DNA from: Bacteroidaceae bacterium
GTDB taxonomy: Bacteria; Bacteroidota; Bacteroidia; Bacteroidales; Bacteroidaceae
NCBI GenBank assembly: GCA_017622815.1
Contig: JAGAQH010000002.1
Coordinates: 110,083 to 174,082 of the forward strand
Length of the DNA stretch: 64,000 nucleotides
Direction: 5' to 3'
The notes beneath the pieces are model-generated. The model saw only the letters and a program-made list of their open reading frames with translations, was not told where the DNA came from and did no database searches. The translations under genes and the position numbers were made by a program. Shown one piece after another: positions 1 to 64,000 of the stretch. Numbering within the stretch: position 1 is the first letter of the stretch; every line of letters begins with the position of its first letter.

Positions 1-30
1 TCGGTCAATTCGTCCTTCATGTTAAACGAT

Positions 31-732
31 TTATTCTTCATCATAGTCATATTCTATTTGATTTGCTCCGTACCTTTCAAACAGATTTATGAGTTTTTTT
101 AAGCCACATGCTTCCATAAGGTTGAGGATATCCATTGGTATATCCATTTTGCTGTTTTTCGTTAATGGGAGCACAATGTCCAAATTCCACAAATCGAAGT
201 ATCTTGTACACATTCCCATGTCTGTCATGTCAAACTTGTCTTCATCCATATTGTATAAGCCTTGCCCGTCAGCACCTGCTTTCAAAAGTCTTTCTACTTC
301 CGAATAATTGAAGAACACAGTGGCTCGGTAAAGGTCTATATCTATCTGCGGAATCCCCGCTTCCTGTAGATCTAAAACTGAATCCTTTGCAATCAGAATA
401 TTTCCGCCGTCATTAAAACTACAAGCGTAGTTTCCATATTCAATCTCAAAAGAGTCAATATCAAATCCGAAGGTGTTTAGCCAAATATATGCGATATGGC
501 GGTTTTTTTTATAAGCATCTGCTATTTGAGGCTTTATCTTATCTGACCATGATTTCTCTGTCAGTGCTAAGTCCCAAAGTTTCGTGATGTAATAGATAGG
601 TATTGGGCACCTTATACCTCCTATGTCTTCGAGTAAAGAGTTATCGAAAGAACCTTCCTCAATCATGCCAGTCAAAATATCTGGCCGCATGAAATAACAG
701 GCTTCTATTGCTTTTCTATTATTGGTGGTCAT
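31..732 (-). CDS. hypothetical protein, weakly ankyrin-like
   Basis: About 233 residues, acidic, with no signal peptide or membrane segment. The stretch VERLLKAGADGQGL (about residue 150) resembles the second half of an ankyrin repeat, but I see only this one unit, so the family is not assigned. The start at 732 is chosen because its ATG overlaps the TGA of the preceding reading frame (ATGA), the usual sign of translational coupling; an ATG two codons upstream is also possible. It is the last visible gene of the leftward hsd operon, so it is probably cargo of the mobile element. The function is unknown. Confidence 0.55.
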   Translation of the reverse strand: MTTNNRKAIEACYFMRPDILTGMIEEGSFDNSLLEDIGGIRCPIPIYYITKLWDLALTEKSWSDKIKPQIADAYKKNRHIAYIWLNTFGFDIDSFEIEYGNYACSFNDGGNILIAKDSVLDLQEAGIPQIDIDLYRATVFFNYSEVERLLKAGADGQGLYNMDEDKFDMTDMGMCTRYFDLWNLDIVLPLTKNSKMDIPMDILNLMEACGLKKLINLFERYGANQIEYDYDEE

Positions 733-990
733 GTCCATAGCTTGAGTTTTTTCTTTTCATCAATATCGTTCCATAAACTTGTTATAGCTTCACGCATAGC
801 GATCTCAGCATTGTGTGTATCATCCGCAGCTCTTTGCGTATGCCAAATGCGGTAAGTTTTATCGGGTAACTTCTGTAGCTGGAAACGAGCCGACACAAAA
901 CCACTGCGGCACACATATATCCACCCATTCTCTAAATATAGCTGATGCCTTCTAATATTTGTATAAATTTTGTTTCTTACTTCTATTCAT
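729..990 (-). pseudogene. small hypothetical gene, apparently frameshifted
   Basis: An ATG at 990 overlaps the end of the helicase-associated-domain gene and begins MNRSKKQNLYKY before a stop near 953. One base further along, an open frame continues from about 956 to the stop at 729 (IRRHQLYLENGWIYVCRS... ending KLKLWT). Joining the two frames by skipping one base at the AAA-TAT-TAG site gives a single protein of about 87 residues. Without the join the second frame has only a GTG at 914 as a start. It could be a real mutation, a sequencing error or a +1 programmed shift. The product is not recognised; its spacing fits the hsd operon. Confidence 0.4.
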
Positions 991-1225
991 ATTGGTTTTT
1001 CCTACGATACTTATTGGCTACTTCAATGAGTTTGGCAAACTTTTCAAGTCGCTCAGGCGAATAGCCTCCTTTGGCTATTTGCTTTTTTGTGTGCTTGAAC
1101 CAGTTGAGCAAATCATGTTCTTCAATTCTATGCTTAGAAGGTCGCCTGTGATGGGTTTCCATGAAGTCCATCATCTGATCATACTGCATTTGCCATTTCT
1201 CATCTTGTGTCATAGCCGCATACAT
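983..1225 (-). CDS. helicase-associated (HA) domain protein
   Basis: An 80-residue protein that looks like one helicase-associated domain: a W-x-x-x-Y/M start, the HHRRPSKHRIEEHDLLNWFKHTKKQIAKGGYSPERLEKFAKL pattern (shown by residues about 25-66) and a basic C-terminus. HA domains usually occur in tandem at the C-terminus of superfamily II helicases and are thought to bind nucleic acid. Here one stands alone, and its ATG shares a base with the hsdR stop (TAATG), so it is translated with the restriction subunit. I infer an accessory DNA-binding role for the HsdR motor. Confidence 0.6.
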   Translation of the reverse strand: MYAAMTQDEKWQMQYDQMMDFMETHHRRPSKHRIEEHDLLNWFKHTKKQIAKGGYSPERLEKFAKLIEVANKYRRKNQYE

Positions 1226-4200
1226 TAATTGTAATCTACAGGAGGTTCTGCAGCCATACTATAAGAAGTATTTGTGTCTTCCTCAATATAGTGGCCGTTC
1301 ATTTCTAATTCAGTGATACAGGAGCCTGTTGCGTAACAGTACATGGTAACAATAATGCTTATTGCTGCATTAAGTTCCTGTTCTGAAGCCGTTGGCGATA
1401 TATGGGACTCGCTATTGCGCCACTCTTTAACCATAAGTAACCACTGGTAAAGCTGTTGTTTAGCTTCATCGGTGCTATACTTTAACTGCCAAAGTGGTTT
1501 TACATCATGTATTACATTGGCCCACGTTACGGATTCTCCCTCGTTTTGTGGTTTCACCTCTTCATTCTTCATCAAGTAGTAGAGTTTCTTCAGATAGGCT
1601 TCGAACTTTGTAACCAGCAGATTGAAGGAAACGAACTTGTCAACGATAGTGCTGCCGTCTTTATATAGGTTGATGAAAGCACGATGGAGGAATAGGCCAA
1701 CACCGTCAAGAGACTCGATCGAGTCTTTGTCCATTACGTAGAACAATGCTTCGACAATTTCTTTGGTGGAACGCATACTCTTCTTTACACCAGCAAGGGT
1801 GAAACTGATTATCTTTTCTATTTCTGCCTTAGACTTGTTGATATGAGGCATGAACTGAATGGTCATTCCAGACTCTGGATCTTGTTCACCAGCTAAAGCA
1901 GGATTCTCCAACACAGCAAATCCCTCATCAACAGAAGGCTGTTCGATAACGACATCCTGTATTGTAACATCGTCATTCAAGTATGCAGCCAAAATCTTTT
2001 CACGCTGCTCTGGGTCAAGGATGAAGTCTTTCAACAACTTTGCCCCTTTTGCACTCACCATACGAGCCTTTGGTTCAGTACCTTCAACCTTGGTGATAAA
2101 TGCGCGAGTCTTGATAGGGTCAAGTGTCAAGCGCAATTCTGCAAAGCGGTTAAAGTCATCCAGATTTTCCTCAGTTGGATTAGAGACGATGATTTGCTGA
2201 AGCATACTGATGTTTACTCCTGTTGCTTCAGACAGTATGAGGATTTGCTTGTATAGTTCCTTCAACTGATATTCATTGATATAGTCCTGAATGGTTTTTC
2301 CTGCTTCTGGGCGCAAATCTCCACGCTGTATGTCATGTAATATTAGGATTGCTGTACGTTGATCCTTCTGTGGAAGGGATGCAAATGTCTTGTGCAATTC
2401 CTGTAATGCTTCTTTTGTCGGTTCACTACCAGGGCCATCAGTATAGAGTCGTTTAATGAAGCGTACAAACTTTGAATTGATATATTCTGCATCGATGGCT
2501 CCTGTTCCTGTTTCTGTGATGTAGGTGTCAACGGGATAGTCAAACTCATGGCCTTCGCCACCGCCAGTTCCACCTTCAAACAGTTCACGATAGCGTTGTA
2601 GAAGAATCAGATAAGTTTGTTCATCCAACTCCATAGAAATGCGTGTATAGGTGTCCCCATGCTTAAACTCATATTCACTCTTTTCCCATACAAATCCCTG
2701 GAGCTTTGCGGCCTCCAGAAGTCTAGTCATGCTGCTGAAGTCCTGTGCAAACATCCGGCGGTCTTCACGGGTGTCTGGCAGACGCTCGAAGTTGAAAATC
2801 TCATGTGAGTGGAAAATGTCGCGTATATGCAGGAACTTTCTGTTGATGTTCATGAGGTTGTCTTCCAACTTATCGACGAACACGCCAAGAGGACGGTCAA
2901 CATATACCTCCAGAGCATCTTCAATGTTACGCTCCATTGTATAGGGGAACGTGTAGTAGTAAATGGTTCCGAAGGGCTTGTCTGGTCCAAAGAGTCTGTT
3001 TGTACGAGAAAATGCCTGAATGATGTCCACATACTTCATCACCTTATCCACATAAAGGGTATTGACCCATTTGGAGTCATAACCAGTCAGCATCTGAGTA
3101 ACCACAATCAGAAGGTCTATCTGTTGTGAATGGTCATGTTCTATGCCGACGTATGGCTTTTTGTGTGCAAGTCGCTTCGCTACATCCTTTTTGTATTTAC
3201 CGTATGTTGAGAGTTGGAAGCTGGTCTGGTATTTTGCATTATAATCAGTCAGCATTTCCAAGAGCGCATCTTCACGAGCAATGCCTTCATCACTGTTGTC
3301 TATATTGTTATCAAATACAGCAACAACATTCATTGATGAGTATTGCGTCTTGAATAATTTGTAGTAAGCAATAGCTTCTGGTATATTCTGAGTAGCAAGG
3401 ATAGCATGAAACTTACGGTTCTTGCTTACACGGTCGAATTTCCCCATGATGTCAGCTGCTACCGCCTGATGATGTATGTCTTGCTGATAAAGATCTTTTG
3501 GAAGGTAATGTTCAACTCCATGACGAGTTTCGCCATTCTCTGTATAAGTGTCAGGCATCTCTAGCTCGTGCATAAAGCGGTTATATACCTTCATTGCTTC
3601 CGGGTCATCTTTGATTTCCTCTACACTCTTAGCATCAAGTTGACAGAGAGCTGCCTTCTCGCGAAGTTCATCATCGCTATATGTATTGATGCGATAAGGA
3701 TCAAAACCAAGAACATTGCCATCTGGAATACCATTGGCAATGGTGTACTTATGGAGCATATCGCCAAACAGTGTTTCTGTCATGATTTCGTTGTGAGCAT
3801 TCTCCTCGAAAACAGGTGTACCAGTAAAACCAAAGAGTAATGCACGTGGGAATGTACGCTTAATGCTCTGAAGCATTTCGCCGAATACGGAACGGTGACA
3901 CTCGTCGATTATAAACACCAGTCGTTTTTTGCCAATACGCTCAATCATGGCAGCATCAATACTTGGGCCTGGCTTGATATTCGACATCTTCTGAATGGAT
4001 GTAACAATTAAGCGGTCATCATTACTGGTGCTATCAAGCTTAGACGCAAGTATGACAGTATTCTGAGTGTCCTGAACACTTTCATCCTCACCTGCAAAAC
4101 CACGGTATTCATCGAGTGATTGAATGCTCAGTTCTATTCTATCCATCAAGAAAACCACTTTGTCTGCATCACCACTGTTGGCAATAAGCTGTGCCGACTT

Positions 4201-5142
4201 GAATGAAGTCATGGTCTTACCAGAGCCAGTCGTGTGCCATATATAGCCGCCTCGGTGCTCATGCTCATCCCAATTGACGGCATGTGTTACGTCGCATATT
4301 TTGCTGGCAGCAAAATACTGATAAGAGCGCAGAACTTTTAATGTCTGGTCTTTGTCATCAGCTATTGTATAGTAACCAATCAGCTGATGTGCCATAGGTA
4401 TATTCAGGAGTTCGGTGGCTACACGGTGCCAGTCGAAAATCTCCTGATTGTTAAAGTCTGCCCAATGGAACTGAAATTCTTTCTGGAAACGGTTTTCAGT
4501 ACCAGGATTAGCAAAGTAGAGTGTTTTCTCTGGGGTCATAGCAACGAAAATCTGAACCATCGAGAAAATACCACTACTGAAAATACCTTCGTGCATATAG
4601 CGTTTCAGTTGGAACACGGCCTGAGACACATCCACACGACTACGTTTCAGTTCTACGTGGATAACGGGCATACCGTTTATGAGCAACATTACATCACCAC
4701 GACGGTCACCCGCCAATGGGTGAGTTGCACGGAAACGAGGCTGACGCACTATCTGGTAACGGCTTTGACCTGCACTGATTTCAGTAGGGTCAAATATCTT
4801 TAGATAGACTTCCTTACCATTGTTAAAAGTGTCATCCGGGTTGTCGCGTTTGATGCTGACGAACTTGCCATTGATAAACTTGTTCACCTTGTATGGGTTA
4901 CCACACATATTCACCTTGTCGATGATTTGCTGTATCTCCGTTGGTGTAAGTGGGTAGTTACCCAAACGTTCACGGTCTCGGTTCATGTCGAAGATGATAT
5001 CAGCCCAATTCTGGACTAGCTCTTCTTCTGTAGGCTGTACCAATACCTCACTGCTCCAGCCGTGTTCTGAAAGCAGGTGACAGAGAGCCAACTCAAATGC
5101 CGACTCCTTTTCAAATGGGTGAATGTTAACCTCGTTGCTCAT
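1225..5142 (-). CDS. hsdR: type I restriction enzyme, HsdR subunit
   Basis: Restriction and translocation subunit of a type I R-M complex. About 1,305 residues, in the upper range for the family. The N-terminal nuclease shows GDRRGDVMLLINGMPVIHVELKRS-like spacing (D...ELK at about residue 162). The SF2 motor has Walker A TTGSGKT near residue 306 and the DEAD-like box DECH near residue 412, followed by the helicase C-domain and a long helical C-terminus that normally contacts HsdM. The start at 5142 (MSNEVN) is preferred because it lies 17 bp after hsdS; an ATG at 5184 would overlap hsdS. The operon order is hsdM, PDDEXK protein, hsdS, hsdR. No broken motif is seen. Confidence 0.95.
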   Translation of the reverse strand: MSNEVNIHPFEKESAFELALCHLLSEHGWSSEVLVQPTEEELVQNWADIIFDMNRDRERLGNYPLTPTEIQQIIDKVNMCGNPYKVNKFINGKFVSIKRDNPDDTFNNGKEVYLKIFDPTEISAGQSRYQIVRQPRFRATHPLAGDRRGDVMLLINGMPVIHVELKRSRVDVSQAVFQLKRYMHEGIFSSGIFSMVQIFVAMTPEKTLYFANPGTENRFQKEFQFHWADFNNQEIFDWHRVATELLNIPMAHQLIGYYTIADDKDQTLKVLRSYQYFAASKICDVTHAVNWDEHEHRGGYIWHTTGSGKTMTSFKSAQLIANSGDADKVVFLMDRIELSIQSLDEYRGFAGEDESVQDTQNTVILASKLDSTSNDDRLIVTSIQKMSNIKPGPSIDAAMIERIGKKRLVFIIDECHRSVFGEMLQSIKRTFPRALLFGFTGTPVFEENAHNEIMTETLFGDMLHKYTIANGIPDGNVLGFDPYRINTYSDDELREKAALCQLDAKSVEEIKDDPEAMKVYNRFMHELEMPDTYTENGETRHGVEHYLPKDLYQQDIHHQAVAADIMGKFDRVSKNRKFHAILATQNIPEAIAYYKLFKTQYSSMNVVAVFDNNIDNSDEGIAREDALLEMLTDYNAKYQTSFQLSTYGKYKKDVAKRLAHKKPYVGIEHDHSQQIDLLIVVTQMLTGYDSKWVNTLYVDKVMKYVDIIQAFSRTNRLFGPDKPFGTIYYYTFPYTMERNIEDALEVYVDRPLGVFVDKLEDNLMNINRKFLHIRDIFHSHEIFNFERLPDTREDRRMFAQDFSSMTRLLEAAKLQGFVWEKSEYEFKHGDTYTRISMELDEQTYLILLQRYRELFEGGTGGGEGHEFDYPVDTYITETGTGAIDAEYINSKFVRFIKRLYTDGPGSEPTKEALQELHKTFASLPQKDQRTAILILHDIQRGDLRPEAGKTIQDYINEYQLKELYKQILILSEATGVNISMLQQIIVSNPTEENLDDFNRFAELRLTLDPIKTRAFITKVEGTEPKARMVSAKGAKLLKDFILDPEQREKILAAYLNDDVTIQDVVIEQPSVDEGFAVLENPALAGEQDPESGMTIQFMPHINKSKAEIEKIISFTLAGVKKSMRSTKEIVEALFYVMDKDSIESLDGVGLFLHRAFINLYKDGSTIVDKFVSFNLLVTKFEAYLKKLYYLMKNEEVKPQNEGESVTWANVIHDVKPLWQLKYSTDEAKQQLYQWLLMVKEWRNSESHISPTASEQELNAAISIIVTMYCYATGSCITELEMNGHYIEEDTNTSYSMAAEPPVDYN

Positions 5143-5159
5143 ATTTTTATTTTGTTTTG

Positions 5160-7094
5160 TTATGCAATCATCTTCTTTAAACAAGCTTTTTTCAATTGCT
5201 CCAGTTTCTCTAATTGTAGAGTCTGCAATGAGATCTGCTTATCAAAGCTTTGGAAAAAAGTGACAATACGCTGCTGTTCTTCCATTGAAGGGACGAAAAC
5301 ATCCATATCTTTTATGTCTGAATATGAAAGAGTTTGGCGCATACCATCCCCCATAGAATAGAACACTTTTCGTAAATCAAATGTGTGAAGTTGGAGATAT
5401 AGAAACTCCGGCAATACATTTTCACACTGAACACAAACATAAGCAGGAGATATTATTCCTTCCTCTTTAACCAAACCTACACGAAGACTTTTATGGTCAT
5501 TCTGTAAGTCGGTAAAGCGGAATACAATTATTCCATCTTTCACCATCTGATAAGTATCAAATGATGCTGGCAATAATCCTTTCTTTGTCTGTATATCTTT
5601 TTTCACGATCTTTCCGTAACTTAATGATAACAAATTCTGATGATGAATATTCTTGTTTGACATGAAGTAAGGCTTGGCAAGTATTGAAAACTTTGCTATA
5701 GCCCAATCTCCATTATAGCCTTTGAATCTTATTGATGAGAAGTACCCCCCATTTTGTGGGAACATACCGTCCAAACAGGCTGACTTCATCTGTTTCAGAC
5801 GTTCCAAACGCTGTTGTTGAACTGCAATGTTTGAGTCTATTCTTTTAAAAAAGGATGCTATGCTTTTTTGTTCTTCAAATTCAGGAAAGTTTAATGCCAT
5901 CTCTCCGAATTCTGAAAAACTTATTGATCTTCCATCTCGAATACCATATGTAATTGTCTTCAGACGATCCACAAATGCTTTCGACATAAAAACAGTTTTC
6001 CAAAAATAGTCATCATGCTTGTCTGTTTCCTTAAAGCCAAATACTGTATATGCTGGAGAGGTTATACCTTCTACAGCTGAATGTGCAAAGCCACCTTGAA
6101 ATGAGCGCAAATGAATGACAAACTGACCTGGCATTACTACCTTATATGTCACTTCATTCGCTCTATCATGACTTATATCATATCCGCTCTCACTTCTAAC
6201 AGCCATACCTCTGATATCCTGGCAAGCTGAAAGAACTGGTAATTCTGGATGATTCCTATTGTTGTATGTTATAAATAATTCAGAAGCCATAGCTCTATTC
6301 CATTTGTTATTGAAGTTTTTAAAGCGTATGGGGGGGGTGTTTTCTGATTGCTGTGGGAACATTGAATCAAGACAAGCAGATTTCAGTTGCTTTAGTCTCT
6401 CAAACTGATGCTGATGCAACTTCATTTGATCATCAAGTCTTTGCAAAAAAGATGCAATTCTTTTTTGTTCCTCTATGTCCTTTGGAATCATTATATACCC
6501 CGTGAGTGCTGTTTCGTCACTTATATTCATAGTGTTTTTAGCACCTTTGTTTACAAGCGGACGCATATACGCATTCAACCTCCACGCAGGATCAAAATAA
6601 TAATGAATGTACTCAGGTGCAACACCTTCTTTAGGATTATATACAGCATAGAGCACAGACACTATTCCTGCTTTGCCCGTGTTATGTTTTACAATTCCAT
6701 ATGGTTTAGCACGAAGAGGGGATTTCGTATATACAATCTGCCCAGGACGTAATATTTTATATCCACTAACAGACTTTCCTGCATAGCTTCTACCAAGATG
6801 CTCAATCTGATTGACAACGCCATTCTCATCAGAAACAGACAAGACATCTTCAATACCAAAAATATTATCAGTGTTCTTTTCATCTGATATTTCGAGACAA
6901 TCGCTCAACAGTTTCTTCTGCCATTCACCTTCAAAGCCTTTGAAGCGGAGTCTAGGTGTTGTCTCTCCCTCCTGTGGAAACAGCATACGGGCACAATCCT
7001 CCAACTTTCCGTTGGCGGTTTCATCGTTGGTGGTCAGAATCAGTTCGTCCAACTGCCCATCTAAGCCTTGCAAAGTTATTTCTTGTTTCGCCAT
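5160..7094 (-). CDS. hsdS: type I R-M specificity subunit HsdS with three recognition modules
   Basis: DNA-sequence recognition subunit. Normal HsdS proteins are about 400 residues with two target-recognition domains (TRDs), each followed by a conserved helix. This one is about 644 residues with three such units. The helices, each starting EEQK/Q-x-I-x-x-F and ending KxACLxxMxP/A, lie at about residues 208-246, 405-443 and 605-644, with variable TRDs in front of each (about 50-207, 252-404, 455-604). The frame is open throughout and the three units differ from each other, so this is not a recent tandem duplication. The ATG at 7094 is 5 bp after the upstream stop. Context: hsdM upstream, hsdR downstream. 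Confidence 0.92.
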   Translation of the reverse strand: MAKQEITLQGLDGQLDELILTTNDETANGKLEDCARMLFPQEGETTPRLRFKGFEGEWQKKLLSDCLEISDEKNTDNIFGIEDVLSVSDENGVVNQIEHLGRSYAGKSVSGYKILRPGQIVYTKSPLRAKPYGIVKHNTGKAGIVSVLYAVYNPKEGVAPEYIHYYFDPAWRLNAYMRPLVNKGAKNTMNISDETALTGYIMIPKDIEEQKRIASFLQRLDDQMKLHQHQFERLKQLKSACLDSMFPQQSENTPPIRFKNFNNKWNRAMASELFITYNNRNHPELPVLSACQDIRGMAVRSESGYDISHDRANEVTYKVVMPGQFVIHLRSFQGGFAHSAVEGITSPAYTVFGFKETDKHDDYFWKTVFMSKAFVDRLKTITYGIRDGRSISFSEFGEMALNFPEFEEQKSIASFFKRIDSNIAVQQQRLERLKQMKSACLDGMFPQNGGYFSSIRFKGYNGDWAIAKFSILAKPYFMSNKNIHHQNLLSLSYGKIVKKDIQTKKGLLPASFDTYQMVKDGIIVFRFTDLQNDHKSLRVGLVKEEGIISPAYVCVQCENVLPEFLYLQLHTFDLRKVFYSMGDGMRQTLSYSDIKDMDVFVPSMEEQQRIVTFFQSFDKQISLQTLQLEKLEQLKKACLKKMIA

Positions 7095-7099
7095 AATCA

Positions 7100-8227
7100 C
7101 TATTCGTTTTCTGTTTCTGGGTTAGCCTCGTTATATTCCTCAATCCATTCCTTCACCTTCGACTGAAGCAGAGCCTTGTCGGGAAGATAGAGTTGGTATT
7201 GAGTAGCGTAGATATTTGCATCCTTTGGCAAAGTCAATTCTACAAGTGCATCGCTTTTCTCCTTGCAAAGCAGGATGCCAATGGTGGGATGCTCAAAATC
7301 TTCTTTGACATAGCGATCGTAATAGTTCACATACATTTGCATCTGTCCGAGATCCTGATGGGTGAGGTCATCAATCTTCAGATCAACGAGTACGTAGCAT
7401 TGAAGCAGTCGGTTGTATAGTACCAAATCCACATAGAAGTTTCGTTCCTCAAAGGTAAACCTCTTCTGACGTGCCTCAAACAAAAAACCTTTGCCCATCT
7501 CCAGCAAGAAATTCTGTAACTTGCTTATGATGGCGTTTTCCAGTTTGCTCTCGCTATACGCTGTGTCGGGCTTCAGCCCCAAAAATTCCAGTGTAACAGG
7601 ATCTTTGATGATGTCCTGCGGCTTCTCTATAGTCTGACCTTCGCGCGAAAGACGCATCACCTCATCTTTATCACGGCTTAAAGCCAACCGCTCATATAGG
7701 CTGCTGGCATGTTGACGTTTTAGCTGGCGTACGCTCCACTGCTCACGAGCGCACTCAATTTCATAGAAACTGCGCTCGTCGGGATTCTCTATGCGCATCA
7801 AAACCAGATAGTGTGACCAAGTAAGGACAAACTTCGGCTGTTGAATTTTGGCAACACTGTTGCTAAATTTCGTTTCGCCTTGACCTTCAATAGATTGTAA
7901 TTTTGGCAACGGTGTTGCCGAAATTGCTGGGTTGTTATAAGCAACGAAAAACTTTCTACACCTTGTAAGCGTATCAATAGTCCAATCATTACCATATTTT
8001 GCCATCAGACGCTGTGAAAGATTCTGCATGATGCGGGCTCCGTATGCAGCACGTCCTCCTTGTTGTTCATCTTCAAAAATGTAACGACCAACCTCAAATC
8101 GTGTCTTAACCTCAGTCACGTTTACGGTTCGGTAAACATGTTGACGAGCTTGTTCGATGAGATTTGCAATGCGCTCAAAGAGTGCGTCAATGCGTTCCGT
8201 TACTTGTATTTCGTTCTTCTGTGTCAT
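7100..8227 (-). CDS. PD-(D/E)XK nuclease-fold protein, DUF1016/YhcG family
   Basis: 375 residues. An N-terminal helical DUF1016 region (about 1-180; WSVRQLKRQ is typical) is followed by a restriction-endonuclease-like fold with FYVDLVLYNRLLQCYVLVDLK at about residue 260-285, where the D and the DLK provide the likely metal-binding residues (many relatives have ELK). Genes of this family often sit inside or beside type I R-M operons in Bacteroidetes; the exact role is unsettled. It lies between hsdM (42 bp) and hsdS (5 bp), so it is co-transcribed with them. It may be an accessory nuclease or a decoy-type partner; the former is only inference. Confidence 0.85.
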   Translation of the reverse strand: MTQKNEIQVTERIDALFERIANLIEQARQHVYRTVNVTEVKTRFEVGRYIFEDEQQGGRAAYGARIMQNLSQRLMAKYGNDWTIDTLTRCRKFFVAYNNPAISATPLPKLQSIEGQGETKFSNSVAKIQQPKFVLTWSHYLVLMRIENPDERSFYEIECAREQWSVRQLKRQHASSLYERLALSRDKDEVMRLSREGQTIEKPQDIIKDPVTLEFLGLKPDTAYSESKLENAIISKLQNFLLEMGKGFLFEARQKRFTFEERNFYVDLVLYNRLLQCYVLVDLKIDDLTHQDLGQMQMYVNYYDRYVKEDFEHPTIGILLCKEKSDALVELTLPKDANIYATQYQLYLPDKALLQSKVKEWIEEYNEANPETENE

Positions 8228-8269
8228 AAATCTTACGTTTTTGAATTTCGTACTGATTCGTGTAGGTTC

Positions 8270-10840
8270 TTATTTGTTTAACTCCTGTAAGCCTTTCAAT
8301 GCGAACTCATCGCCTGTAAGGTCGGCTACTAATGCCGATAATTCCGTCTGGGCTGTAGCAAGTTGTTCTGTTAGGTCACTGTATGATGTTGCGTACTTTC
8401 GAGCCAGAGTTGTGATTTGCTTTTCAAGTTCGGAAAGAACAGCTGTAAGCGTTCCATTGATTCCATCTAACATAGGATCAATCCACTTCATGTGAAGGAA
8501 TTGCTCTACTTCTTGGTCTGTCAGATTCTCAATGGCCTCTTTAGTCTTATCAATCAAAGTCAGTTTTTCTTCTTTGATTGCTTTGTTCAACTTTGACTGC
8601 TCGTCCCACAGCTTAACAAACTGCTTCAGCTTTTCTTTGGTGTCAGGGTCGATGTCATCTCCCTTGGCTTTCGCATCTTTCTTGATTTTTGCCTTGTCGA
8701 GCTTAGGATTGTCATCACCCTCCATGTATTCCTGCGACTCCTCGTCTGTGAAGCCGTCAACTAGTTCATTAATCTCAGATTCTATTTCTTCACCACGTGC
8801 TTCTTTGTCATTGATGGCTTGCAATTCAGCTTGGAATTTCACTTGTTGAACAAGAGAGAAAGGTATGATACGCCCCTTCAAACCATCGGGAACTTCAATG
8901 TCTTCATCACCTTTCTTTACTAGCTTGTATGCTGTTTCAACTACACGGGCTGCATCAATTCCATCAGTTTGAAGGGTCTCAATATCATTGGCGATAGTTT
9001 GCCACCCATTACTCATTGCTTGATAAGCTGCATAGCGATCTATTAAAGGAATATCTTCCAACCTCTGGAAAATGTCATCGGCAATCTCGTAACGTTCCTT
9101 CAACTCTTTCACATTAGCCACGTTTATAATCAATCGGCGGTGTAACTCTTCGGCAAAACCATCAAATGCCTTGGCAAATCCCTCTCGTAGCTTTGCCGTG
9201 TCTTCATCGTTAGCAATAGCCGTAGAAACATCGTCTGTTGTTATGACCGAGTATGGCTTGTCGTTTGCAGGTTGGAACAAATCCCTACGCAGAGAGGGAA
9301 GAGCCTCCCAATACTTGTTCAACAGTTCGATTTCACTATTAGGAATACCTCCGAACATGGTGGCGTAAATGTCGTATTGCTCTGGAGCTTCAGAAGAATC
9401 AACATAACGGGGAATGTTCAGATTATAATTATTCTCACGGATGGTCTCACGGCTCACCTTGCGTGAAAAGCCTGGTTCGTCAGAACGTAAACGTACTGTA
9501 TCGGCAATACGTTTGATGTCACAATCGCGTAGTTTGTTGTTCTTACCATCCTTCACAAATCCTTTTGAGGCATCAATGATAAGGACATCGTCATTTTGCC
9601 GGTGTTGCTTCAGCACCATGATTAGAGTAGGAATGCCTGTACCGAAGAAGATATTGGCAGGTAAGCCGATAATACAGTCTATCTGGTTTTTCTCAATCAG
9701 CTTCTTACGAATTTTGCCTTCACCATCATCTTCAGGGTCGCCACGGAACAGTACACCATGAGGTAACACTATAGTAAGAATGCCATCTGGTTTTAGATGG
9801 TGAAGTTCATGCAGCAAGAACGCATAATCGGCCTTACTCTTTGGAGCAACGCCGTAGTCCTTGAAACGAGCATCCATTTCTGCATCAGAAGGATCCCAAT
9901 GCTGTGAATAAGGTGGATTTGATACCACGGCATCTACATAAAGTGGTCGCCCTGCATTTGGACCTGTTTTCTCAATAGGCCAGTCTTCACCAAGAGAGTC
10001 TGCACAACGGGTATCAATGTTGCCAGGACGAATACCACGCATCACCAGATTCATACGAGTTAAGTTGTAAGTGTTCTCTTTCAACTCCTGAGCATAATAC
10101 TTCACTCGGTTACGGTCTTCGATGTGACGGCCAACGCTCTTACCAATGGTAATAAGCAGAGAACCCGAACCACTTGTTGGGTCGTATATCTCTATTTGCT
10201 GCTTATTCTTATGATGTTCAGCAACAATTTCAGACATTAACATGGCCACCTCGTGAGGAGTATAGAACTCACCAGCTTTCTTTCCGGCATTAGCGGCAAA
10301 GTTACTAATCAAGTATTCATAGACATATCCTAATACGTCATAGTCCTGAGAGCCATCTGTGGGAATATCTTTGATAAGCTTAATAAGTTCTTTGAGGGCT
10401 TTCGTCTGAGAAGCTGGATTCTCACCAAGTTTGCTCAATCCGGCTTGCAAGGTGATGAAAATGCTTTCATAAACGTGCTTATATGTCGGACTAACAAGTG
10501 AGTCAAAACGATTTAAGGCTACACTCAGGTCTGCTACGCTAAACGTGGTCTCAGGAAGGAGCCAAGTAGAAAACAGGTTTTTGTATTCAATGAAGTAACC
10601 TATACTACGCTTACAGTCCTCAATAGTAAGTGCCATATCCTCGTCTTCGTAATCTTCAACGAGGTCAGGCAAGTCTTCTTCCGTCCAACCGCTACGCTTT
10701 AGATGCGCAACTTCGTTGTCCGACAGAAACTTGTAAAAGATAAGACCCAGAATATAGTCCTTATATTCATTGGCATCAATCTTAGACCTCATTTTGTTTG
10801 CGGAAGCCCAGATCTTATTTGCTAGCTGTTGTTTATTCAT
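8270..10840 (-). CDS. hsdM: type I R-M methyltransferase subunit HsdM, long form
   Basis: N6-adenine DNA methyltransferase subunit. The HsdM helical N-terminal domain (about 5-150) is followed by the methylase core with the SAM loop DPTSGSGS at about residue 223 and the catalytic NPPY at about residue 305. At about 856 residues it is longer than the usual 500-550. The extra C-terminal part (from about residue 510) is charged and helical, with EEIESEINELVDG and KLKQFVKLWDEQSKLNKAIKEEK-type coiled coil. The start at 10840 (MNKQQLANKIW) is preferred over 10855, because the -7 box at 10874-10881 would leave almost no leader for the longer form. First gene of the hsd operon. Confidence 0.95.
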   Translation of the reverse strand: MNKQQLANKIWASANKMRSKIDANEYKDYILGLIFYKFLSDNEVAHLKRSGWTEEDLPDLVEDYEDEDMALTIEDCKRSIGYFIEYKNLFSTWLLPETTFSVADLSVALNRFDSLVSPTYKHVYESIFITLQAGLSKLGENPASQTKALKELIKLIKDIPTDGSQDYDVLGYVYEYLISNFAANAGKKAGEFYTPHEVAMLMSEIVAEHHKNKQQIEIYDPTSGSGSLLITIGKSVGRHIEDRNRVKYYAQELKENTYNLTRMNLVMRGIRPGNIDTRCADSLGEDWPIEKTGPNAGRPLYVDAVVSNPPYSQHWDPSDAEMDARFKDYGVAPKSKADYAFLLHELHHLKPDGILTIVLPHGVLFRGDPEDDGEGKIRKKLIEKNQIDCIIGLPANIFFGTGIPTLIMVLKQHRQNDDVLIIDASKGFVKDGKNNKLRDCDIKRIADTVRLRSDEPGFSRKVSRETIRENNYNLNIPRYVDSSEAPEQYDIYATMFGGIPNSEIELLNKYWEALPSLRRDLFQPANDKPYSVITTDDVSTAIANDEDTAKLREGFAKAFDGFAEELHRRLIINVANVKELKERYEIADDIFQRLEDIPLIDRYAAYQAMSNGWQTIANDIETLQTDGIDAARVVETAYKLVKKGDEDIEVPDGLKGRIIPFSLVQQVKFQAELQAINDKEARGEEIESEINELVDGFTDEESQEYMEGDDNPKLDKAKIKKDAKAKGDDIDPDTKEKLKQFVKLWDEQSKLNKAIKEEKLTLIDKTKEAIENLTDQEVEQFLHMKWIDPMLDGINGTLTAVLSELEKQITTLARKYATSYSDLTEQLATAQTELSALVADLTGDEFALKGLQELNK

Positions 10841-10873
10841 ATTGAAATTATACAATTTATCAATTTATGAGTG

Positions 10874-10910
10874 CAAAGATAGATTCCTATTGTGAAGTCT
10901 ATCTACACAG
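10874..10910 (-). promoter_or_regulatory. hsdM promoter with dyad operator
   Basis: Read on the minus strand, an operator-like dyad (10910-10890, core AGATAGACTTCACAA) is followed by exactly 8 nt and then the -7 box TATCTTTG (10881-10874). The same arrangement occurs at 39263-39299 (20 of 21 operator bases identical) and 12376-12412 (17 of 21). The operator covers the -33 region, as expected for repression, and overlaps the last codons of the WYL gene. Confidence 0.8.
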
Positions 10911-11919
10911 TTAAATATTTTTTTAGGTTCTCTTCAATTTTTTCCTTGATTTCCTGTCTTAACCATTCCGGAGAAAGCACTTCGACCTGTGGGCAGAATG
11001 AGAAGATGATTGATATCAATTCTTTATTAGGACGAACATCAATCTGGATTATATGTTCCTCATCACTTACAATCGTCTGGCTATGATGTATTGGCTTGGA
11101 AACGATGTATGGGTATCTGTCTTCATCGAACTTTAACTTCACATGTTCAATGTTTCCAGGTGCATCTGGTGTCGAAACGCCAACGATGTCATCAAATCTC
11201 GTAGAAAAATCCTCTATCGTGTTGGGGATAAACTCCACATCAGACAAGGATAGTTTTACTATTCTGTCCAATGGCCTATTTGCAATACGAGGAGATCCTG
11301 TGCTGGATTCCTCTAAGCCGAACAAGAACCATCTGTTGTTATATTCTCTAACGTGATAAGGATGGATGACAGAAGAGGTTTCTTTTCCTCTATAGGTTCT
11401 ATACTGTAGAAGTAGAGTCTTCTTGTTTATTGCAGCATCGATGATTGCTGACAGAAATTCAAGTCCCTTCAGCTTTTCATTCTGTTCAAAAACAACGATA
11501 TTCTCACGATTTGCCTTAACTCCAAATCGGAATTCAAGTTTCGAGATAACTTCTTCAAGCCAGACATTACCAGGAATACCCCGGTAGCGACTAAGCATAT
11601 CAATAGTAGAACGTAGTTCTGCAAGTTCCTGAACGCTCAATTCGTTGTTGAATATAGAATAACTAGGGTCATCATAGGTGTAATAGCATCTTCTTCCCTC
11701 AATAGGACGTGCCACAATCGGAGCATCATAAGATACACGGTCACGCATATACGTAATATCAGCACGTATTTGTCGAAGGCTGACTGTTTTGCCATACATG
11801 TCAAGCAAGGCTTCATTTACCTTATCGACGAGATCTTCAATCTCATAGCGGCGATGACGATCACTGAAACAGCGGTCTAGTATTTGGTATCGCAGTAGCG
11901 CATTCTTATTGATAGGCAT
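10903..11919 (-). CDS. WYL-domain transcriptional regulator
   Basis: 338 residues. An N-terminal winged helix (about 1-75, with DRHRRYEIEDLVDKVNEAL and RQIRADITYMRDRV) is followed by a WYL ligand-binding domain (about 140-220, containing RTYRGKETSSVIHPYHVREYNNRWFLFGLEE in shortened form) and a C-terminal extension. WYL regulators of this shape (for example BrxR and CapW) repress phage-defence operons and may respond to nucleotide signals. It is 21 bp downstream of an XRE gene and 62 bp upstream of hsdM, so it is the obvious candidate to bind the shared operator at 10890-10910. That assignment is inference. Confidence 0.85.
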   Translation of the reverse strand: MPINKNALLRYQILDRCFSDRHRRYEIEDLVDKVNEALLDMYGKTVSLRQIRADITYMRDRVSYDAPIVARPIEGRRCYYTYDDPSYSIFNNELSVQELAELRSTIDMLSRYRGIPGNVWLEEVISKLEFRFGVKANRENIVVFEQNEKLKGLEFLSAIIDAAINKKTLLLQYRTYRGKETSSVIHPYHVREYNNRWFLFGLEESSTGSPRIANRPLDRIVKLSLSDVEFIPNTIEDFSTRFDDIVGVSTPDAPGNIEHVKLKFDEDRYPYIVSKPIHHSQTIVSDEEHIIQIDVRPNKELISIIFSFCPQVEVLSPEWLRQEIKEKIEENLKKYLTV

Positions 11920-11940
11920 AATCGAGGATGCTTAGAAGGG

Positions 11941-12171
11941 TTAATCTTGATTTTTAAGAATCGTAGAATCGTCCATGCGAACAAGGTCGCCGATATCACA
12001 TTTCAGTGCCTTAGCAATCTCTATCAAGCTTTCCAAAGTGGGCTGTGAGGTGTTAGTTACCCATCTGGATATTGTGGCAGTGTCCTTGTTAAGCATTTCG
12101 CTCAGGTCTTTATTTGATACCATTCGCTCTGCCATCACTACCTTAATTCGATTCAACGGTTTACTGTCCAT
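11941..12171 (-). CDS. XRE-family helix-turn-helix repressor
   Basis: 76 residues, almost entirely one Cro/CI-type helix-turn-helix (KDLSEMLNKDTATISRW with the turn and recognition helix at about 20-40, then PTLESLIEIAKAL). No second domain, so it probably acts as a small dimer. It is the first gene of a two-gene unit with the WYL regulator (21 bp gap) and is preceded by its own -7 box (12207-12200). It sits between the two divergent cargo operons and could regulate either or both. Confidence 0.85.
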   Translation of the reverse strand: MDSKPLNRIKVVMAERMVSNKDLSEMLNKDTATISRWVTNTSQPTLESLIEIAKALKCDIGDLVRMDDSTILKNQD

Positions 12172-12199
12172 ATACGTAAATTTATATTGTTACTGGTTG

Positions 12200-12207
12200 C
12201 AAAAATA
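12200..12207 (-). promoter_or_regulatory. promoter -7 box for the XRE-WYL unit
   Basis: TATTTTTG on the minus strand matches the Bacteroidetes -7 consensus TAnnTTTG and lies about 29 bp before the ATG at 12171. It lacks the dyad operator seen at the neighbouring promoters, so the regulators appear to be expressed separately. Confidence 0.55.
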
Positions 12208-12375
12208 CGATTATTTCCTGAGAAAACCGCTGATTTCTTCACGAATTTCTCATTTTTCGTGCAAAATAATTGATTTTGGAGTCAATTTTCATTATTTCTT
12301 AGTAAATTTGCATGATGAAATGACGAAAACCGCTTTGCTAAAATAAAATGTGGCGATTGTTGTTTTTTCTTCAAA

Positions 12376-12412
12376 CGATGAAGATAGGCTGCACAATAAG
12401 TCTCTAATTTTG
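12376..12412 (+). promoter_or_regulatory. promoter of the six-gene cargo operon with diverged operator
   Basis: GAAGATAGGCTGCACAA (12380-12396) is followed by exactly 8 nt and the -7 box TAATTTTG (12405-12412). It matches 17 of 21 operator positions of the copy at 39263-39283, with the same spacing, and lies about 40 bp before the first ATG at 12453. The dyad is less perfect than in the other two copies, so binding may be weaker. Confidence 0.7.
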
Positions 12413-12452
12413 CGCCTATGATTTTGATTATACACAATAAAATAAATGAAGT

Positions 12453-12743
12453 ATGGCAACATTAAGAACTTACAGATGTGAATGTGGGTACGAAGTTAAA
12501 ACAGAACCCACAGGCCATTATGGACTTATGTCAGGAGAGTACTACAACTTTCGATGCTCAAAATGCAAGCAAGTAATCTCTATCTCGGCAGATGACCTCG
12601 CCAGTCAAAGGTATTTCCCCACATGTCCAGAATGTGGTGCAAAGAACGAAAAGATACACAACTGGAATCCCATCGAGGGACGCTGCCCCAAATGTGGCAA
12701 GGAAATGAAAGAAGTTCCAGGAATGATTATAATGGCAGATTAA
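12453..12743 (+). CDS. small zinc-ribbon protein
   Basis: 96 residues with cysteine pairs arranged as two zinc ribbons: CxC (about residues 9-11), CSKC (about 34-37), CPEC (about 55-58) and CPKC (about 74-77). No signal peptide, so it is cytoplasmic. Proteins of this type bind zinc and often serve as small nucleic-acid or protein adaptors; no specific family is recognised. First gene of a plus-strand operon with gaps of 13, 3, 26, 47 and 2 bp to and between the following genes. Its role in that operon is unknown. Confidence 0.75.
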   Translation: MATLRTYRCECGYEVKTEPTGHYGLMSGEYYNFRCSKCKQVISISADDLASQRYFPTCPECGAKNEKIHNWNPIEGRCPKCGKEMKEVPGMIIMAD

Positions 12744-12756
12744 AACCTTTACGAAT

Positions 12757-13239
12757 ATGAAAAAAGCGATATTTTTTCTTTTGTTGATTACGACAATTGG
12801 TGTCAACGCTCAAACCGCAAAGACAACCACCAGTGTAAAGTCTGTAAAGCATGAGCAAAAAGTAGATTCTCTTTTATCTCAAATCGATACACTCCTGATG
12901 ATAAACAATCAGTTGTTAGAACATTTGGAGATAAACTCGTCTCTGAAGGAACGCTATAAACTGTATCAGACAGAGAACATATATACTTTTCTTCAGTTGG
13001 ACACAAAGACTGGCATGATAGAACAAGTTCAGTGGTCTTTGGATTCCGATAATGAGGGAAGCGTTACTATCAACTCTGATGACTTGACCTATGGCTACGG
13101 CTATGGCTCAGGGTCTTTTGAGTTATATCCAACAAAAAACATGTACCAGTTCCTGCTCATCGATAAAACGAGCGGTAAGAAATGGCATGTGCAGTGGGGT
13201 ATGGAAAGTAGCAAACGTTGGATAAGAAGAATCTACTAA
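12757..13239 (+). CDS. secreted protein with two repeat units
   Basis: 160 residues with a clear signal peptide (MKKAIFFLLLITTIGVNAQ, cleavage after about residue 18). After a helical segment (about 30-68) there are two copies of one unit: ENIYTFLQLDTKTGMIEQVQW (about 73-93) and KNMYQFLLIDKTSGKKWHVQW (about 128-148), probably beta-strand pairs. A glycine/tyrosine-rich stretch (YGYGYGSGS) separates them. Not recognised as a named family. It is the only exported product of the operon, so it may act in the periplasm while the others act in the cytoplasm. Confidence 0.65.
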   Translation: MKKAIFFLLLITTIGVNAQTAKTTTSVKSVKHEQKVDSLLSQIDTLLMINNQLLEHLEINSSLKERYKLYQTENIYTFLQLDTKTGMIEQVQWSLDSDNEGSVTINSDDLTYGYGYGSGSFELYPTKNMYQFLLIDKTSGKKWHVQWGMESSKRWIRRIY

Positions 13240-13242
13240 TCA

Positions 13243-13764
13243 ATGAAAACCTATCTTGAAATAAAAGTTCCCATATCCTACGATGCATCATGGTTTGCTG
13301 AACTTAGAAAGGCATTAAAAGATATACCTGTGCATTGGCAAAATGGTTACTACCATATCACTATGGCTTTCTTGGACGAGACGAGAAATCTGCCAGAGGT
13401 AGAAGCCATCATGCACAAGTATTTGGATAATGCCAATGCTGTTTCTATCACTTTCGATAAGCTGGATGTGTTCTCTACCTGGAGCAGTTTGTTGATTGTT
13501 CACTTGAAAGCGACTCGCATACCAGAGGCATTTCAATCTTTGGTGAAAGATATTCGGAACGAGATTGTTTTAACTAACTCCATTATCCAGTCTGACTTTC
13601 GGCTACATGTTACGTTGGGACGCATATCCAATCCAGTAGCTGATATAAAAGACATAGGATTTCTTATTGACGAAATAGATTTCTCTCCTTTGACACTTAC
13701 ACTTAATGAGGTAGAGTATCGAGAGTTCAGAGGAAAAAGCATATACAGTAATACGCTCAAATAG
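13243..13764 (+). CDS. 2H phosphoesterase (LigT / cyclic phosphodiesterase type)
   Basis: 173 residues with the two defining motifs of the 2H superfamily: HITMAF at about residue 39 and HVTLGR at about residue 121. These histidines hydrolyse or ligate 2',3'-cyclic or 1'',2''-cyclic phosphates. The family includes RNA 2',3'-CPDases and the enzymes that open ADP-ribose 1'',2''-cyclic phosphate. The start is 3 bp after the previous stop. The gene is immediately before a macrodomain-like/ADP-ribosylglycohydrolase fusion, which makes an ADP-ribose-derived substrate plausible; that link is inference. Confidence 0.8.
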   Translation: MKTYLEIKVPISYDASWFAELRKALKDIPVHWQNGYYHITMAFLDETRNLPEVEAIMHKYLDNANAVSITFDKLDVFSTWSSLLIVHLKATRIPEAFQSLVKDIRNEIVLTNSIIQSDFRLHVTLGRISNPVADIKDIGFLIDEIDFSPLTLTLNEVEYREFRGKSIYSNTLK

Positions 13765-13790
13765 TAGGATGCAATATAGCGATTAAAAGC

Positions 13791-15413
13791 ATGAGTAAGA
13801 ATAGAACATTAAATCCAAACATAGCATCTGGCAGAATAGATGTTCTTGACAAAGATGAAATCTTCGTCTTTGGCAGTAACCTTGCAGGACAGCATAAGGG
13901 AGGCGCAGCAAGAGCTGCAAACATGAAGTTTGGAGCCGAATGGGGCGTTGGCGTTGGATTGACAGGTCAAGCTTATGCCATACCAACCATGCAAGGAGGC
14001 GTTGACACCATAAGACCATACGTTGACGAGTTCATTGAGTTTGCAAAAGCTCACACCGACTTAAAATTCCTGGTTACGCGGATCGGTTGCGGCATAGCAG
14101 GATTTAAGGACGAAGAAATTGCCCCTCTTTTCACAAAGGCCATGTCTGTCAATAACATATTCCTCCCGAAGGAGTTTTATGACATCATCGCTGCACCATA
14201 CTTGGCTCATTGCTTCTATTATGGAAAGAATGTGCCAGAAGATTGTGGCGCACACGTTGGACATATGTATGAAGAGTATTGGGTTAGATTCCATTTCGAT
14301 GAATCAGACTATCTCATGACAGAGACCATTAACTTCATTAAAGAGGGACTGGGCAATTTCTGTGCGGATGATGGTGTACCTGTATCCATGAAAGCCCTTC
14401 TATATAATCGCTTTTGTCATTGGGGATGGTATGAAACGCCGGACACATTCAGAAGTTGGTACGAAAGTATCGGCTATACAAATGTGACAAAGAAACAGGA
14501 CACATTACTGAAAAATCCCAAAAACAAATTCAATCCTTTGCTAATGGGAGCTGTCCTTGGAGATATTGTCGGCAGCATCTATGAGTTCAATCCACGCAAG
14601 TCAACAGACATAGATCTTCAGGACAAAAGAATGGACTATACCGATGATACCATCATGACTATTGCTGTTGCTGACTGGATTCTTAACGATAAGAAACACA
14701 CAAAGAAAGGACTGGTCACTCGAATGCAAGAATGGGGACGAAAATATCCCAACCCAATGGGAGCCTATGGTGGAATGTTCTCGCAATGGCTGACTTCTAA
14801 GAACCCAAAGCCATATAACTCTTGGGGAAATGGAGCTGCCATGAGGGTGGCCGCTGTTGGCTTTGCCTTCTCCACTTTGGAGGAAACATTAGAGGTTGCT
14901 AAGAAAAGTGCGGAAGTTACGCATAACCATCCTGAAGGTATCAAGGGGGCGCAAGCTACAGCTGCAGCTATCTTTATGGCAAGAACAGGTTGCTCCAAAG
15001 AGGATATTCGCCGCTACATAAGTGAAAACTTCGGCTATGACCTAAACAGGACTTGTGATGACATTCGCCCGAATTATAGTTTCGACGGCAGCTGTCAGGG
15101 TACTGTGCCGGAATCCATCATTGCTTTCCTTGACAGCAAGGATTACGAGGATGCTTTGCGACTTTGTATCTCACTGGGGGGTGATGCTGATACTATGGGG
15201 GCCATAACAGGTGCAATAGCAGGAGCATATTACGGCACAATGCCTTATGCCTTGCATGTATTTGGCATGGCCAAATTACCTGACGACATTAAAGATGTGA
15301 TTAGCAAATTCGACTATAATCATGGCCGGATGGTATCGTGTTACTGGCGGCCACCAGAATACAATGCCGAAGAACATATTCGGAAAGTTCAATCAGGTGA
15401 AATTTTCATATAA
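13791..15413 (+). CDS. macrodomain-like / ADP-ribosylglycohydrolase fusion
   Basis: 540 residues. The N-terminus (about 15-130) looks like a macrodomain relative of the A1S_2505 type: EIFVFGSNLAGQHKGGAARAA and, later, LVTRIGCGIAGFKDEEIAPLF. A linker domain (about 135-245) with no recognised family follows. The C-terminus (about 253-520) is an ADP-ribosylglycohydrolase (DraG/ARH) with GAVLGDIVGS, the metal ligands in YTDDT (about 285) and GDADTMGAITG (about 464). Both modules normally bind or cleave ADP-ribose, so the protein probably removes or processes ADP-ribose from protein, nucleic acid or a metabolite. No partner ADP-ribosyltransferase is visible nearby. Confidence 0.88.
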   Translation: MSKNRTLNPNIASGRIDVLDKDEIFVFGSNLAGQHKGGAARAANMKFGAEWGVGVGLTGQAYAIPTMQGGVDTIRPYVDEFIEFAKAHTDLKFLVTRIGCGIAGFKDEEIAPLFTKAMSVNNIFLPKEFYDIIAAPYLAHCFYYGKNVPEDCGAHVGHMYEEYWVRFHFDESDYLMTETINFIKEGLGNFCADDGVPVSMKALLYNRFCHWGWYETPDTFRSWYESIGYTNVTKKQDTLLKNPKNKFNPLLMGAVLGDIVGSIYEFNPRKSTDIDLQDKRMDYTDDTIMTIAVADWILNDKKHTKKGLVTRMQEWGRKYPNPMGAYGGMFSQWLTSKNPKPYNSWGNGAAMRVAAVGFAFSTLEETLEVAKKSAEVTHNHPEGIKGAQATAAAIFMARTGCSKEDIRRYISENFGYDLNRTCDDIRPNYSFDGSCQGTVPESIIAFLDSKDYEDALRLCISLGGDADTMGAITGAIAGAYYGTMPYALHVFGMAKLPDDIKDVISKFDYNHGRMVSCYWRPPEYNAEEHIRKVQSGEIFI

Positions 15414-15460
15414 GGTCGCTTAAACTGACCTGTAGGAACATATAAATCTGAAATCGATAA

Positions 15461-16081
15461 ATGAAGACAGCGGTACTCATAGGACTAAGCAGACATCGGA
15501 TAGGTGTGGATGGCTCAGGAGTAACGACTCTTGTTGCTTTCCACGGTTGTCCGCTTAACTGCAAGTACTGTCTTAATCCACAAGCACTGTCACCAGAAGG
15601 TGTATGGAAACGTTTTACTCCAGAAGAACTGTTTAGAGCTGTGAGCAAGGACGATCTCTATTTCAGAGCTACAGGAGGCGGAATTACCTTTGGTGGTGGC
15701 GAACCTCTATTGTCAGGCATAGAGATTCTACAATTTCATTCTATCTGCTTGCACAAAGACAAAAAGTGGAAGATCAATATCGAAACTTCACTGAATATGC
15801 CACAATTATATGTTGAGATGCTGAAAGATGTAGTTGACCACTGGATAATTGACATTAAGGATATGAATCCACATATCTACAAGGCATATACAGGGAAGGA
15901 CAACAAACAAGTCATCAGCAACCTTCAATACCTAATAGACAATAATGCCAAGATTACTGCTCGGGTGCCGCTAATCACAGGCTTTAATACTGAGCTTGAT
16001 GTAAAAAATAGCATCTTATCCCTTGAAAGAATGGGCATTATAGATATAGATAGATTTTCTTACACCGTCAAGAAACATTAG
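15461..16081 (+). CDS. short radical SAM protein, activase-like
   Basis: 206 residues. The CxxxCxxC cluster motif is GCPLNCKYC (C30, C34, C37), followed by the SAM-binding GGGEPLL stretch (about 82-88). The pattern resembles the glycyl-radical-enzyme activases (PflA-type), but it is shorter than PflA (about 246) and has no extra ferredoxin insert. No glycyl radical enzyme is nearby. Its stop is 2 bp before the next gene, whose N-terminus is a Cys-rich domain, so that domain is a plausible partner or substrate. This is inference from gene order. Confidence 0.85.
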   Translation: MKTAVLIGLSRHRIGVDGSGVTTLVAFHGCPLNCKYCLNPQALSPEGVWKRFTPEELFRAVSKDDLYFRATGGGITFGGGEPLLSGIEILQFHSICLHKDKKWKINIETSLNMPQLYVEMLKDVVDHWIIDIKDMNPHIYKAYTGKDNKQVISNLQYLIDNNAKITARVPLITGFNTELDVKNSILSLERMGIIDIDRFSYTVKKH

Positions 16082-16083
16082 AT

Positions 16084-17529
16084 ATGGAAAAAGGAAAAAG
16101 AATATGCGAGGCACTGAAAGCATTACGTAAGCGTATTGCAGATGCCAACGACATTCCGTTTGAAATGGAAGAATGTTCGCACGAAGGAGATTGCCCAGGC
16201 ACATGTCCCAAATGCGAATCTGAACTGCGCTATCTGATGGAAGCTATAGACAAAAGAGAACAGGAAGGAAAACCTGTTGTCTTGGATGGAATTATGAGTG
16301 ATGAAGAACTGCGTAAGGCATTCTCCATCATCCCAGCAGAACAGGACATGATTGATAACACAGAGGAAATGGAAACAATGGGGTTGCCTGAACGACCTGA
16401 GCCAATGACTCTGATGGGAGATCCCGAACCACCCCTTGAAGGAGACCTCATGACATACCCAAACTTTAGTTTTGCCTCTACCATCTCCAGAGTGTTGATG
16501 CTGAAGAATCACAGCAATTTTGTCTTTTCCCCAGCAGGACTTTGTTCCATCCTTGAAATCCTTCAACAAGGAATGGATATACATAGTAGCATCTATAAAC
16601 AAATAGATAAGTTAATATCAGGATTTAATAGTGAAGTGAAGTCGGACGATGATGAAGACTTCAATTTAGCACACGCCATAGGTGTCTGGTATGACAATAA
16701 CTTAGGAGCAGTGAAAGAGGAATTTCTCGAATACATTCAGGATGTGTACGAGGCTGAAGCTCATAACGCAGACTTTTCACAGACAACCAAAACGAAGTTA
16801 TGGATTGACAAGTGGGTTGCTGATAAAACGCACCACATGATTGAATCCCTTGACACAGAAATAGACAAGGATTCGCTAATGATTTTGCTGGATGCCATAT
16901 ATATGAAAGCCAAATGGGAAGAACCATTTGATTCCAGCCTGACCGATACCGATATATTCCATAATGCTGATGGCACGGAATCGGAAGTTGACATGATGTA
17001 TCAAAACATTGAAGATGCAGAATATGCCGAGACAGAAGAGTATCAGGTGATTACCCTGCCATATAAATCATATAAATACAGTATGGTCTTGGTTCTTCCA
17101 AAAGAAGGGGTTGATATTAACGACATGATGAGCAATCCAGACTGGTTGGATGAAGCTTCAGATACAAGAGACGTGGAATTGTATATGCCACGTTTCAAGT
17201 TTGACAACACGCTGTCTTTTAAGGAAATCCTGACCGTGTTGGGTCTGGAAGACTTGTTTGAAAAAGAAGATTCGTTACCTAATATAACCGACTTGCCAGC
17301 TCATATCAGTGAAATCAAGCAACAGTGCGTAATAGCCGTTGAAGAAGAAGGGACGGAAGCCGCAGCTGTTACAATGGAAGTTTGCGTGGCGGGTTGCCCA
17401 CCCCCAGATGATATTCCCGAACCAATTACGATGAAGATTGACCGACAGTTCGGTTTCGCTATCAGAGGTGATTTCAGCCAACTCTTATTTATGGGCATTG
17501 TAAAAAACATGAGTAAGGATCAATCATAG
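16084..17529 (+). CDS. cytoplasmic serpin with Cys-rich N-terminal domain
   Basis: 481 residues without a signal peptide. Residues about 1-58 form a small domain with CSHEGDCPGTCPKCESELRY, where four cysteines and a histidine could bind metal or a cluster; an acidic linker follows. A complete serpin fold spans about 125-478. The reactive-centre hinge EEEGTEAAAVT (about 420-430) has the small residues required for insertion, so it should be inhibitory. The scissile region that follows is VCVAGCPPP, with two cysteines near the P4 to P1' positions. Last gene of the operon, 2 bp after the radical SAM gene. The target protease is unknown. Confidence 0.88.
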   Translation: MEKGKRICEALKALRKRIADANDIPFEMEECSHEGDCPGTCPKCESELRYLMEAIDKREQEGKPVVLDGIMSDEELRKAFSIIPAEQDMIDNTEEMETMGLPERPEPMTLMGDPEPPLEGDLMTYPNFSFASTISRVLMLKNHSNFVFSPAGLCSILEILQQGMDIHSSIYKQIDKLISGFNSEVKSDDDEDFNLAHAIGVWYDNNLGAVKEEFLEYIQDVYEAEAHNADFSQTTKTKLWIDKWVADKTHHMIESLDTEIDKDSLMILLDAIYMKAKWEEPFDSSLTDTDIFHNADGTESEVDMMYQNIEDAEYAETEEYQVITLPYKSYKYSMVLVLPKEGVDINDMMSNPDWLDEASDTRDVELYMPRFKFDNTLSFKEILTVLGLEDLFEKEDSLPNITDLPAHISEIKQQCVIAVEEEGTEAAAVTMEVCVAGCPPPDDIPEPITMKIDRQFGFAIRGDFSQLLFMGIVKNMSKDQS

Positions 17530-17600
17530 TCTTATCTGTGCAAGTCATGATGTTCTCTATGTTCCAATAGTGTATCACTCATTGCATAGGACAGGACAAT

Positions 17601-17743
17601 ACCACCGCCAAGTGCATTTATCCCAAATCGGTTCATTAGAAAATGCAATTCACAAAAGTTTCATAATCATATAGTTACGAAGACAACCACGAAAATGATA
17701 ATCCTAATGACCGATTTGGGTTTATTGCTGCTTTGGCGGTGGT
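17601..17743. repeat. 11-bp inverted repeat flanking the insertion
   Basis: ACCACCGCCAA (17601-17611) and TTGGCGGTGGT (17733-17743) are perfect reverse complements. In the uninterrupted gene they would bracket a loop of about 17 nt, and the insertion entered that loop. In the gene they encode GTTAK and LGGG parts of the phosphoribosyltransferase. Confidence 0.8.
17622..17720. mobile_element. 99-bp MITE-like insertion
   Basis: Ends are CCCAAATCGGTTCATTAG (17622-17639) and its near-perfect reverse complement (17704-17720, one base shorter). It is flanked by TTTAT on both sides (17617-17621 and 17721-17725), a 5-bp target-site duplication. It has no coding capacity, so a transposase must have come from elsewhere. 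I saw no second copy in this window. Confidence 0.85.
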
Positions 17744-18159
17744 TCCTGTATCGACAACATTATCCAACAGATATGGGACTTTCCCTTTAGGCAGGGGAGC
17801 CACTTTACGGAACCCCAGTTCTTCAGCAGGAAGTAAAGAACCTTCTTTCTTGGCTTGATAGTTAGACATTCTGCTATTGCCTTTGAGTACATTGGCAACC
17901 GTTATGCTCCCACCTGATAATTCTGAAATAGCTCTACCAAGATAAAGTGTCTGTAGTGCAAATCCATGATGCCCAGGAATGGGTACTACAACCGCATTCT
18001 CGGGCAACATCTTTACTAACTGACGGGCACAATAGGTTATTGCTCGCGGATCATTCTCCTTCAACTTGTGGCAAAGCCAGTTGTTGATGCCGTCATAATA
18101 ATGGCCATGAGAGATAAACCGTATTCCGTCAACCTCCATATCTATGGTTCTATCTTCCA

Positions 18160-18693
18160 TCACCTGATATATAATAGTGCCAGTTCTGCATATCGACGAC
18201 GTTCAATCGAAGCTACTTTCTTTCCTTTCCAATGACAGAACTGCACATAGTCTTCTTTGAAATCACGGATTCCTGCTTCGATTTTCTTCAGCAGCGTACT
18301 CTTAGGCCACCTGCCTTTACAACCAAGGACTTTGCCAGGTCCTACGTTGTAGGCAAGTGCTGCAAGCAAAAGGGAATCTTTGCCATACTTGCTGAACATT
18401 GCACACAAGGACTGGAGGTCTTTTCTGAGCAATGCGTCAGCTTCTTTGAGAGACATATTCGATGAATAAGTCTCACCTGGCCTTAGTTTATGACCGTAAC
18501 CTACATAAGGATAGTCCTTCTTACGGTGCATACCTTCATAATACTTGATGCAGCATACGGCTCGCTCAAAAGGTGGCAAGGCGTAGATGCTGCTTACTGT
18601 CTCTAATGAGCTTTCCGAGGGTTCCCGTGCCTGAGCATTTGCGTTCAGACACATTACTGTCAGAAAAGCCAATACTAATGTTCTTAATCTCAT
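18160..18693 (-). CDS. GH24-like lysozyme of the transfer region
   Basis: About 177 residues from the preferred ATG at 18693 (MRLRTLVLAF...NANAQA is a signal peptide); an ATG at 18711 is possible. The phage-type lysozyme fold is suggested by CCIKYYEGMHRKKDYPYVGYGHKL (catalytic Glu in YYEG, about residue 52), the LLRKDL helix and LAALAYNVGPGKV. It would cut peptidoglycan to let the conjugation channel cross the cell wall; Bacteroides Tra regions often end with such a gene. It lies 34 bp after the coupling protein and overlaps the next gene by 4 bp. Confidence 0.85.
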   Translation of the reverse strand: MRLRTLVLAFLTVMCLNANAQAREPSESSLETVSSIYALPPFERAVCCIKYYEGMHRKKDYPYVGYGHKLRPGETYSSNMSLKEADALLRKDLQSLCAMFSKYGKDSLLLAALAYNVGPGKVLGCKGRWPKSTLLKKIEAGIRDFKEDYVQFCHWKGKKVASIERRRYAELALLYIR

Positions 18694-18726
18694 TTCTATT
18701 ATGTGGCCCATTTTAATGGGACTTTG

Positions 18727-20922
18727 TTAGCGTACTTTGAATTTGTTTATCTCATCGATCATATTCTTCACATCGAGGTTGACGGAAACGAAGTTCTGGT
18801 ACAGAATACGTTCCTTGGCATCAACGGAAGGGAAAGAATAAAACTTAGGAATCTTGTAGTTCTCGTAATCCGCTTCTTCCTTCTGGATTTCCTTCATGTC
18901 AAAGTCTGTCTTGCAGTAGAACTTTGAAGTCTGGAACTCCGCACTCTCCTGGATGTTCATAGAGTCACCGCGCCCCGTCTTGGTCTTGATGAAGTCACGT
19001 GCTGACTGACCGCATATCCAACCTGTCGGCATGTCTGAAATCTTGGATGCCGGCACAAGACTGTCCATATTCTCATTGAGGTTGATGGAGGTCTTGTCAC
19101 GGTCGATGGTCACACCTTTCTTTAACTGAACAACCTTTCCGAAGATGTCATTTGAGAGCCATTCCAGCGTTTCTTTGGCTCTGGCAGAACCACTGACCAC
19201 GTTACCAACAGTCGTGATGACCTTCTGCATACCAACTTTGCCGTAGTCGCTTTCCAACTGGGGAAGTTCCTGAAAGCCGAGAGCCACACTTACCTTGTTG
19301 CTTCGCGCAGTACCTATAAGACGGTCAATCTTGTGGAAATACAGGGTTGGCAACTCATCGACGATGATGCTGACAGGGATGTTCTTGCCCTGCCCAGTAT
19401 TGACACGAGTGACAAGACGGTTCAAGATCAGGGCGTTCAAGGCTCCGATAATGCTCTCCATCTCTGGGTCATTGGCAATCAGCAGATAACTGGGATTGGC
19501 AGGGTCTGACACCTTCAAGTCAAAGTCGTCGCCGTCCTTATGGAATATCCAGTAGGATTCCTTGGTGGCAAGACGTGAGGTATAAACGCGCAGCGTACCT
19601 ATCATACCTTCCAACTGCTCCATGGCCTTGTTCTTCATGGCGGTCTGGAACGGCCCAAGTAGAGGGGCAACCTCTGGGTCGGTTTCCAAAACCTCGAAGA
19701 TGGTCTGGTAGTCAAGATTGAGGAAGGACAGAATATGTGGCATGTCGCTGTACTTACCAAGCCAGTAATAGCTGTCAGGGCTGACCTCATTGTGGTTTGC
19801 ATCAAAGACACGTCCAGTCGGCTTCGGGCGATGGGTCTTCGGCTCTTCGGTCATCTCTGCCTCCAATGGATTGTTCGTCTTCTTGTCATACGGCACCTTG
19901 CGGTAATTGCAGAAGAAGAAAATACAAGCAGCAAGGAAGTTCACGGCTGAAGTCTGGAAGAACTGGTCTGAACCGCCACCACCTTCTTTCTTACCCTTCT
20001 GGAGTGATTCAAGCAAGGTCTCTGCCGTCTCACTGGCAGCGGCAAGGTTGGGAATGTACTTCAGCTGGATAGGATTGACACGTCGGCTGTATTCCACATC
20101 CACGAAGTTGATGATATTGAACTTGCATCCCTTGGGTACTTTGCCAGCGGCGAGGTTCTTGCGGTAGTGATAGTAGAGTTTGGTGGCCAGTGTCGGAAAC
20201 TTGTAGTCATAGACAACCATAGCAAAGCCCTTGGCACTATGCTGTCGGATAAATGGCTCAATGATGGAGAAGGTCTTACCAGAACCAGGAGTGCCGACCA
20301 CCCATGTACCTCGGAAAGGATTGACGATGTTCACCCATCCCTTGCGGAACTTCGACTTGTAGTAGTAGCGCATGGGGATGTTCACGCTATACTTATTCTC
20401 AATCAGTTCCTCACATTGCTGGAAGGACTCGTTCTCGAAGTTGAAGCGGTCTTTGAGCAGCCCTTCCTTCAGGAACTTGCTGATGTTGTCGAGGGCAACA
20501 TGGATGAGTATCGTTCCAAGGATGGAGGCAGCCATATAAAGCCAGATATTGAGGGCTATCGTATAGAAGCGCGTGTCCATACGGGTCTTGAAGAGCCAGA
20601 TGGAAACGAGCGTCACGAAAAAGCCACCGACTAATGGGTAGAGTACCTGACGACGAGCATCAAACTCGATGTGTTTCTTGTTTCTGGTGCCAATACAGGT
20701 GACAAAGATACAGAGGATAGTGGTGAGCTTGCTCCATACGAGATTACCATCATGATAGATAAACCACCGCTTCATGCGGTCATGGACATCGCAGACAATG
20801 CCTCCCCAGTAGTCAAGCAACTCTGGGTCTATGGCATACTCGAAGAACTCAACTACCAGCGAGACGTAGATGAGTGTTCGGAATATCTTATAGACGGTCT
20901 GAAGTTCTTTGGTTTCTTCCAT
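18727..20922 (-). CDS. type IV coupling protein (MobC/TraD-like ATPase)
   Basis: 731 residues. Several N-terminal membrane segments (about 15-35, 65-80, 90-110, 125-150) precede the cytoplasmic motor. Walker A is GTPGSGKT (about 233) and Walker B is IIVDELPT (about 532). Such proteins carry the relaxase-DNA complex to the conjugation channel. Start at 20922; 25 bp after the upstream lipoprotein gene. In CTnDOT-like elements this gene is usually next to the relaxase genes, but here a lysozyme and cargo follow and no relaxase is seen. Confidence 0.9.
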   Translation of the reverse strand: MEETKELQTVYKIFRTLIYVSLVVEFFEYAIDPELLDYWGGIVCDVHDRMKRWFIYHDGNLVWSKLTTILCIFVTCIGTRNKKHIEFDARRQVLYPLVGGFFVTLVSIWLFKTRMDTRFYTIALNIWLYMAASILGTILIHVALDNISKFLKEGLLKDRFNFENESFQQCEELIENKYSVNIPMRYYYKSKFRKGWVNIVNPFRGTWVVGTPGSGKTFSIIEPFIRQHSAKGFAMVVYDYKFPTLATKLYYHYRKNLAAGKVPKGCKFNIINFVDVEYSRRVNPIQLKYIPNLAAASETAETLLESLQKGKKEGGGGSDQFFQTSAVNFLAACIFFFCNYRKVPYDKKTNNPLEAEMTEEPKTHRPKPTGRVFDANHNEVSPDSYYWLGKYSDMPHILSFLNLDYQTIFEVLETDPEVAPLLGPFQTAMKNKAMEQLEGMIGTLRVYTSRLATKESYWIFHKDGDDFDLKVSDPANPSYLLIANDPEMESIIGALNALILNRLVTRVNTGQGKNIPVSIIVDELPTLYFHKIDRLIGTARSNKVSVALGFQELPQLESDYGKVGMQKVITTVGNVVSGSARAKETLEWLSNDIFGKVVQLKKGVTIDRDKTSINLNENMDSLVPASKISDMPTGWICGQSARDFIKTKTGRGDSMNIQESAEFQTSKFYCKTDFDMKEIQKEEADYENYKIPKFYSFPSVDAKERILYQNFVSVNLDVKNMIDEINKFKVR

Positions 20923-20946
20923 TTCTGATTATCTCCTTGCTCTGAT

Positions 20947-21606
20947 TTAATGGTACAATGTGATGATGGGGCGTATTTTATGCGGCTCTGTCTTCGGCGT
21001 TTCCTGCATGGCTCCAGAAGCCAGGGAGAAGAGCCATGCCTTGGCTGACTCCTGTCCGCTGACCTCCGTGGAACTCCAGTACCAACATTCACTTGGCTCA
21101 TCTGAAATCACGTCACCACCACATTTGCTGATGTAGTTGTTGACGGCATTCCGTGAGGCATACAACAACTGGAGCTGGGCGACAGAGGGAATGTAGGCAC
21201 TCTGACCATACTTCCACATGTCAAAGACGGAAGTGGCAGCAGACGAAACACCAGAGGCATACATGGCGTAGGTATTGCCATTGCCGTCAAAGGCTGCTGG
21301 ATTGGCAGAGGTATTCTGCTTGACTCCAAGACTGTCGCTGAAAGCTGCCATTGGCACATCCCATAGATAGACAGCATAGCCTGTTCCTTCCGTCTTGCCA
21401 TCCTGATTGACATGGAAGACAACACCGATGGGTGTCTTTCCCTTGCTCTCTATTTCAGAGAAGCGTACAATCTCGCCGTCGGTGCAGAGAATGTCACACG
21501 TCTTCATGGCCGTGTCGGGGAACTCAATATGCTCATCACATGAGGTCATTGTCACTGCAATGCCGACTGCGGCTAATGCAGCATGGATAAAATGCAATAT
21601 CTTCAT
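20947..21606 (-). CDS. lipoprotein of the transfer operon
   Basis: 219 residues with a signal peptide ending in a lipobox (TMTSC, Cys about residue 23), so it should be anchored in the outer membrane or inner membrane. The C-terminal half (about 130-219) has the WYWSSTEV...KAWLFSL...IRPI arrangement seen in DUF1566/FISUMP-type surface domains. It lies between TraO and the coupling protein, 5 bp after TraO. Its place corresponds roughly to TraQ in CTnDOT, but I do not see enough similarity to name it so. Confidence 0.65.
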   Translation of the reverse strand: MKILHFIHAALAAVGIAVTMTSCDEHIEFPDTAMKTCDILCTDGEIVRFSEIESKGKTPIGVVFHVNQDGKTEGTGYAVYLWDVPMAAFSDSLGVKQNTSANPAAFDGNGNTYAMYASGVSSAATSVFDMWKYGQSAYIPSVAQLQLLYASRNAVNNYISKCGGDVISDEPSECWYWSSTEVSGQESAKAWLFSLASGAMQETPKTEPHKIRPIITLYH

Positions 21607-21611
21607 CTTGA

Positions 21612-22127
21612 TTACTGTTTGAGGGTTGGAATTTTGAATCCGATGACGATGCCTTCACGGAAGAGGTCTTCACGGTCGGGAACCATCAGGTCACACTTGG
21701 CTTGAACATACAGCACCCAACCTTTACGTAGGGCGAAATTATGCTCATAGCCCACATGGAAGCCACCAAGAAATTTGTCGGTATTACTGCCGACACTGGC
21801 TCCGATGCGGACATTGCCGTAATGGTTGCGTCCACGTACCACACAGGGCTTATAGGCAGCACCTACGCCCCAAGTACGGTAGTTTTTCCAGAAGGAATCT
21901 GGGCAGATATGCCCACAGGAGGCACATTCGTCCCATTTGAGATAGCCATTGACGAAGTATTCCCACGCATTGTGGTACTTGGTCTCATGCTCCCATGACA
22001 GGGTGGCATCAAGGCCGTTCTCATAGAGGAGTCCAACGCCCAAGGTGATACGGTCACTGTGTGCCTGGGCAAAAGCAGAAGCGGACAGGCATACTGCCGC
22101 TACCATAGACAAGAGTATCTTCTTCAT
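21612..22127 (-). CDS. traO: conjugative transposon protein TraO
   Basis: 171 residues with a signal peptide (MKKILLSMVAAVCLSASAFAQA). The rest alternates short amphipathic strands with glycines and aromatic ends (RITLGVGLLYENGLDATLSWEH, IGASVGSNTDKFLGGFHVGYEHNF in part), typical of a small outer-membrane beta-barrel. TraO of CTnDOT has this size, character and position after TraN. Start is 3 bp after the traN stop. Confidence 0.8.
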   Translation of the reverse strand: MKKILLSMVAAVCLSASAFAQAHSDRITLGVGLLYENGLDATLSWEHETKYHNAWEYFVNGYLKWDECASCGHICPDSFWKNYRTWGVGAAYKPCVVRGRNHYGNVRIGASVGSNTDKFLGGFHVGYEHNFALRKGWVLYVQAKCDLMVPDREDLFREGIVIGFKIPTLKQ

Positions 22128-22130
22128 AGC

Positions 22131-22982
22131 TTATTCCTCCTTCAGCAATACAGAGTTAAACGAATCGGCATAGAGCACGTCCTCATAGTCGATATTGAGG
22201 GTGATGGCTCTGCCGCTAATCTGCTTCTCGGACAGTTCGATACTCAGCACCTTGTCATTCGGGAAGGTCATCTTCTTCAGGACGATGACATTACGATAGC
22301 CATATTTGAACGTCTGGCTCTGGTCAAGGACGAATGCCGGAGTGAGTTCTATCATCTGGGCATTGGTGGCCTTCGACTGTTTCTTGTCAGAGAGCTTCAC
22401 ACGCAGTTCGTCAATGTCAAAGCGTATATTGGTTCGGTTCTCGATGGAGAAGTCTATGAAGAAGTATTCGCCAACACTGTAGATGTTGTTCAGGCGCATG
22501 GTCATACGATGCTGCTTAGTGCTGACATTACGGATGCGGGCAGTCGAGTTCCAGATGCTACGGGCATACTTTGCCATATCCTCGGTGGACATACTGACAG
22601 ATGGATTGTTGTAGGCAATCTTCTCTTCCGGCAATATCTGCTTGTCGGTGACGGCCTCCTGAAGCCTGGTCGTATAAATGAGGGCGTACTGGGCACGGTA
22701 GCGTTCAGTAACGATGGTGACGATGGCGAGCACGTCACCGTCTGCATGAACATCCGCACCTTCCTTGGGCTTCAGCCGGATGGTGTTGTTGATGGGCTGG
22801 TCGCCGACAACTTTGTCCGTACTGATGTCAACGAAACGGACGGGTTCAGAAGCCGTGATGACGGTTGTCACCTGTTCGTTGACCGTAAGCTGTTCCATCT
22901 CTTCATAGGTCTGCTGTGCCATGACAGGACTGGCAGACAGGGCACCCAACAGGAGTGCGCCAAGACTTTTGATTGTTCTCAT
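22131..22982 (-). CDS. traN: conjugative transposon protein TraN (DUF4138, VirB9-like)
   Basis: About 283 residues with signal peptide (MRTIKSLGALLLGALSASPVMAQ). The body (EQVTTVITASEPVRFVDIST early, YFFIDFSIENRTNIRFDIDELR at about 180) is characteristic of the DUF4138 family, the Bacteroidales counterpart of VirB9, which links the inner- and outer-membrane parts of the channel. An ATG two codons upstream (22988) is an alternative start. Located between TraM and TraO as in CTnDOT. Confidence 0.88.
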   Translation of the reverse strand: MRTIKSLGALLLGALSASPVMAQQTYEEMEQLTVNEQVTTVITASEPVRFVDISTDKVVGDQPINNTIRLKPKEGADVHADGDVLAIVTIVTERYRAQYALIYTTRLQEAVTDKQILPEEKIAYNNPSVSMSTEDMAKYARSIWNSTARIRNVSTKQHRMTMRLNNIYSVGEYFFIDFSIENRTNIRFDIDELRVKLSDKKQSKATNAQMIELTPAFVLDQSQTFKYGYRNVIVLKKMTFPNDKVLSIELSEKQISGRAITLNIDYEDVLYADSFNSVLLKEE

Positions 22983-23009
22983 ACACATTGTAGTATTACT
23001 ATTGTTACG

Positions 23010-24248
23010 TTATTTGTTCTTTGTCTCTTTGCCATTGATCAGATATACGAAGGTGCCGTATTTCAGCTTGGCAGAGTTCTTCTTGATGGACTTGCCAATG
23101 GCGTTACTGGTCTTCTGGACGATATTACTGATAGCCTGGTTGCCCCATTGTGTGAGGGCATTGCCTCCAGAGGTGTTTCCGCTTGTGAGCGTCGAGGTAT
23201 TGCTCATGGCCCCTGACGCTACATCCTTGCTGGTCTCTCTGAAGCTGCTGCTCGGAACATAGAGTCCTTCCAGTCCGTCGGTATCATAGAGGGAGAGGTT
23301 GACTTTGATAAGCTCGTCATGAATCAGGATGCTCTTGACCGTTCCTTTGACTCGCTGTGAGCCGAAGCCACTCATCTGGGCATAGAGGTAAGTACCCTTG
23401 GGGACAACCACCTCATTGATTTCGATGTCATCGAGAAGACGGAGGCGCACCCGGCTTCCATCAACGGCTTTAACGTTCTCGTCAATGATGGCCTTGATAA
23501 GATTTGGCTCTTGGTCAGCGTTGGCAATGGTGTTGAAATAGTCAGATGTGGTCTTGACCTTCTTCACAACCTCCTGCGCCTCGTCATCGTCACTCACGCC
23601 TTTGACCACACGCTCATTGATGGTAAGCTGTCCTTCTGCCTTCGTAGGCTGACTGGCTACGGAATCACTGTTTGCGTTGTCAGTTGCATTGGCAGTGGGG
23701 GACTGCATGGCTTGCTGTCCTTGCAGTCGGGCTTGGGCTAACACACGGTTGAGTTCGTCCATCGCCTCGCGTTCACGCTGCTGGCTGCGTGCCAGGCGGT
23801 CTTCTTCTGACAGGACACTGCCACCTTCGACTTCCTGGCCTTTTTGTGCGCTTTCCTGTAGTTGTCTCTGTAGCTCAGCGAGTTTCTGGGCTTCTTCAGA
23901 TTCAAGCTGCTCACGTTCTGTATCGCTGTACTTTGAATCATATTCTTCTTTTTCTTCATCGTTGTTTCTGTCTATGTTATTCAATGCTGTATAATCGTCG
24001 ATACGACCGTATGATTTGAGCATACTTTCGTATTTGTTTCCGATACCATCTCCCTTCATCTTGGCATCAGGGAGGTCGGGATTCAGGTACTCCGTCGTAG
24101 CCATGCTGGAGTCTGGAATCTCTGCCTTCTCTGTGTGGAAAAGGTCGATGACGAAATACCCGACGAAGAGCAAAGGAACATAGATGATGAGAGGCAGCAT
24201 ATATTTAGGCTGCTTCCAGTTAATCTTCTTTAGTGTCTGAAAGTCCAT
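23010..24248 (-). CDS. traM: conjugative transposon protein TraM (VirB10-like)
   Basis: 412 residues. One membrane segment near the N-terminus (about 16-38, YMLPLIIYVPLLFVGYFVIDLF), then a long charged/glutamine-rich coiled region (about 85-190) spanning the periplasm, then a compact C-terminal domain (about 230-400) of the TraM/VirB10 type (VRLRLLDDIEINEVVVPKGT). It should connect inner and outer membranes and gate the channel. Its first 29 bp overlap the preceding gene. Confidence 0.88.
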   Translation of the reverse strand: MDFQTLKKINWKQPKYMLPLIIYVPLLFVGYFVIDLFHTEKAEIPDSSMATTEYLNPDLPDAKMKGDGIGNKYESMLKSYGRIDDYTALNNIDRNNDEEKEEYDSKYSDTEREQLESEEAQKLAELQRQLQESAQKGQEVEGGSVLSEEDRLARSQQREREAMDELNRVLAQARLQGQQAMQSPTANATDNANSDSVASQPTKAEGQLTINERVVKGVSDDDEAQEVVKKVKTTSDYFNTIANADQEPNLIKAIIDENVKAVDGSRVRLRLLDDIEINEVVVPKGTYLYAQMSGFGSQRVKGTVKSILIHDELIKVNLSLYDTDGLEGLYVPSSSFRETSKDVASGAMSNTSTLTSGNTSGGNALTQWGNQAISNIVQKTSNAIGKSIKKNSAKLKYGTFVYLINGKETKNK

Positions 24249-24651
24249 TGTCTTGATTGTTTTTAGTTACACTTTCTTGAAAATCCTTGTTGATGCTGGG
24301 CGGCATACAATGCACTGAGCTGACGGCTTTCCTGACCCGCCGATGGCGGTTCTTTATCATTTCGTCCTGCTGCTCCACGGCACTCTTGCGTTCTCCGCTA
24401 TGGCTCCATACAACTCCCATGCGGTACACATTCATGCAGAAACAGAGGATGACAAAGCCGAACACGATGGCAAGGAAGGTCTTGGTGTGCTTGTTGGCGA
24501 AGTCCTGCACCTTGGCTGCAAGCCTGTCCAGACCGCTCCATCTTGCAAACCTTCTTCCGGCATCGACATCCTTCTCATACCTCTCTTTGTACTGGGGATC
24601 GTCCTTATCAGGCATCTTTTCACCCATAATGAATTTCTTCCAACTTCCCAT
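24220..24651 (-). CDS. TraL-like small membrane protein
   Basis: 143 residues with one transmembrane segment (about 61-79, TFLAIVFGFVILCFCMNVY) between charged ends. The position between TraK and TraM and the single-pass topology fit TraL (DUF3989), which is often larger in hydrophobic content in other elements, so the name is tentative. It overlaps traM by 29 bp and follows traK by 12 bp. Confidence 0.65.
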   Translation of the reverse strand: MGSWKKFIMGEKMPDKDDPQYKERYEKDVDAGRRFARWSGLDRLAAKVQDFANKHTKTFLAIVFGFVILCFCMNVYRMGVVWSHSGERKSAVEQQDEMIKNRHRRVRKAVSSVHCMPPSINKDFQESVTKNNQDNGLSDTKED

Positions 24652-24663
24652 GGCTGTATTCGA

Positions 24664-25278
24664 TTAGTATGAGTTCTTGGTTTTCTGCTCAATGTCCTTG
24701 TTCAGGAGTGTACGCCAGTTGGTGATGAGAAGGCCATGAGGGTTGTTCTCTGTCCTGGGAACACGTTTCAACTGTCCTGCGGTGACAAGCTGACGCATCA
24801 GAATACTCGTGCGTCGCTCAATGCGCTGACGGCCATAGTAGGTAAACTCCATTTTGTCCTTGTCGAACTTGATGCTGTCACAGAAGATGCTGAACACGGC
24901 ACTGGTACCCATGATGTTGGAGTAGAAGCCCTTTTCCTTCAGGGTGTTGTACTGGGCAAGACCTGTCTCATCGACGAGGTACATGGCTTTCTCCGTAGTG
25001 TACTTGATGTACTTGTCATCAGGGGCAAGGGTGAAGAAGAACTGGTGGAACATTTCCACATGACTCTTGGCTTCCACATCCAACGTTTCCTCCATCGTGC
25101 TTCGATTCACGAGAATAGGCACGTTTCCGTCAAGGACATAGACCTTCTGGTGGGCATCATTGACCATTGTCCGGGCTGTCCAGATGCTGGAGATACTGAT
25201 GATGATGCAGCCCGTAAGGAAGAGGGAACAGATAATCAGCACCAGCTTGATTTTGTTTTCGAGATTCTTTATAACCAT
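24664..25278 (-). CDS. traK: conjugative transposon protein TraK (VirB8-like)
   Basis: 204 residues. One N-terminal membrane helix (about 11-33) is followed by a periplasmic domain with the TraK pattern HVEMFHQFFFTLAPDDKYI (about 73-91) and YNTLKEKGFYSNIM (about 110-123). VirB8-class proteins nucleate the channel assembly. Located between TraJ and TraL as in CTnDOT. Confidence 0.9.
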   Translation of the reverse strand: MVIKNLENKIKLVLIICSLFLTGCIIISISSIWTARTMVNDAHQKVYVLDGNVPILVNRSTMEETLDVEAKSHVEMFHQFFFTLAPDDKYIKYTTEKAMYLVDETGLAQYNTLKEKGFYSNIMGTSAVFSIFCDSIKFDKDKMEFTYYGRQRIERRTSILMRQLVTAGQLKRVPRTENNPHGLLITNWRTLLNKDIEQKTKNSY

Positions 25279-25315
25279 AGTTCTGATATTTGATTTGATT
25301 TACTGATTTCAATCG

Positions 25316-26446
25316 TTAGAGCACTCTTCCGACCATACCCTGAGCCGACATCTTGGCCTGTTGTGCCACACCTTCACCGAAGTTTCGGGTAGAGAATGCA
25401 GTCTCGCCTTCAGGTATCATCCATGCGGCAAGGTCTGGAACGAGGTTCAGGCACTTCATGGCCACAATGCTTGCAGCCATCAGATAACCGGCTGAAAAGA
25501 ACGAGTTCTGAAGGTAGGCTGCCATCGTCTGCTCACTCTGGGTAATAGCCATCAGGTTTTCAGCCTGGATATTGAGTACCACGTCAAAGAGCAAGAGAAC
25601 GTAGAAGCCGACGAAGTACAACATTGCGCCGTAGAAATGCACGGTCAGATAGCGGATAAGCCACTTTGCCCACGAGGATTCCCATTTGGGCAAAAGACTG
25701 AAAGCCCACTGTATCGGCCCGAATATAGTCAGCATTCCAAGCAGTATCTGCTGGCAGTAGATGGTTGACCACCAACCGATGCGGAAGACTATCAGGGCGA
25801 TGAGCATGATAATCTTATCCAGACCTACGACTGCTCCCGTCGTCAGTGACGTGAACCAAAGCTTGCTGGCATTCTCCTCCATGTTAGTGACTTCATCGAC
25901 ACCGGCTTGTTCCATGGTACTCTCTATCAGGTTGGGGTCTGACGTACCTGTACGGGCTACGTCAGCCTTTGCCTGGAGGTCGGTGTACATGGTGTCACGG
26001 GTGTAAATCAACTCCTGGATCTCCTCAAACTTATCCTCTATGATGATGGATTCTGCTTCATAGAGGTCATGGGTATAGGAGCCAATACAGTTCGGAATAT
26101 AGCTAAGGAAGTCGAGGAAGCACCAGCTGCTGCCACTACGTGTAATGCCTGTGTCTGCCGGTGGGTACCACCAACAGAGAATGACACTGATGACCAGTGG
26201 CTTGAACAGCTTCATGATGTCGAGCGGTTCATGTTTCACCATCATCTTGTATGCCATTCCAGCGGCAATAATGATGGAGAAGAGTGCAGCGAGTGCCATA
26301 CTCATCTGCAATATCCACCAGAAGCTGCCTTGCGAGCCAGTAAAGGTTGCGTCGCAAAGAAACTCATTGGTCTGGAATATCACATCATCAATCTCTTCTT
26401 CAAGGATATTGATGCCAAAGTCTGAAAGTATGCTTGTATCTGCCAT
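25316..26446 (-). CDS. traJ: conjugative transposon protein TraJ (VirB6-like)
   Basis: 376 residues, a polytopic inner-membrane protein with segments at about 47-68, 80-97, 205-225, 230-255, 270-295 and 320-340. WWYPPADTG (about 97) and the FGPIQWAFSLLPKWESSWAKWL region (about 240-262) are typical of TraJ. VirB6-type proteins form the inner-membrane pore of the conjugation system. Spacing 37 bp to traK. Confidence 0.9.
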   Translation of the reverse strand: MADTSILSDFGINILEEEIDDVIFQTNEFLCDATFTGSQGSFWWILQMSMALAALFSIIIAAGMAYKMMVKHEPLDIMKLFKPLVISVILCWWYPPADTGITRSGSSWCFLDFLSYIPNCIGSYTHDLYEAESIIIEDKFEEIQELIYTRDTMYTDLQAKADVARTGTSDPNLIESTMEQAGVDEVTNMEENASKLWFTSLTTGAVVGLDKIIMLIALIVFRIGWWSTIYCQQILLGMLTIFGPIQWAFSLLPKWESSWAKWLIRYLTVHFYGAMLYFVGFYVLLLFDVVLNIQAENLMAITQSEQTMAAYLQNSFFSAGYLMAASIVAMKCLNLVPDLAAWMIPEGETAFSTRNFGEGVAQQAKMSAQGMVGRVL

Positions 26447-26490
26447 TGGGTTATACGTTCATTAGTTTGTAAATTATTTTTGTGTTTCTT

Positions 26491-27279
26491 TTAGGGATTC
26501 TCATCGATGACGATTGTCCCAGACCCAGTGCTTGATTCGTCAGTAGAAGAACCCCCGCCTGACTGAGTTTTCCAACCAGCATTGCGCCATCTACTGAAGG
26601 CTGACGAAGCATGTACACCGTTATGGTTGGGGCGACTGCCAGTAGCTTCGAGTAGTGATTTTGTTCTGGTTCGGTGGCTTAGTTGTACGATGAACTTGAC
26701 AAGGGTTTCGTTCTCCTTACATATGTCTGCATAGATAGCCAAGTATTCTTTCTTTCGCTGAGCATTGGGCATATAGGCATCCTGCGTGGCTTTGATGGCA
26801 CACTGGAACATTCCATAATAGTTCTCCCAACGCTCCTTATCCTTGAAGTTGCCACCGGCTCCAATGATGCGGTTGATATTGCCTTGGAAGTCACTCAGCT
26901 TGTTTGTGATCTTCGCGCCTTCTGCAAGCCAGGCAATATCAACCTGACGGTCGGCGACATTAAGGGCTTCGACTTCGGCTCTTTTCTCCAACGAGCCTTT
27001 GACGGAATCGGCATCCTCGACCTGCTGCCATCCTGCAACACCTGCCAAAGAGCGGTAGGTGAGTTTGTTCTTGGAGGCAGCTGTTTTCTGGTAACTACGA
27101 TGGAATACATCATAGTAGAAGGCTGGTGTCAAACCACCGGCTCCAATCTCCTGAACGGTTATCTGATTCATCTTTGCAGCATCGTGATTGTAGGTGACAT
27201 ACGACTGCGCAACAACTTCAAGTATTGATGAAGTAGAAATCATTATAACCATTGAAAATAATTTAGTTACATCTTTCAT
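26491..27279 (-). CDS. secreted protein of the transfer operon, family uncertain
   Basis: 262 residues with a signal peptide-like N-terminus (MKDVTKLFSMVIMISTSSILEVVAQS). The middle is helical, with an invariant-looking NRIIGAGGNFKDKERWENYYGMFQCAIKATQDAY segment split over about 130-170; the C-terminus is glycine/serine-rich. Its place before TraJ corresponds to TraI-type proteins of Bacteroidales elements, but I do not recognise the family firmly. Confidence 0.55.
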   Translation of the reverse strand: MKDVTKLFSMVIMISTSSILEVVAQSYVTYNHDAAKMNQITVQEIGAGGLTPAFYYDVFHRSYQKTAASKNKLTYRSLAGVAGWQQVEDADSVKGSLEKRAEVEALNVADRQVDIAWLAEGAKITNKLSDFQGNINRIIGAGGNFKDKERWENYYGMFQCAIKATQDAYMPNAQRKKEYLAIYADICKENETLVKFIVQLSHRTRTKSLLEATGSRPNHNGVHASSAFSRWRNAGWKTQSGGGSSTDESSTGSGTIVIDENP

Positions 27280-27319
27280 ATTCTGCTTTGTTTAAGTTAA
27301 ACTTTAAGTATGCCTTTCG

Positions 27320-28054
27320 TTATTCTCTGCCCAGATAGGTATTTCTTCGCCATCGTCCGAAAGCACCGTCAACAATCTCCTTTATGCTCTTGGCACGATA
27401 GACCTGAGCCTTCCAGTAGCCTATCCGCACCTGGATATATTTCCATGTCTCGAAGTAGGCTGCATTCAGGTGTTTCTTGATATTGTCAAGGCTTTGGTTG
27501 ATGGAGTTCAGAACCAACAAGAGGTCGCTCGTCGAACAGGCAGCTGCACCTGTTGCGTACAACACGAGGTCACTGACCGACCTGTATAGATTATCTCCTT
27601 CATCGGCAATCTTTGCCAACGCCCGGACATTGATGGTGATGAGAAGCGTGTCGGTGGTAACGATGTTTCCTCTCGACAGGCATTTCTCATTGAAGTCATT
27701 CAACATCTTCTTGTAGTCGGACACTCGGTCGCTGACAGTCTCGTAAGTATTATAGACATTGAGACTGGTACGCAAAGACTGGTAGAGCACATCGATAATG
27801 TCGAAGGCTCGTGTGTATTTGTCCAGCTCCTTGTTGATGTTCTTGAAGTCGATGTTCGCATCACTGCTGTAGTCATGCAGCAGTTTGTTACTCGCTTCGA
27901 GGGTAGAGCGTACAAGGAGAAGGCTGCGCTGTTCCTTGTGGTCGTTGATATAGGCTTCCACCGAGACTACATCAAAGCCGAACTGTGCCTTGGCTGGCTT
28001 GGGGAACAAAGCCAACAGGCATATCGTTATGTAAAGAATATTCTTAATCCTCAT
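27320..28054 (-). CDS. conjugation-associated secreted protein
   Basis: About 244 residues from the ATG at 28054, which overlaps the stop of the preceding gene by 11 bp and begins a signal peptide (MRIKNILYITICLLALFPKPAKAQ). A much longer frame opens at 28168, but it would lie inside the upstream gene. The mature protein is largely helical (SLDNIKKHLNAAYFETWKYIQV near the end). The translation-coupled position suggests it works with the large protein encoded upstream. The function is not known. Confidence 0.65.
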   Translation of the reverse strand: MRIKNILYITICLLALFPKPAKAQFGFDVVSVEAYINDHKEQRSLLLVRSTLEASNKLLHDYSSDANIDFKNINKELDKYTRAFDIIDVLYQSLRTSLNVYNTYETVSDRVSDYKKMLNDFNEKCLSRGNIVTTDTLLITINVRALAKIADEGDNLYRSVSDLVLYATGAAACSTSDLLLVLNSINQSLDNIKKHLNAAYFETWKYIQVRIGYWKAQVYRAKSIKEIVDGAFGRWRRNTYLGRE

Positions 28055-30602
28055 AGTCGTCATCGTATTTGCCGTTATAACTGTCTGAGTGCATCTGGTT
28101 GGCTGCATTGCGAAGCCACCGTCTGCGGCATTCTTCAACCAAGGTGTGCCGTCTGCCTTGCTCGTCATTGATGTATGGAAGTGCGGACTTAATCATGTCC
28201 ACAATGGAATGCTTGTAGTGCATCATCTTCTCCAATGACACAAGGTCGGCATAAATCTTCGTAAGGCGCGAGTCTATGTCTCTCGCTATCTCCAGTCGGT
28301 CGCTTGACCACAACAGATGATAAGTGTCATCCGTGGTGTCTTCAGCTATAGGCTCACTCTTGGCATACTCCACATTTGGTTCACAGTCGGGAAATTCCCT
28401 TGCAACCTCAGAAAGTTTCTGATTGACAAGTTCTGCCTTTTCCTGGTCACTCATCTCTGGATCAAGATTAAGGACTGCCACGACTTGTGAATCACTGTAC
28501 TCAGTAGTGAGTTCCCACGCTATCTGCACGATGGCACGGTGAATCTTGATACCCAAAAAGTACTTGGGCTTTCTCGCTATGCTGACAGTCGCCTTGAATG
28601 TGATTGTTCCGTTGATGTTCGGCATGGTGGCAGTACGCACAAAGGTATTGCCATTCCAGGAGCCTCCGTCATTCCACGAAAGGTTGAAAGCCGACTTGCA
28701 ATCCTGCATGATAGCCGGAATGCGATAGTAGTCATCGGTTGATACGGCTTCACCCTCCTGCACCTCTTGCTTGGCCTGTTGATACTGGCTGAGCTGGTTC
28801 TGCCAGCTGTTCTTATCAGAGGTGAGGGAAGATATGCGGTTCTTGTTAGCGTTATACTGCTGACGATAGGTAGCGGCATCTTCCACACTCGAACTGGCAA
28901 TCTTTTTGATAAGGTCAGCATTTTCAGCCTCCAAAGCATCTATCTGTGCCTGGAGCATGGCAATCTGGCTCTCACATTCAGAAATCTTACCATCCAATTC
29001 GGAGGTATTGACGCTCGTTTCGGTTACACTTGTTGCCATAGCACACTGCTTGGTGTGCTCACTGACACTACCGCCACAGCTGCTGCACTTGTACTGGGTA
29101 CTGCCTTCACCTAACTTGGCTCCGTCATGACAGGTGACGCTGATGGTGGCCACCTCACAGTTCTGCATTTTCTTAGCATCCGTGGCCTGATAGTATTTCT
29201 TACTGTCATGCCCAAGATAGTATGTATAGCCATCTTCGTTGTCATTGTAGTCTGCAAGTCGGGCATTCATTCCGGCTTTGAAGGCTTCGAGGTTCATGGA
29301 ATAGGAGTCAAAGACATCCTCATATTTGACCTCGGTATGATTCCACGACTTGGTGACATGAATCTCATAGGCGTAGGCTTTGGCATACTGGCCGCTCTTG
29401 CTCTTGCTCAGGATATAAGCCGAAGAATAATAGCTGATGTTGTAGGTGTTGCCATCATTGGAGTTGTTGAGCTGCTGAACACGGCTTCGGCTCCATCCTG
29501 CATGACTCTCTGAGTTCTGCAAAGCGGCCTCTCTCTGAGAAGAGGAAGGATAGAAGTCGGGATCTCGTGTGTCTATCCTGTACCAATGACTTCCGTAAAG
29601 GATAGCATCATCATCCGTAGGAGGATAGTAGTCACACAATTTTTCACTTCCTCTGTCCTGACGGTAGATGTACCATCTTTGGGTGTAATACTGTCCCATG
29701 CCTTCACGGGCATAGTCAGTAATCCATGAGGTGACATTATAATCGGAGAGATTGAAAAGGTTGGCAAGACCTTCCTCGCCACCGATGAAACTAAGAACCG
29801 TAGCCCCAGCATTGGTGCTCAGTCCTTCGTACAAGTCATGGATGTTATCGGCAATCTCAATGACGCTGTTGGCCTTGTCTATGATAGTGCCGTTGAAGTT
29901 GCTGTTTCCGATGATGGAATTGATTAGGTTTCCCGCTCCGGCAGAAGCCAAGCTTACACCCATGGCATAGAGGTTGTCAAGGTCTTCCTTCAGACTCTCT
30001 TTGCTGAAATGGGTGCCGATATTGGAGAAGTTGTCGAGAATAGCCTTCCAGTCGGTGTTACCGAGTTCTGATAGCTTTAGGATGGCAGCCAGTTCCTGAT
30101 TGATTTCCAGAAAGGCAATATCTTTAAAGGACAGGCTGCTGTTGGTGACGATGCTTTCAAACTGGTAGCACAGATTCTTCGTCTCGTCACATACCTTATA
30201 CAGATAGGAACCCCAGTAGAGGGCATTCTGCGGACTCTTGATCATCATACCGGCTACCGTCCATATCTTAGGCATGATTTTCGTGGAAACCATGCCATAG
30301 ATACGGCGGTAGTAGTAGTTCTCGGTGCTGCTCGTCCACAGTCCCAAGTCCGTGAGTGCCTTACGGTCAAGGTACTTACTGGCAAAGATACCGGCGGCAG
30401 CGACTTCTGCAGCCTGGTAGCTTTTACGGATTTTCGCTAACTGCTCAGCATAATACATCTCTGTTGCAGCCTCAGTGTTGAAGGCAGCAGACATGGCAGC
30501 GACAGTCTTTGTATCAAAGTTGACGCTATAATACTGTGCCTTGACACTTATAGGAAGTGCCAAGGTCTGTATTAGGAGTATTATGTGGACAATTCTACGC
30601 AT
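28044..30602 (-). CDS. large secreted transfer-operon protein
   Basis: 852 residues with a signal peptide (MRRIVHIILLIQTLALPISVKAQ). Helical N-terminal half; a small CSSCGGSVSEHTKQC cluster (about 517-531) could bind zinc; a strong coiled coil follows (about 545-610, ISECESQIAMLQAQIDALEAE onward). The N-terminus contains small-residue-rich helices (ASAGAGNLINSIIG). Such large exported proteins occur in Prevotella/Bacteroides transfer operons, possibly contacting the recipient cell, but the role is unproven. It is 16 bp downstream of the alpha-CTD-like gene. Confidence 0.6.
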   Translation of the reverse strand: MRRIVHIILLIQTLALPISVKAQYYSVNFDTKTVAAMSAAFNTEAATEMYYAEQLAKIRKSYQAAEVAAAGIFASKYLDRKALTDLGLWTSSTENYYYRRIYGMVSTKIMPKIWTVAGMMIKSPQNALYWGSYLYKVCDETKNLCYQFESIVTNSSLSFKDIAFLEINQELAAILKLSELGNTDWKAILDNFSNIGTHFSKESLKEDLDNLYAMGVSLASAGAGNLINSIIGNSNFNGTIIDKANSVIEIADNIHDLYEGLSTNAGATVLSFIGGEEGLANLFNLSDYNVTSWITDYAREGMGQYYTQRWYIYRQDRGSEKLCDYYPPTDDDAILYGSHWYRIDTRDPDFYPSSSQREAALQNSESHAGWSRSRVQQLNNSNDGNTYNISYYSSAYILSKSKSGQYAKAYAYEIHVTKSWNHTEVKYEDVFDSYSMNLEAFKAGMNARLADYNDNEDGYTYYLGHDSKKYYQATDAKKMQNCEVATISVTCHDGAKLGEGSTQYKCSSCGGSVSEHTKQCAMATSVTETSVNTSELDGKISECESQIAMLQAQIDALEAENADLIKKIASSSVEDAATYRQQYNANKNRISSLTSDKNSWQNQLSQYQQAKQEVQEGEAVSTDDYYRIPAIMQDCKSAFNLSWNDGGSWNGNTFVRTATMPNINGTITFKATVSIARKPKYFLGIKIHRAIVQIAWELTTEYSDSQVVAVLNLDPEMSDQEKAELVNQKLSEVAREFPDCEPNVEYAKSEPIAEDTTDDTYHLLWSSDRLEIARDIDSRLTKIYADLVSLEKMMHYKHSIVDMIKSALPYINDEQGRRHTLVEECRRRWLRNAANQMHSDSYNGKYDDDYED

Positions 30603-30618
30603 ACCTTTCCGCGTTCTA

Positions 30619-31269
30619 TTATAAGCTATTTTTTAGCAAATTCAATAAAACATCGGCCTTGCGGACTGCTCTCTCAGCTTTTTCCTTATTGGAACAGAAA
30701 CAGCCGTTCTCCTTGGAGAACAGATACCCGGCAAGTTCGATGCGACGTTTCTCCCATAGGTCTTTTGCCTGTTCTTTCTTGTAGTTCTCATAGGCGACAC
30801 GCTCTACATAGAACAACTCCGTCGCATGGTTTACACGGACAAGGAGGTCTTCCAACTTTTTGAGAAGGTCTTGCATCACAGTTTGCATCCTTTCTGAGGC
30901 TTCATTGAGTTGCTGAGTCTGATTGGGCAGGTCTGCAAGATGAGGGAGAAGTTCTCTGATTGCCTCTGTTAACTTTGCAACCATTTCTTCTTCACGGGCG
31001 TTGGTCTCGTAGGCGGTAAGCTCGTCCTCGGTCATGCCAAGTTCCAGTCCATACATCTTCAGGAACTTTCTAATGTGTAGGCTCCTTCCGTAACCTACTG
31101 TTGGGAGTCTGACCAGTTCCTCTTCCGAACACATGCAGAGGTCACGGATGGTCTTGATGCCCTTGCTGGCAAAAACATTGGCGACACTGGTATTACTGGA
31201 TTTCGTTCCAAATGAAATAGTCATCGCCGGAATGCTCAGGTCGATTTTTTTGTTGTTTTCAGATTCCAT
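30619..31269 (-). CDS. protein with RNA polymerase alpha-CTD-like helix-hairpin domain
   Basis: 216 residues, no signal peptide. Residues about 25-80 (SVANVFASKGIKTIRDLCMCSEEELVRLPTVGYGRSL and following) have the layout of the RNA polymerase alpha C-terminal domain (a helix-hairpin-helix pair with two short helices). The rest (about 85-216) is a coiled, basic helical region. Alpha-CTD-like domains bind DNA or other proteins. It sits between the VirB4 gene and the large secreted protein within the transfer operon. A regulatory or DNA-binding role in transfer is inference. Confidence 0.65.
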   Translation of the reverse strand: MESENNKKIDLSIPAMTISFGTKSSNTSVANVFASKGIKTIRDLCMCSEEELVRLPTVGYGRSLHIRKFLKMYGLELGMTEDELTAYETNAREEEMVAKLTEAIRELLPHLADLPNQTQQLNEASERMQTVMQDLLKKLEDLLVRVNHATELFYVERVAYENYKKEQAKDLWEKRRIELAGYLFSKENGCFCSNKEKAERAVRKADVLLNLLKNSL

Positions 31270-31300
31270 GAGTTGTGATTTTATTGATTATACTTTTTTG

Positions 31301-33853
31301 TTATTTCTTTGCTGGCAGATTGAGCACATGTCCGGCTTGGTTGACTTTCTGCGCAAATGGCAAGGACTTGCTGATTCCGCTTCTGTCCCAATCCCTACAA
31401 TATGCCTCGATTGCCTGTTGATGACTGCATTTCAGTTCTCGCTTGTAGAGTTTCAGGGCTTCTTTCTCAGCGCGTTCAGTCGTGTAGGTCATGTAGCACT
31501 CATGCGGTTCTTCGACCCCGAAGACAGCTGCATTCTGCCCACGTCTTATGAACACCTCTCGGAAGAAGCTCCGGCCTTCTTTGTTTTCGAGTCGGTTAAT
31601 CGTAAAGATCTTCCGACAGTCAACCTCGGTGAGTCCAAGGATAGCCTTGATCTCATCAAATCGCTCCTTGAACTTGCTTTGGTCAAGCAGCATAATCACA
31701 TCGGAGTTGTTGATGATGGCCTCCTTGACGATGGGACTTCCTACGATGTCCTGGATCTCCTGTGTAACCACGCCCACAGATGCCCAGAACTTACGTGCCG
31801 TCTTGTACAGGTACTTGATGTACTCTGCCATCATGGGGGAGGCAATGGCTTTCCATGCCTCTTCGATGACAAGCACCTTGCGGTTCTTCTTGATACGCAT
31901 CTTCTGGATGAACACATCCATGATAATGAGCGTAACCAGAGGGAAAAGAAGCGGGTCATCCTTGATGGAGTCAATTTCAAACACGATGAAGGTCTCATCA
32001 AAGAGGGCTGTGTCCAGATTCTCATTAAGAGTGAGTTCATGGTTGCCGCCCTTGTAGAAGTCCTTCAGAAGGTAGTTGTAGGTTGCCAGGTCAATGCCTT
32101 CGAGGTTGTTGTCTCTCACAATTTCTGGAATACGCTTAGTGCTGTATTCATAGAAGGTGTTGAACGAGAGTTCCTTAACCTTCCCCAAACGGAAGTGGGC
32201 ATCATAATACTCCGTAATGACATCCTCAATCAGATGGTCTTCCGTCTTGGTTATCTTGCCATTGGTTCCTTTCCAGATAAGCATGATAAGGTTCTTCAGG
32301 AAGCCTATCTTCTCGATGTTCAATTCCTCGCGGTTGATGGCGAAGGGGTTCATCGTGATAGGATGCTCCTCGGTGTAACTGATATACTTGCCGTTGACGT
32401 AATCGCAAAGTCCTTCATAGGAGTTACCCGTATCTACCAACACAATGTCAGTGTTCTGCTCCCACAACTGGCGAACCATGCTGTTGGTGAAGAAGGACTT
32501 GCCACTTCCTGAAGGCCCCAAAATAAAGAAGTTACTGTTATCAGTAATCTTGTTCTTACCTTCCTTGCCACTGATGTCGATGGCGACTGGCACTCCTTGG
32601 CGGTCTGTGTAATAGACTTTGAGAGGAGTGTCCTCGCTATGCTGGATATGCTCCTTGTACATGAGACAGGTGGCTGCATCGCTCAGCGTCAGGAAGCGGT
32701 CGTAGTCAGGGTTCATGCCGTAGCAGTTGCCCGGGAATGAGTTCACGAACAGCTCCAGCTGATTGTAAGCTCTCTTGCTGATATGGATGCCCATACGACC
32801 AAAGGAGTTCTCCAGATGGTTGGTACACTTCTGGATGTCTTCGTCGATGGGCAAAGACACCACGATATTGAAGTGGGCATAGACCAGCTGCTTATTCTCT
32901 CTGGCTATCACATCCTGTACCTTCTTGATGTCCTCGACAGCAATGAGATTGCTGGGGTTGGGCATACTGGCATGACGGTTTTTCTTTTTGTCGAGCAAAG
33001 AGAGTTCCCGCTTCTGGTTCGGCATGAAAATCATCTGATTGTAGATGACCGTCTCTGCCAATGGTATGTTGTCCACGATAGACACAAGGTCAACCGGCAT
33101 CGAGGTATTGTTGACCTCAATGTTGGTATAAGGACGGATGACACTAGGGAGATTGATGCAGTCCACATCGACAAGGCTGTAAACCTTGCAGCGTTTATTG
33201 CCCATGCTGATACATTCATCGTCCACCTTGAAGTTGGTCATCGAGACAATCTTGTCGGTAAAGTTCATGGAGAAGTAACGGTCAACGTAGTTCCTGGCAG
33301 TGGCTCCATCCAGATAAGCGGAATCCACGCCGCTGTCTTTCAGCTGGTCTTTGACCTTACGAATCTTCACGAGGAAGTCGCGCCATTTCTTGCTGTCAAA
33401 AGAAAAGAGGTGGCTCTTTTTGTTTTCCTGCGTAATGATGAGATAGGTCTGGACATCAGTATAGGTGCGGCCTGTGAAGTAGCGGAAGTAGCTTTCACTC
33501 AGAAACTCATGGTTGTCATTTGTCTCATCATGGAATTGTTTCTTGATGAAGACATCCTGCTTGTGGATGGCATAGCCTTCGCCAAGGGTCTGGGCAAGTG
33601 CTGTGAGCAGATTGGTAAACTCATAATAGTTGTCAATGTTGGCAGAGTATTTCTGAACAGGGTTCTCTATCTTCAGGATGGCAGAGTATTCGCCAGTCTT
33701 AGTATAGAGCACACCGATGCCATCCACATCCTCCACAGAGAAGTAGATGTCCTGAAATATCTTCTTGCGCTTACCACCTGTGCCGAAAGCCTTGACGGAG
33801 GTGAACATACCCAAGAGGATGGCTGTAAATGCTATGAGTACGTACCAAATCAT
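31301..33853 (-). CDS. traG: TraG conjugation ATPase (VirB4 family)
   Basis: 850 residues. The N-terminus has a membrane segment (about 1-20), then the VirB4 N-terminal domain, then the ATPase: Walker A LGPSGSGKSFF (about 450) and Walker B VLVIEEAWKA (about 658). TraG of CTnDOT has this size and both motifs and powers pilus/channel assembly. It overlaps nothing and lies 2 bp after the small gene upstream. No missing catalytic residue is seen. Confidence 0.94.
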   Translation of the reverse strand: MIWYVLIAFTAILLGMFTSVKAFGTGGKRKKIFQDIYFSVEDVDGIGVLYTKTGEYSAILKIENPVQKYSANIDNYYEFTNLLTALAQTLGEGYAIHKQDVFIKKQFHDETNDNHEFLSESYFRYFTGRTYTDVQTYLIITQENKKSHLFSFDSKKWRDFLVKIRKVKDQLKDSGVDSAYLDGATARNYVDRYFSMNFTDKIVSMTNFKVDDECISMGNKRCKVYSLVDVDCINLPSVIRPYTNIEVNNTSMPVDLVSIVDNIPLAETVIYNQMIFMPNQKRELSLLDKKKNRHASMPNPSNLIAVEDIKKVQDVIARENKQLVYAHFNIVVSLPIDEDIQKCTNHLENSFGRMGIHISKRAYNQLELFVNSFPGNCYGMNPDYDRFLTLSDAATCLMYKEHIQHSEDTPLKVYYTDRQGVPVAIDISGKEGKNKITDNSNFFILGPSGSGKSFFTNSMVRQLWEQNTDIVLVDTGNSYEGLCDYVNGKYISYTEEHPITMNPFAINREELNIEKIGFLKNLIMLIWKGTNGKITKTEDHLIEDVITEYYDAHFRLGKVKELSFNTFYEYSTKRIPEIVRDNNLEGIDLATYNYLLKDFYKGGNHELTLNENLDTALFDETFIVFEIDSIKDDPLLFPLVTLIIMDVFIQKMRIKKNRKVLVIEEAWKAIASPMMAEYIKYLYKTARKFWASVGVVTQEIQDIVGSPIVKEAIINNSDVIMLLDQSKFKERFDEIKAILGLTEVDCRKIFTINRLENKEGRSFFREVFIRRGQNAAVFGVEEPHECYMTYTTERAEKEALKLYKRELKCSHQQAIEAYCRDWDRSGISKSLPFAQKVNQAGHVLNLPAKK

Positions 33854-33855
33854 TG

Positions 33856-34293
33856 TTATTCGTCTGTTTCTTCCTCAGGGTCTGTGTATTCGTCAAGGAT
33901 GTCCTCATCATCAGAGATAAGGTCATAATAGGCTTCCCAGTTCTCCATGTAAGTATCTATGTCGAGACACCCATTAAATGAATAATAAGGTTCCTCCGGC
34001 TCACTTACACCTTCGTACTTGCCACTTACAAATATGCTGATGTCGTTGACAATCGCATCTTTGAGTCTTTCAAGCAGAAGTTCCTGACCCTTTTCGCTGA
34101 AATCATCGAAGCTTTTGTGCCAGTCATCATCAATGAAGAAGAAAGAGAAGAACAGTGACTCGCTGGTTTTCCAATCAAGGAACTCCACGAACACCACATC
34201 ATTCGCTATACTTATATCCACCTTGAAGTCGCTGGGCAACTGCACGAATCTTACACCGCGAGGTAATCGTTTTATTATTGTTATTTGTTTCAT
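33856..34293 (-). CDS. small acidic protein upstream of traG
   Basis: About 145 residues from the ATG at 34293 (MKQITIIKRL); the longer frame to 34380 begins inside a hairpin region and is less likely. It is acidic at the C-terminus (DLISDDEDILDEYTDPEEETDE), with no signal peptide or membrane segment. No family recognised. It follows the 34320-34353 hairpin and precedes traG by 2 bp, so it is co-translated with the VirB4 ATPase and may regulate or stabilise it. Confidence 0.55.
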   Translation of the reverse strand: MKQITIIKRLPRGVRFVQLPSDFKVDISIANDVVFVEFLDWKTSESLFFSFFFIDDDWHKSFDDFSEKGQELLLERLKDAIVNDISIFVSGKYEGVSEPEEPYYSFNGCLDIDTYMENWEAYYDLISDDEDILDEYTDPEEETDE

Positions 34294-34319
34294 TGTCGAG
34301 ATAGTTAGGTTCAAATAAA

Positions 34320-34353
34320 GGTAGGCCCATCCCGTCGAGAGGGTGAGCCTACC
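34320..34353 (-). terminator. hairpin between traF and the traG part of the operon
   Basis: GGTAGGC (34320-34326) pairs with GCCTACC (34347-34353), and an inner CATCCC/GGGTG pair extends the stem. On the minus strand the hairpin is followed by TTTATTT, so it can act as a partial terminator separating the abundant pilin-like proteins from the rest of the operon. Confidence 0.55.
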
Positions 34354-34414
34354 GATTACAGATGATTCAAATTGTGACACACTTGCTCATTTGTACTAAC
34401 TTGAATTTTAGGGT

Positions 34415-34717
34415 TCACATCTTCGTTGAATAGGCATAGATGAATACTCCATGGTCTTCCTTCTTGGTGTGCAGTCCCTTCTTCTGCTTGAAGAAGATGA
34501 GAGCTGCACCAGCCAAGAGGGAAACAGCGAGGACAATCAAGCCAGCCACGAAGCCCAAGAAGCAATACACGATAATGAAGCCGAGGATGGCCGCTCCGAC
34601 GGCGATGGCCGCCCATGTGATATAGCGTCCTTGAATACCCATGAATTCAAGCGGCTTCTGGAGTCCCTTGAACATGGGATAACTGACATACTGGCTGTTT
34701 TTTGTCTCTTCTGTCAT
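34415..34717 (-). CDS. traF: conjugative transposon protein TraF (DUF4133)
   Basis: 100 residues with two close membrane helices (about 30-50 and 52-70: ITWAAIAVGAAILGFIIVYCFLGFVAGLIVLAVSLLAGA in parts). The N-terminus YPMFKGLQKPLEFMGIQGRYI is the typical TraF start. VirB3-like position after the DUF4134 proteins, before the VirB4 ATPase. 37 bp downstream of traE. Confidence 0.88.
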   Translation of the reverse strand: MTEETKNSQYVSYPMFKGLQKPLEFMGIQGRYITWAAIAVGAAILGFIIVYCFLGFVAGLIVLAVSLLAGAALIFFKQKKGLHTKKEDHGVFIYAYSTKM

Positions 34718-34754
34718 GTGGTTTCACCTGAATTTAATCTGTTTTGCCTTATCG

Positions 34755-35111
34755 TTAGAGTCCGAAGAACAGAGGAAGGGCCTGTGCAGCTGCAACCAGG
34801 AAGATGCAAGCACCGACGACCATCATGATCTTCTTCTTGACATCCTGCTCCTCGTTGTTCATGGCAATATACACCGAGATGGCACCGACAACGGCAACAA
34901 CACCAGCGATTGCGTAACACAGCTTGACTACGTAGGGGATGTACTTGGCAATCTCCTCCGTAACGGTGGAGAGAGCGTTAGTTCCAGCAGTGTAGTCACC
35001 CGCTGAGTTCTGGGCAAAGGTTGCTACTGTGCCGCAAAGGAGCATCAGGGCTGCCATCTTCATGCGGTTGGGCTTGAAGACGTTCTTTGCGAACATTTTG
35101 ATTTTCTTCAT
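34755..35111 (-). CDS. traE: TraE pilin-like protein (DUF4134), first of two
   Basis: 118 residues with a signal peptide and then two membrane helices (about 60-80 and 90-112). The sequence IAGVVAVVGAISVYIAMNNEEQDVKKKIMMVVG is shared with its neighbour. DUF4134 proteins are the VirB2/pilin-like components of Bacteroidales T4SS. A second member lies immediately upstream (35214-35567). Confidence 0.88.
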   Translation of the reverse strand: MKKIKMFAKNVFKPNRMKMAALMLLCGTVATFAQNSAGDYTAGTNALSTVTEEIAKYIPYVVKLCYAIAGVVAVVGAISVYIAMNNEEQDVKKKIMMVVGACIFLVAAAQALPLFFGL

Positions 35112-35213
35112 TTCGTTTCCTGAAGTTTGATTGTTTTACTGATAAACTTTTCACCATTTTACACACGATATATTTCTCTTCTGGCCAGTCGAGAGTTTTT
35201 TACTATCTTGTTT

Positions 35214-35567
35214 CTATATGATACTGTAACCGAAGAATGCCGGGAACAACACATAAGCTCCAATCATGAACAGGCACGCTCCAAGGAGCATCATGATTGA
35301 TTTTGTGATGTCACCTTCACCAGTCTGCATCTTGATGTAGATTTGCAAGGCTCCGATGACGGCTACCAATCCTGCAATCGCGTAGGACAGATAGACCACA
35401 TAGAGCATCATGGTGACGGTATAGTCGTGGGCGTTCGACAGCGCATCTGCTCCCCAGCTGTAATCGACTCCGCCACATTTGGCTGAAGATGACATAGGCA
35501 AGGAAAGCAAGATGCCTGTCAACACGACACCAAGCAAATGATTGTTTTTACAGATGGTCACGGACAT
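35214..35567 (-). CDS. second TraE-like protein (DUF4134)
   Basis: About 117 residues from the ATG at 35567; the longer frame to 35702 is inside the upstream gene. Signal peptide (LLGVVLTGILLSLPMSSSA), then IAGLVAVIGALQIYIKMQTGEGDITKSIMMLLG, clearly paralogous to the next gene. The ATG overlaps the preceding stop by 20 bp. A duplicated pilin-like gene is common in Bacteroidales elements and may give two subunits. Confidence 0.85.
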   Translation of the reverse strand: MSVTICKNNHLLGVVLTGILLSLPMSSSAKCGGVDYSWGADALSNAHDYTVTMMLYVVYLSYAIAGLVAVIGALQIYIKMQTGEGDITKSIMMLLGACLFMIGAYVLFPAFFGYSII

Positions 35568-36081
35568 TCTCCTTTTTAATGTTTCTTGTATTCTTGTGAT
35601 TCTCGTTGAGCATGGCATAGAATTCGTCGGCATACATAGAGTGCTGTGCCTCCGGCTCGATGTCTTCCATGCCGCATTCGTTCTCCTCATTGAGTTCTTC
35701 ACTCGTCATCTTCTCCTTTTCCTCTGGAGCGGGGTCGGGATCAACGACGGGTTCTTCCTCTTCTGGGGACTGGACGATTGTGCCGGTAGGACTGATTACC
35801 CGAAGTCCATCATCAGTGGTGGTGTCCGTATAGGTTACTCTGCCACCTTCAAGGTCAGAAGCCTCGCTGATGACTTTGGGAGCTTCAACTCCTTCGTCCT
35901 TCATTCCTTCCACGTCAATGTCTTCCTCTTCATTTTTTTGACCGTCAGCTGGCTTGGCATGAAGGTCAAGGGTAATCATCACGGCGAAATAGATGAAGTA
36001 CCCGAAGGTGAGTACGAAAGCGAATATTGCGAATGGTGTCATATTATATGTATGATTTTTGTTTTTAACTTCAATTTTCAT
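35548..36081 (-). CDS. first gene of the transfer operon, one membrane segment
   Basis: 177 residues. One membrane helix (about 14-34, PFAIFAFVLTFGYFIYFAVMI) followed by a long acidic tail (EEEE, DDE and PDPDP runs). No family recognised; position and topology fit the small TraC/TraD-type proteins at the front of CTnDOT-like transfer operons. A possible -7 box (one mismatch, TTACTTTG on the minus strand at about 36128-36135) lies 50 bp upstream. Confidence 0.6.
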   Translation of the reverse strand: MKIEVKNKNHTYNMTPFAIFAFVLTFGYFIYFAVMITLDLHAKPADGQKNEEEDIDVEGMKDEGVEAPKVISEASDLEGGRVTYTDTTTDDGLRVISPTGTIVQSPEEEEPVVDPDPAPEEKEKMTSEELNEENECGMEDIEPEAQHSMYADEFYAMLNENHKNTRNIKKENVRDHL

Positions 36082-36183
36082 ACTGACAAGCCACGACGAA
36101 CTAAGCCTTGCAAGTCAGATTGCGACTGCAAAGTAACTGAGTTTTTAGTGAATGGAGAAAAAAACGTGCTTTGGAGAGGCCAA

Positions 36184-36248
36184 TATTAAAGTTGTTTAGT
36201 TTTATAGTATGGAAATTCCGCAATTATCATACTATTAAAGTTATTTAG
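36184..36248. repeat. direct repeats bracketing an inverted repeat, transfer-operon upstream region
   Basis: TATTAAAGTTGTTTAG (36184-36199) and TATTAAAGTTATTTAG (36233-36248) are 15/16 identical and 49 bp apart. Between them, ATAGTATG (36204-36211) pairs with CATACTAT (36228-36235). The arrangement fits a binding site for a regulator or a nicking/replication protein upstream of the transfer operon. Confidence 0.65.
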
Positions 36249-36253
36249 GGCAC

Positions 36254-36289
36254 AAAAAAAGGAAGTCGCTCAATCTCTGAGAAACTTCC
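36254..36289 (-). terminator. terminator of the primase gene
   Basis: On the minus strand the stem GGAAGT...ACTTCC (arms 36284-36289 and 36261-36266) with an inner CTCA/TGAG pair is followed by seven T residues. It ends the transcript from the primase, so the transfer operon needs its own promoter. Confidence 0.8.
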
Positions 36290-36328
36290 TCTGAAGAAAT
36301 ATAGTCTAATGATCGTATGAAAAAACTC

Positions 36329-37279
36329 TTATCTCGTTCCAGCAAGGAAATCATTAAGGTCGTTATATCCCTTGTATCGGCCTGACTCGTCAATAGCCAT
36401 GTCGGGATAAGCTTTCATAATGGTCTTGGTGGTCGCCCTGCCTGCATCGTCATTGTCAAGATAGCAATGGATGGAGTCATATTCTTTGAGGTAGGGCAGC
36501 AGCTGTTTCACTTCGCCGACACCGTTGAGGACGAAATAGTCGCAAGGAACTCCCGTGCAGATTCCTGTTCCGGGCATCCATGTCTCGATGGTCGCGTAGG
36601 TGAGCATGTCAAAGAACCCCTCAAAGACGCAACAGTGCTTCTGAGGTGTTCCCAACGGGTAGATGACTGATATGCTCTTTTTCCCGATACATCGTTTGTT
36701 GAGCTCGTTACGGGCTTCCATTCCATTGGCTATATTCATGAAGGCTATGGCATAGTACTTCTTTCCGCGAAGAGAATAGTGGACTTCCTGACAGTACCGC
36801 TGCGCTATGCTGTAGTCAATACGTCGTTGGATGACATAATCACGGAGATATGGATGAGAAAGGGGAATGACCATTTCTACAACCGTTTCCTGGTTGAGCT
36901 GTTCCTCCCGCTCGGCTCGTTTTCCTTCTATCCATTGCCGTTTCTGTTCTTCCTCTTCAAGCCTGGCGTTATAGTCTTTACTATAGGTTAGCTTCAAATC
37001 CTTTATCTGTCGTTCAAGAAAAGCCAGCACCTGATGCTCAGACCATGACGGATTAAGCTGCTCGACGAGGTTGATGATATTGCCGCCATTCTTATTGTAG
37101 CTGCCGAAGTCACACCAGAGGTTCTTGGCTGTATTGACGGAGAATGAGGGCGTTCTTTCCGATCGAAGCGGAGAGCAGAAGAAGTAATTGCGTCCCTTGC
37201 GGATTCCATCGCCATAGTTGTTAAGGCGCATCCATTGCAGGATGCTGACCGATTTGATTTCGTCTATAGTCATAATCAT
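36329..37279 (-). CDS. Toprim DNA primase (TraP-like)
   Basis: 316 residues. The N-terminus (about 1-95) resembles the CHC2 zinc domain but with only part of the ligands (FFCSPLRSERTPSFSV, LWCDFGS). The Toprim domain is present: FEGFFD (about 215) and LDNDDAG (about 268). Primases of this type start replication of transferred single strands in the recipient. A second in-frame ATG at 37273 could be the start. The alternating purine-pyrimidine tract at 37289-37317 lies just upstream. Confidence 0.88.
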   Translation of the reverse strand: MIMTIDEIKSVSILQWMRLNNYGDGIRKGRNYFFCSPLRSERTPSFSVNTAKNLWCDFGSYNKNGGNIINLVEQLNPSWSEHQVLAFLERQIKDLKLTYSKDYNARLEEEEQKRQWIEGKRAEREEQLNQETVVEMVIPLSHPYLRDYVIQRRIDYSIAQRYCQEVHYSLRGKKYYAIAFMNIANGMEARNELNKRCIGKKSISVIYPLGTPQKHCCVFEGFFDMLTYATIETWMPGTGICTGVPCDYFVLNGVGEVKQLLPYLKEYDSIHCYLDNDDAGRATTKTIMKAYPDMAIDESGRYKGYNDLNDFLAGTR

Positions 37280-37288
37280 TAAGGATTT

Positions 37289-37317
37289 ATGTGCGTGTGC
37301 ATGCGCGCGCGTATGTG
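37289..37317. other. 29-bp alternating purine-pyrimidine tract (Z-DNA prone)
   Basis: Every step from 37289 to 37317 alternates purine and pyrimidine, mostly GT/GC, including GCGCGCGC (37303-37310). It lies between the ATPase gene and the primase start, where a ribosome-binding site or operator would be expected. Confidence 0.8.
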
Positions 37318-37343
37318 ATAAATATACCCTTTAAACCTAAACC

Positions 37344-38495
37344 TTAAACCTGTTTGTCCGAAGTTGGTTCTGGATTGTCGAAACACTCTGATTTGTAGGA
37401 ATATCCGTCACCATCCTTGACGATAATACCTTTGCTTGAAAGAAGTTTAAGCAAGTTCTTGATACCATTTGTTCCTCGCTTATAGCCGGCTGCTTCATAT
37501 GCCTGAGAGATTTGCTCCACCAACTCGCTATATTTTGATGGGGTATGTTCCTCAAAGAACTTACCTAAAATATCCTTGTGAACATCATGATCAAGGCTGA
37601 CAAGTGATTTCTCTCTGGGTTTGACAACCGTGACAGACATACTGGAGTCAAGTACGGGCAGTCTGTTGTCATCGATATGAAAGGCAAACGTGGTAAACTC
37701 TTTGTCTCGCATGTGCATTGGCCTTACCTCACTGATACTATTGTTCTGGAGATTCTTGCTAATAATCAGAACTGTCTCTGCCTTATTCTCCAGTTCTGTG
37801 CCGATGTGACCACGAGGGTTATTGTCATTCTTGTTCAAATGCAGGACAGTATGAATGTGGAGGTCATACACACTTGTCCATGCCATAAGGACGGTCATCA
37901 CATCCGTAGCCTCTTTGCCATTATTGATGTCATACATGAGGTCTCTAAGGCCATCGATGATGACAAGACCTACTCCTTCGTACTTGCGCAGGGCGTAGTC
38001 TATGACTGCAATACGTAGTTTTGGGGTGTACTCTCGCAAGCCCCAGAACATGAGGCGTGGGTCGTCCTTTTTGAGAGACAGACCAGAGAGCCTGTAAATA
38101 CGCTCCAAGACAGTATGGCAGTGATATTTGCTCTGTTCGGTATCAAAGTACAAGATTGTACGTTTGCCTTCAGGTAGGCAAGCACGATAGTTGAGAACGG
38201 TAGAGTTGGTGACAGCTGCAGCTACCATTGCTGAGATATTGAAGGTTTTCTTACTCTTGGCCTTGCCAGTTGATGCGCTGAAATTACCAAAGGTCGCAAT
38301 GGTACAATCACCGACAAACAGTATCTTTGGAGGAACGGTTATCTCGTCACTTGCCCTGATTGCACCCTTTGAAAGATAGGATTCAAGTTCTTCGTCGCTG
38401 AAGCTATCTTTGTTGAGCATAGACACCTCCAGCGATTGATGTTCCAACGATTCTTGTTGGCCGTCCTGTTCTTTCTTCTTAGTTCTTTTTTCCAT
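37344..38495 (-). CDS. RecA/RepA-like AAA ATPase
   Basis: About 383 residues from the ATG at 38495 (MEKRTKKKEQ), which overlaps the small upstream gene by 17 bp. Walker A is the variant GKAKSKKTF (about 75-83), Walker B GLVIIDGLRDL (about 190), as in RepA/RecA-like helicase loaders of Bacteroides mobile elements. The C-terminus has a helix-turn-helix-like stretch (YSELVEQISQAYEAAGYKRGTNGIKNLLKLL). Probably helps replication of the element's DNA; next to the primase. Confidence 0.8.
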   Translation of the reverse strand: MEKRTKKKEQDGQQESLEHQSLEVSMLNKDSFSDEELESYLSKGAIRASDEITVPPKILFVGDCTIATFGNFSASTGKAKSKKTFNISAMVAAAVTNSTVLNYRACLPEGKRTILYFDTEQSKYHCHTVLERIYRLSGLSLKKDDPRLMFWGLREYTPKLRIAVIDYALRKYEGVGLVIIDGLRDLMYDINNGKEATDVMTVLMAWTSVYDLHIHTVLHLNKNDNNPRGHIGTELENKAETVLIISKNLQNNSISEVRPMHMRDKEFTTFAFHIDDNRLPVLDSSMSVTVVKPREKSLVSLDHDVHKDILGKFFEEHTPSKYSELVEQISQAYEAAGYKRGTNGIKNLLKLLSSKGIIVKDGDGYSYKSECFDNPEPTSDKQV

Positions 38496-38628
38496 TTTGA
38501 TCTTTTTTCTTGGTTCTAACCTTGATGTCCTTGACGGAGATTGCACACCTGTCAAGTAGTTCTACCAGACGAGAGTCAGGCAGATTTGAGCCATCAATGC
38601 TGTTCTTCTTGGGAGTCTTCTTTTTCAT
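38479..38628 (-). CDS. 49-residue lysine-rich protein
   Basis: A short frame, MKKKTPKKNSIDGSNL to a stop at 38479, translates to 49 residues, basic at both ends with a helical middle (RLVELLDRCAI). Its 3' end overlaps the ATPase start by 17 bp, and it lies 14 bp after the HTH gene, so the three genes form one unit. A small DNA-binding or regulatory protein is possible; no family recognised. Confidence 0.5.
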   Translation of the reverse strand: MKKKTPKKNSIDGSNLPDSRLVELLDRCAISVKDIKVRTKKKDQNGKKN

Positions 38629-38642
38629 TGCTGCATGAGTCG

Positions 38643-39008
38643 TTATGTACTTGACTTGGAATTTTTACGATTCTTACCTGAGTCTTTCCTGCCTTTTTTC
38701 TTAATCCACTTGATAAGTTCCTTCTTTTCAAAAAAGATGGTCTTACCCCGAGGCTTGAAATGTGGAATCTCTCCGTTGCAGGTGAGTTTGTAGAGCATAC
38801 TCTGGGAAATGTCAAGATAATGACACACATCTTTCATGCTAAGGATTTCTTTTGTGGAGTATAGCGTTTCTTCTATGGATTTGAAACGCTCCTCAATGAT
38901 GCCCGGATCGACCGATTTCAGTTCCTTGGTCTCCATCTCTAATAGTTCGAGACATTTCTCTATTCGGTCAATACGTTTCTCTAACTGTTCAATTTCTTTT
39001 TTAGACAT
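38643..39008 (-). CDS. helix-turn-helix DNA-binding protein (HTH_17/excisionase-like)
   Basis: 121 residues. A coiled N-terminal half (about 1-50) is followed by an excisionase-type winged HTH: MKDVCHYLDISQSMLYKLTCNGEIP (about 58-82) and FEKKELIKWIK. This family includes CTn excision and regulatory proteins of Bacteroidales. First gene of the replication-type unit. Likely regulates excision or the neighbouring genes. Confidence 0.8.
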   Translation of the reverse strand: MSKKEIEQLEKRIDRIEKCLELLEMETKELKSVDPGIIEERFKSIEETLYSTKEILSMKDVCHYLDISQSMLYKLTCNGEIPHFKPRGKTIFFEKKELIKWIKKKGRKDSGKNRKNSKSST

Positions 39009-39442
39009 AGAATGTAAACATTTTGAGTTTGTCCTGGAAGGGCGAAGCCCTTGTTTCGGATTAAAATCTGTTGCAAAGGTATAGAGAGTATAGAACTTGC
39101 TGTTAGAAGGCTGCTATATACGAGCAGATGTTTCGTAGTTATATCGTTCCGTTTGTTTCTTTTGTTTGGATTTGTTTCATTTTCGAGCATTTATAGCAAT
39201 CCAAGGCGCAGAATCAGTATGATTTAAACCCATTTCTTACATGAAAATCACATTTGTTCGCACTGTGAAGATAGACTTCACAAAACATGCGTACCTTTGC
39301 AACCGTTTTTGACGATAAATAAAAGATAGAGTATGAAATCAGTAAAAGATAAAGTACAATATATAGTCATATTTAAGTAACATTTTTAATTAACACAGAA
39401 AGAAAATGATACGGTTAATGAACAACTCCGTTCTCTCTCTTT
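39009..39442. other. intergenic region between the HTH gene and the 39443 gene
   Basis: This 434-bp stretch contains the operator-promoter at 39263-39299 and a short leader frame from 39406 to 39468. I see no other gene or repeat in the left part (39009-39260). Confidence 0.6.
39263..39299 (+). promoter_or_regulatory. dyad operator and promoter of the 39443 gene
   Basis: A perfect dyad, TGTGAAG-ATAGA-CTTCACA (39264-39282), followed by 8 nt and the -7 box TACCTTTG (39292-39299). It is the most symmetrical of the three copies in the element (others at 10874-10910 and 12376-12412). Confidence 0.8.
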
Positions 39443-39468
39443 TTGTGTCCATGCTGTGTAAGCTGTAA
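39406..39468 (+). other. possible 20-residue leader peptide
   Basis: ATG at 39406 follows a purine-rich AGAAAGAAA stretch and encodes MIRLMNNSVLSLFVSMLCKL before TAA. It overlaps the TTG-start gene in another frame. It may be a leader peptide, or the true start of the gene with a frameshift between; the sequence does not decide. Confidence 0.35.
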
Positions 39469-40204
39469 CAAAAAAATTGAGAAAGAGTTGCCAGGGGATG
39501 AACTCTGGCAGCTTTGTCGTATTGCCTTCGAGCAGTACAAGTCTGAAATCAGCAATGGCGAGAAAGCATATTCTCGCTTTATTTATGATTTCTTGTATTA
39601 CCACCTTCCTGTCTCTGGCATGACCGAAGCAGATATGAGAACACATTTCATGCATGTTTGCGAAGTGGTTGAACTACTTGAAGAGCGTCGTGACCTTGTA
39701 GATGCCTTCTTCTCAAAAGACAAGTTTGAGGAGGAGGACTACCAGCAGATGTTGCATCTGTTCAACACTGGAAAAGGCATAGAGCCAAAGTCTGAGTTTC
39801 TTGCTCACTTCTCTCATGAGCAGCTTGCTCGTATTACCGAGTTTGTAACAGCCTCCAGTTTGTTCAGAAATGAAGTTACCGAAGAAATCATGAGGGATTT
39901 GTTTGAGTGTAGGCTCCAAAGACCGCTACAGGCAAACAGCAACAGAAACGTTGCCTTGTTTTTTGGTGCTCTCCGCGAACATGGTCTTTTGCCTTTCCAA
40001 TGGCAGATGATCCTGGAGAGGAACAAACTTCTTTCCTCTTCAACAAACAATGAGCCACTTCGAGCAAGCCAGCTGCGCTGTAGTCTTTCACAAGCAAAGA
40101 ATCCAAAGCTTGGGAAGAAGAAGAAATCCAACCTGAAGGACGAAGAGGTTGGGTTTGAATCCACTTGCAGAAGCTTCGTATTAAGACTGAAAGAAAGTCT
40201 GTAA
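39443..40204 (+). CDS. unknown protein controlled by the shared operator
   Basis: 253 residues if started at the TTG at 39443; no ATG or GTG occurs in frame between the upstream stop (39419) and there. Helical protein with an early CPCCVSCNKK (possible metal site) and a basic C-terminus (KLGKKKKSNLKDEE). No recognised family; it is about the size of RteC but I cannot support that name. Its promoter carries the dyad operator shared with hsdM and the six-gene operon, and it is near the integrase, so a control role for excision or transfer is a fair inference. Confidence 0.55.
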   Translation: MCPCCVSCNKKIEKELPGDELWQLCRIAFEQYKSEISNGEKAYSRFIYDFLYYHLPVSGMTEADMRTHFMHVCEVVELLEERRDLVDAFFSKDKFEEEDYQQMLHLFNTGKGIEPKSEFLAHFSHEQLARITEFVTASSLFRNEVTEEIMRDLFECRLQRPLQANSNRNVALFFGALREHGLLPFQWQMILERNKLLSSSTNNEPLRASQLRCSLSQAKNPKLGKKKKSNLKDEEVGFESTCRSFVLRLKESL

Positions 40205-40245
40205 GATGAAAGCAGTATCACAAACTGCAAATTAGAGAGCGATAT

Positions 40246-40281
40246 AACAACTATATAAGCAATCCTATATAGTCGTTGTAT
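40246..40281. repeat. imperfect inverted repeat upstream of the small HTH gene
   Basis: CTATATA (40251-40257) pairs with TATATAG (40266-40272), and CAA/TTG with flanking ATA/TAT extend it with a gap. It lies just before the -7 box at 40305-40312 and could bind an integration or excision factor. Confidence 0.45.
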
Positions 40282-40304
40282 GTCGGCAGATGATTAGTTG
40301 GGAC

Positions 40305-40312
40305 TACCTTTG
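40305..40312 (+). promoter_or_regulatory. promoter -7 box for the 40373 gene
   Basis: TACCTTTG matches TAnnTTTG and lies about 60 bp before the ATG at 40373. No copy of the dyad operator precedes it. Confidence 0.55.
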
Positions 40313-40372
40313 CAGCAGAATTCATGCACGGAGGTAGGCCCTCCTAATCATTGTAAGTAAATCATAAGATAT

Positions 40373-40660
40373 ATGGACGACAAATCTATACTCCAATTTT
40401 CAGATCAATCTGTAACGTTCGACCAGTTCGTTGATATGCTGGCGACCAAAGTAGCATTAAGAATCCATCAAGTAGAAAAAGGCCAACTGGAGATTAGTCA
40501 GGCTCAGGCTTACAAATTATTTGGTAGAGCAGACGTTGAAAGATGGGTTAGAAGTGGTAACTTGGAGCCTGTAAGAATATCTCCTGGCAAAAAGCGGTAC
40601 AGGCTTGTCGATTTACAGAAGTTAGCAAGCATTCAGCAAAATTATCTCCTTGGAAAATAA
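40373..40660 (+). CDS. small HTH (MerR/excisionase-like) protein
   Basis: 95 residues. LEISQAQAYKLFGRADVERWVRSGNLEPVRISPGKKRYRLVDLQKL (about 41-85) is an excisionase/MerR-type winged HTH. It lies convergent with the integrase, separated from it by a bidirectional terminator (40667-40704). Probable excisionase or integrase regulator. Confidence 0.78.
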   Translation: MDDKSILQFSDQSVTFDQFVDMLATKVALRIHQVEKGQLEISQAQAYKLFGRADVERWVRSGNLEPVRISPGKKRYRLVDLQKLASIQQNYLLGK

Positions 40661-40666
40661 ACAAAA

Positions 40667-40704
40667 AACTCAGATATGGTTCAATGCTATATCTGAGTTT
40701 TTTT
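40667..40704. terminator. bidirectional rho-independent terminator
   Basis: An 11-bp stem AACTCAGATAT / ATATCTGAGTT (40667-40677 and 40689-40699) with an A-run before and a T-run after it. It separates the convergent HTH gene and integrase. Confidence 0.9.
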
Positions 40705-40722
40705 CTCGATAAAAAAGAAACA

Positions 40723-42186
40723 CTATGGAATCAAACGCTGATACATCTGAGTTAGGCTTTTGTCAACATTTGTTATTTTGAACTGGACTCTTGTATTACT
40801 TACCTTCTTAGGGAAGAGAGTGACAAGCTTATCCATAATCTGGTCAACATTTGAAAATCCTGTATCTTCAAGGGCACAAATCTTTTTGCCCATCACATAT
40901 GCCTCGGCACGAACATTATTGTATTTGGATATTCTTTCGAACGACTTGGCTTTTTCCCGAGATACTTCTCTTGACTCCTTGTCTGAGAAAAAGATGAAAT
41001 CAATAACTTTCTCATTAAGAATCCAAGCTGGTGTGTAGTCTATTTTTACATAGACTCTCGCCATCCTGTGCATAGAATGGTTCAAACCAAAATCTACTTC
41101 TGCCAGGGATGCGCCGCAATCGTTTTGTGCTATGGTAGCCCAACTATGCCGGAAGGCATACAAAGAAGCCTTGTAATTGGGATCCACTTTTTCCCATATC
41201 TGCTTAATGCCGATATTTACGTTAGCACTGAATGAGTCGGAAGTTGATAAACGCTCATGGAAATCAAAAAGCCAAGGAGAACTAACATTCTTGGAGAGAT
41301 ATTTCTCAAAAGTCGGTTTCAAGAACTCTGGTACACGTACCTCAAAGTACCCCTTGTCAGCACGAGAATTTCTTGTCTTCCGACGTTCATAGTGGAAAAT
41401 GCCGTCCACATATTGACCTTTCTCTGCATTGAAAATATCTGCTGCATTAATACCACACATGCAGAATGACATTAAAGCTACATCCTGTCCCAGCTCCATC
41501 AGGGGATGTGTGAACCTACTTCTGTCAGGGACAACATTAAAGAATTTACGCAACATACTTGCAGGAATAGCACGCTTCTCAGGGATGTCACTTCTTGGAA
41601 TGACAACATTTCCCCATGGATTCTTTATTTTAATAATTCCCAGTTCCTCGTCATTGAACTCTTTGAAAGCAGCCTTAAACACTTCACGAATACACACAGG
41701 GTATTGTTCCTTACACCGATTGGTGACAGATAAGTTTTCTATCCATCGATTAAGAAAAGAGGATGTGAGACGCGAGAACATGAGGTTATCTGTTCCTGCA
41801 AAGCGTTCCATATGCTGAAGTGCCCATTTGTAGTTTCTCGATGTACGTTCCTGACCTCTGCTTATCAAATTCTCTATATGCTTTCTGGCATAGTCTGAGA
41901 ATGAAATATCTTTTCCAAAATCCAAAAGATAGCTCATCACTTCACTTGATGACCATGATGAAGTATCGGTGAGATTTAGTTTGTTGTAGAAATCATTGAT
42001 CATGATAGAGGACTGTTGAATGACATATGGGTCAATAATGTCTTTTTTGTCAGCACTGAGTCCTTTGTCATTGACCATCCATGATGTTCTCACGTATGAG
42101 AACTGTCTGTTTTGAGTAATACGGATGTAAACATGATACATTCCGTTCTTCGCCTTGGATTTGACGATTGCTTTTAATGTTGCCAT
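40723..42186 (-). CDS. tyrosine recombinase (integrase), divergent catalytic set
   Basis: 487 residues, longer than the usual 400. An arm-binding domain (about 1-95) and SAM-like core-binding domain (about 98-190) precede the catalytic domain (about 205-385). The active-site Tyr is in ARVYVKIDY (about residue 372). At the first Arg position the sequence is CGINAADIF (Asn in place of Arg), and the HxxR box reads YAFRHSW (Tyr in place of His). About 100 residues follow the active site. Next to the host ppdK terminator; likely integrates the element near this end. Confidence 0.92.
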   Translation of the reverse strand: MATLKAIVKSKAKNGMYHVYIRITQNRQFSYVRTSWMVNDKGLSADKKDIIDPYVIQQSSIMINDFYNKLNLTDTSSWSSSEVMSYLLDFGKDISFSDYARKHIENLISRGQERTSRNYKWALQHMERFAGTDNLMFSRLTSSFLNRWIENLSVTNRCKEQYPVCIREVFKAAFKEFNDEELGIIKIKNPWGNVVIPRSDIPEKRAIPASMLRKFFNVVPDRSRFTHPLMELGQDVALMSFCMCGINAADIFNAEKGQYVDGIFHYERRKTRNSRADKGYFEVRVPEFLKPTFEKYLSKNVSSPWLFDFHERLSTSDSFSANVNIGIKQIWEKVDPNYKASLYAFRHSWATIAQNDCGASLAEVDFGLNHSMHRMARVYVKIDYTPAWILNEKVIDFIFFSDKESREVSREKAKSFERISKYNNVRAEAYVMGKKICALEDTGFSNVDQIMDKLVTLFPKKVSNTRVQFKITNVDKSLTQMYQRLIP

Positions 42187-42309
42187 AACTGAAAATTTTT
42201 AGTACATATTAATTTGTGCATAAACTCTTCAACTTCGTGTGCCAATGAGTCTTCTAAGAGACTATCCAAAACGAGTCCTAATTTTGTAAAAAAAGAAGCA
42301 CTCGATTCC

Positions 42310-42363
42310 TTTGGAAAACAGGCACTGTTTATTTGGGAAACACGCCCATTTTTTTGGGAAACA
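42310..42363. repeat. three TTTGGGAAACA repeats at about 21-bp spacing
   Basis: TTTGGAAAACA (42310-42320), TTTGGGAAACA (42332-42342) and TTTGGGAAACA (42353-42363). The inverted form TGTTTCCCA occurs at 42438-42446, inside the loop of the ppdK terminator. Spacing of two helical turns suggests protein-binding sites, probably for the integrase. Confidence 0.7.
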
Positions 42364-42416
42364 TTTGCCCCTTTTTTGCCATCTTATTCTGCATTTAGAA
42401 CGTGCAGAACATGCAC

Positions 42417-42457
42417 AAAAAACTAAGGGCAAGTACCTGTTTCCCAGATACTTGCCC
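42417..42457 (-). terminator. ppdK terminator
   Basis: GGGCAAGTA (42427-42435) and TACTTGCCC (42449-42457) pair; on the minus strand a T-rich run follows (42422-42417). It lies 30 bp after the ppdK stop, so the element did not displace the host terminator. Confidence 0.8.
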
Positions 42458-42487
42458 TGTATGTAGCTAATTTTCAGCACTTTCCGT

Positions 42488-45208
42488 TTATTCTTCTACA
42501 GCGGCCTGAGCAGCAGCGAGGCGTGCGATGGGCACACGGAAGGGAGAGCAGCTCACGTAGTTCAGACCTACCTTGTGGCAGAACTTAACAGATGAGGGCT
42601 CACCACCATGCTCACCACAGATACCGCACTTCAGCTCGGGACGAACTGAGCGACCACGCTCTACGGCCATCTCTACCAACTGGCCTACACCGTTCTGGTC
42701 GAGAACCTGGAAGGGGTCTACCTTCAGGATCTTCTTCTCCAGGTATACGGGCAAGAAGCTGGCGATGTCGTCACGAGAGTAACCGAAGGTCATCTGTGTC
42801 AGGTCATTGGTACCGAATGAGAAGTACTCGGCACGAGAAGCGATGCGGTTAGCGGTCAGGGCAGCACGAGGAATCTCGATCATTGTACCAACCTTGAACT
42901 CAACCTCAACGCCTTCCTCTGCGAACAGAGCGGCAGCGGTCTCGCGGATAACCTTCTCCTGAGCCTCAAACTCGTACAGGATACCTGTCAGAGGAACCAT
43001 GATTTCGGGATGGGGATCGCCACCTTCCTTCTTGATCTGGCATGCAGCGCCCAGGATGGCGCGTGTCTGCATCTCGGTGATCTCGGGATATGTGTTGCCC
43101 AGACGGCAGCCACGGTGACCCAGCATGGGGTTAGCCTCGCAGAGGCTCTCAACGCGCTGCTGGATGTACTGTACGGTAACACCCATTGCCTTGGCCATCT
43201 CCTCCTGACCCTTCTGATCGTGGGGTACGAACTCGTGCAGAGGAGGATCGAGCAGACGAACGTTTACGGGACAGCCGTCCATAGCCTTGAAGATGCCGTA
43301 GAAGTCAGCCTTCTGGTAGGGCAGCAACTTGGCCAGAGCAGCCTTGCGGCCCTCAGCGTTCTGGGCAAGGATCATCTCACGCATGGCAACGATCTTCTCA
43401 GCCTCGAAGAACATGTGCTCGGTACGGCACAGACCGATACCAACGGCACCGAAGTTGCGTGCAACCTGTGCATCGTGGGGAGTATCAGCGTTGGTGCGAA
43501 CAACCAGCTTGGTGTACTTCTCGCATAGAGCCATCAGGTCGGCGAAGTCACCGCTGAGCTCTGCAGCCTTGGTCTCAACCTGGCCGTTGTAAATCTCACC
43601 GGTAGTACCGTTCAGAGAAATATAGTCACCCTCCTTCAGGAGAACGCCGTCAACCTCTACTGTGCGAGCCTTGTAGTCGATGTTCAGGGCACCAGCACCT
43701 GATACACAACACTTACCCATACCACGGGCAACAACGGCAGCGTGAGAGGTCATACCGCCACGTGCGGTCAGGATACCCTCGGCAACAGCCATACCGGCGA
43801 GGTCCTCGGGAGAGGTCTCGATACGAACCATAACAACCTTCTTGCCGTCCTCAGCCCACTTGGCAGCGTCGTCGGCGAAGAATACGATCTGACCGGTAGC
43901 GGCACCGGGAGATGCGGGAAGACCGCGTGTCAGAACCTTAGCGCTCTTCAGGGCAGCCTTGTCAAATACGGGGTGCAGAAGCTCGTCCAGCTTGTTGGGC
44001 TCGCAACGCAGAAGAGCGGTCTTCTCGTCGATAAGGCCCTCGCGTACGAGGTCCATGGCAATCTTAACCATGGCAGAACCAGTGCGCTTGCCGTTACGTG
44101 TCTGCAGGAACCACAGCTTGCCTTCCTGTACGGTGAACTCCATATCCTGCATGTCGCGGTAGTGGTTCTCCAGCTTGTTCTGCAGCATGTCGAGTTCCTT
44201 GTAGATCTCGGGCATGGCCTCTTCCATAGAGGGATACTTGGCAACGCGCTCCTCCTCGGAGATACCAGCACGCTCTGCCCAGCGCTGAGAACCGATCTTG
44301 GTAATCTGCTGAGGTGTGCGGATACCGGCAACAACGTCCTCACCCTGTGCGTTAATCAGATACTCACCGTTGAAGAGGTTCTCACCGTTACCGGCGTCGC
44401 GGCTGAAGCATACACCAGTTGCAGAGGTATCGCCCATGTTACCGAATACCATTGCCTGTACGTTAACGGCAGTACCCCATTCTGCGGGAATGCCTTCCAT
44501 CTTACGATAGAGGATAGCGCGGTCGTTCATCCAGCTGTCGAATACAGCGCAGATAGCACCCCAGAGCTGCTCGTAAGAGTCGTTGGGGAAGTCCTTGCCG
44601 GTCTGCTCCTTAACGGCAGCCTTGAACTTCTTAACCAACTCCTGCAGGTCGGCAACTTCCAGTTCGTTGTCCAGCTTTACACCCTTGGCTTCCTTCACCT
44701 CTTCGATGATAGCCTCGAATGGGTCGATGTCTTCCTTGTTCACGGGCTTCATGCCGAGAACAACGTCGCCATACATCTGAACGAAACGACGGTAAGAGTC
44801 CCATGCAAAACGAGCATTGCCGGTCTTGCGGATCATACCCTCTACAACCTCGTCATTCAGACCGAGGTTCAGGATGGTGTCCATCATACCGGGCATTGAA
44901 GCGCGAGCACCTGAACGTACAGATACGAGCAGGGGATTCTCAACGTCACCGAACTTAGAGTTCATCAGGGTCTCGATGTTGGCAACAGCCTTCATCACGT
45001 CGTCCTTCAGCAGTTCAACGACCTTGTCCTTGCCTACTTCATAATACTCATTACATACATCAGTGGTAATGGTGAAGCCTGGAGGTACGGGAACGCCGAT
45101 CAGGTTCATTTCAGCAAGGTTGGCGCCCTTGCCACCGAGCAGATTTCTCATGTCTGCCTTACCTTCAGCCAAACCATTGCCGAAAGTATAAACTCTTTTC
45201 TGACTCAT
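42488..45208 (-). CDS. ppdK: pyruvate, phosphate dikinase
   Basis: 906 residues from the ATG at 45208 (MSQKRVYTFG); the longer frame to 45493 runs through a promoter region and is rejected. Converts pyruvate, ATP and phosphate to PEP, AMP and PPi. N-terminal ATP-grasp domain (GGKGANLAEM at about 22, GARASMPGMMDT at about 103), central phosphohistidine domain (GGMTSHAAVVARGMGK at about 455-470; catalytic His), C-terminal PEP/pyruvate TIM barrel (GTNDLTQMT, CGICGEHGG at about 860). Single gene with its own promoter (45252-45259) and terminator. Confidence 0.97.
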   Translation of the reverse strand: MSQKRVYTFGNGLAEGKADMRNLLGGKGANLAEMNLIGVPVPPGFTITTDVCNEYYEVGKDKVVELLKDDVMKAVANIETLMNSKFGDVENPLLVSVRSGARASMPGMMDTILNLGLNDEVVEGMIRKTGNARFAWDSYRRFVQMYGDVVLGMKPVNKEDIDPFEAIIEEVKEAKGVKLDNELEVADLQELVKKFKAAVKEQTGKDFPNDSYEQLWGAICAVFDSWMNDRAILYRKMEGIPAEWGTAVNVQAMVFGNMGDTSATGVCFSRDAGNGENLFNGEYLINAQGEDVVAGIRTPQQITKIGSQRWAERAGISEEERVAKYPSMEEAMPEIYKELDMLQNKLENHYRDMQDMEFTVQEGKLWFLQTRNGKRTGSAMVKIAMDLVREGLIDEKTALLRCEPNKLDELLHPVFDKAALKSAKVLTRGLPASPGAATGQIVFFADDAAKWAEDGKKVVMVRIETSPEDLAGMAVAEGILTARGGMTSHAAVVARGMGKCCVSGAGALNIDYKARTVEVDGVLLKEGDYISLNGTTGEIYNGQVETKAAELSGDFADLMALCEKYTKLVVRTNADTPHDAQVARNFGAVGIGLCRTEHMFFEAEKIVAMREMILAQNAEGRKAALAKLLPYQKADFYGIFKAMDGCPVNVRLLDPPLHEFVPHDQKGQEEMAKAMGVTVQYIQQRVESLCEANPMLGHRGCRLGNTYPEITEMQTRAILGAACQIKKEGGDPHPEIMVPLTGILYEFEAQEKVIRETAAALFAEEGVEVEFKVGTMIEIPRAALTANRIASRAEYFSFGTNDLTQMTFGYSRDDIASFLPVYLEKKILKVDPFQVLDQNGVGQLVEMAVERGRSVRPELKCGICGEHGGEPSSVKFCHKVGLNYVSCSPFRVPIARLAAAQAAVEE

Positions 45209-45251
45209 GTGATTTAAATTATTAATTGGGTTAATGTATAATCTCGTCATG

Positions 45252-45259
45252 CAAATATA
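45252..45259 (-). promoter_or_regulatory. ppdK promoter -7 box
   Basis: TATATTTG on the minus strand matches TAnnTTTG and lies 44 bp upstream of the ATG. Confidence 0.6.
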
Positions 45260-45313
45260 AGGATTTATATTGAAAAGACGTAGTAAATACTTAAGAAATT
45301 CGATAAAAAAGCG

Positions 45314-45321
45314 TAATTTTG
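45314..45321 (+). promoter_or_regulatory. rlmD promoter -7 box
   Basis: TAATTTTG matches TAnnTTTG and lies about 20 bp upstream of the ATG at 45342. Confidence 0.55.
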
Positions 45322-45341
45322 CACCAAACATTACATAGTAT

Positions 45342-46784
45342 ATGAGCAGGAAAAGAAAAGAACTCCCCGTTTTGGAGTCAATAGAGATAACCGACGTGGC
45401 TGCAGAGGGTAAGTCTCTGGCACGCATTGACAACATGGTTGTCTTTGTGCCATACGCCGTTCCAGGTGATGTGGTCGACATCAGAGTTACCAAGAAAAAG
45501 CATCATTTCATGGAGGGCACGGTGCTCCGTTTCCACAAGATGAGCCCCTTGCGCCAGCAGCCCGTCTGCCCGCATTTCGGCGTGTGCGGAGGTTGCAAAT
45601 GGCAATGTCTGCCATACGACGAGCAGATCCGTTGGAAACAGCGTCAGGTAATGGATAACCTTACCCGTATCGGCAAGATAGAGTTGCCCGAATGTACTCC
45701 TATTCTCGGTTCTGCACAGACCGAGGAATACCGCAACAAGGTGGAGTTCAGTTTTGCCAACAAGGTGTGGAAGGTTTTCCCCGACCAGCACCCCGAGGGC
45801 TTGAGTCCCGTTGTAGCCGAGGTGCCTGACGACGCCCCGGGAGCAGTGGGCTTTCATGCAGGAGGAGCATTCGACAAGATACTGCCTATCGAGGAATGTC
45901 ACCTGATGGATCCTGTCAATAACCGTATTCGTAATGGCATACGCGACTATTGCTACACCAACGGACTTGCCTTCCACGATGCCAGAGAGCACGTAGGACT
46001 TATGCGCAGCATCATGATACGTCTGAGCAATAGTGGCGAACTGATGCTTCTTGTGCAGTTCTGCATCAAGACAGAGCAGGAGCACACTCAGGCCATGGCG
46101 CTGATGGAATGGATAAAGCAGAACTATCCCGAAATCACCTCATTGCTTTGGGTAAACAACGAGAAGTTCAACGACACCTTTGGTGACCTTCCTGTACAGA
46201 CCTATTCGGGCACCGACCACATCTTCCTGGAGATGGAGGACCTGCGCTTTAAGGTCGGTCCAAAGAGTTTCTACCAGACCAACACCCGACAGGCATATAT
46301 ATTATATAAGGTGGCACGAGAACTGGCCGGACTTACAGGCAACGAACTCGTTTATGACCTCTACACCGGTACCGGTACCATAGCCAACTTCGTGGCAAGG
46401 AATGCCCGAAAGGTAATAGGCATAGAATATGTCCCCGAAGCCATAGAGGATGCAAAGGTTAACTCTGAACTTAATGGCATAGACAACACACTGTTCTATG
46501 CAGGGGATATGAAGGACATACTGAACAGGCAGTTCATAGAGAAGCATGGCCGCCCTGATGTGATTATTACAGACCCCCCACGTGCAGGTATGCACGAGGA
46601 TGTAGTCAATACCATCATGTTTGCCAATCCGGAACGTATTGTCTACGTAAGTTGTAATCCTGCCACTCAGGCAAGGGATCTGCAACTGCTTGATGCACAA
46701 TACAAGGTTGTGCATATCCAGCCCGTGGATATGTTCCCTCATACCCAACACGTAGAGAACGTTGTACTTTTAGAAAGACGTTAG
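45342..46784 (+). CDS. rlmD: 23S rRNA (uracil-C5)-methyltransferase RlmD
   Basis: 480 residues. TRAM domain (about 10-65), then the iron-sulfur cluster motif CPHFGVCGGCKWQC (about 77-90), then the SAM-dependent methyltransferase domain: LYTGTGTIANFVA (about 342) and the catalytic cysteine in VSCNPATQARDL (about 436). The PxxxF/SFYQTN motif (KSFYQTN) is present. RlmD methylates U1939 in E. coli 23S rRNA; RlmC and RumA-type relatives are similar, so the specific site is by family analogy. Followed at 4 bp by an HD-like gene. Confidence 0.9.
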   Translation: MSRKRKELPVLESIEITDVAAEGKSLARIDNMVVFVPYAVPGDVVDIRVTKKKHHFMEGTVLRFHKMSPLRQQPVCPHFGVCGGCKWQCLPYDEQIRWKQRQVMDNLTRIGKIELPECTPILGSAQTEEYRNKVEFSFANKVWKVFPDQHPEGLSPVVAEVPDDAPGAVGFHAGGAFDKILPIEECHLMDPVNNRIRNGIRDYCYTNGLAFHDAREHVGLMRSIMIRLSNSGELMLLVQFCIKTEQEHTQAMALMEWIKQNYPEITSLLWVNNEKFNDTFGDLPVQTYSGTDHIFLEMEDLRFKVGPKSFYQTNTRQAYILYKVARELAGLTGNELVYDLYTGTGTIANFVARNARKVIGIEYVPEAIEDAKVNSELNGIDNTLFYAGDMKDILNRQFIEKHGRPDVIITDPPRAGMHEDVVNTIMFANPERIVYVSCNPATQARDLQLLDAQYKVVHIQPVDMFPHTQHVENVVLLERR

Positions 46785-46788
46785 TCAC

Positions 46789-47307
46789 ATGCATTCCCCA
46801 ATGGACATACAGCCAGTTATAGATTATGTAAGCAGGGATTGGCAGTTGGGTCCCGTCCACGGCATGGAACACTGGAAGCGCGTGGAAAGGAACGGATTGC
46901 TTTTGACAACAGAGGATGTCAACGTCAATGTTGTCCGCCTGTTTGCATATCTCCATGACCATAAACGTCTCAGTGACGGATGGGATTTGGAGCATGGACA
47001 GAGGGCGGCAGAAAATCTGGACAGCATCAGGCAAACCTTGTTGATAGAACTTACCGATGAAGAGTTCTTGATGCTCAGACGTGCCTGCATGGAACACACC
47101 ATAACGGAGAGGACAGGAGTACCTACAATTGATGCATGCTTTGATGCAGACAGAATGGATTTGCCCAGGGTAGGGTACATGCCTGATCCAGACAGGATGG
47201 CATCTGCTTTGGGTGCAGCCTATGCACGCCACGGCGTGGTACAGGAAGACTGTTCTATATCCGAAGAGAAATTGAAGATAGCAAAAAAGGAACTCTTGCT
47301 CATTTGA
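46789..47307 (+). CDS. HD-domain-like protein
   Basis: 172 residues. HGMEHWKRVERNG (about 24-36) and LFAYLHDHKRLSDGWDLEHGQRAAE (about 50-74) resemble the first and HD motifs of HD phosphohydrolases. No signal peptide. Gap of 4 bp after rlmD, so likely in one operon; substrate unknown. A terminator begins inside its last codons. Confidence 0.7.
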   Translation: MHSPMDIQPVIDYVSRDWQLGPVHGMEHWKRVERNGLLLTTEDVNVNVVRLFAYLHDHKRLSDGWDLEHGQRAAENLDSIRQTLLIELTDEEFLMLRRACMEHTITERTGVPTIDACFDADRMDLPRVGYMPDPDRMASALGAAYARHGVVQEDCSISEEKLKIAKKELLLI

Positions 47308-47325
47308 GCAGGAGTTCCCTTGTTT
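47289..47325 (+). terminator. rho-independent terminator overlapping the stop codon
   Basis: GGAACTCTTGCTC (47289-47301) pairs with GAGCAGGAGTTCC (47306-47318), followed by CTTGTTTTT. The stop codon TGA (47305-47307) is inside the hairpin. Confidence 0.85.
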
Positions 47326-47379
47326 TTGGACAGCATGCCTTAATGCGCCTGTTGCAAGAAACCAATAGACATGTATCTG

Positions 47380-49317
47380 TTATTGGGATATAGTTGGCGG
47401 TTGCCAGAAGTATTTATCGTCGGATGTCTGGTTGTTGTTGCCCTTAAACCCTTTAGGCACGAGTGTGATTTGGGGAGTCTGCGGATGAGTGCTCTCTCCC
47501 TCCGGCTCGCTTTGGCTTGTTGTGCATGAACTGATGAGATAAAGATTCTTTGCCATATACTCATACAGATAGTGCTCGGCCGTCTGCTTTACTTCATTAT
47601 TCCAATTTGCATCTTCATTAAGATATAAGGGTTGTCCGTTTATCAGACGCATGCGTACCTCGCCCGGATGCAGCATAAGTCCGTTTTCGTCGGTTACATA
47701 GGCCGCAAAACTGGGATCTATCCATATCCACTTGTTCAGTGATGAACTCCATGCAATGTTTATCACATGACAATCGTCTACATACACCTTCGGCAAGCAT
47801 GTCAGGTATCTGCAAGGGATGCCTATTGAGAGAAGCATCTCGTTGAGCATTATGGCAAGGAAACGGCAATTAACTCCACGGTTCTCCTGTTTGCACATCT
47901 TGTATATGTCAACGGCATTGAACCTGCACTTAGGCCATGGTGAACTGCCGTCGTGACGGACATTGTCATGCAGCCAGTACATCACCCTTTTTATACGTGA
48001 CACATCGTCGCCATTCCCAGCTATGCTGTCAAGATTGAAGTATTCGCGTGTTCTTGTCAGTAAGGAATCGGATGGCTGGGCATAAGAGAACACCGGGTAT
48101 TGTTGGCCTGTCCGTTCATATGATTCGGAGTGTTGCAGGATTTCCAGGTACGTGCGAACCAGGTCCGGGTCTATCTGCCTCTCTATTTCATCGAGCGCTT
48201 CCTTAAGCCCTTGGATGTTGCTTCCTGCGGATATGTTTTTTAGCCTTCTGTAGTTTAGTGCCGCGATTCTTTTGAGTACTGTTTGTATGGGGCTTTTGCC
48301 GTTGTATAATAACCATCGGCTTGTCCACTCTGCCATATCAGACATACGTCTCTCAAAATCAATGATTTTATCATAATCATCCAGCTTGGTTTCCGGTAAT
48401 GCCTCTGTATCGCCACTCTTCAGTATCGTGCCGTTGACGGCTATCCCTTTGAATTGTGGACAGTTCTTTGTTGATACAAAACCGGTACTCAAGACCATGC
48501 CGTCAATTATGAGACTGTCCAGATTCGGGCAGTCAATGGCAAACACAGGGCCGCCCATGCTGTATACGTCACCACTGAAACGGATGTATTGCAGATTGTT
48601 CAGGGCTTGAAATGTATACCCGTCACAGTGGCCGACGAAACCCTTGAAGTCAATGCTCTCAAGTTTAGGAAAGTCATTACCGTTGAATGTGTTGCTTACA
48701 ATACATTCGACAGAATTAAATACCAGCTTGCGTATGTTGTCACACCCTCTGAATTCTTTTCTGATATCCCGTGTACAAAAGTCACCGAGTTCCACCACTT
48801 GCAACATGCTGTCCCGATAAAAAGCATCCTCTGCTATATTGCATCCATCCGGTATATTGATACTTTTTATACCTGTTCTCGACAGGGCATAGGGTGCTAT
48901 ACTGTCTATGCTCAGAGGTAGAGTCACATGCTCTATGTCGGAATTATATAGCATTGCGTATGGCAATGTCGTGGCAGATGTTATGCCATGTTCTTGGCCG
49001 GACGAAGAAATGTAGTATGGCTTTCCTCCTGCAGCAAACGAAACATTGCTTAAATCAAGCCTTTTGATTTTTCCTTCCGTCTTGCCGTCTTTGTCGGCAG
49101 CACCGCAAAGGTAACGCAACGTTCGCAGGTCATCATTGTTTAACACTCCAGACAATGACAACCCGGTGATGTGAGACTTGTGTTTTTTCTCAATAAGACG
49201 CTGCAATGTTCCGGCCTTTTTTACATGTAGTTTTAATGCATCAAGCGAATTCTTTTCGGCATGCAGGTTTAGGGTACACAGCAGCAATAGCAGTGACAGG
49301 ACAGAGAATTTCTTCAT
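47380..49317 (-). CDS. secreted protein with LRR-like N-terminus and transglutaminase-like domain
   Basis: About 645 residues from 49317 (MKKFSVLSLLLLLCTLNLHA signal peptide); ATGs at 49326 and 49353 are alternatives. The N-terminus (about 40-290) has leucine-rich/BspA-like strands (IKRLDLSNVSFAAGGKPYY, PLSIDSIAPYALSRTGI). The C-terminal half has a transglutaminase-like triad: GVNCRFLAIML (Cys, about 480), DDCHVINIAW (His, about 525) and IDPSFAAYV (Asp, about 541). Probably a cysteine protease or transglutaminase at the cell surface; Bacteroidales examples are uncharacterised. Confidence 0.75.
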   Translation of the reverse strand: MKKFSVLSLLLLLCTLNLHAEKNSLDALKLHVKKAGTLQRLIEKKHKSHITGLSLSGVLNNDDLRTLRYLCGAADKDGKTEGKIKRLDLSNVSFAAGGKPYYISSSGQEHGITSATTLPYAMLYNSDIEHVTLPLSIDSIAPYALSRTGIKSINIPDGCNIAEDAFYRDSMLQVVELGDFCTRDIRKEFRGCDNIRKLVFNSVECIVSNTFNGNDFPKLESIDFKGFVGHCDGYTFQALNNLQYIRFSGDVYSMGGPVFAIDCPNLDSLIIDGMVLSTGFVSTKNCPQFKGIAVNGTILKSGDTEALPETKLDDYDKIIDFERRMSDMAEWTSRWLLYNGKSPIQTVLKRIAALNYRRLKNISAGSNIQGLKEALDEIERQIDPDLVRTYLEILQHSESYERTGQQYPVFSYAQPSDSLLTRTREYFNLDSIAGNGDDVSRIKRVMYWLHDNVRHDGSSPWPKCRFNAVDIYKMCKQENRGVNCRFLAIMLNEMLLSIGIPCRYLTCLPKVYVDDCHVINIAWSSSLNKWIWIDPSFAAYVTDENGLMLHPGEVRMRLINGQPLYLNEDANWNNEVKQTAEHYLYEYMAKNLYLISSCTTSQSEPEGESTHPQTPQITLVPKGFKGNNNQTSDDKYFWQPPTISQ

Positions 49318-49660
49318 GTTGTTCATATATGTTTGGTTTAGTGTTTTGTACAAATTATAACGGTCTTAGCAATCAAATGGTGACATGTTCGTTTTGCTTA
49401 TGTCTGCACCATTCACTTATAATAACGCAAGATTACTGCATGTTGTAACAATATCAGGTAGAAAAATTATATTATTCACATGAATCTACTATTTATACAA
49501 CTCCGGTATCTGTGATAAATATGGTGTGAGAACAGTGCGCCAGGCCAGCCAGACAGAATTACTTGTCGCAAGCAAACTTGGTCATGCACATGTTTGTGCT
49601 TTATATTCATTTGCTTATGCGGCTTTAGTTATTACCATGTTCATGCTAAATGGTTTATAT

Positions 49661-49687
49661 ATGTGTAACATGATGCACGTTACACAT
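49661..49687. promoter_or_regulatory. operator-like inverted repeat
   Basis: ATGTGTAAC (49661-49669) and GTTACACAT (49679-49687) are perfect complements with 9 nt between them. The repeat lies about 73 bp upstream of the GH20 -7 box, a position for an activator or repressor site. Confidence 0.5.
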
Positions 49688-49759
49688 CCAACAGCAAGAT
49701 TATTATAGAATTTAACATATTATAAGGGCGTCGGCACGTATGTTGCAGAGAAATATCAG

Positions 49760-49767
49760 TAACTTTG
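49760..49767 (+). promoter_or_regulatory. promoter -7 box of the GH20 gene
   Basis: TAACTTTG matches TAnnTTTG; the ATG is at 49802, about 35 bp downstream. Confidence 0.6.
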
Positions 49768-49801
49768 ATGCGCAAAACAACTAATATACAACACTAAAAC
49801 C

Positions 49802-52800
49802 ATGAGAAAACTATTTACACTCATCGCTTTGTTCATGTCGGTGGCCACTTCCTCCTTTGCCGATGTATTTGTGACAGAGTACATGTCCGTGACAAAAGGA
49901 AGTCAAGTGAAAGGCTCTATAAAGGCCGACACCTACTACATCATTTCCGGTATAGACCAGAGTTCCAGAGAGCATTATCTGTATGACAACGGCGGACGCG
50001 TTAAAGGCAGTCTGTCGTTTCCTTCGGACAACGAGTCCACGTCTTCGTACATCTGGACACTCCAATCAAGTGGTACTTCCTGGGTGGTGGTCAACGTGGG
50101 TACTGGCAAGAAGATGAATCTTGGTTCTTCCAATAGCAGTGCCATAAGCATGAGCGATACAGAACAGGCAAATGCATTACATTTCGACTCAAACGGTTAT
50201 GTGACCATACTCAACTCCAACGGTCAAGCCATAGACATGACTGCCAATGGTGCCAATCCCACCACATGGGCAGGAACTACCACTCCTACAGGTTCGCGCA
50301 GACTGAAGATCTATGAAGTTGATGATGTGAAGACCGGGTATATTCGTTCACTTAGCCTTCTGCCATTGCCCAAACATGCCACTGTGGGCGAAGGTGAATT
50401 TGTGCTGAGAAATGGTTTTGCCATCAGCGTGGGGACTTTTTCCGATGCAGAGGAGCAGAATGCGGTCCTTGCAGATGTAGCACGTTTCATCACCACCATT
50501 AACGAGTCCACAGGATTGGGTTGTCAGGCATCGGCAGGACAAGCAGATTTGAATATCAGCGAGAATACGGAAATTGCTCCAGAGGGGTATATCATGGATA
50601 TAACTGCTGAGGGTGTGGACATTCAGGCGTCAACGTCCGATGGTGTCTTCTATGCCATGCAGAGCCTTATGCGCCTTCTGCCCCCGAATGTCATTTTAGG
50701 CAAGGAGGGCGAGTCTGGTATTACCTATTCGTTGCCCGTTGCCCGCATAGAGGACGAACCGCGCTTTTCCTACCGTGGCTTCATGCTTGACGTTAGCCGT
50801 CATTTCTTCACCGTGGAGCAAATAAAGAAGATGCTTGACCTGATGGCCATCTACAAGATGAACGTGTTCCACTGGCATCTGACCGATGACCAGGGCTGGA
50901 GAGCCGAGATAAAGCAGTATCCTCTGCTCACCACCACCGGTGCAGAACGCAAAAGCAGTTACGATACTCCCATCACCAAGGTTATAGAGAACGGCCAGAC
51001 ATACTGGACTGGCGAGGGTGCACAGACCAACCGCAAGTACGGACCTTTCTACTATACCCAGGAGGAGATGAAGGACGTTGTCCGTTATGCAGCCGAACGA
51101 CATATCGATGTCCTGCCAGAGGTGGACATGCCCGGACATTTCGTTGCCGCACTGGCAGCATACCCCAAGTACAGTTGCCATCCCGACCGCGCTCCCGAGG
51201 TGTGGATCAACGGAGGTATCAGTGCCGATGTCCTTAATGTTGCCAACCCCGAGGCCGTACAGTTTGCAAAGAACATCATAACAGAACTGTGTGCCATTTT
51301 CCCTTACCCTTATTTCCATATAGGTGGTGACGAGTGTCCTACTTCACAATGGGAGAGCAATGCCCTCTGTCAGGAGAAACTCCGTCAGCTGGGCAAGACC
51401 AGTTTCCGTGCACTGCAGACCGAGTTCATTCGCGAGATAAACGTTCATCTTGCCTCTCTCGGAAAGAAGATGTTCTGCTGGAACGAAAGCATAACGGAGA
51501 GTGGAGCCGACCTGGACCTCATGAAGCAGTCCGGTGCAACCATCATGTGCTGGAACCCTTGCCAGAGCGGAGCGGCAAAGGCAGCCTCCCTTGGTCTTGA
51601 TGCTATCATTACGGAGTGGGGTAGTGGATGCTACTACATTAACCGCAAGCAGAGCAACGACTACGGCGAACCTACTGCGGCAGGTGGTGGCAACGACAAT
51701 GTCGAGGCCACATACAACTACATTCCCCTTCCCTCGGGCGTTTCCTCACAGGCAGCCAAGCACTATATTGGCGTACAGGGAACATTCTGGGCAGAGCATG
51801 TTAGCAGCAACGAGTATCTGGAATATCTGGCATTGCCACGCCTTATGTGTATTGCCGAGGCCGGATGGACACCCCAGGAACAGAAAAGCTGGCCTTCTTT
51901 CGTACGCCGTATGACCCATGACACCAAGATGCTTGATCTTGGCGGCTATATCTATGCGCGGCACTGGATGGAGGACTATGTGCCTCGCAAGGCACCTTCC
52001 TCTGCCATTTCGGATGGTAGCGTTGTTACGTTCACCAACAAAAGCACCGACCGCGGACAGTGTCTGGCCGACAACAACGGCATCTTGAACGCCCAAGGCA
52101 GTGCTTGCACCGAATGGACGTTGGAGGAGGCATCTGGAGAAGGCAAGTTCTATATCCGTAGCAGCGTAAGTGGAAAATACCTATACGCAGCCAATGGCAA
52201 TAGCGGTACGATGGTGGAACTTAGCGACTCCAAGACAGAATGGGCCTTTGATACTTCTACCATTCCCGGGTACGTGGCCATTTGTTATAATACCGCTTCA
52301 GGAAATGCAGTCAACAACAATGTCAGCAATACTACCAAGGCACGTCTCTTTGCTCATGGTACAGGTAACGGAGCCTCTTTCTGGGCAGTCGCATCTAACA
52401 CGGATACTACTCTGAAGGATGGTGAAACCGGCACTCTGACTTATGATTTCTATTATCGCGGCATCAGCATCGGAAAGAAGGAGTTCAGCCTTGAAAAGGG
52501 AACACCATTCCCGTCATTTGCAGAATACATCCCTAATGGATATACTGCCGTGTCCGGACACGCACCGGAGGGAAGCATAAGTCTGATTAGTCAGGTAATC
52601 GAGATACCGGTGGAGCGTGTGCCGGCTTCCGGATTCTACTATCGCTTCTACAATACTATTATAGGCAAGTACATCAGCACAGATGCATCCATGCCCCAAA
52701 CCTACAGCATCAAGGATGCAGAACCGCAAACCATATTCTATTACGACAAGTCCGCCCTTCTCTCATATACCCGTGGCCAGTATCTGCAAGGGGCGGAACT

Positions 52801-53566
52801 GGCGGATGTTGGTGAGAATGGCTCGGAAATCACCATTATGCCATGTTTGACCGGTGTGTCAGACATGTATAATATCATAAGTGATGCCAATGACTACATC
52901 AGAATAAATACCAGCGACACTGTTGCCAATACCACAGGTAGCAGTTCTACGGCAGGAAAGGCAAAGGCCTATGATTTCCGCCGTGTGCATGTAATTTCTC
53001 TTCCTGTCAGACTCGGGGATAGTGGCTGGACGACCTTTTCCTCCGCTCTTCCCGTAACAGTTCCCGAGGGATGTGTCGCCTATGTGGTAGACGGATACGA
53101 ATCTTCTACTGCCAGTGTCTCTCTGAGAAGCATTACACCAGGAACTACCATTGCCGCTAACACCGGCATACTTCTCCAAGGCACTCCTTCCACTACTGTC
53201 GAGCTGACCATATCGGAAACAGGAAGCGCATATACCGACAACCTCCTGCGTCCTGCCGTACCGGCCACGAGTTTAGATGAGGATACGAAAGCCTATACCC
53301 TTATATATAATAATGGTATCTTGTCGTTCCGTCAGATGAGTGATACAAACCGCATGCTACCCAGTCACAGCAGTTGGCTTTATGTGGACGACAGCACCTC
53401 TCCCCAGAACATATCCATAATATTGCCAGGTGGAGAAACTGCCATAAAGGACATTGATGCAGACGCCAATGGCAATGGCGCCATATACAATATACATGGC
53501 CAAAGCCTAAGAAAGCCACAAAGCGGCATAAACATCATAGACGGCAGGAAGGTTGTCGTAAAATAA
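49802..53566 (+). CDS. secreted GH20 beta-N-acetylhexosaminidase
   Basis: 1,254 residues with a signal peptide (MRKLFTLIALFMSVATSSFA). A ricin-like beta-trefoil-type region (about 45-170) precedes the GH20 domain: the N-terminal domain 2 (about 180-315) and catalytic barrel (about 320-720), with MNVFHWHLTDDQGWRAE (about 355-370) and the catalytic pair in HIGGDECPT (about 507-515). Another ricin-like region (about 740-860) and a C-terminal IYNIHGQSL...GINIIDGRKVVVK sorting-type segment follow. It trims terminal GlcNAc or GalNAc from host or bacterial glycans. Single gene with its own promoter. Confidence 0.93.
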   Translation: MRKLFTLIALFMSVATSSFADVFVTEYMSVTKGSQVKGSIKADTYYIISGIDQSSREHYLYDNGGRVKGSLSFPSDNESTSSYIWTLQSSGTSWVVVNVGTGKKMNLGSSNSSAISMSDTEQANALHFDSNGYVTILNSNGQAIDMTANGANPTTWAGTTTPTGSRRLKIYEVDDVKTGYIRSLSLLPLPKHATVGEGEFVLRNGFAISVGTFSDAEEQNAVLADVARFITTINESTGLGCQASAGQADLNISENTEIAPEGYIMDITAEGVDIQASTSDGVFYAMQSLMRLLPPNVILGKEGESGITYSLPVARIEDEPRFSYRGFMLDVSRHFFTVEQIKKMLDLMAIYKMNVFHWHLTDDQGWRAEIKQYPLLTTTGAERKSSYDTPITKVIENGQTYWTGEGAQTNRKYGPFYYTQEEMKDVVRYAAERHIDVLPEVDMPGHFVAALAAYPKYSCHPDRAPEVWINGGISADVLNVANPEAVQFAKNIITELCAIFPYPYFHIGGDECPTSQWESNALCQEKLRQLGKTSFRALQTEFIREINVHLASLGKKMFCWNESITESGADLDLMKQSGATIMCWNPCQSGAAKAASLGLDAIITEWGSGCYYINRKQSNDYGEPTAAGGGNDNVEATYNYIPLPSGVSSQAAKHYIGVQGTFWAEHVSSNEYLEYLALPRLMCIAEAGWTPQEQKSWPSFVRRMTHDTKMLDLGGYIYARHWMEDYVPRKAPSSAISDGSVVTFTNKSTDRGQCLADNNGILNAQGSACTEWTLEEASGEGKFYIRSSVSGKYLYAANGNSGTMVELSDSKTEWAFDTSTIPGYVAICYNTASGNAVNNNVSNTTKARLFAHGTGNGASFWAVASNTDTTLKDGETGTLTYDFYYRGISIGKKEFSLEKGTPFPSFAEYIPNGYTAVSGHAPEGSISLISQVIEIPVERVPASGFYYRFYNTIIGKYISTDASMPQTYSIKDAEPQTIFYYDKSALLSYTRGQYLQGAELADVGENGSEITIMPCLTGVSDMYNIISDANDYIRINTSDTVANTTGSSSTAGKAKAYDFRRVHVISLPVRLGDSGWTTFSSALPVTVPEGCVAYVVDGYESSTASVSLRSITPGTTIAANTGILLQGTPSTTVELTISETGSAYTDNLLRPAVPATSLDEDTKAYTLIYNNGILSFRQMSDTNRMLPSHSSWLYVDDSTSPQNISIILPGGETAIKDIDADANGNGAIYNIHGQSLRKPQSGINIIDGRKVVVK

Positions 53567-53697
53567 CGCATGTATGTTGTCTTGTCCTGCAAGGATATGC
53601 CTGTCATCTTTTGCCTGTATAAGGATGAATAATGAACTTTTGTCTACCAAAATGCCAAAGAATGGTATACTTTAGACAATAACTTGTGTTTATCCTC

Positions 53698-53726
53698 TTG
53701 ACAAACGGAAAAAAAGTGTATCTTTG
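53698..53726 (+). promoter_or_regulatory. tnaA promoter
   Basis: TTGAC at 53698 and the -7 box TATCTTTG (53719-53726) fit the Bacteroidetes promoter pattern. ATG at 53765 follows 38 bp later; no TnaC-like leader peptide is seen. Confidence 0.65.
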
Positions 53727-53764
53727 TTTTTGCAATAAGACAATATAACAGATACAATACAATT

Positions 53765-55213
53765 ATGTCAGTAAAATTCTATCAACCCGAGAACCAAGTA
53801 CCTCTGGAGATGCACAAGGTTCGTGTAATCCAGAAACTAAACCTTCTTCCCGTAGACGAACGTTTGCGTGCCATCCAGCAGGCTGGTAACAATACATTCC
53901 TGCTTCAGAACAAGGATATCTATCTGGACATGCTTACCGACTCCGGTGTAAATGCCATGTCTGACCGCCAGACCGCCGCCATGCATCTTGCAGACGACGC
54001 CTATGCCGGCAGTGAGACCTTCAACCGTCTTAAGGCCGCAATGAAGGAAGTTTTCGGTACGGACAATGTGCTGCCAGCACACCAGGGACGTGCATGCGAG
54101 AACATTCTTGCAGAGCGTTTTGTCAAGCCGGGTATGGTTGCCATCATGAACTTCCACTTTACCACCACCAAGGCTCATGTTACCCGTTGTGGCGGTGAGG
54201 TTCTTGAACTCGTACACAAAAAAGGCCTTTTGCCACAGAGCGACGATCCCTTCAAAGGTGACTTTGATTTAAGGGAACTCAAGAAGACCATACGCGAGTA
54301 CGGCCCTGAGAAGGTTGCGTATGTACGTGTTGAAGCCGGCACGAACCTTATTGGCGGCCAGCCCGTAAGTCTGGAGAACATGTTGGCCGTTGCCGACATT
54401 TGCCACGAGTTCGGCGTGCCCAGCATTCTGGATGCCTCGTTGTTGCAGGACAACATCTACTTCATGAAGACCCGCGAGGCCCAGTGCAAGTATATGACCC
54501 CAAAGGAAATCTATCATCTGTTGGCCAACAAGATGGATATCATCTACTTCTCTGCACGCAAGTTGGGCTTTGCACGTGGTGGTGCCATCATCAGTCACAA
54601 CACCGATCTCATCAAGAGCATGATGGAGTACATTCCTTTGTATGAAGGCTTCCTTACCTATGGTGGTATAGATGTCCGTTCCATCGAATCTATGGCAGAG
54701 GGTCTGTACGAATCGCTCGACATGGACTATTTGAGCCATGGCCCAGAGTTCATATCCTATCTGGTAAATGAGTTGGATGCCTACGGTGTTCCCATGATCA
54801 AGCCGGCCGGCGGTCTTGGCGCCCATCTGGATTGTCAGGGCTTTGTTCCCGACATGCCACACGACCAGTATCCTGCTGCTGCTGTTGCTACGGCACTCTA
54901 CATTGCCGGCGGTATTCGCGGTATGGAGCGCGGAACATTGTCTGAACAGCGTGAACCGGACGGAACGGAGCGATTTGCAGAACTGGAACTTATGCGATTG
55001 GCTGTTCCAAGACGTGTATACACGTTGTCTCAAATCAAATATGTTGCCGACCGTGTGAAGTGGCTTTGGGACAATCGAGAACTGATAGGAGGTCTTAAAT
55101 GGGTTGAGGAGCCGAGCGTGCTAAGATTCTTCTTCGGACGCCTGAAGGAAATAGGGCATTGGCAAGAGGAATTGGTATCCAAGTTCAAGGAGGACTTCGG
55201 AGACAGTCTGTAG
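53765..55213 (+). CDS. tnaA: tryptophanase
   Basis: 482 residues, PLP-dependent fold type I. Aligns with TnaA over the length: LLTDSGVNAM (about 57), HQGRACENI (about 114), GGQPVSLEN (about 195), and the lysine that binds PLP in YFSARKLGFARGG (about 263). It splits tryptophan to indole, pyruvate and ammonia. Tyrosine phenol-lyase is the closest alternative and cannot be excluded by motif alone. Followed by a terminator hairpin; monocistronic. Confidence 0.88.
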   Translation: MSVKFYQPENQVPLEMHKVRVIQKLNLLPVDERLRAIQQAGNNTFLLQNKDIYLDMLTDSGVNAMSDRQTAAMHLADDAYAGSETFNRLKAAMKEVFGTDNVLPAHQGRACENILAERFVKPGMVAIMNFHFTTTKAHVTRCGGEVLELVHKKGLLPQSDDPFKGDFDLRELKKTIREYGPEKVAYVRVEAGTNLIGGQPVSLENMLAVADICHEFGVPSILDASLLQDNIYFMKTREAQCKYMTPKEIYHLLANKMDIIYFSARKLGFARGGAIISHNTDLIKSMMEYIPLYEGFLTYGGIDVRSIESMAEGLYESLDMDYLSHGPEFISYLVNELDAYGVPMIKPAGGLGAHLDCQGFVPDMPHDQYPAAAVATALYIAGGIRGMERGTLSEQREPDGTERFAELELMRLAVPRRVYTLSQIKYVADRVKWLWDNRELIGGLKWVEEPSVLRFFFGRLKEIGHWQEELVSKFKEDFGDSL

Positions 55214-55224
55214 TATTTAATTTA

Positions 55225-55258
55225 CAATCGCATGCCTGTATGGGTATGCGATTGTTTC
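55225..55258 (+). terminator. terminator after tnaA
   Basis: CAATCGCAT (55225-55233) pairs with ATGCGATTG (55246-55254), followed by TTTCTT. Confidence 0.75.
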
Positions 55259-55292
55259 TTCTATACCATATTAACACAATGCATCTAATGAT

Positions 55293-56819
55293 ATGATTAA
55301 GCGTATTCTACTTTTGTCAGCATATGTGCTGATGTCGGCAAACCTGTTTGCCCAAACCCTTTCCGTAGGACAATATAATATAAGGTATGCCAACCCTATG
55401 GACAAGAAAGACGGCAATGGTTGGGAAGTCAGACGCCAGAAAATGTATGACCTCATCAACTATGAGCAATGGGACTTGTTCTGTGCACAAGAAGCATTAC
55501 ACAATCAGATAGAGGACCTCAAGGCAAATCTTGACGGTTACAACTATGTGGGTTCCGGTAGGGACGATGGCAAGACAAAGGGCGAATATGCCCCCATCTT
55601 CTACAAGAAGAGCAGGATCAATTGTCTGGATAACGGAGTTTTCTGGCTTTCAAAGACACCGGATGTGGTAGGTTCTAAGGACTGGGATGCCGCCTTGTGC
55701 CGTATATGTACATGGGCTTACCTTGAGGACAGAAGCACTAAGTGGCGCTTCTGGGTATTTAATCTCCATATGGACCATAAGGGCGAGGTGTCCAGGCTTG
55801 AAAGCGCAAAGTTGGTTTTGTCCAAGATAAAGGAAAAGTGCGGCAACGAGCCGTACATCCTGACAGGCGACTTTAATGCCAATCAGAATGAAGCGCCATA
55901 CCGCTTCCTGATGGAGTCCGGAGACTTGAGAGACACATATAATGCCGCAAAGCGCAGAATGGCAGAAACCGGTTCCATGAACACATTCATACCGACCAAA
56001 AAGACAGACGAGCGCATTGACCACGTTCTGGTTTCTCCGCAGTTCAAGGTTCACAGATACGGACTTCTCACATACAACTATTGGAGTCCCATTGAAGGTG
56101 TGGTACTCCCAGCAGATGCCGACCCAGACTCAATTCCCACCCACACGATACAGATGATTTCAGACCATTACCCGGTTAATGTCACTTTGGAATTGCCACG
56201 TCTCAGAGCCTCTCAGGATTGGGCACAATACGGAGTCTTTGAGAAGGAAAACGCTACAGACAAGAACGTGAAGGTGGTGTTCATGGGCAACTCCATCACA
56301 TGGAACTGGCGCAGGTTCTATCCCGAGTTCTTCAAGAACAACGAGGGCTATGTGTGTCGCGGTATCAGCGGACAGGTTACTGCCCAGATGCTGGCACGAT
56401 TCCGTTCCGATGTCATCAATCTGCATCCCAAGTATGTTGTCATACTGGCAGGCACCAACGACATAGCAATGAATCAGGGTTATGTCTCCATTGACCATAT
56501 ATATGAGAACATCGTATCCATGTGCGAGTTGGCAAAGGCCAATGGTATCAAGCCAGTCCTCTGCTCCGTGCTTCCTGCCGACAGATACAGTTGGTCATGG
56601 GAGATAGACAGGGAAAGGGCCATTAACTCCATTCGCGAACTTAACGACAAGTTGCGCGAATATGCCAAGAAGAGGAAATTCCCTTATGCCGACTATTTCT
56701 CGGAGATGGTTGACGAGAACCAGGCCCTGAAGAAGGAATATCAGCAAGATGCCGTACATCCCAACAAGGAAGGCTACCTTGTTATGGAAAAGGTTATCCA
56801 GAAGATTCTCAAGAAGTAA
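55293..56819 (+). CDS. secreted EEP phosphodiesterase-SGNH esterase fusion
   Basis: 508 residues with a signal peptide (MIKRILLLSAYVLMSANLFAQ). The first half (about 25-290) is an endonuclease/exonuclease/phosphatase fold: QEAL (about 67), ILTGDFNANQNE (about 190) and ISDHYPV (about 288). The second half (about 325-505) is an SGNH hydrolase: FMGNSITWNW (about 330), RGISGQVTA, AGTNDIA (about 388) and DAVHPN (about 490). The pair could act on a phosphodiester-linked, acylated substrate. Next gene follows at 11 bp. Confidence 0.88.
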   Translation: MIKRILLLSAYVLMSANLFAQTLSVGQYNIRYANPMDKKDGNGWEVRRQKMYDLINYEQWDLFCAQEALHNQIEDLKANLDGYNYVGSGRDDGKTKGEYAPIFYKKSRINCLDNGVFWLSKTPDVVGSKDWDAALCRICTWAYLEDRSTKWRFWVFNLHMDHKGEVSRLESAKLVLSKIKEKCGNEPYILTGDFNANQNEAPYRFLMESGDLRDTYNAAKRRMAETGSMNTFIPTKKTDERIDHVLVSPQFKVHRYGLLTYNYWSPIEGVVLPADADPDSIPTHTIQMISDHYPVNVTLELPRLRASQDWAQYGVFEKENATDKNVKVVFMGNSITWNWRRFYPEFFKNNEGYVCRGISGQVTAQMLARFRSDVINLHPKYVVILAGTNDIAMNQGYVSIDHIYENIVSMCELAKANGIKPVLCSVLPADRYSWSWEIDRERAINSIRELNDKLREYAKKRKFPYADYFSEMVDENQALKKEYQQDAVHPNKEGYLVMEKVIQKILKK

Positions 56820-56830
56820 ACGGCAATAGC

Positions 56831-57661
56831 ATGAAGTATATCAAGAAAAGTGTTGTTATAGCAACATTGTCCCTTCTCCTGTCTCCGCTCTGTATTATGG
56901 CATATACAGAAGATGCCGTTATGGTACGGAGCAGATGCATGGACAAGGACGTACCCGTGAATGTCATTCTTCCGCAGGAATATTCCGACACGATGCAGTA
57001 CCCCGTTGTATATCTGCTTCATGGCTATAGCGACAAATACACGTCCTGGTCGCGCGAAGGTGTAGTGGGAAGGCTTGCCGACATGTACAACTTTGTCGTC
57101 ATCATGCCGGATGGAGGTTATGACAGCTGGTATTTCGACAGCCCGGTAGTAAAGGAGTACCGCTATGAAACATTTGTCTCCAAGGAATTGGTTTCGTATG
57201 TAGACAGTTGCTATTCTACCGTCAAGGACAGGAAGGGGCGGGCCATCACCGGTCTCTCCATGGGCGGACATGGTGCATTTTATATCGCCATGAAACATCA
57301 GGACACGTTTTCCTGCATGGGCAGTCTTTCCGGTGGATTGGACATACGCCCATTCACCAAGAACTGGAACATTGCCGGCCGGCTTGGTGCTTACGAGCAG
57401 TATCCTGAAAGATGGGAAGAGAATACTGTCATCAACATGACCCATCTTCTCACTCCCGGTTCAATGAACATTGTTTTTGAGTGTGGTACAGGCGATTTCT
57501 TCTATAAAGTGAATTGCAACATGCACGACAAGTTGCTTAAGGAGGGCATTCCACATGATTACTATGTACGTCCTGGAGGACATTCATGGACCTATTGGCT
57601 CAGGAACATCAAGTACCAGTTCATGTATTTCTCCGATTGTTTTAACAAGAATACCAAATAA
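56831..57661 (+). CDS. secreted alpha/beta-hydrolase esterase
   Basis: 276 residues with a signal peptide-like N-terminus (about 1-24). The fold shows VVYLLHGYSDKYTSW (about 57-71; oxyanion region), nucleophile GLSMGGHGAF (about 141-150) and catalytic His in VRPGGHSW (about 248-255). Resembles the XynZ/feruloyl esterase and esterase D groups. In the operon with the EEP-SGNH and GH97 genes; probably removes acyl groups from glycans. Confidence 0.85.
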   Translation: MKYIKKSVVIATLSLLLSPLCIMAYTEDAVMVRSRCMDKDVPVNVILPQEYSDTMQYPVVYLLHGYSDKYTSWSREGVVGRLADMYNFVVIMPDGGYDSWYFDSPVVKEYRYETFVSKELVSYVDSCYSTVKDRKGRAITGLSMGGHGAFYIAMKHQDTFSCMGSLSGGLDIRPFTKNWNIAGRLGAYEQYPERWEENTVINMTHLLTPGSMNIVFECGTGDFFYKVNCNMHDKLLKEGIPHDYYVRPGGHSWTYWLRNIKYQFMYFSDCFNKNTK

Positions 57662-57669
57662 ACGTTAGT

Positions 57670-59628
57670 ATGAAAAAGTTTTATTTCCTAATGCTTTGTT
57701 TGCTGACATTATCCGTGTCAGCCATTGCACAGACAGTAAAGAGCGTGTCGTCGCCCGACGGCAACATCAAGGTTGATGTACGCATCGGCAACGGTATCAC
57801 CTACGATGTCTATTGTGGCGAGGAAAAAGTGTTGACGGATTGCCGTATGTCTATGGATATTGAGGGCAATGTACTCGGTTCTTTGCCCAGACTCCAGAGT
57901 GTCAAGCGTCAAAAGGTCAACGATGTAAAACGTCCGTTCCTGAAGTTGAAGTTTGCGGAAGTACCCAACAACTACAACGAGATGACCCTGGTAATGAAAG
58001 GCAACTATTCCGTTGTATTCAGGGCATACAACGACGGTCTCGCATACCGCTTTGTCACATCTCTGAAGGGAGAGGTTAAGGTAAATCACGAGGACATAAC
58101 CGTGTTCTTCCCCCAGGATGCTCAACTTGTACTGCAACAGAGCGACCGATACAGGACATCCTATGAGGAGCGTTACTCCTTTGTCAAGTCTTCCGAATGG
58201 CTGAGTTTCCAAAAGATGGCACATTATCCCGTCCTGGCCATCACTTCTGGAGGCACCAAGATACTGATGAGCGAGTCAGACCTGTGCGACTATCCTGCTC
58301 CTTTCTTCAGGAGTAACGACGCCAATGGTTTCTCATCCGTCTTCCCCCGCGTTCCTGCCGTTGAAAAGCCCCGAAGCGACAAGAGCAATGACGTGCTTTT
58401 GCGTCATCCCTACATTGCCAAGACCCAGGGAACAAGAAGTTTCCCCTGGAGATATTTTGTCATTGCCAAGGATGAAGCCGCACTTGTCACAAACACCATG
58501 ACCTGCCGTCTTGCTCAGGACAGCAAGTTGCAGGATGTTTCGTGGATAGTTCCCGGTCAGGCCAGTTGGGAGTGGTGGAACGGCGCAGTTCCCTATGGTC
58601 CGGACGTGAACTTCAAGGCAGGCCTGAATGTGGAAACCTACAAGTATTTCATGGACTTTGCATCCAAGTACGGTATACCATATATTGTTATGGACGAAGG
58701 TTGGGCCAAGAACAATATGGACCCCTATACTCCCAACCCCGATTGCGACCTTATGGAAATCATAGCCCACGGCAAGAAGGTGGGTGTGGATGTTGTTCTC
58801 TGGCTCACCTGGCGTTGTGTGGAGGAGAATCCCGGCATGTTTGCCCAGTTCGAGAAGTGGGGTGTAAAGGGCGTGAAGATTGACTTCATGGACCGTAGCG
58901 ACCAGTGGATGGTCAACTTCTATGAAAGAACCGTGAAGGAGGCCGCCAAGCACCATATCTTTGTCAATTATCATGGTGCGTTCAAGCCCGCAGGACTTGA
59001 GTACATGTATCCCAACCTTCTCTCTTACGAAGGTGTTACCGGTATGGAGCAGATGGGTAATTGCAAGCCGGAGAACAGTATCTACATGCCTTTCATCCGA
59101 AACGCCGTCGGACCTATGGAGTACACACCTGGTGCCATGAACAGCATGCAGCCGGACAATTACTCCGCACGTCGTCCCAACTCTGCATCAATAGGTACAA
59201 GAGCCTATCAGATGGCCCTGTTCGTTGTCTTTGAGTCAGGTTTGCAGATGCTTGCAGACAACCCGACATTGTATTACAACAACGAAGATTGCATCAAATT
59301 CATATCTTCCGTTCCTGTCCTTTGGGACGAGACCAAGGTTCTTGATGCCAAACTTGGCGAACATCTGGTCCTGGCCAAGCGCAATGCCGACAAGTGGTAT
59401 CTGGGCGGTATGACCGCAGAGCGTAAGGAACCATTTGAGATGGACGTTGTTCTGGACTTCCTGCCCGAGGGCAAGACCTATAAACTGACCTCCTTCGAGG
59501 ATGGTTCTAATGCCGACAGACAGGCAATGCACTATACAAAGAATGTCCGCGAGGTTAGCAAGGGCGATACCGTCAAGATACGCATGGTTCGTAATGGTGG
59601 ATATGCGGCTTCTCTCGAGGCATTGTAA
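57670..59628 (+). CDS. GH97 glycoside hydrolase, likely retaining alpha-galactosidase type
   Basis: 652 residues with signal peptide (MKKFYFLMLCLLTLSVSAIAQ). N-terminal beta-sandwich (about 25-290), catalytic barrel (about 300-560; WWNGAVPYGPD, IPYIVMDEGW) and C-terminal beta domain. The KIDFMDRSDQ stretch (about 403) puts an Asp at the nucleophile position of retaining GH97 enzymes; inverting SusB-type members lack it. Its ATG is 8 bp after the esterase, so the three genes form one operon. Confidence 0.88.
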   Translation: MKKFYFLMLCLLTLSVSAIAQTVKSVSSPDGNIKVDVRIGNGITYDVYCGEEKVLTDCRMSMDIEGNVLGSLPRLQSVKRQKVNDVKRPFLKLKFAEVPNNYNEMTLVMKGNYSVVFRAYNDGLAYRFVTSLKGEVKVNHEDITVFFPQDAQLVLQQSDRYRTSYEERYSFVKSSEWLSFQKMAHYPVLAITSGGTKILMSESDLCDYPAPFFRSNDANGFSSVFPRVPAVEKPRSDKSNDVLLRHPYIAKTQGTRSFPWRYFVIAKDEAALVTNTMTCRLAQDSKLQDVSWIVPGQASWEWWNGAVPYGPDVNFKAGLNVETYKYFMDFASKYGIPYIVMDEGWAKNNMDPYTPNPDCDLMEIIAHGKKVGVDVVLWLTWRCVEENPGMFAQFEKWGVKGVKIDFMDRSDQWMVNFYERTVKEAAKHHIFVNYHGAFKPAGLEYMYPNLLSYEGVTGMEQMGNCKPENSIYMPFIRNAVGPMEYTPGAMNSMQPDNYSARRPNSASIGTRAYQMALFVVFESGLQMLADNPTLYYNNEDCIKFISSVPVLWDETKVLDAKLGEHLVLAKRNADKWYLGGMTAERKEPFEMDVVLDFLPEGKTYKLTSFEDGSNADRQAMHYTKNVREVSKGDTVKIRMVRNGGYAASLEAL

Positions 59629-59640
59629 GGCACCACAAAT

Positions 59641-59693
59641 AATACAAAGAAAGCATGCATCCCCCAACGCAGAAGGGATGCATGCCTTGTATT
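59641..59693. terminator. bidirectional terminator between GH97 and rho
   Basis: AAGCATGCATCCC pairs with GGGATGCATGCCTT, extended by AATACAA / TTGTATT. It serves the convergent GH97 and rho genes. Confidence 0.85.
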
Positions 59694-59711
59694 TACGGAC
59701 ATCGGAGAGTC

Positions 59712-61460
59712 TTACGAGTTCATGGATATGAGGAACTCTTCGTTGTTTTCTGTTCTTTCTATGCGGTCCTTTACCTCTGTCATGGCCTCTATGGCATTCA
59801 TGTCGGCAAGGAACTTGCGCAGAATCCACATGCGGTCCAGTGTCATCTTGTCCTGAAGCAGGTCATCGCGTCGTGTGCTTGACTGTACGATGTTCACGGC
59901 AGGGAAGATACGCTTGTTGGCAAGCATGCGGTCAAGTTGCAGTTCCATGTTGCCCGTGCCCTTGAACTCCTCAAAGATAACCTCGTCCATCTTGCTGCCG
60001 GTGTCGGTGAGGGCGGTGGCTATGATGGTCAGCGAACCGCCTCTTTCAATGTTGCGTGCCGCACCGAAGAAGCGCTTGGGCTTGTGCATGGCGTTGGCAT
60101 CCACACCGCCGGTGAGCACCTTGCCGCTGGCGGGAGTGACGGTATTGTAGGCGCGTGCCAGACGTGTGATGCTGTCCAGGAATATCACCACGTCGTGACC
60201 GCATTCCACCATGCGCTTGGCTTTCTCCAGTACTATTCCTGCTATGCGCACGTGGCGTTCTGCCGGTTCGTCGAATGTGGAGGCTATAACCTCGGCCTTC
60301 ACTGTTCGTGCCATGTCTGTCACCTCCTCGGGGCGCTCGTCTATGAGCAGCATCATCAGATATGCCTCGGGGTGGTTCTTTGCTATGGCGTTGGCTATCT
60401 CCTTCATCAGTATTGTCTTACCCGTCTTGGGCTGTGCTACTATAAGGGCACGCTGTCCCTTGCCTATGGGAGCAAAGAGGTCTACGATGCGTACCGACAA
60501 CGGGTCCTTGGTGCCGGAGCACAGGTTGAACTTCTCGTCGGGGAAGAGAGGGGTGAGGTTTTCAAAGGGAGAACGGTCGCGTATGACACGAGGGTCGCAT
60601 CCGTTGATGCTGAGTATCTTGCCCATGGTGTAGTATTTCTCGCCACGCGAGGGCATGTTGATGGTACCGCGCACCACATCGCCGGTCTTCAGGCCATGGC
60701 TCTTTATCTGCTGGGCGGAAATCTGTATGTCATCGGGCGATGGCATGTAGTTGAAATCCGAGGAGCGCAGGAAACCGCTGGCATTATCTGTGCTAATTTC
60801 CAGAACACCCTCGGCGGTGAGCAGTTCTCCAAAGGAGTATGTTTTCTCTTCTGCCTTGACTACGGGCTCCTGTACGGCCGGCTCCTTCTGCTCTTCTTTT
60901 GCTTCTCCGCTCTGGATTTGTGCAAGGATGAGGGATGTGGGACGTATATCGCGCACTATTCTAAAGGCAGACGGATTGCCCTGTTCCATGTTTGCAGAAG
61001 GTGCTTCCTGCTTAGGCTCGTCCTGAGCGGGCTTTTCCTCCACGTTCTCGGTCTTGGGCTTTCTTCCGCGCTTTTTGGGCTCCTGGGCTTCTGTTGCGGG
61101 AATATCGGTATTGTCGTTCTTTGCGGCCTCTTCCTTTTCTGCCTTTGGCTTTCGTCCGCGCTTCTTGGGCTGTGGCGCTTCCTCTGCGGCAGCGTCCTCG
61201 GCCGTAGCTTGTGCTTCGCCGGTTTCAGCAGGTAATTGCTGCTGTGCTGCTGCCTCGGCCTCCTTCTCGGCCTTGGATTTGCGTCCTCGTTTCTTGGGTT
61301 TCGCTTCGGCCGGCACTTCCATGGAACCGACTTCGCTCTCCTTATCTATAATATTATAAATAAGTGTTATTTGGTCATCGCTCTGCTCTGCGCCTATCTT
61401 TGCGGCCAGTGCATGCAATTCGTCCATACTCATGGACTCCAATTGACTCTTTGTGTGCAT
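59712..61460 (-). CDS. rho: transcription termination factor Rho with long basic insertion
   Basis: 582 residues from the ATG at 61460 ([15 protein letters not shown]); the longer frame to 61517 would start in the promoter. The hexameric helicase core is complete: RNA-binding domain (about 205-290), Walker A AQPKTGKT (about 343), DERPEEVTD (about 378), and Q-/R-loop regions. Between the N-terminal helices and the RNA-binding domain lies an insertion of about 130 residues with three KKRGRK repeats and many Glu/Ala; such low-complexity insertions are typical of Bacteroidetes Rho. Confidence 0.95.
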
Positions 61461-61514
61461 AAAAAATGTGTTAGGGGAATACGGAGTAAACACTACGCTC
61501 CGATTTTCGTAATG

Positions 61515-61522
61515 CAAAGTTA
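61515..61522 (-). promoter_or_regulatory. rho promoter -7 box
   Basis: TAACTTTG on the minus strand, 55 bp upstream of the ATG at 61460. It lies back-to-back with the plus-strand box at 61526-61533. Confidence 0.55.
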
Positions 61523-61525
61523 AGA

Positions 61526-61584
61526 TAATTTTGCGTAAAAACGTGCGCTTTGCCCCTATTTTTTGAAAGATATTGTTAATTTTG
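61526..61584 (+). promoter_or_regulatory. two candidate -7 boxes for the ABC-F gene
   Basis: TAATTTTG occurs at 61526-61533 and again at 61577-61584. The first gives a normal leader of about 50 nt; the second is 5 nt before the ATG and would give a leaderless mRNA. Confidence 0.5.
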
Positions 61585-61588
61585 CACT

Positions 61589-63430
61589 ATGAAAGTATTT
61601 CTCCAGGCAACAGATTTGACCAGAAGGGTAGGCGACAAGACCCTTTTCCATGGTATAAGTATAGGTATAGGCGAGGGACAGCGTGTTGGACTCATAGCGC
61701 AGAACGGTACCGGCAAGACCACATTGCTGAACATCCTGGCCGGGGTGGACGAGCCGGACGAGGGTGAGGTTGTCCTGCGTAGCGGCATAAGGGTGGGCTA
61801 CCTGAGCCAGACACCTGAGTTCCCTTCGGAGATGAGCGTGATGGATGCCTGCTTTTGGCATGCCTGTCAGGACCGCAACGACACCGAGGAAGCACTGGAC
61901 CTGGAGGTGCGCAGCAAGCAGATTCTGGGCAAGTTGAAAATCGGTGACACCACACGCAAGATGGGTGTCCTTTCCGGCGGACAGGTGAAGCGTGTGGCCC
62001 TGGCCAATGTGCTCCTGCAGAACCCCGATCTGCTTATTCTGGACGAGCCTACCAACCACCTTGACCTGGAAATGATAGAATGGCTCGAAGGTTATCTCGG
62101 CCGCCAGTGCATAACCCTGCTGATGGTTACGCACGACCGCTACTTCCTGGACCGTGTGTGCAACGTTATCCTGGAAATGGACGACCAGACACTCTACACC
62201 TATCGGGGCAACTATGCCTACTATCTGGAGAAACGCCAGGAACGCATAGACAATGCCAGGGCAGAAATAGCGCGAGCCAACAACCTGTACCGAACCGAAC
62301 TGGAATGGATGCGCTCCACACCGCAGGCACGCAGCCATAAGGCCAGATACCGCGAAGAGGCATTCTACGAACTGGAGAAGAAAGCCAAGCGGCACATAGA
62401 GGAGGACAAATTGCGCCTGCAGGTGAACAGCACCTACATCGGAAGCAAGATCTTCGAGGCCGAGTACGTCAGCAAGTCATTCCCGGCAGGGGAGGGTAGG
62501 GAAGAACTGGTCATCCTGAAGGATTTCTACTACAATTTCTCACGCTACGAGAAGATGGGCATAGTGGGCAACAATGGCACAGGCAAGAGCACGTTCCTGA
62601 AACTTCTCCTCGGCCTTGTCCAACCCGATAGCGGACGCTTCGTTATTGGCGAGACGGTAAAGTTCGGTTATTTCAGCCAGGAGCCCATGCAGGTGGACGA
62701 GAGCATGAAGGTGATAGACGCCGTGCGCCGTGTGGCCGAGTATGTGGATCTGGGCGGAGGCAAGCACCTCACCGCCATGCAGTTTCTCCAGCATTTCATG
62801 TTCACGCCTCTGCAACAGCAGAACTATATCTACAAGTTGTCCGGTGGTGAGCGCCGCCGCCTCCAACTTTGTACGGTGCTGATGCAGAATCCCAACTTTC
62901 TCATCCTGGACGAGCCTACGAACGATATGGACATCGTCACCCTGCAGATTCTGGAGCAGTATCTGCAGGACTTCAAGGGTTGTGTCATCATCGTGTCGCA
63001 CGACCGCTACTTCATGGACAAGGTGGTGGACCACCTGCTTGTATTCCAGGGTAACGGCCTTGTGAAGGACTTCCCCGGCAACTACACCCAGTTCCGCGAG
63101 TCGGAGAAACTCCTCGAGAAAACGGAAAACGGAAAACTGAAAACGGAAAACGTAAAGGTGAAAACGGAAAACTCCTCCCCAACCGCCAACGGCAAGCCGC
63201 GCCTTACGGAGAAGAAGCGCAAACTCACTTTCAAGGAGCGTCAGGAATTCGAGCAACTGGAAAAGGACATCGAGGCTCTGGAGCAGGAGAAAACCGACAT
63301 AGAGAGTGCCCTCAGCAGCGGCACCGTCAGCGTGGACGAGATTACCACCATGTCCAAGCGCCTGCCCCTCCTGAACGACGAACTGGACGAGAAGTCCATG
63401 CGCTGGCTGGAACTCTCCGAGTTTGCGTAA
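61589..63430 (+). CDS. ABC-F ATPase (Uup-like)
   Basis: 613 residues with two ABC domains and no membrane segments. First: Walker A IAQNGTGKT (about 34), LSGGQVKRVALA (about 128), Walker B LLILDEPTNHLD (about 149). Second: GNNGTGKST (about 328), LSGGERRRL (about 418), LILDEPTNDMD (about 440). The linker between domains and the C-terminal coiled coil (about 560-613) are Uup-type. ABC-F proteins act on the ribosome. The insert at about residues 511-530 is a KTEN-rich repeat. Confidence 0.92.
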   Translation: MKVFLQATDLTRRVGDKTLFHGISIGIGEGQRVGLIAQNGTGKTTLLNILAGVDEPDEGEVVLRSGIRVGYLSQTPEFPSEMSVMDACFWHACQDRNDTEEALDLEVRSKQILGKLKIGDTTRKMGVLSGGQVKRVALANVLLQNPDLLILDEPTNHLDLEMIEWLEGYLGRQCITLLMVTHDRYFLDRVCNVILEMDDQTLYTYRGNYAYYLEKRQERIDNARAEIARANNLYRTELEWMRSTPQARSHKARYREEAFYELEKKAKRHIEEDKLRLQVNSTYIGSKIFEAEYVSKSFPAGEGREELVILKDFYYNFSRYEKMGIVGNNGTGKSTFLKLLLGLVQPDSGRFVIGETVKFGYFSQEPMQVDESMKVIDAVRRVAEYVDLGGGKHLTAMQFLQHFMFTPLQQQNYIYKLSGGERRRLQLCTVLMQNPNFLILDEPTNDMDIVTLQILEQYLQDFKGCVIIVSHDRYFMDKVVDHLLVFQGNGLVKDFPGNYTQFRESEKLLEKTENGKLKTENVKVKTENSSPTANGKPRLTEKKRKLTFKERQEFEQLEKDIEALEQEKTDIESALSSGTVSVDEITTMSKRLPLLNDELDEKSMRWLELSEFA

Positions 63431-63449
63431 GAAGTGTTCAATAAATAAA

Positions 63450-63480
63450 GATGGCATCACATTCCGTGATGCCATCTTGT
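63450..63480. terminator. terminator between the ABC-F gene and the HU-like gene
   Basis: GATGGCATCAC (63450-63460) pairs with GTGATGCCATC (63466-63476), followed by TTGTTT on the plus strand. It serves convergent genes. Confidence 0.85.
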
Positions 63481-63507
63481 TTACATTAGCAAGCAGTCAC
63501 CGCTCAT

Positions 63508-64000
63508 TTAGCCCAGTGAGCCTTCGCCTTCGTCGGCGCCGTCATCGGGAGCATCCTCGCCGGGCTGTATGGTGGCCATGTTGTTCAGCATTTCCTTTTC
63601 GGTCTTGCGGGCCTCGGCCTGAGCCTTGCGGGTGCCCACGTACTCGAAGGAGGCTTCGTTCAGCAGGTCCTTGAACTCGCTGGAGGGTTCCCAGCGCACC
63701 TTCACCTTCTTTATCAGTGCGGTGCTGAAGGACTCGGCATTGTCGGCAGCATCGGAAACGAGGGTTACGCTGAAGGCACCCAAGTCGCCCAACTGCACCT
63801 TGTTGCCAAGGAGCAACTGTTCGCGTATGCATGAGGTCAGTTGGGTGGCCACGGCCATAACGTCGCCCTTGTCATACTTGCTGGAGTGACTGGACATGTG
63901 CTTTGCCATGTCCGAGAGGTTCATTACTTCGCGGAATTGCGCTACTGGATAGGTCTTGTTGCCCATTTCGGGTTCGCCCGGATGTATCTGGCGCAGGGCA
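63508..64000 (-). CDS. HU-like DNA-binding protein, partial at the window edge
   Basis: At least 152 residues; the frame remains open upstream of the ATG at 63966 to the edge (residues ALRQIHPGEPE just before it), and members of this Bacteroidales HU/IHF-like family usually begin a little further upstream, so the start is probably outside. LSDMAKHMSSHSSKYDKGDVMAVATQLTS and LGNKVQLGDLGAFSVTL are the HU fold; the C-terminus has an acidic glycine-rich tail (EDAPDDGADEGEGSLG) after a coiled segment. Confidence 0.75.
   Translation of the reverse strand, partial: ALRQIHPGEPEMGNKTYPVAQFREVMNLSDMAKHMSSHSSKYDKGDVMAVATQLTSCIREQLLLGNKVQLGDLGAFSVTLVSDAADNAESFSTALIKKVKVRWEPSSEFKDLLNEASFEYVGTRKAQAEARKTEKEMLNNMATIQPGEDAPDDGADEGEGSLG

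What the first reader, a model, noticed from the sequence alone, without database searches (positions are those of the whole stretch)
12453..17529. Six-gene operon: 2H phosphoesterase, macro/ADP-ribosylglycohydrolase fusion, radical SAM and cytoplasmic serpin
Seen: six same-strand genes with gaps of 13, 3, 26, 47 and 2 bp, encoding a zinc ribbon, a secreted repeat protein, a 2H phosphoesterase (HITMAF/HVTLGR), a macrodomain-like plus ARH fusion, a CxxxCxxC radical SAM protein and a serpin. Known: in eukaryotes 2H and macrodomain enzymes act in sequence on ADP-ribose 1'',2''-cyclic phosphate, and macro/ARH enzymes reverse ADP-ribosylation. Inference: the operon processes an ADP-ribose product, perhaps as defence, counter-defence or toxin reversal; serpin and radical SAM roles are open. 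I know of no described system with this set.
Basis: partly seen in the sequence, partly recalled or inferred. Interest (0 to 1): 0.87.

Follow-up and report, generated by a model that had tools for sequence, protein, structure and literature searches.

The report
Radical-SAM enzyme with swappable tagged proteins
Part of this gene row is an undescribed-looking two-part module, a radical enzyme plus a small cysteine-rich tag attached to quite different proteins (here a protease inhibitor), and in mobile elements it tends to sit beside genes that remove ADP-ribose, which suggests a protein-modifying system used in microbial conflict.

Summary
The six genes and gaps are as described, in a conjugative element beside a type I restriction system. 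The set is not conserved: of 251 family genomes only one other (G091) shows the core (A1S_2505-ARH fusion, radical SAM, serpin). Tag and short PFL-activase-like radical SAM enzyme are partners: all 30 enzyme genomes of 251 carry the tag, 29 side by side, and one ORF fuses them. The tag carries swapped cargo: mostly signal-peptide/TonB-type proteins, else HIRAN, serpin, ARH. A linker motif LxG[DE][VIP] recurs between tag and cargo. Cytosolic versions lie near ADP-ribose hydrolases (ARH, NADAR, PARG) more often than secreted ones, though the queries came from cytosolic loci. Six secreted loci have a serpin gene directly upstream, a second serpin link. Best reading: the enzyme recognises the tag and modifies the tagged protein, probably at the linker glycine; the mobile form belongs to ADP-ribose conflict cassettes resembling the ARG-centric systems of Iyer et al. 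2022.

The parts
12453..12743 (+). gene 1, 96-aa zinc-ribbon protein; variable neighbour
   Evidence: not found in L055
12757..13239 (+). gene 2, 160-aa protein with signal peptide and two YxTxNxYxFLxLDxxTG-like repeats (by eye); variable neighbour
   Evidence: no family above cut-off
13243..13764 (+). gene 3, 2H (LigT-like) phosphoesterase, both HxT motifs; variable neighbour
13791..15413 (+). gene 4, 540 aa: A1S_2505 domain (residues 24-129), middle domain (about 145-245), ADP-ribosylglycohydrolase (251-482) with TDDT and GGDADT
   Evidence: A1S_2505+middle+NADAR relative in L223; full length listed only in G000 and G091 of 251
15461..16081 (+). gene 5, 206-aa radical SAM enzyme of PFL-activase type; CxxxCxxC are the only invariant cysteines
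16084..16299 (+). GTCP tag domain, residues 1-72 of gene 6, five invariant Cys (8, 31, 37, 41, 44)
   Evidence: no Pfam or NCBIfam match, PDB best E 0.17
16411..16446 (+). linker motif LMGDPEPP followed by LEGD, residues 110-121 of gene 6
16468..17508 (+). serpin domain (residues 129-475), no signal peptide seen, inhibitory-type hinge EEGTEAAAVT, reactive loop CVAGCPPP
10903..11919 (-). WYL/WCX regulator, divergent from the operon; may serve the restriction system or the operon
11941..12171 (-). 76-aa Cro/CI-type HTH protein beside the WYL gene

Best explanation
Genes 5 and 6 are an enzyme-substrate pair of a family so far seen in the window's own bacterial family, in MAGs labelled Prevotellaceae and other Bacteroidales, and in a few viral contigs. 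The radical SAM enzyme recognises the N-terminal GTCP tag of its neighbour and makes a radical-based change in the same protein, most likely at the glycine of the linker motif LxG[DE][VIP]..P; the cargo behind the linker is exchangeable (secreted TonB-type proteins in most loci; HIRAN, serpin or ARH in the cytosolic form). In mobile elements the pair travels with ADP-ribose hydrolases. The window operon is one such conflict cassette: gene 4 removes ADP-ribose put on host or element molecules, and the modified cytosolic serpin traps a protease active in the same conflict. Shown: co-occurrence, adjacency, fusions, linker motif, hydrolase neighbours. Inferred: the modification, its site, the serpin's target and the defence role.
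For: Same 251 genomes: tag in 32, radical SAM in 30, both in 30 (Fisher p 8e-37); adjacent in 29 of 30 (G178 has them on two contigs). 52 of 79 named loci have the enzyme in the fetched stretch, 51 of these within 134 nt of a tag gene. One ORF fuses enzyme and tag (L226); another fuses tag and ARH (L284); the enzyme of L225 and L277 carries a stretch like gene 4's middle domain (L225 E 3e-6, L277 pairwise 8e-9, about 30% identity). Tag: five invariant Cys in 66 sequences. Linker motif: 7 of 8 cytosolic linkers, 0.49 expected, 0 of 2000 shuffles; then 5 of 5 enzyme-linked linkers fetched after the pattern was fixed, 0.22 expected, 0 of 5000. The closest solved relative, PFL-AE 3c8f, acts on a glycine (recalled). 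ADP-ribose genes within 3 kb: 5 of 19 cytosolic vs 1 of 101 secreted, p 3e-4. Serpin link a second time: six secreted-type loci (L061, L071, L079, L080, L096, L099) have a membrane-type serpin gene 44-261 nt upstream of the tag genes; Serpin and TonB_C tie as commonest Pfam family, 6 of 139 nearest neighbours each. No third gene is shared by most loci: best family in 13 of 116.
Against: 27 of 79 named loci have no enzyme in the stretch, several with 7-kb flanks, so some tags lack a local enzyme or use one elsewhere (as in G178). Three loci with the enzyme have no linker motif (L226, L227, L239); with-enzyme vs without-enzyme is 12 of 15 vs 1 of 4, p 0.07, not significant. Related linkers share descent, so shuffles overstate. 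Window and L055 linkers were in both, and the eight linkers had been seen. NADAR and PARG queries were taken from cytosolic loci; a Pfam scan of 139 nearest neighbours of secreted loci showed no ADP-ribose family among the 25 of 178 families listed, but families with a single member are not listed, so it is only a partial control. Among 59 neighbours of 18 cytosolic loci NADAR had 2 members. A1S_2505 genes also lie 3.4-5 kb from secreted-type pairs L037/L081 and from L226. Only two tag-serpins were found. ARH or A1S_2505 matches are common (170 of 251 genomes). The six serpin-neighbour loci look like one lineage. No structure, mass or phenotype data.
Confidence: 0.6

Rival explanations
1. The tag is not the substrate but a zinc or iron-sulphur adaptor: it feeds electrons or positions the enzyme, whose real substrate is a small molecule or another protein, and the cargo is a localisation or sensing part.
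For: Five invariant Cys look like a metal site; the enzyme-tag fusion L226 has no cargo or motif and L227 is a tag alone of 85 aa.
Against: The five enzyme-linked linkers tested all have the motif, which an adaptor would not need; up to seven tag proteins cluster in one locus (L121), as expected of substrates.
Confidence: 0.25
2. The neighbourhood is cargo accretion: a conjugative element picked up unrelated genes (2H, ARH fusion, radical SAM/tag pair), with no joint function between gene 4 and genes 5-6.
For: Only 3 of 6 genes recur; ARH and A1S_2505 genes are frequent in the family; two genes separate gene 4 from the pair in L055; the unbiased Pfam control is only partial.
Against: Different hydrolase families lie beside cytosolic pairs (ARH, NADAR, PARG); fusions join tag to ARH and enzyme to a stretch like gene 4's middle domain.
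Confidence: 0.3
3. Classical glycyl radical system: the enzyme is an activase of a glycyl radical enzyme elsewhere in the genome and the tag proteins are regulators.
For: Best family matches are glycyl-radical activases, TIGR02494 in 27 of 27 members.
Against: The window enzyme scores below every curated cut-off shown; no third gene is shared by most loci; presence tracks the tag.
Confidence: 0.08
4. One reading: 2H and macro-ARH act in sequence on ADP-ribose 1'',2''-cyclic phosphate.
For: Both enzymes have intact motifs.
Against: 2H was not found in L055 or in any of 137 loci scanned; gene 4 has no Pfam macrodomain.
Confidence: 0.05

Closest known systems
ARG-centric systems predicted to counter viral ADP-ribosylation (Iyer et al. 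2022, PMC9503650; passages and the whole of section 3.8 read)
   Same: ADP-ribosylglycohydrolase without a linked ADP-ribosyltransferase seen; WYL regulator (window) or Nudix/NrtR regulator (L055); accessory NADAR in relatives; nuclease genes near; variable add-ons.
   Different: No listed phosphatase or chaperone found; a radical SAM enzyme and tagged cargo instead. The words radical, serpin, zinc ribbon and Bacteroid do not occur in its main text.
Glycyl radical enzyme activases (PFL-AE, TIGR02494)
   Same: Homology over the core and CxxxCxxC.
   Different: Mostly about 205-230 aa, window member below the curated cut-offs, no glycyl radical enzyme among common neighbours; partner is a tag protein.
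Radical SAM RiPP systems (general knowledge; PMC10352776 by passages)
   Same: Shared N-terminal stretch in substrates, repeated short motif, dedicated radical SAM enzyme next door.
   Different: Substrates are proteins up to 481 aa with folded cargo; no auxiliary-cluster cysteines among invariant residues.
rSAM/lipoprotein system of Bacteroidetes (TIGR04133/TIGR04134, names recalled)
   Same: Radical SAM gene beside a lipoprotein gene.
   Different: No TIGR04134 match among 30 tag proteins at E<=0.01; TIGR04133 not among the 25 of 38 families shown for 27 enzymes.
Bacterial serpins of Bacteroidales
   Same: Serpin fold and inhibitory-type hinge.
   Different: By eye 5 of the 8 untagged serpins printed start with a clear lipoprotein or secretion signal; this one is cytosolic and tagged, with CxxGCPPP in the reactive loop.

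Membership tests
ARG-centric counter-ADP-ribosylation system | ADP-ribosylglycohydrolase domain | tested here: met
   PF03747 149.9 bits, TDDT and GGDADT
ARG-centric counter-ADP-ribosylation system | WYL or Nudix transcription factor (over 42% of systems by the paper) | tested here: inconclusive
   WYL gene beside the window operon but also directly upstream of hsdM; NrtR-type Nudix in L055
ARG-centric counter-ADP-ribosylation system | no linked ADP-ribosyltransferase or sirtuin | tested here: inconclusive
   none among the genes scanned; not every window ORF was scanned
ARG-centric counter-ADP-ribosylation system | linked phosphatase (a little over 55% by the paper) | tested here: not met
   no phosphatase family in genes 1-6 or in the L055 genes scanned
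Glycyl radical enzyme activase | CxxxCxxC and homology to PFL-AE | tested here: met
   3c8f E 4e-24; C30, C34, C37 invariant in 27
Glycyl radical enzyme activase | curated score cut-off TIGR02494 | tested here: not met
   133.1 vs 174.35 bits for the window enzyme
Glycyl radical enzyme activase | glycyl radical enzyme as partner | tested here: inconclusive
   no third gene shared by most loci; an unlinked one was not searched for
Radical SAM RiPP | common leader in substrates next to the enzyme | tested here: met
Radical SAM RiPP | short precursor peptide cut to a small product | tested here: not met
   85-481 aa proteins, many with folded cargo domains
Radical SAM RiPP | enzyme-dependent modification | not testable with these tools
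   needs mass spectrometry
Macrodomain (PF01661) | Pfam macrodomain match | tested here: not met
   no hit at E<=1; A1S_2505 family met instead; fold not tested
Inhibitory serpin | serpin fold with small-residue hinge | tested here: met
   242.7 bits; EEGTEAAAVT
Inhibitory serpin | covalent protease inhibition | not testable with these tools
   needs an assay
2H phosphoesterase | two HxT motifs and family score | tested here: met
   HITMAF, HVTLGR; PF02834 42.2 vs 23.3 bits
ThpR RNA 2',3'-cyclic phosphodiesterase (TIGR02258) | equivalog cut-off | tested here: not met
   38.7 vs 65.7 bits

The most novel reading that the evidence does not exclude
A portable protein-modification code: one small radical SAM enzyme places a glycyl-type radical or another radical-made change on the linker glycine of any protein that bears the GTCP tag. 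In these anaerobes such a site would be an oxygen-labile fuse (PFL's glycyl radical is known, from recall, to be cut by oxygen), freeing or arming the cargo (lipoprotein, DNA-end binder, ARH or serpin) on oxidative or phage stress. In the window serpin the reactive loop itself (V-A-G-C-P-P-P; E-V-G-C-P-P-P in G091) resembles the motif, so the enzyme might arm the trap directly.
Probability: 0.15. Interest if true: 0.92.

Novelty: new variant of a known kind. Interest (0 to 1): 0.72.

Why it matters
It gives a testable function to an unannotated domain that a profile finds in 51 of 399 genomes of the window's family (some weak), and would be radical SAM chemistry aimed at a set of otherwise unrelated proteins through a common tag. 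It also ties that chemistry to ADP-ribose removal and to serpins in mobile elements, testable with two genes.

Tried and rejected
Six-gene co-occurrence: not found beyond three genes. Distant blastn on plasmids: two short matches, one leading to the radical SAM beside two TonB-annotated tag genes on a Segatella copri plasmid. Tag-serpin in viral contigs: none (pattern search for close relatives); plasmids: 85 records with serpin matches, 30 shown, widest 83% of the query at 22% identity, none annotated or read as a tag-serpin. Tag-HIRAN query in phage records: no match. Solved structure for the A1S_2505 part (phmmer): best E 0.16. PADLOC: gene 5 has a weak viperin match, E 6e-5. Motif vs enzyme presence: p 0.07, not claimed. 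Phylum-wide search for the tag (A1, E<=1e-6): 2 of 296, both in the own family. Ten paper searches with radical SAM, TonB, serpin, HIRAN, NADAR, leader and glycyl radical terms listed nothing that by title or start of abstract describes this pair; PMC9503650, PMC7641849 and PMC10352776 were looked into by passages, section 3.8 of the first was read whole, the others only as listings. The library lacks most subscription papers.

Counting choices: the first motif count (38 of 48 tails or linkers, both serpin linkers among them) used a pattern chosen after looking. One search's eight linkers had been seen when its stricter pattern was set. One search tested five of the eight newly fetched cytosolic-looking loci, chosen as those with an enzyme; the other three (L282, L284 without enzyme, L287 a cut contig) gave no hit in the linkers cut for them; the newly fetched secreted-type loci were not tested. 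In one search duplicates were dropped (120 loci kept), L287 counted as cytosolic, L284 sorted as secreted; with L284 moved, the counts are 6 of 20 vs 0 of 100, p 1e-5, and with weak ARH-like and middle-domain genes 9 of 20 vs 0 of 100, p 2e-8 (Fisher, computed on L287 as cytosolic). The window, where the idea arose, is one of the cytosolic loci. In one search the one motif hit without an enzyme lies in the ARH part of L284. The control scan took 139 of 164 nearest neighbours, from 85 of 100 secreted loci, because of the size limit; neighbours over 800 aa were left out. Loci were not freed of duplicates.

Full report
Setting. The operon lies on contig C17 of a 2.57 Mb genome in 42 contigs; relatives are Prevotella-like Bacteroidales. 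Downstream on the other strand are conjugation genes (MobC-like 18727-20922, below the curated cut-off; TraM 23010-24248); upstream are a type I restriction set (HsdR, HsdS, a YhcG-type PDDEXK protein, HsdM) and a WYL and an HTH regulator. So the genes are cargo of an integrative conjugative element (inference from these genes).

The operon. Gene 4 is an A1S_2505 phage-family domain, a middle domain and an ADP-ribosylglycohydrolase with both metal motifs (the motifs' role is recalled). Gene 3 is a 2H phosphoesterase. Gene 5 is a 206-residue radical SAM protein closest to glycyl radical activases but below every curated cut-off shown. The serpin domain of gene 6 starts only at residue 129.

The missed domain. 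A search of 251 genomes of the family with the whole serpin returned, besides serpins and one true relative (G091, 60% identical), many non-serpin proteins that match about residues 1-72 only. This stretch, with consensus GKxICxxLKxIRxxIAxANxIxYxPxECxHxGDCxGTCPxCExE, has five invariant cysteines in 66 sequences. It matches no Pfam or NCBIfam family, no PADLOC family convincingly, and nothing in the PDB below E 0.17. I call it the GTCP tag.

Tag and enzyme are partners. In the same 251 genomes the tag profile hits 32 and the enzyme profile 30; all 30 enzyme genomes have the tag (Fisher p 8e-37), and in 29 of the 30 the two lie side by side. The two tag-only genomes are telling: in G008 a 53-residue remnant of the enzyme lies beside the tag gene (L223), and in G247 the tag is degenerate (L228). 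In G229 one 307-residue ORF holds enzyme and tag together (L226). Among 79 named loci 52 have the enzyme in the stretch; 27 do not, some with full flanks. No third gene is shared by most loci: the commonest neighbour family occurs in 13 of 116 loci and looks TonB-like itself.

Cargo. Of 30 tag proteins scanned, 11 have TonB_C, 6 CarbopepD_reg_2, 1 serpin. In 159 of 164 the tag is followed by a hydrophobic stretch, with lipobox-like (114 of 165) or signal-peptidase-I-like ends (50 of 165) by loose patterns; the tag then looks like a long cytosolic n-region of an export signal. A smaller group is cytosolic: HIRAN proteins (PF08797 tested and found in L138, L222 and L282; others by likeness), the two serpins, an ARH (L284), tag-only or unassigned proteins; three near-identical viral contigs carry tag-HIRAN (L138-L140) and one a 141-residue tag protein (L141). 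In viral contig L239 the tag sits at the C-terminus.

Linker motif. Short tails and linkers carry LEGDV..P-like motifs (38 of 48; shuffles mean 11.2, maximum 21 in 500; pattern chosen after looking). The stricter pattern [VILM]xG[DE][VIP] occurs in 7 of 8 cytosolic linkers (0.49 expected, 0 of 2000 shuffles) and in 5 of 5 enzyme-linked linkers fetched later (0.22 expected, 0 of 5000). In the window it reads LMGDPEPP-LEGD, in the G091 serpin LMGDIAAP with a near match LQGMPAPP. Loci without an intact enzyme mostly lack it, but 12 of 15 vs 1 of 4 is not significant (p 0.07). Because the enzyme resembles PFL activase, which abstracts hydrogen from a glycine (recalled), the linker glycine is my first guess for the site. 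No extra invariant cysteines for auxiliary clusters are seen, which speaks against thioether chemistry of the SPASM type.

ADP-ribose link. Near cytosolic pairs lie the A1S_2505-ARH fusion (window, L055), A1S_2505-NADAR with the same middle domain (L223), NADAR alone touching the enzyme gene (L222, L241), microbial PARG (L239), weak ARH-like genes (L276, L278; PF03747 E 3e-4 but below cut-off in L278, no hit in L276), and a stretch like gene 4's middle domain fused to the enzyme (L225, L277). By script, ARH/NADAR/PARG within 3 kb: 5 of 19 cytosolic vs 1 of 101 secreted loci, p 3e-4; with the weak genes 8 of 19 vs 1 of 101, p 7e-7. The NADAR and PARG queries came from cytosolic loci. As a partial control, Pfam on 139 nearest neighbours of secreted loci listed no ADP-ribose family among its 25 commonest (of 178; singletons unseen), while 59 neighbours of 18 cytosolic loci gave NADAR and McrBC twice each. 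A1S_2505 genes lie 3.4-5 kb from the pairs in L037/L081 and L226.

Serpin. The hinge EEGTEAAAVT is of the inhibitory kind; counted along conserpin the scissile pair would be G-C in CVAGCPPP, and CxxGCPPP is seen only in the two tagged serpins among the 11 reactive loops printed. No signal peptide or membrane stretch is seen, so it should act in the cytosol (inference). Independently, six secreted-type loci have an untagged serpin gene with an N-terminal membrane stretch (by eye; L099 is cut at its start) directly upstream of the tag genes, 44-261 nt away; they look like one lineage. So serpins meet this module in two ways.

How it may work. Enzyme binds tag; radical change on linker; cargo matured or armed. 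In the element, gene 4 reverses ADP-ribosylation while the serpin blocks a protease of the same conflict. Iyer et al. 2022 (section 3.8 read) predict ARG-centric systems with WYL or Nudix regulators against viral ADP-ribosylation; the window (WYL) and L055 (Nudix) resemble these in regulators and hydrolase, but lack the listed phosphatases and chaperones and add the radical SAM/tag module. The enzyme tree (FastTree, 92 sequences) puts window and L055 together (support 0.96), with the L226 fusion next (0.91), apart from the HIRAN clade (1.00).

Limits. No structure prediction, no assay. Related loci are not independent samples.

Noticed in passing
L223:7262-8893: 543-aa A1S_2505 + middle + NADAR protein: the same front end as gene 4 with a different ADP-ribose hydrolase behind it.
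   Followed up: partly
L061:3998-5674, L071:5271-6932, L079:4302-6044, L080:2617-4377, L096:4731-6176, L099:19-1101: Untagged serpin genes directly upstream of secreted-type tag genes and the radical SAM gene, same strand.
   Followed up: partly
L119, L121, L122: Arrays of six to seven tag proteins in one locus without the enzyme in the fetched stretch.
   Followed up: no
L047 and L233 (G178): Four tag genes on one contig and the only enzyme gene found on another: possible action in trans.
   Followed up: no
L036:5065-8255: Prevotella plasmid pE2-28 with a Sir2-family gene near an A1S_2505-type ORF, a vWA gene between them.
   Followed up: no
L055:10312-11355 and 14456-15193: PAD_porph deiminase between the ARH fusion and the enzyme, and an NrtR-type Nudix regulator upstream of the ARH fusion.
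   Followed up: partly
window 7100-8227: YhcG-type PDDEXK nuclease between hsdS and hsdM of the type I system.
   Followed up: no
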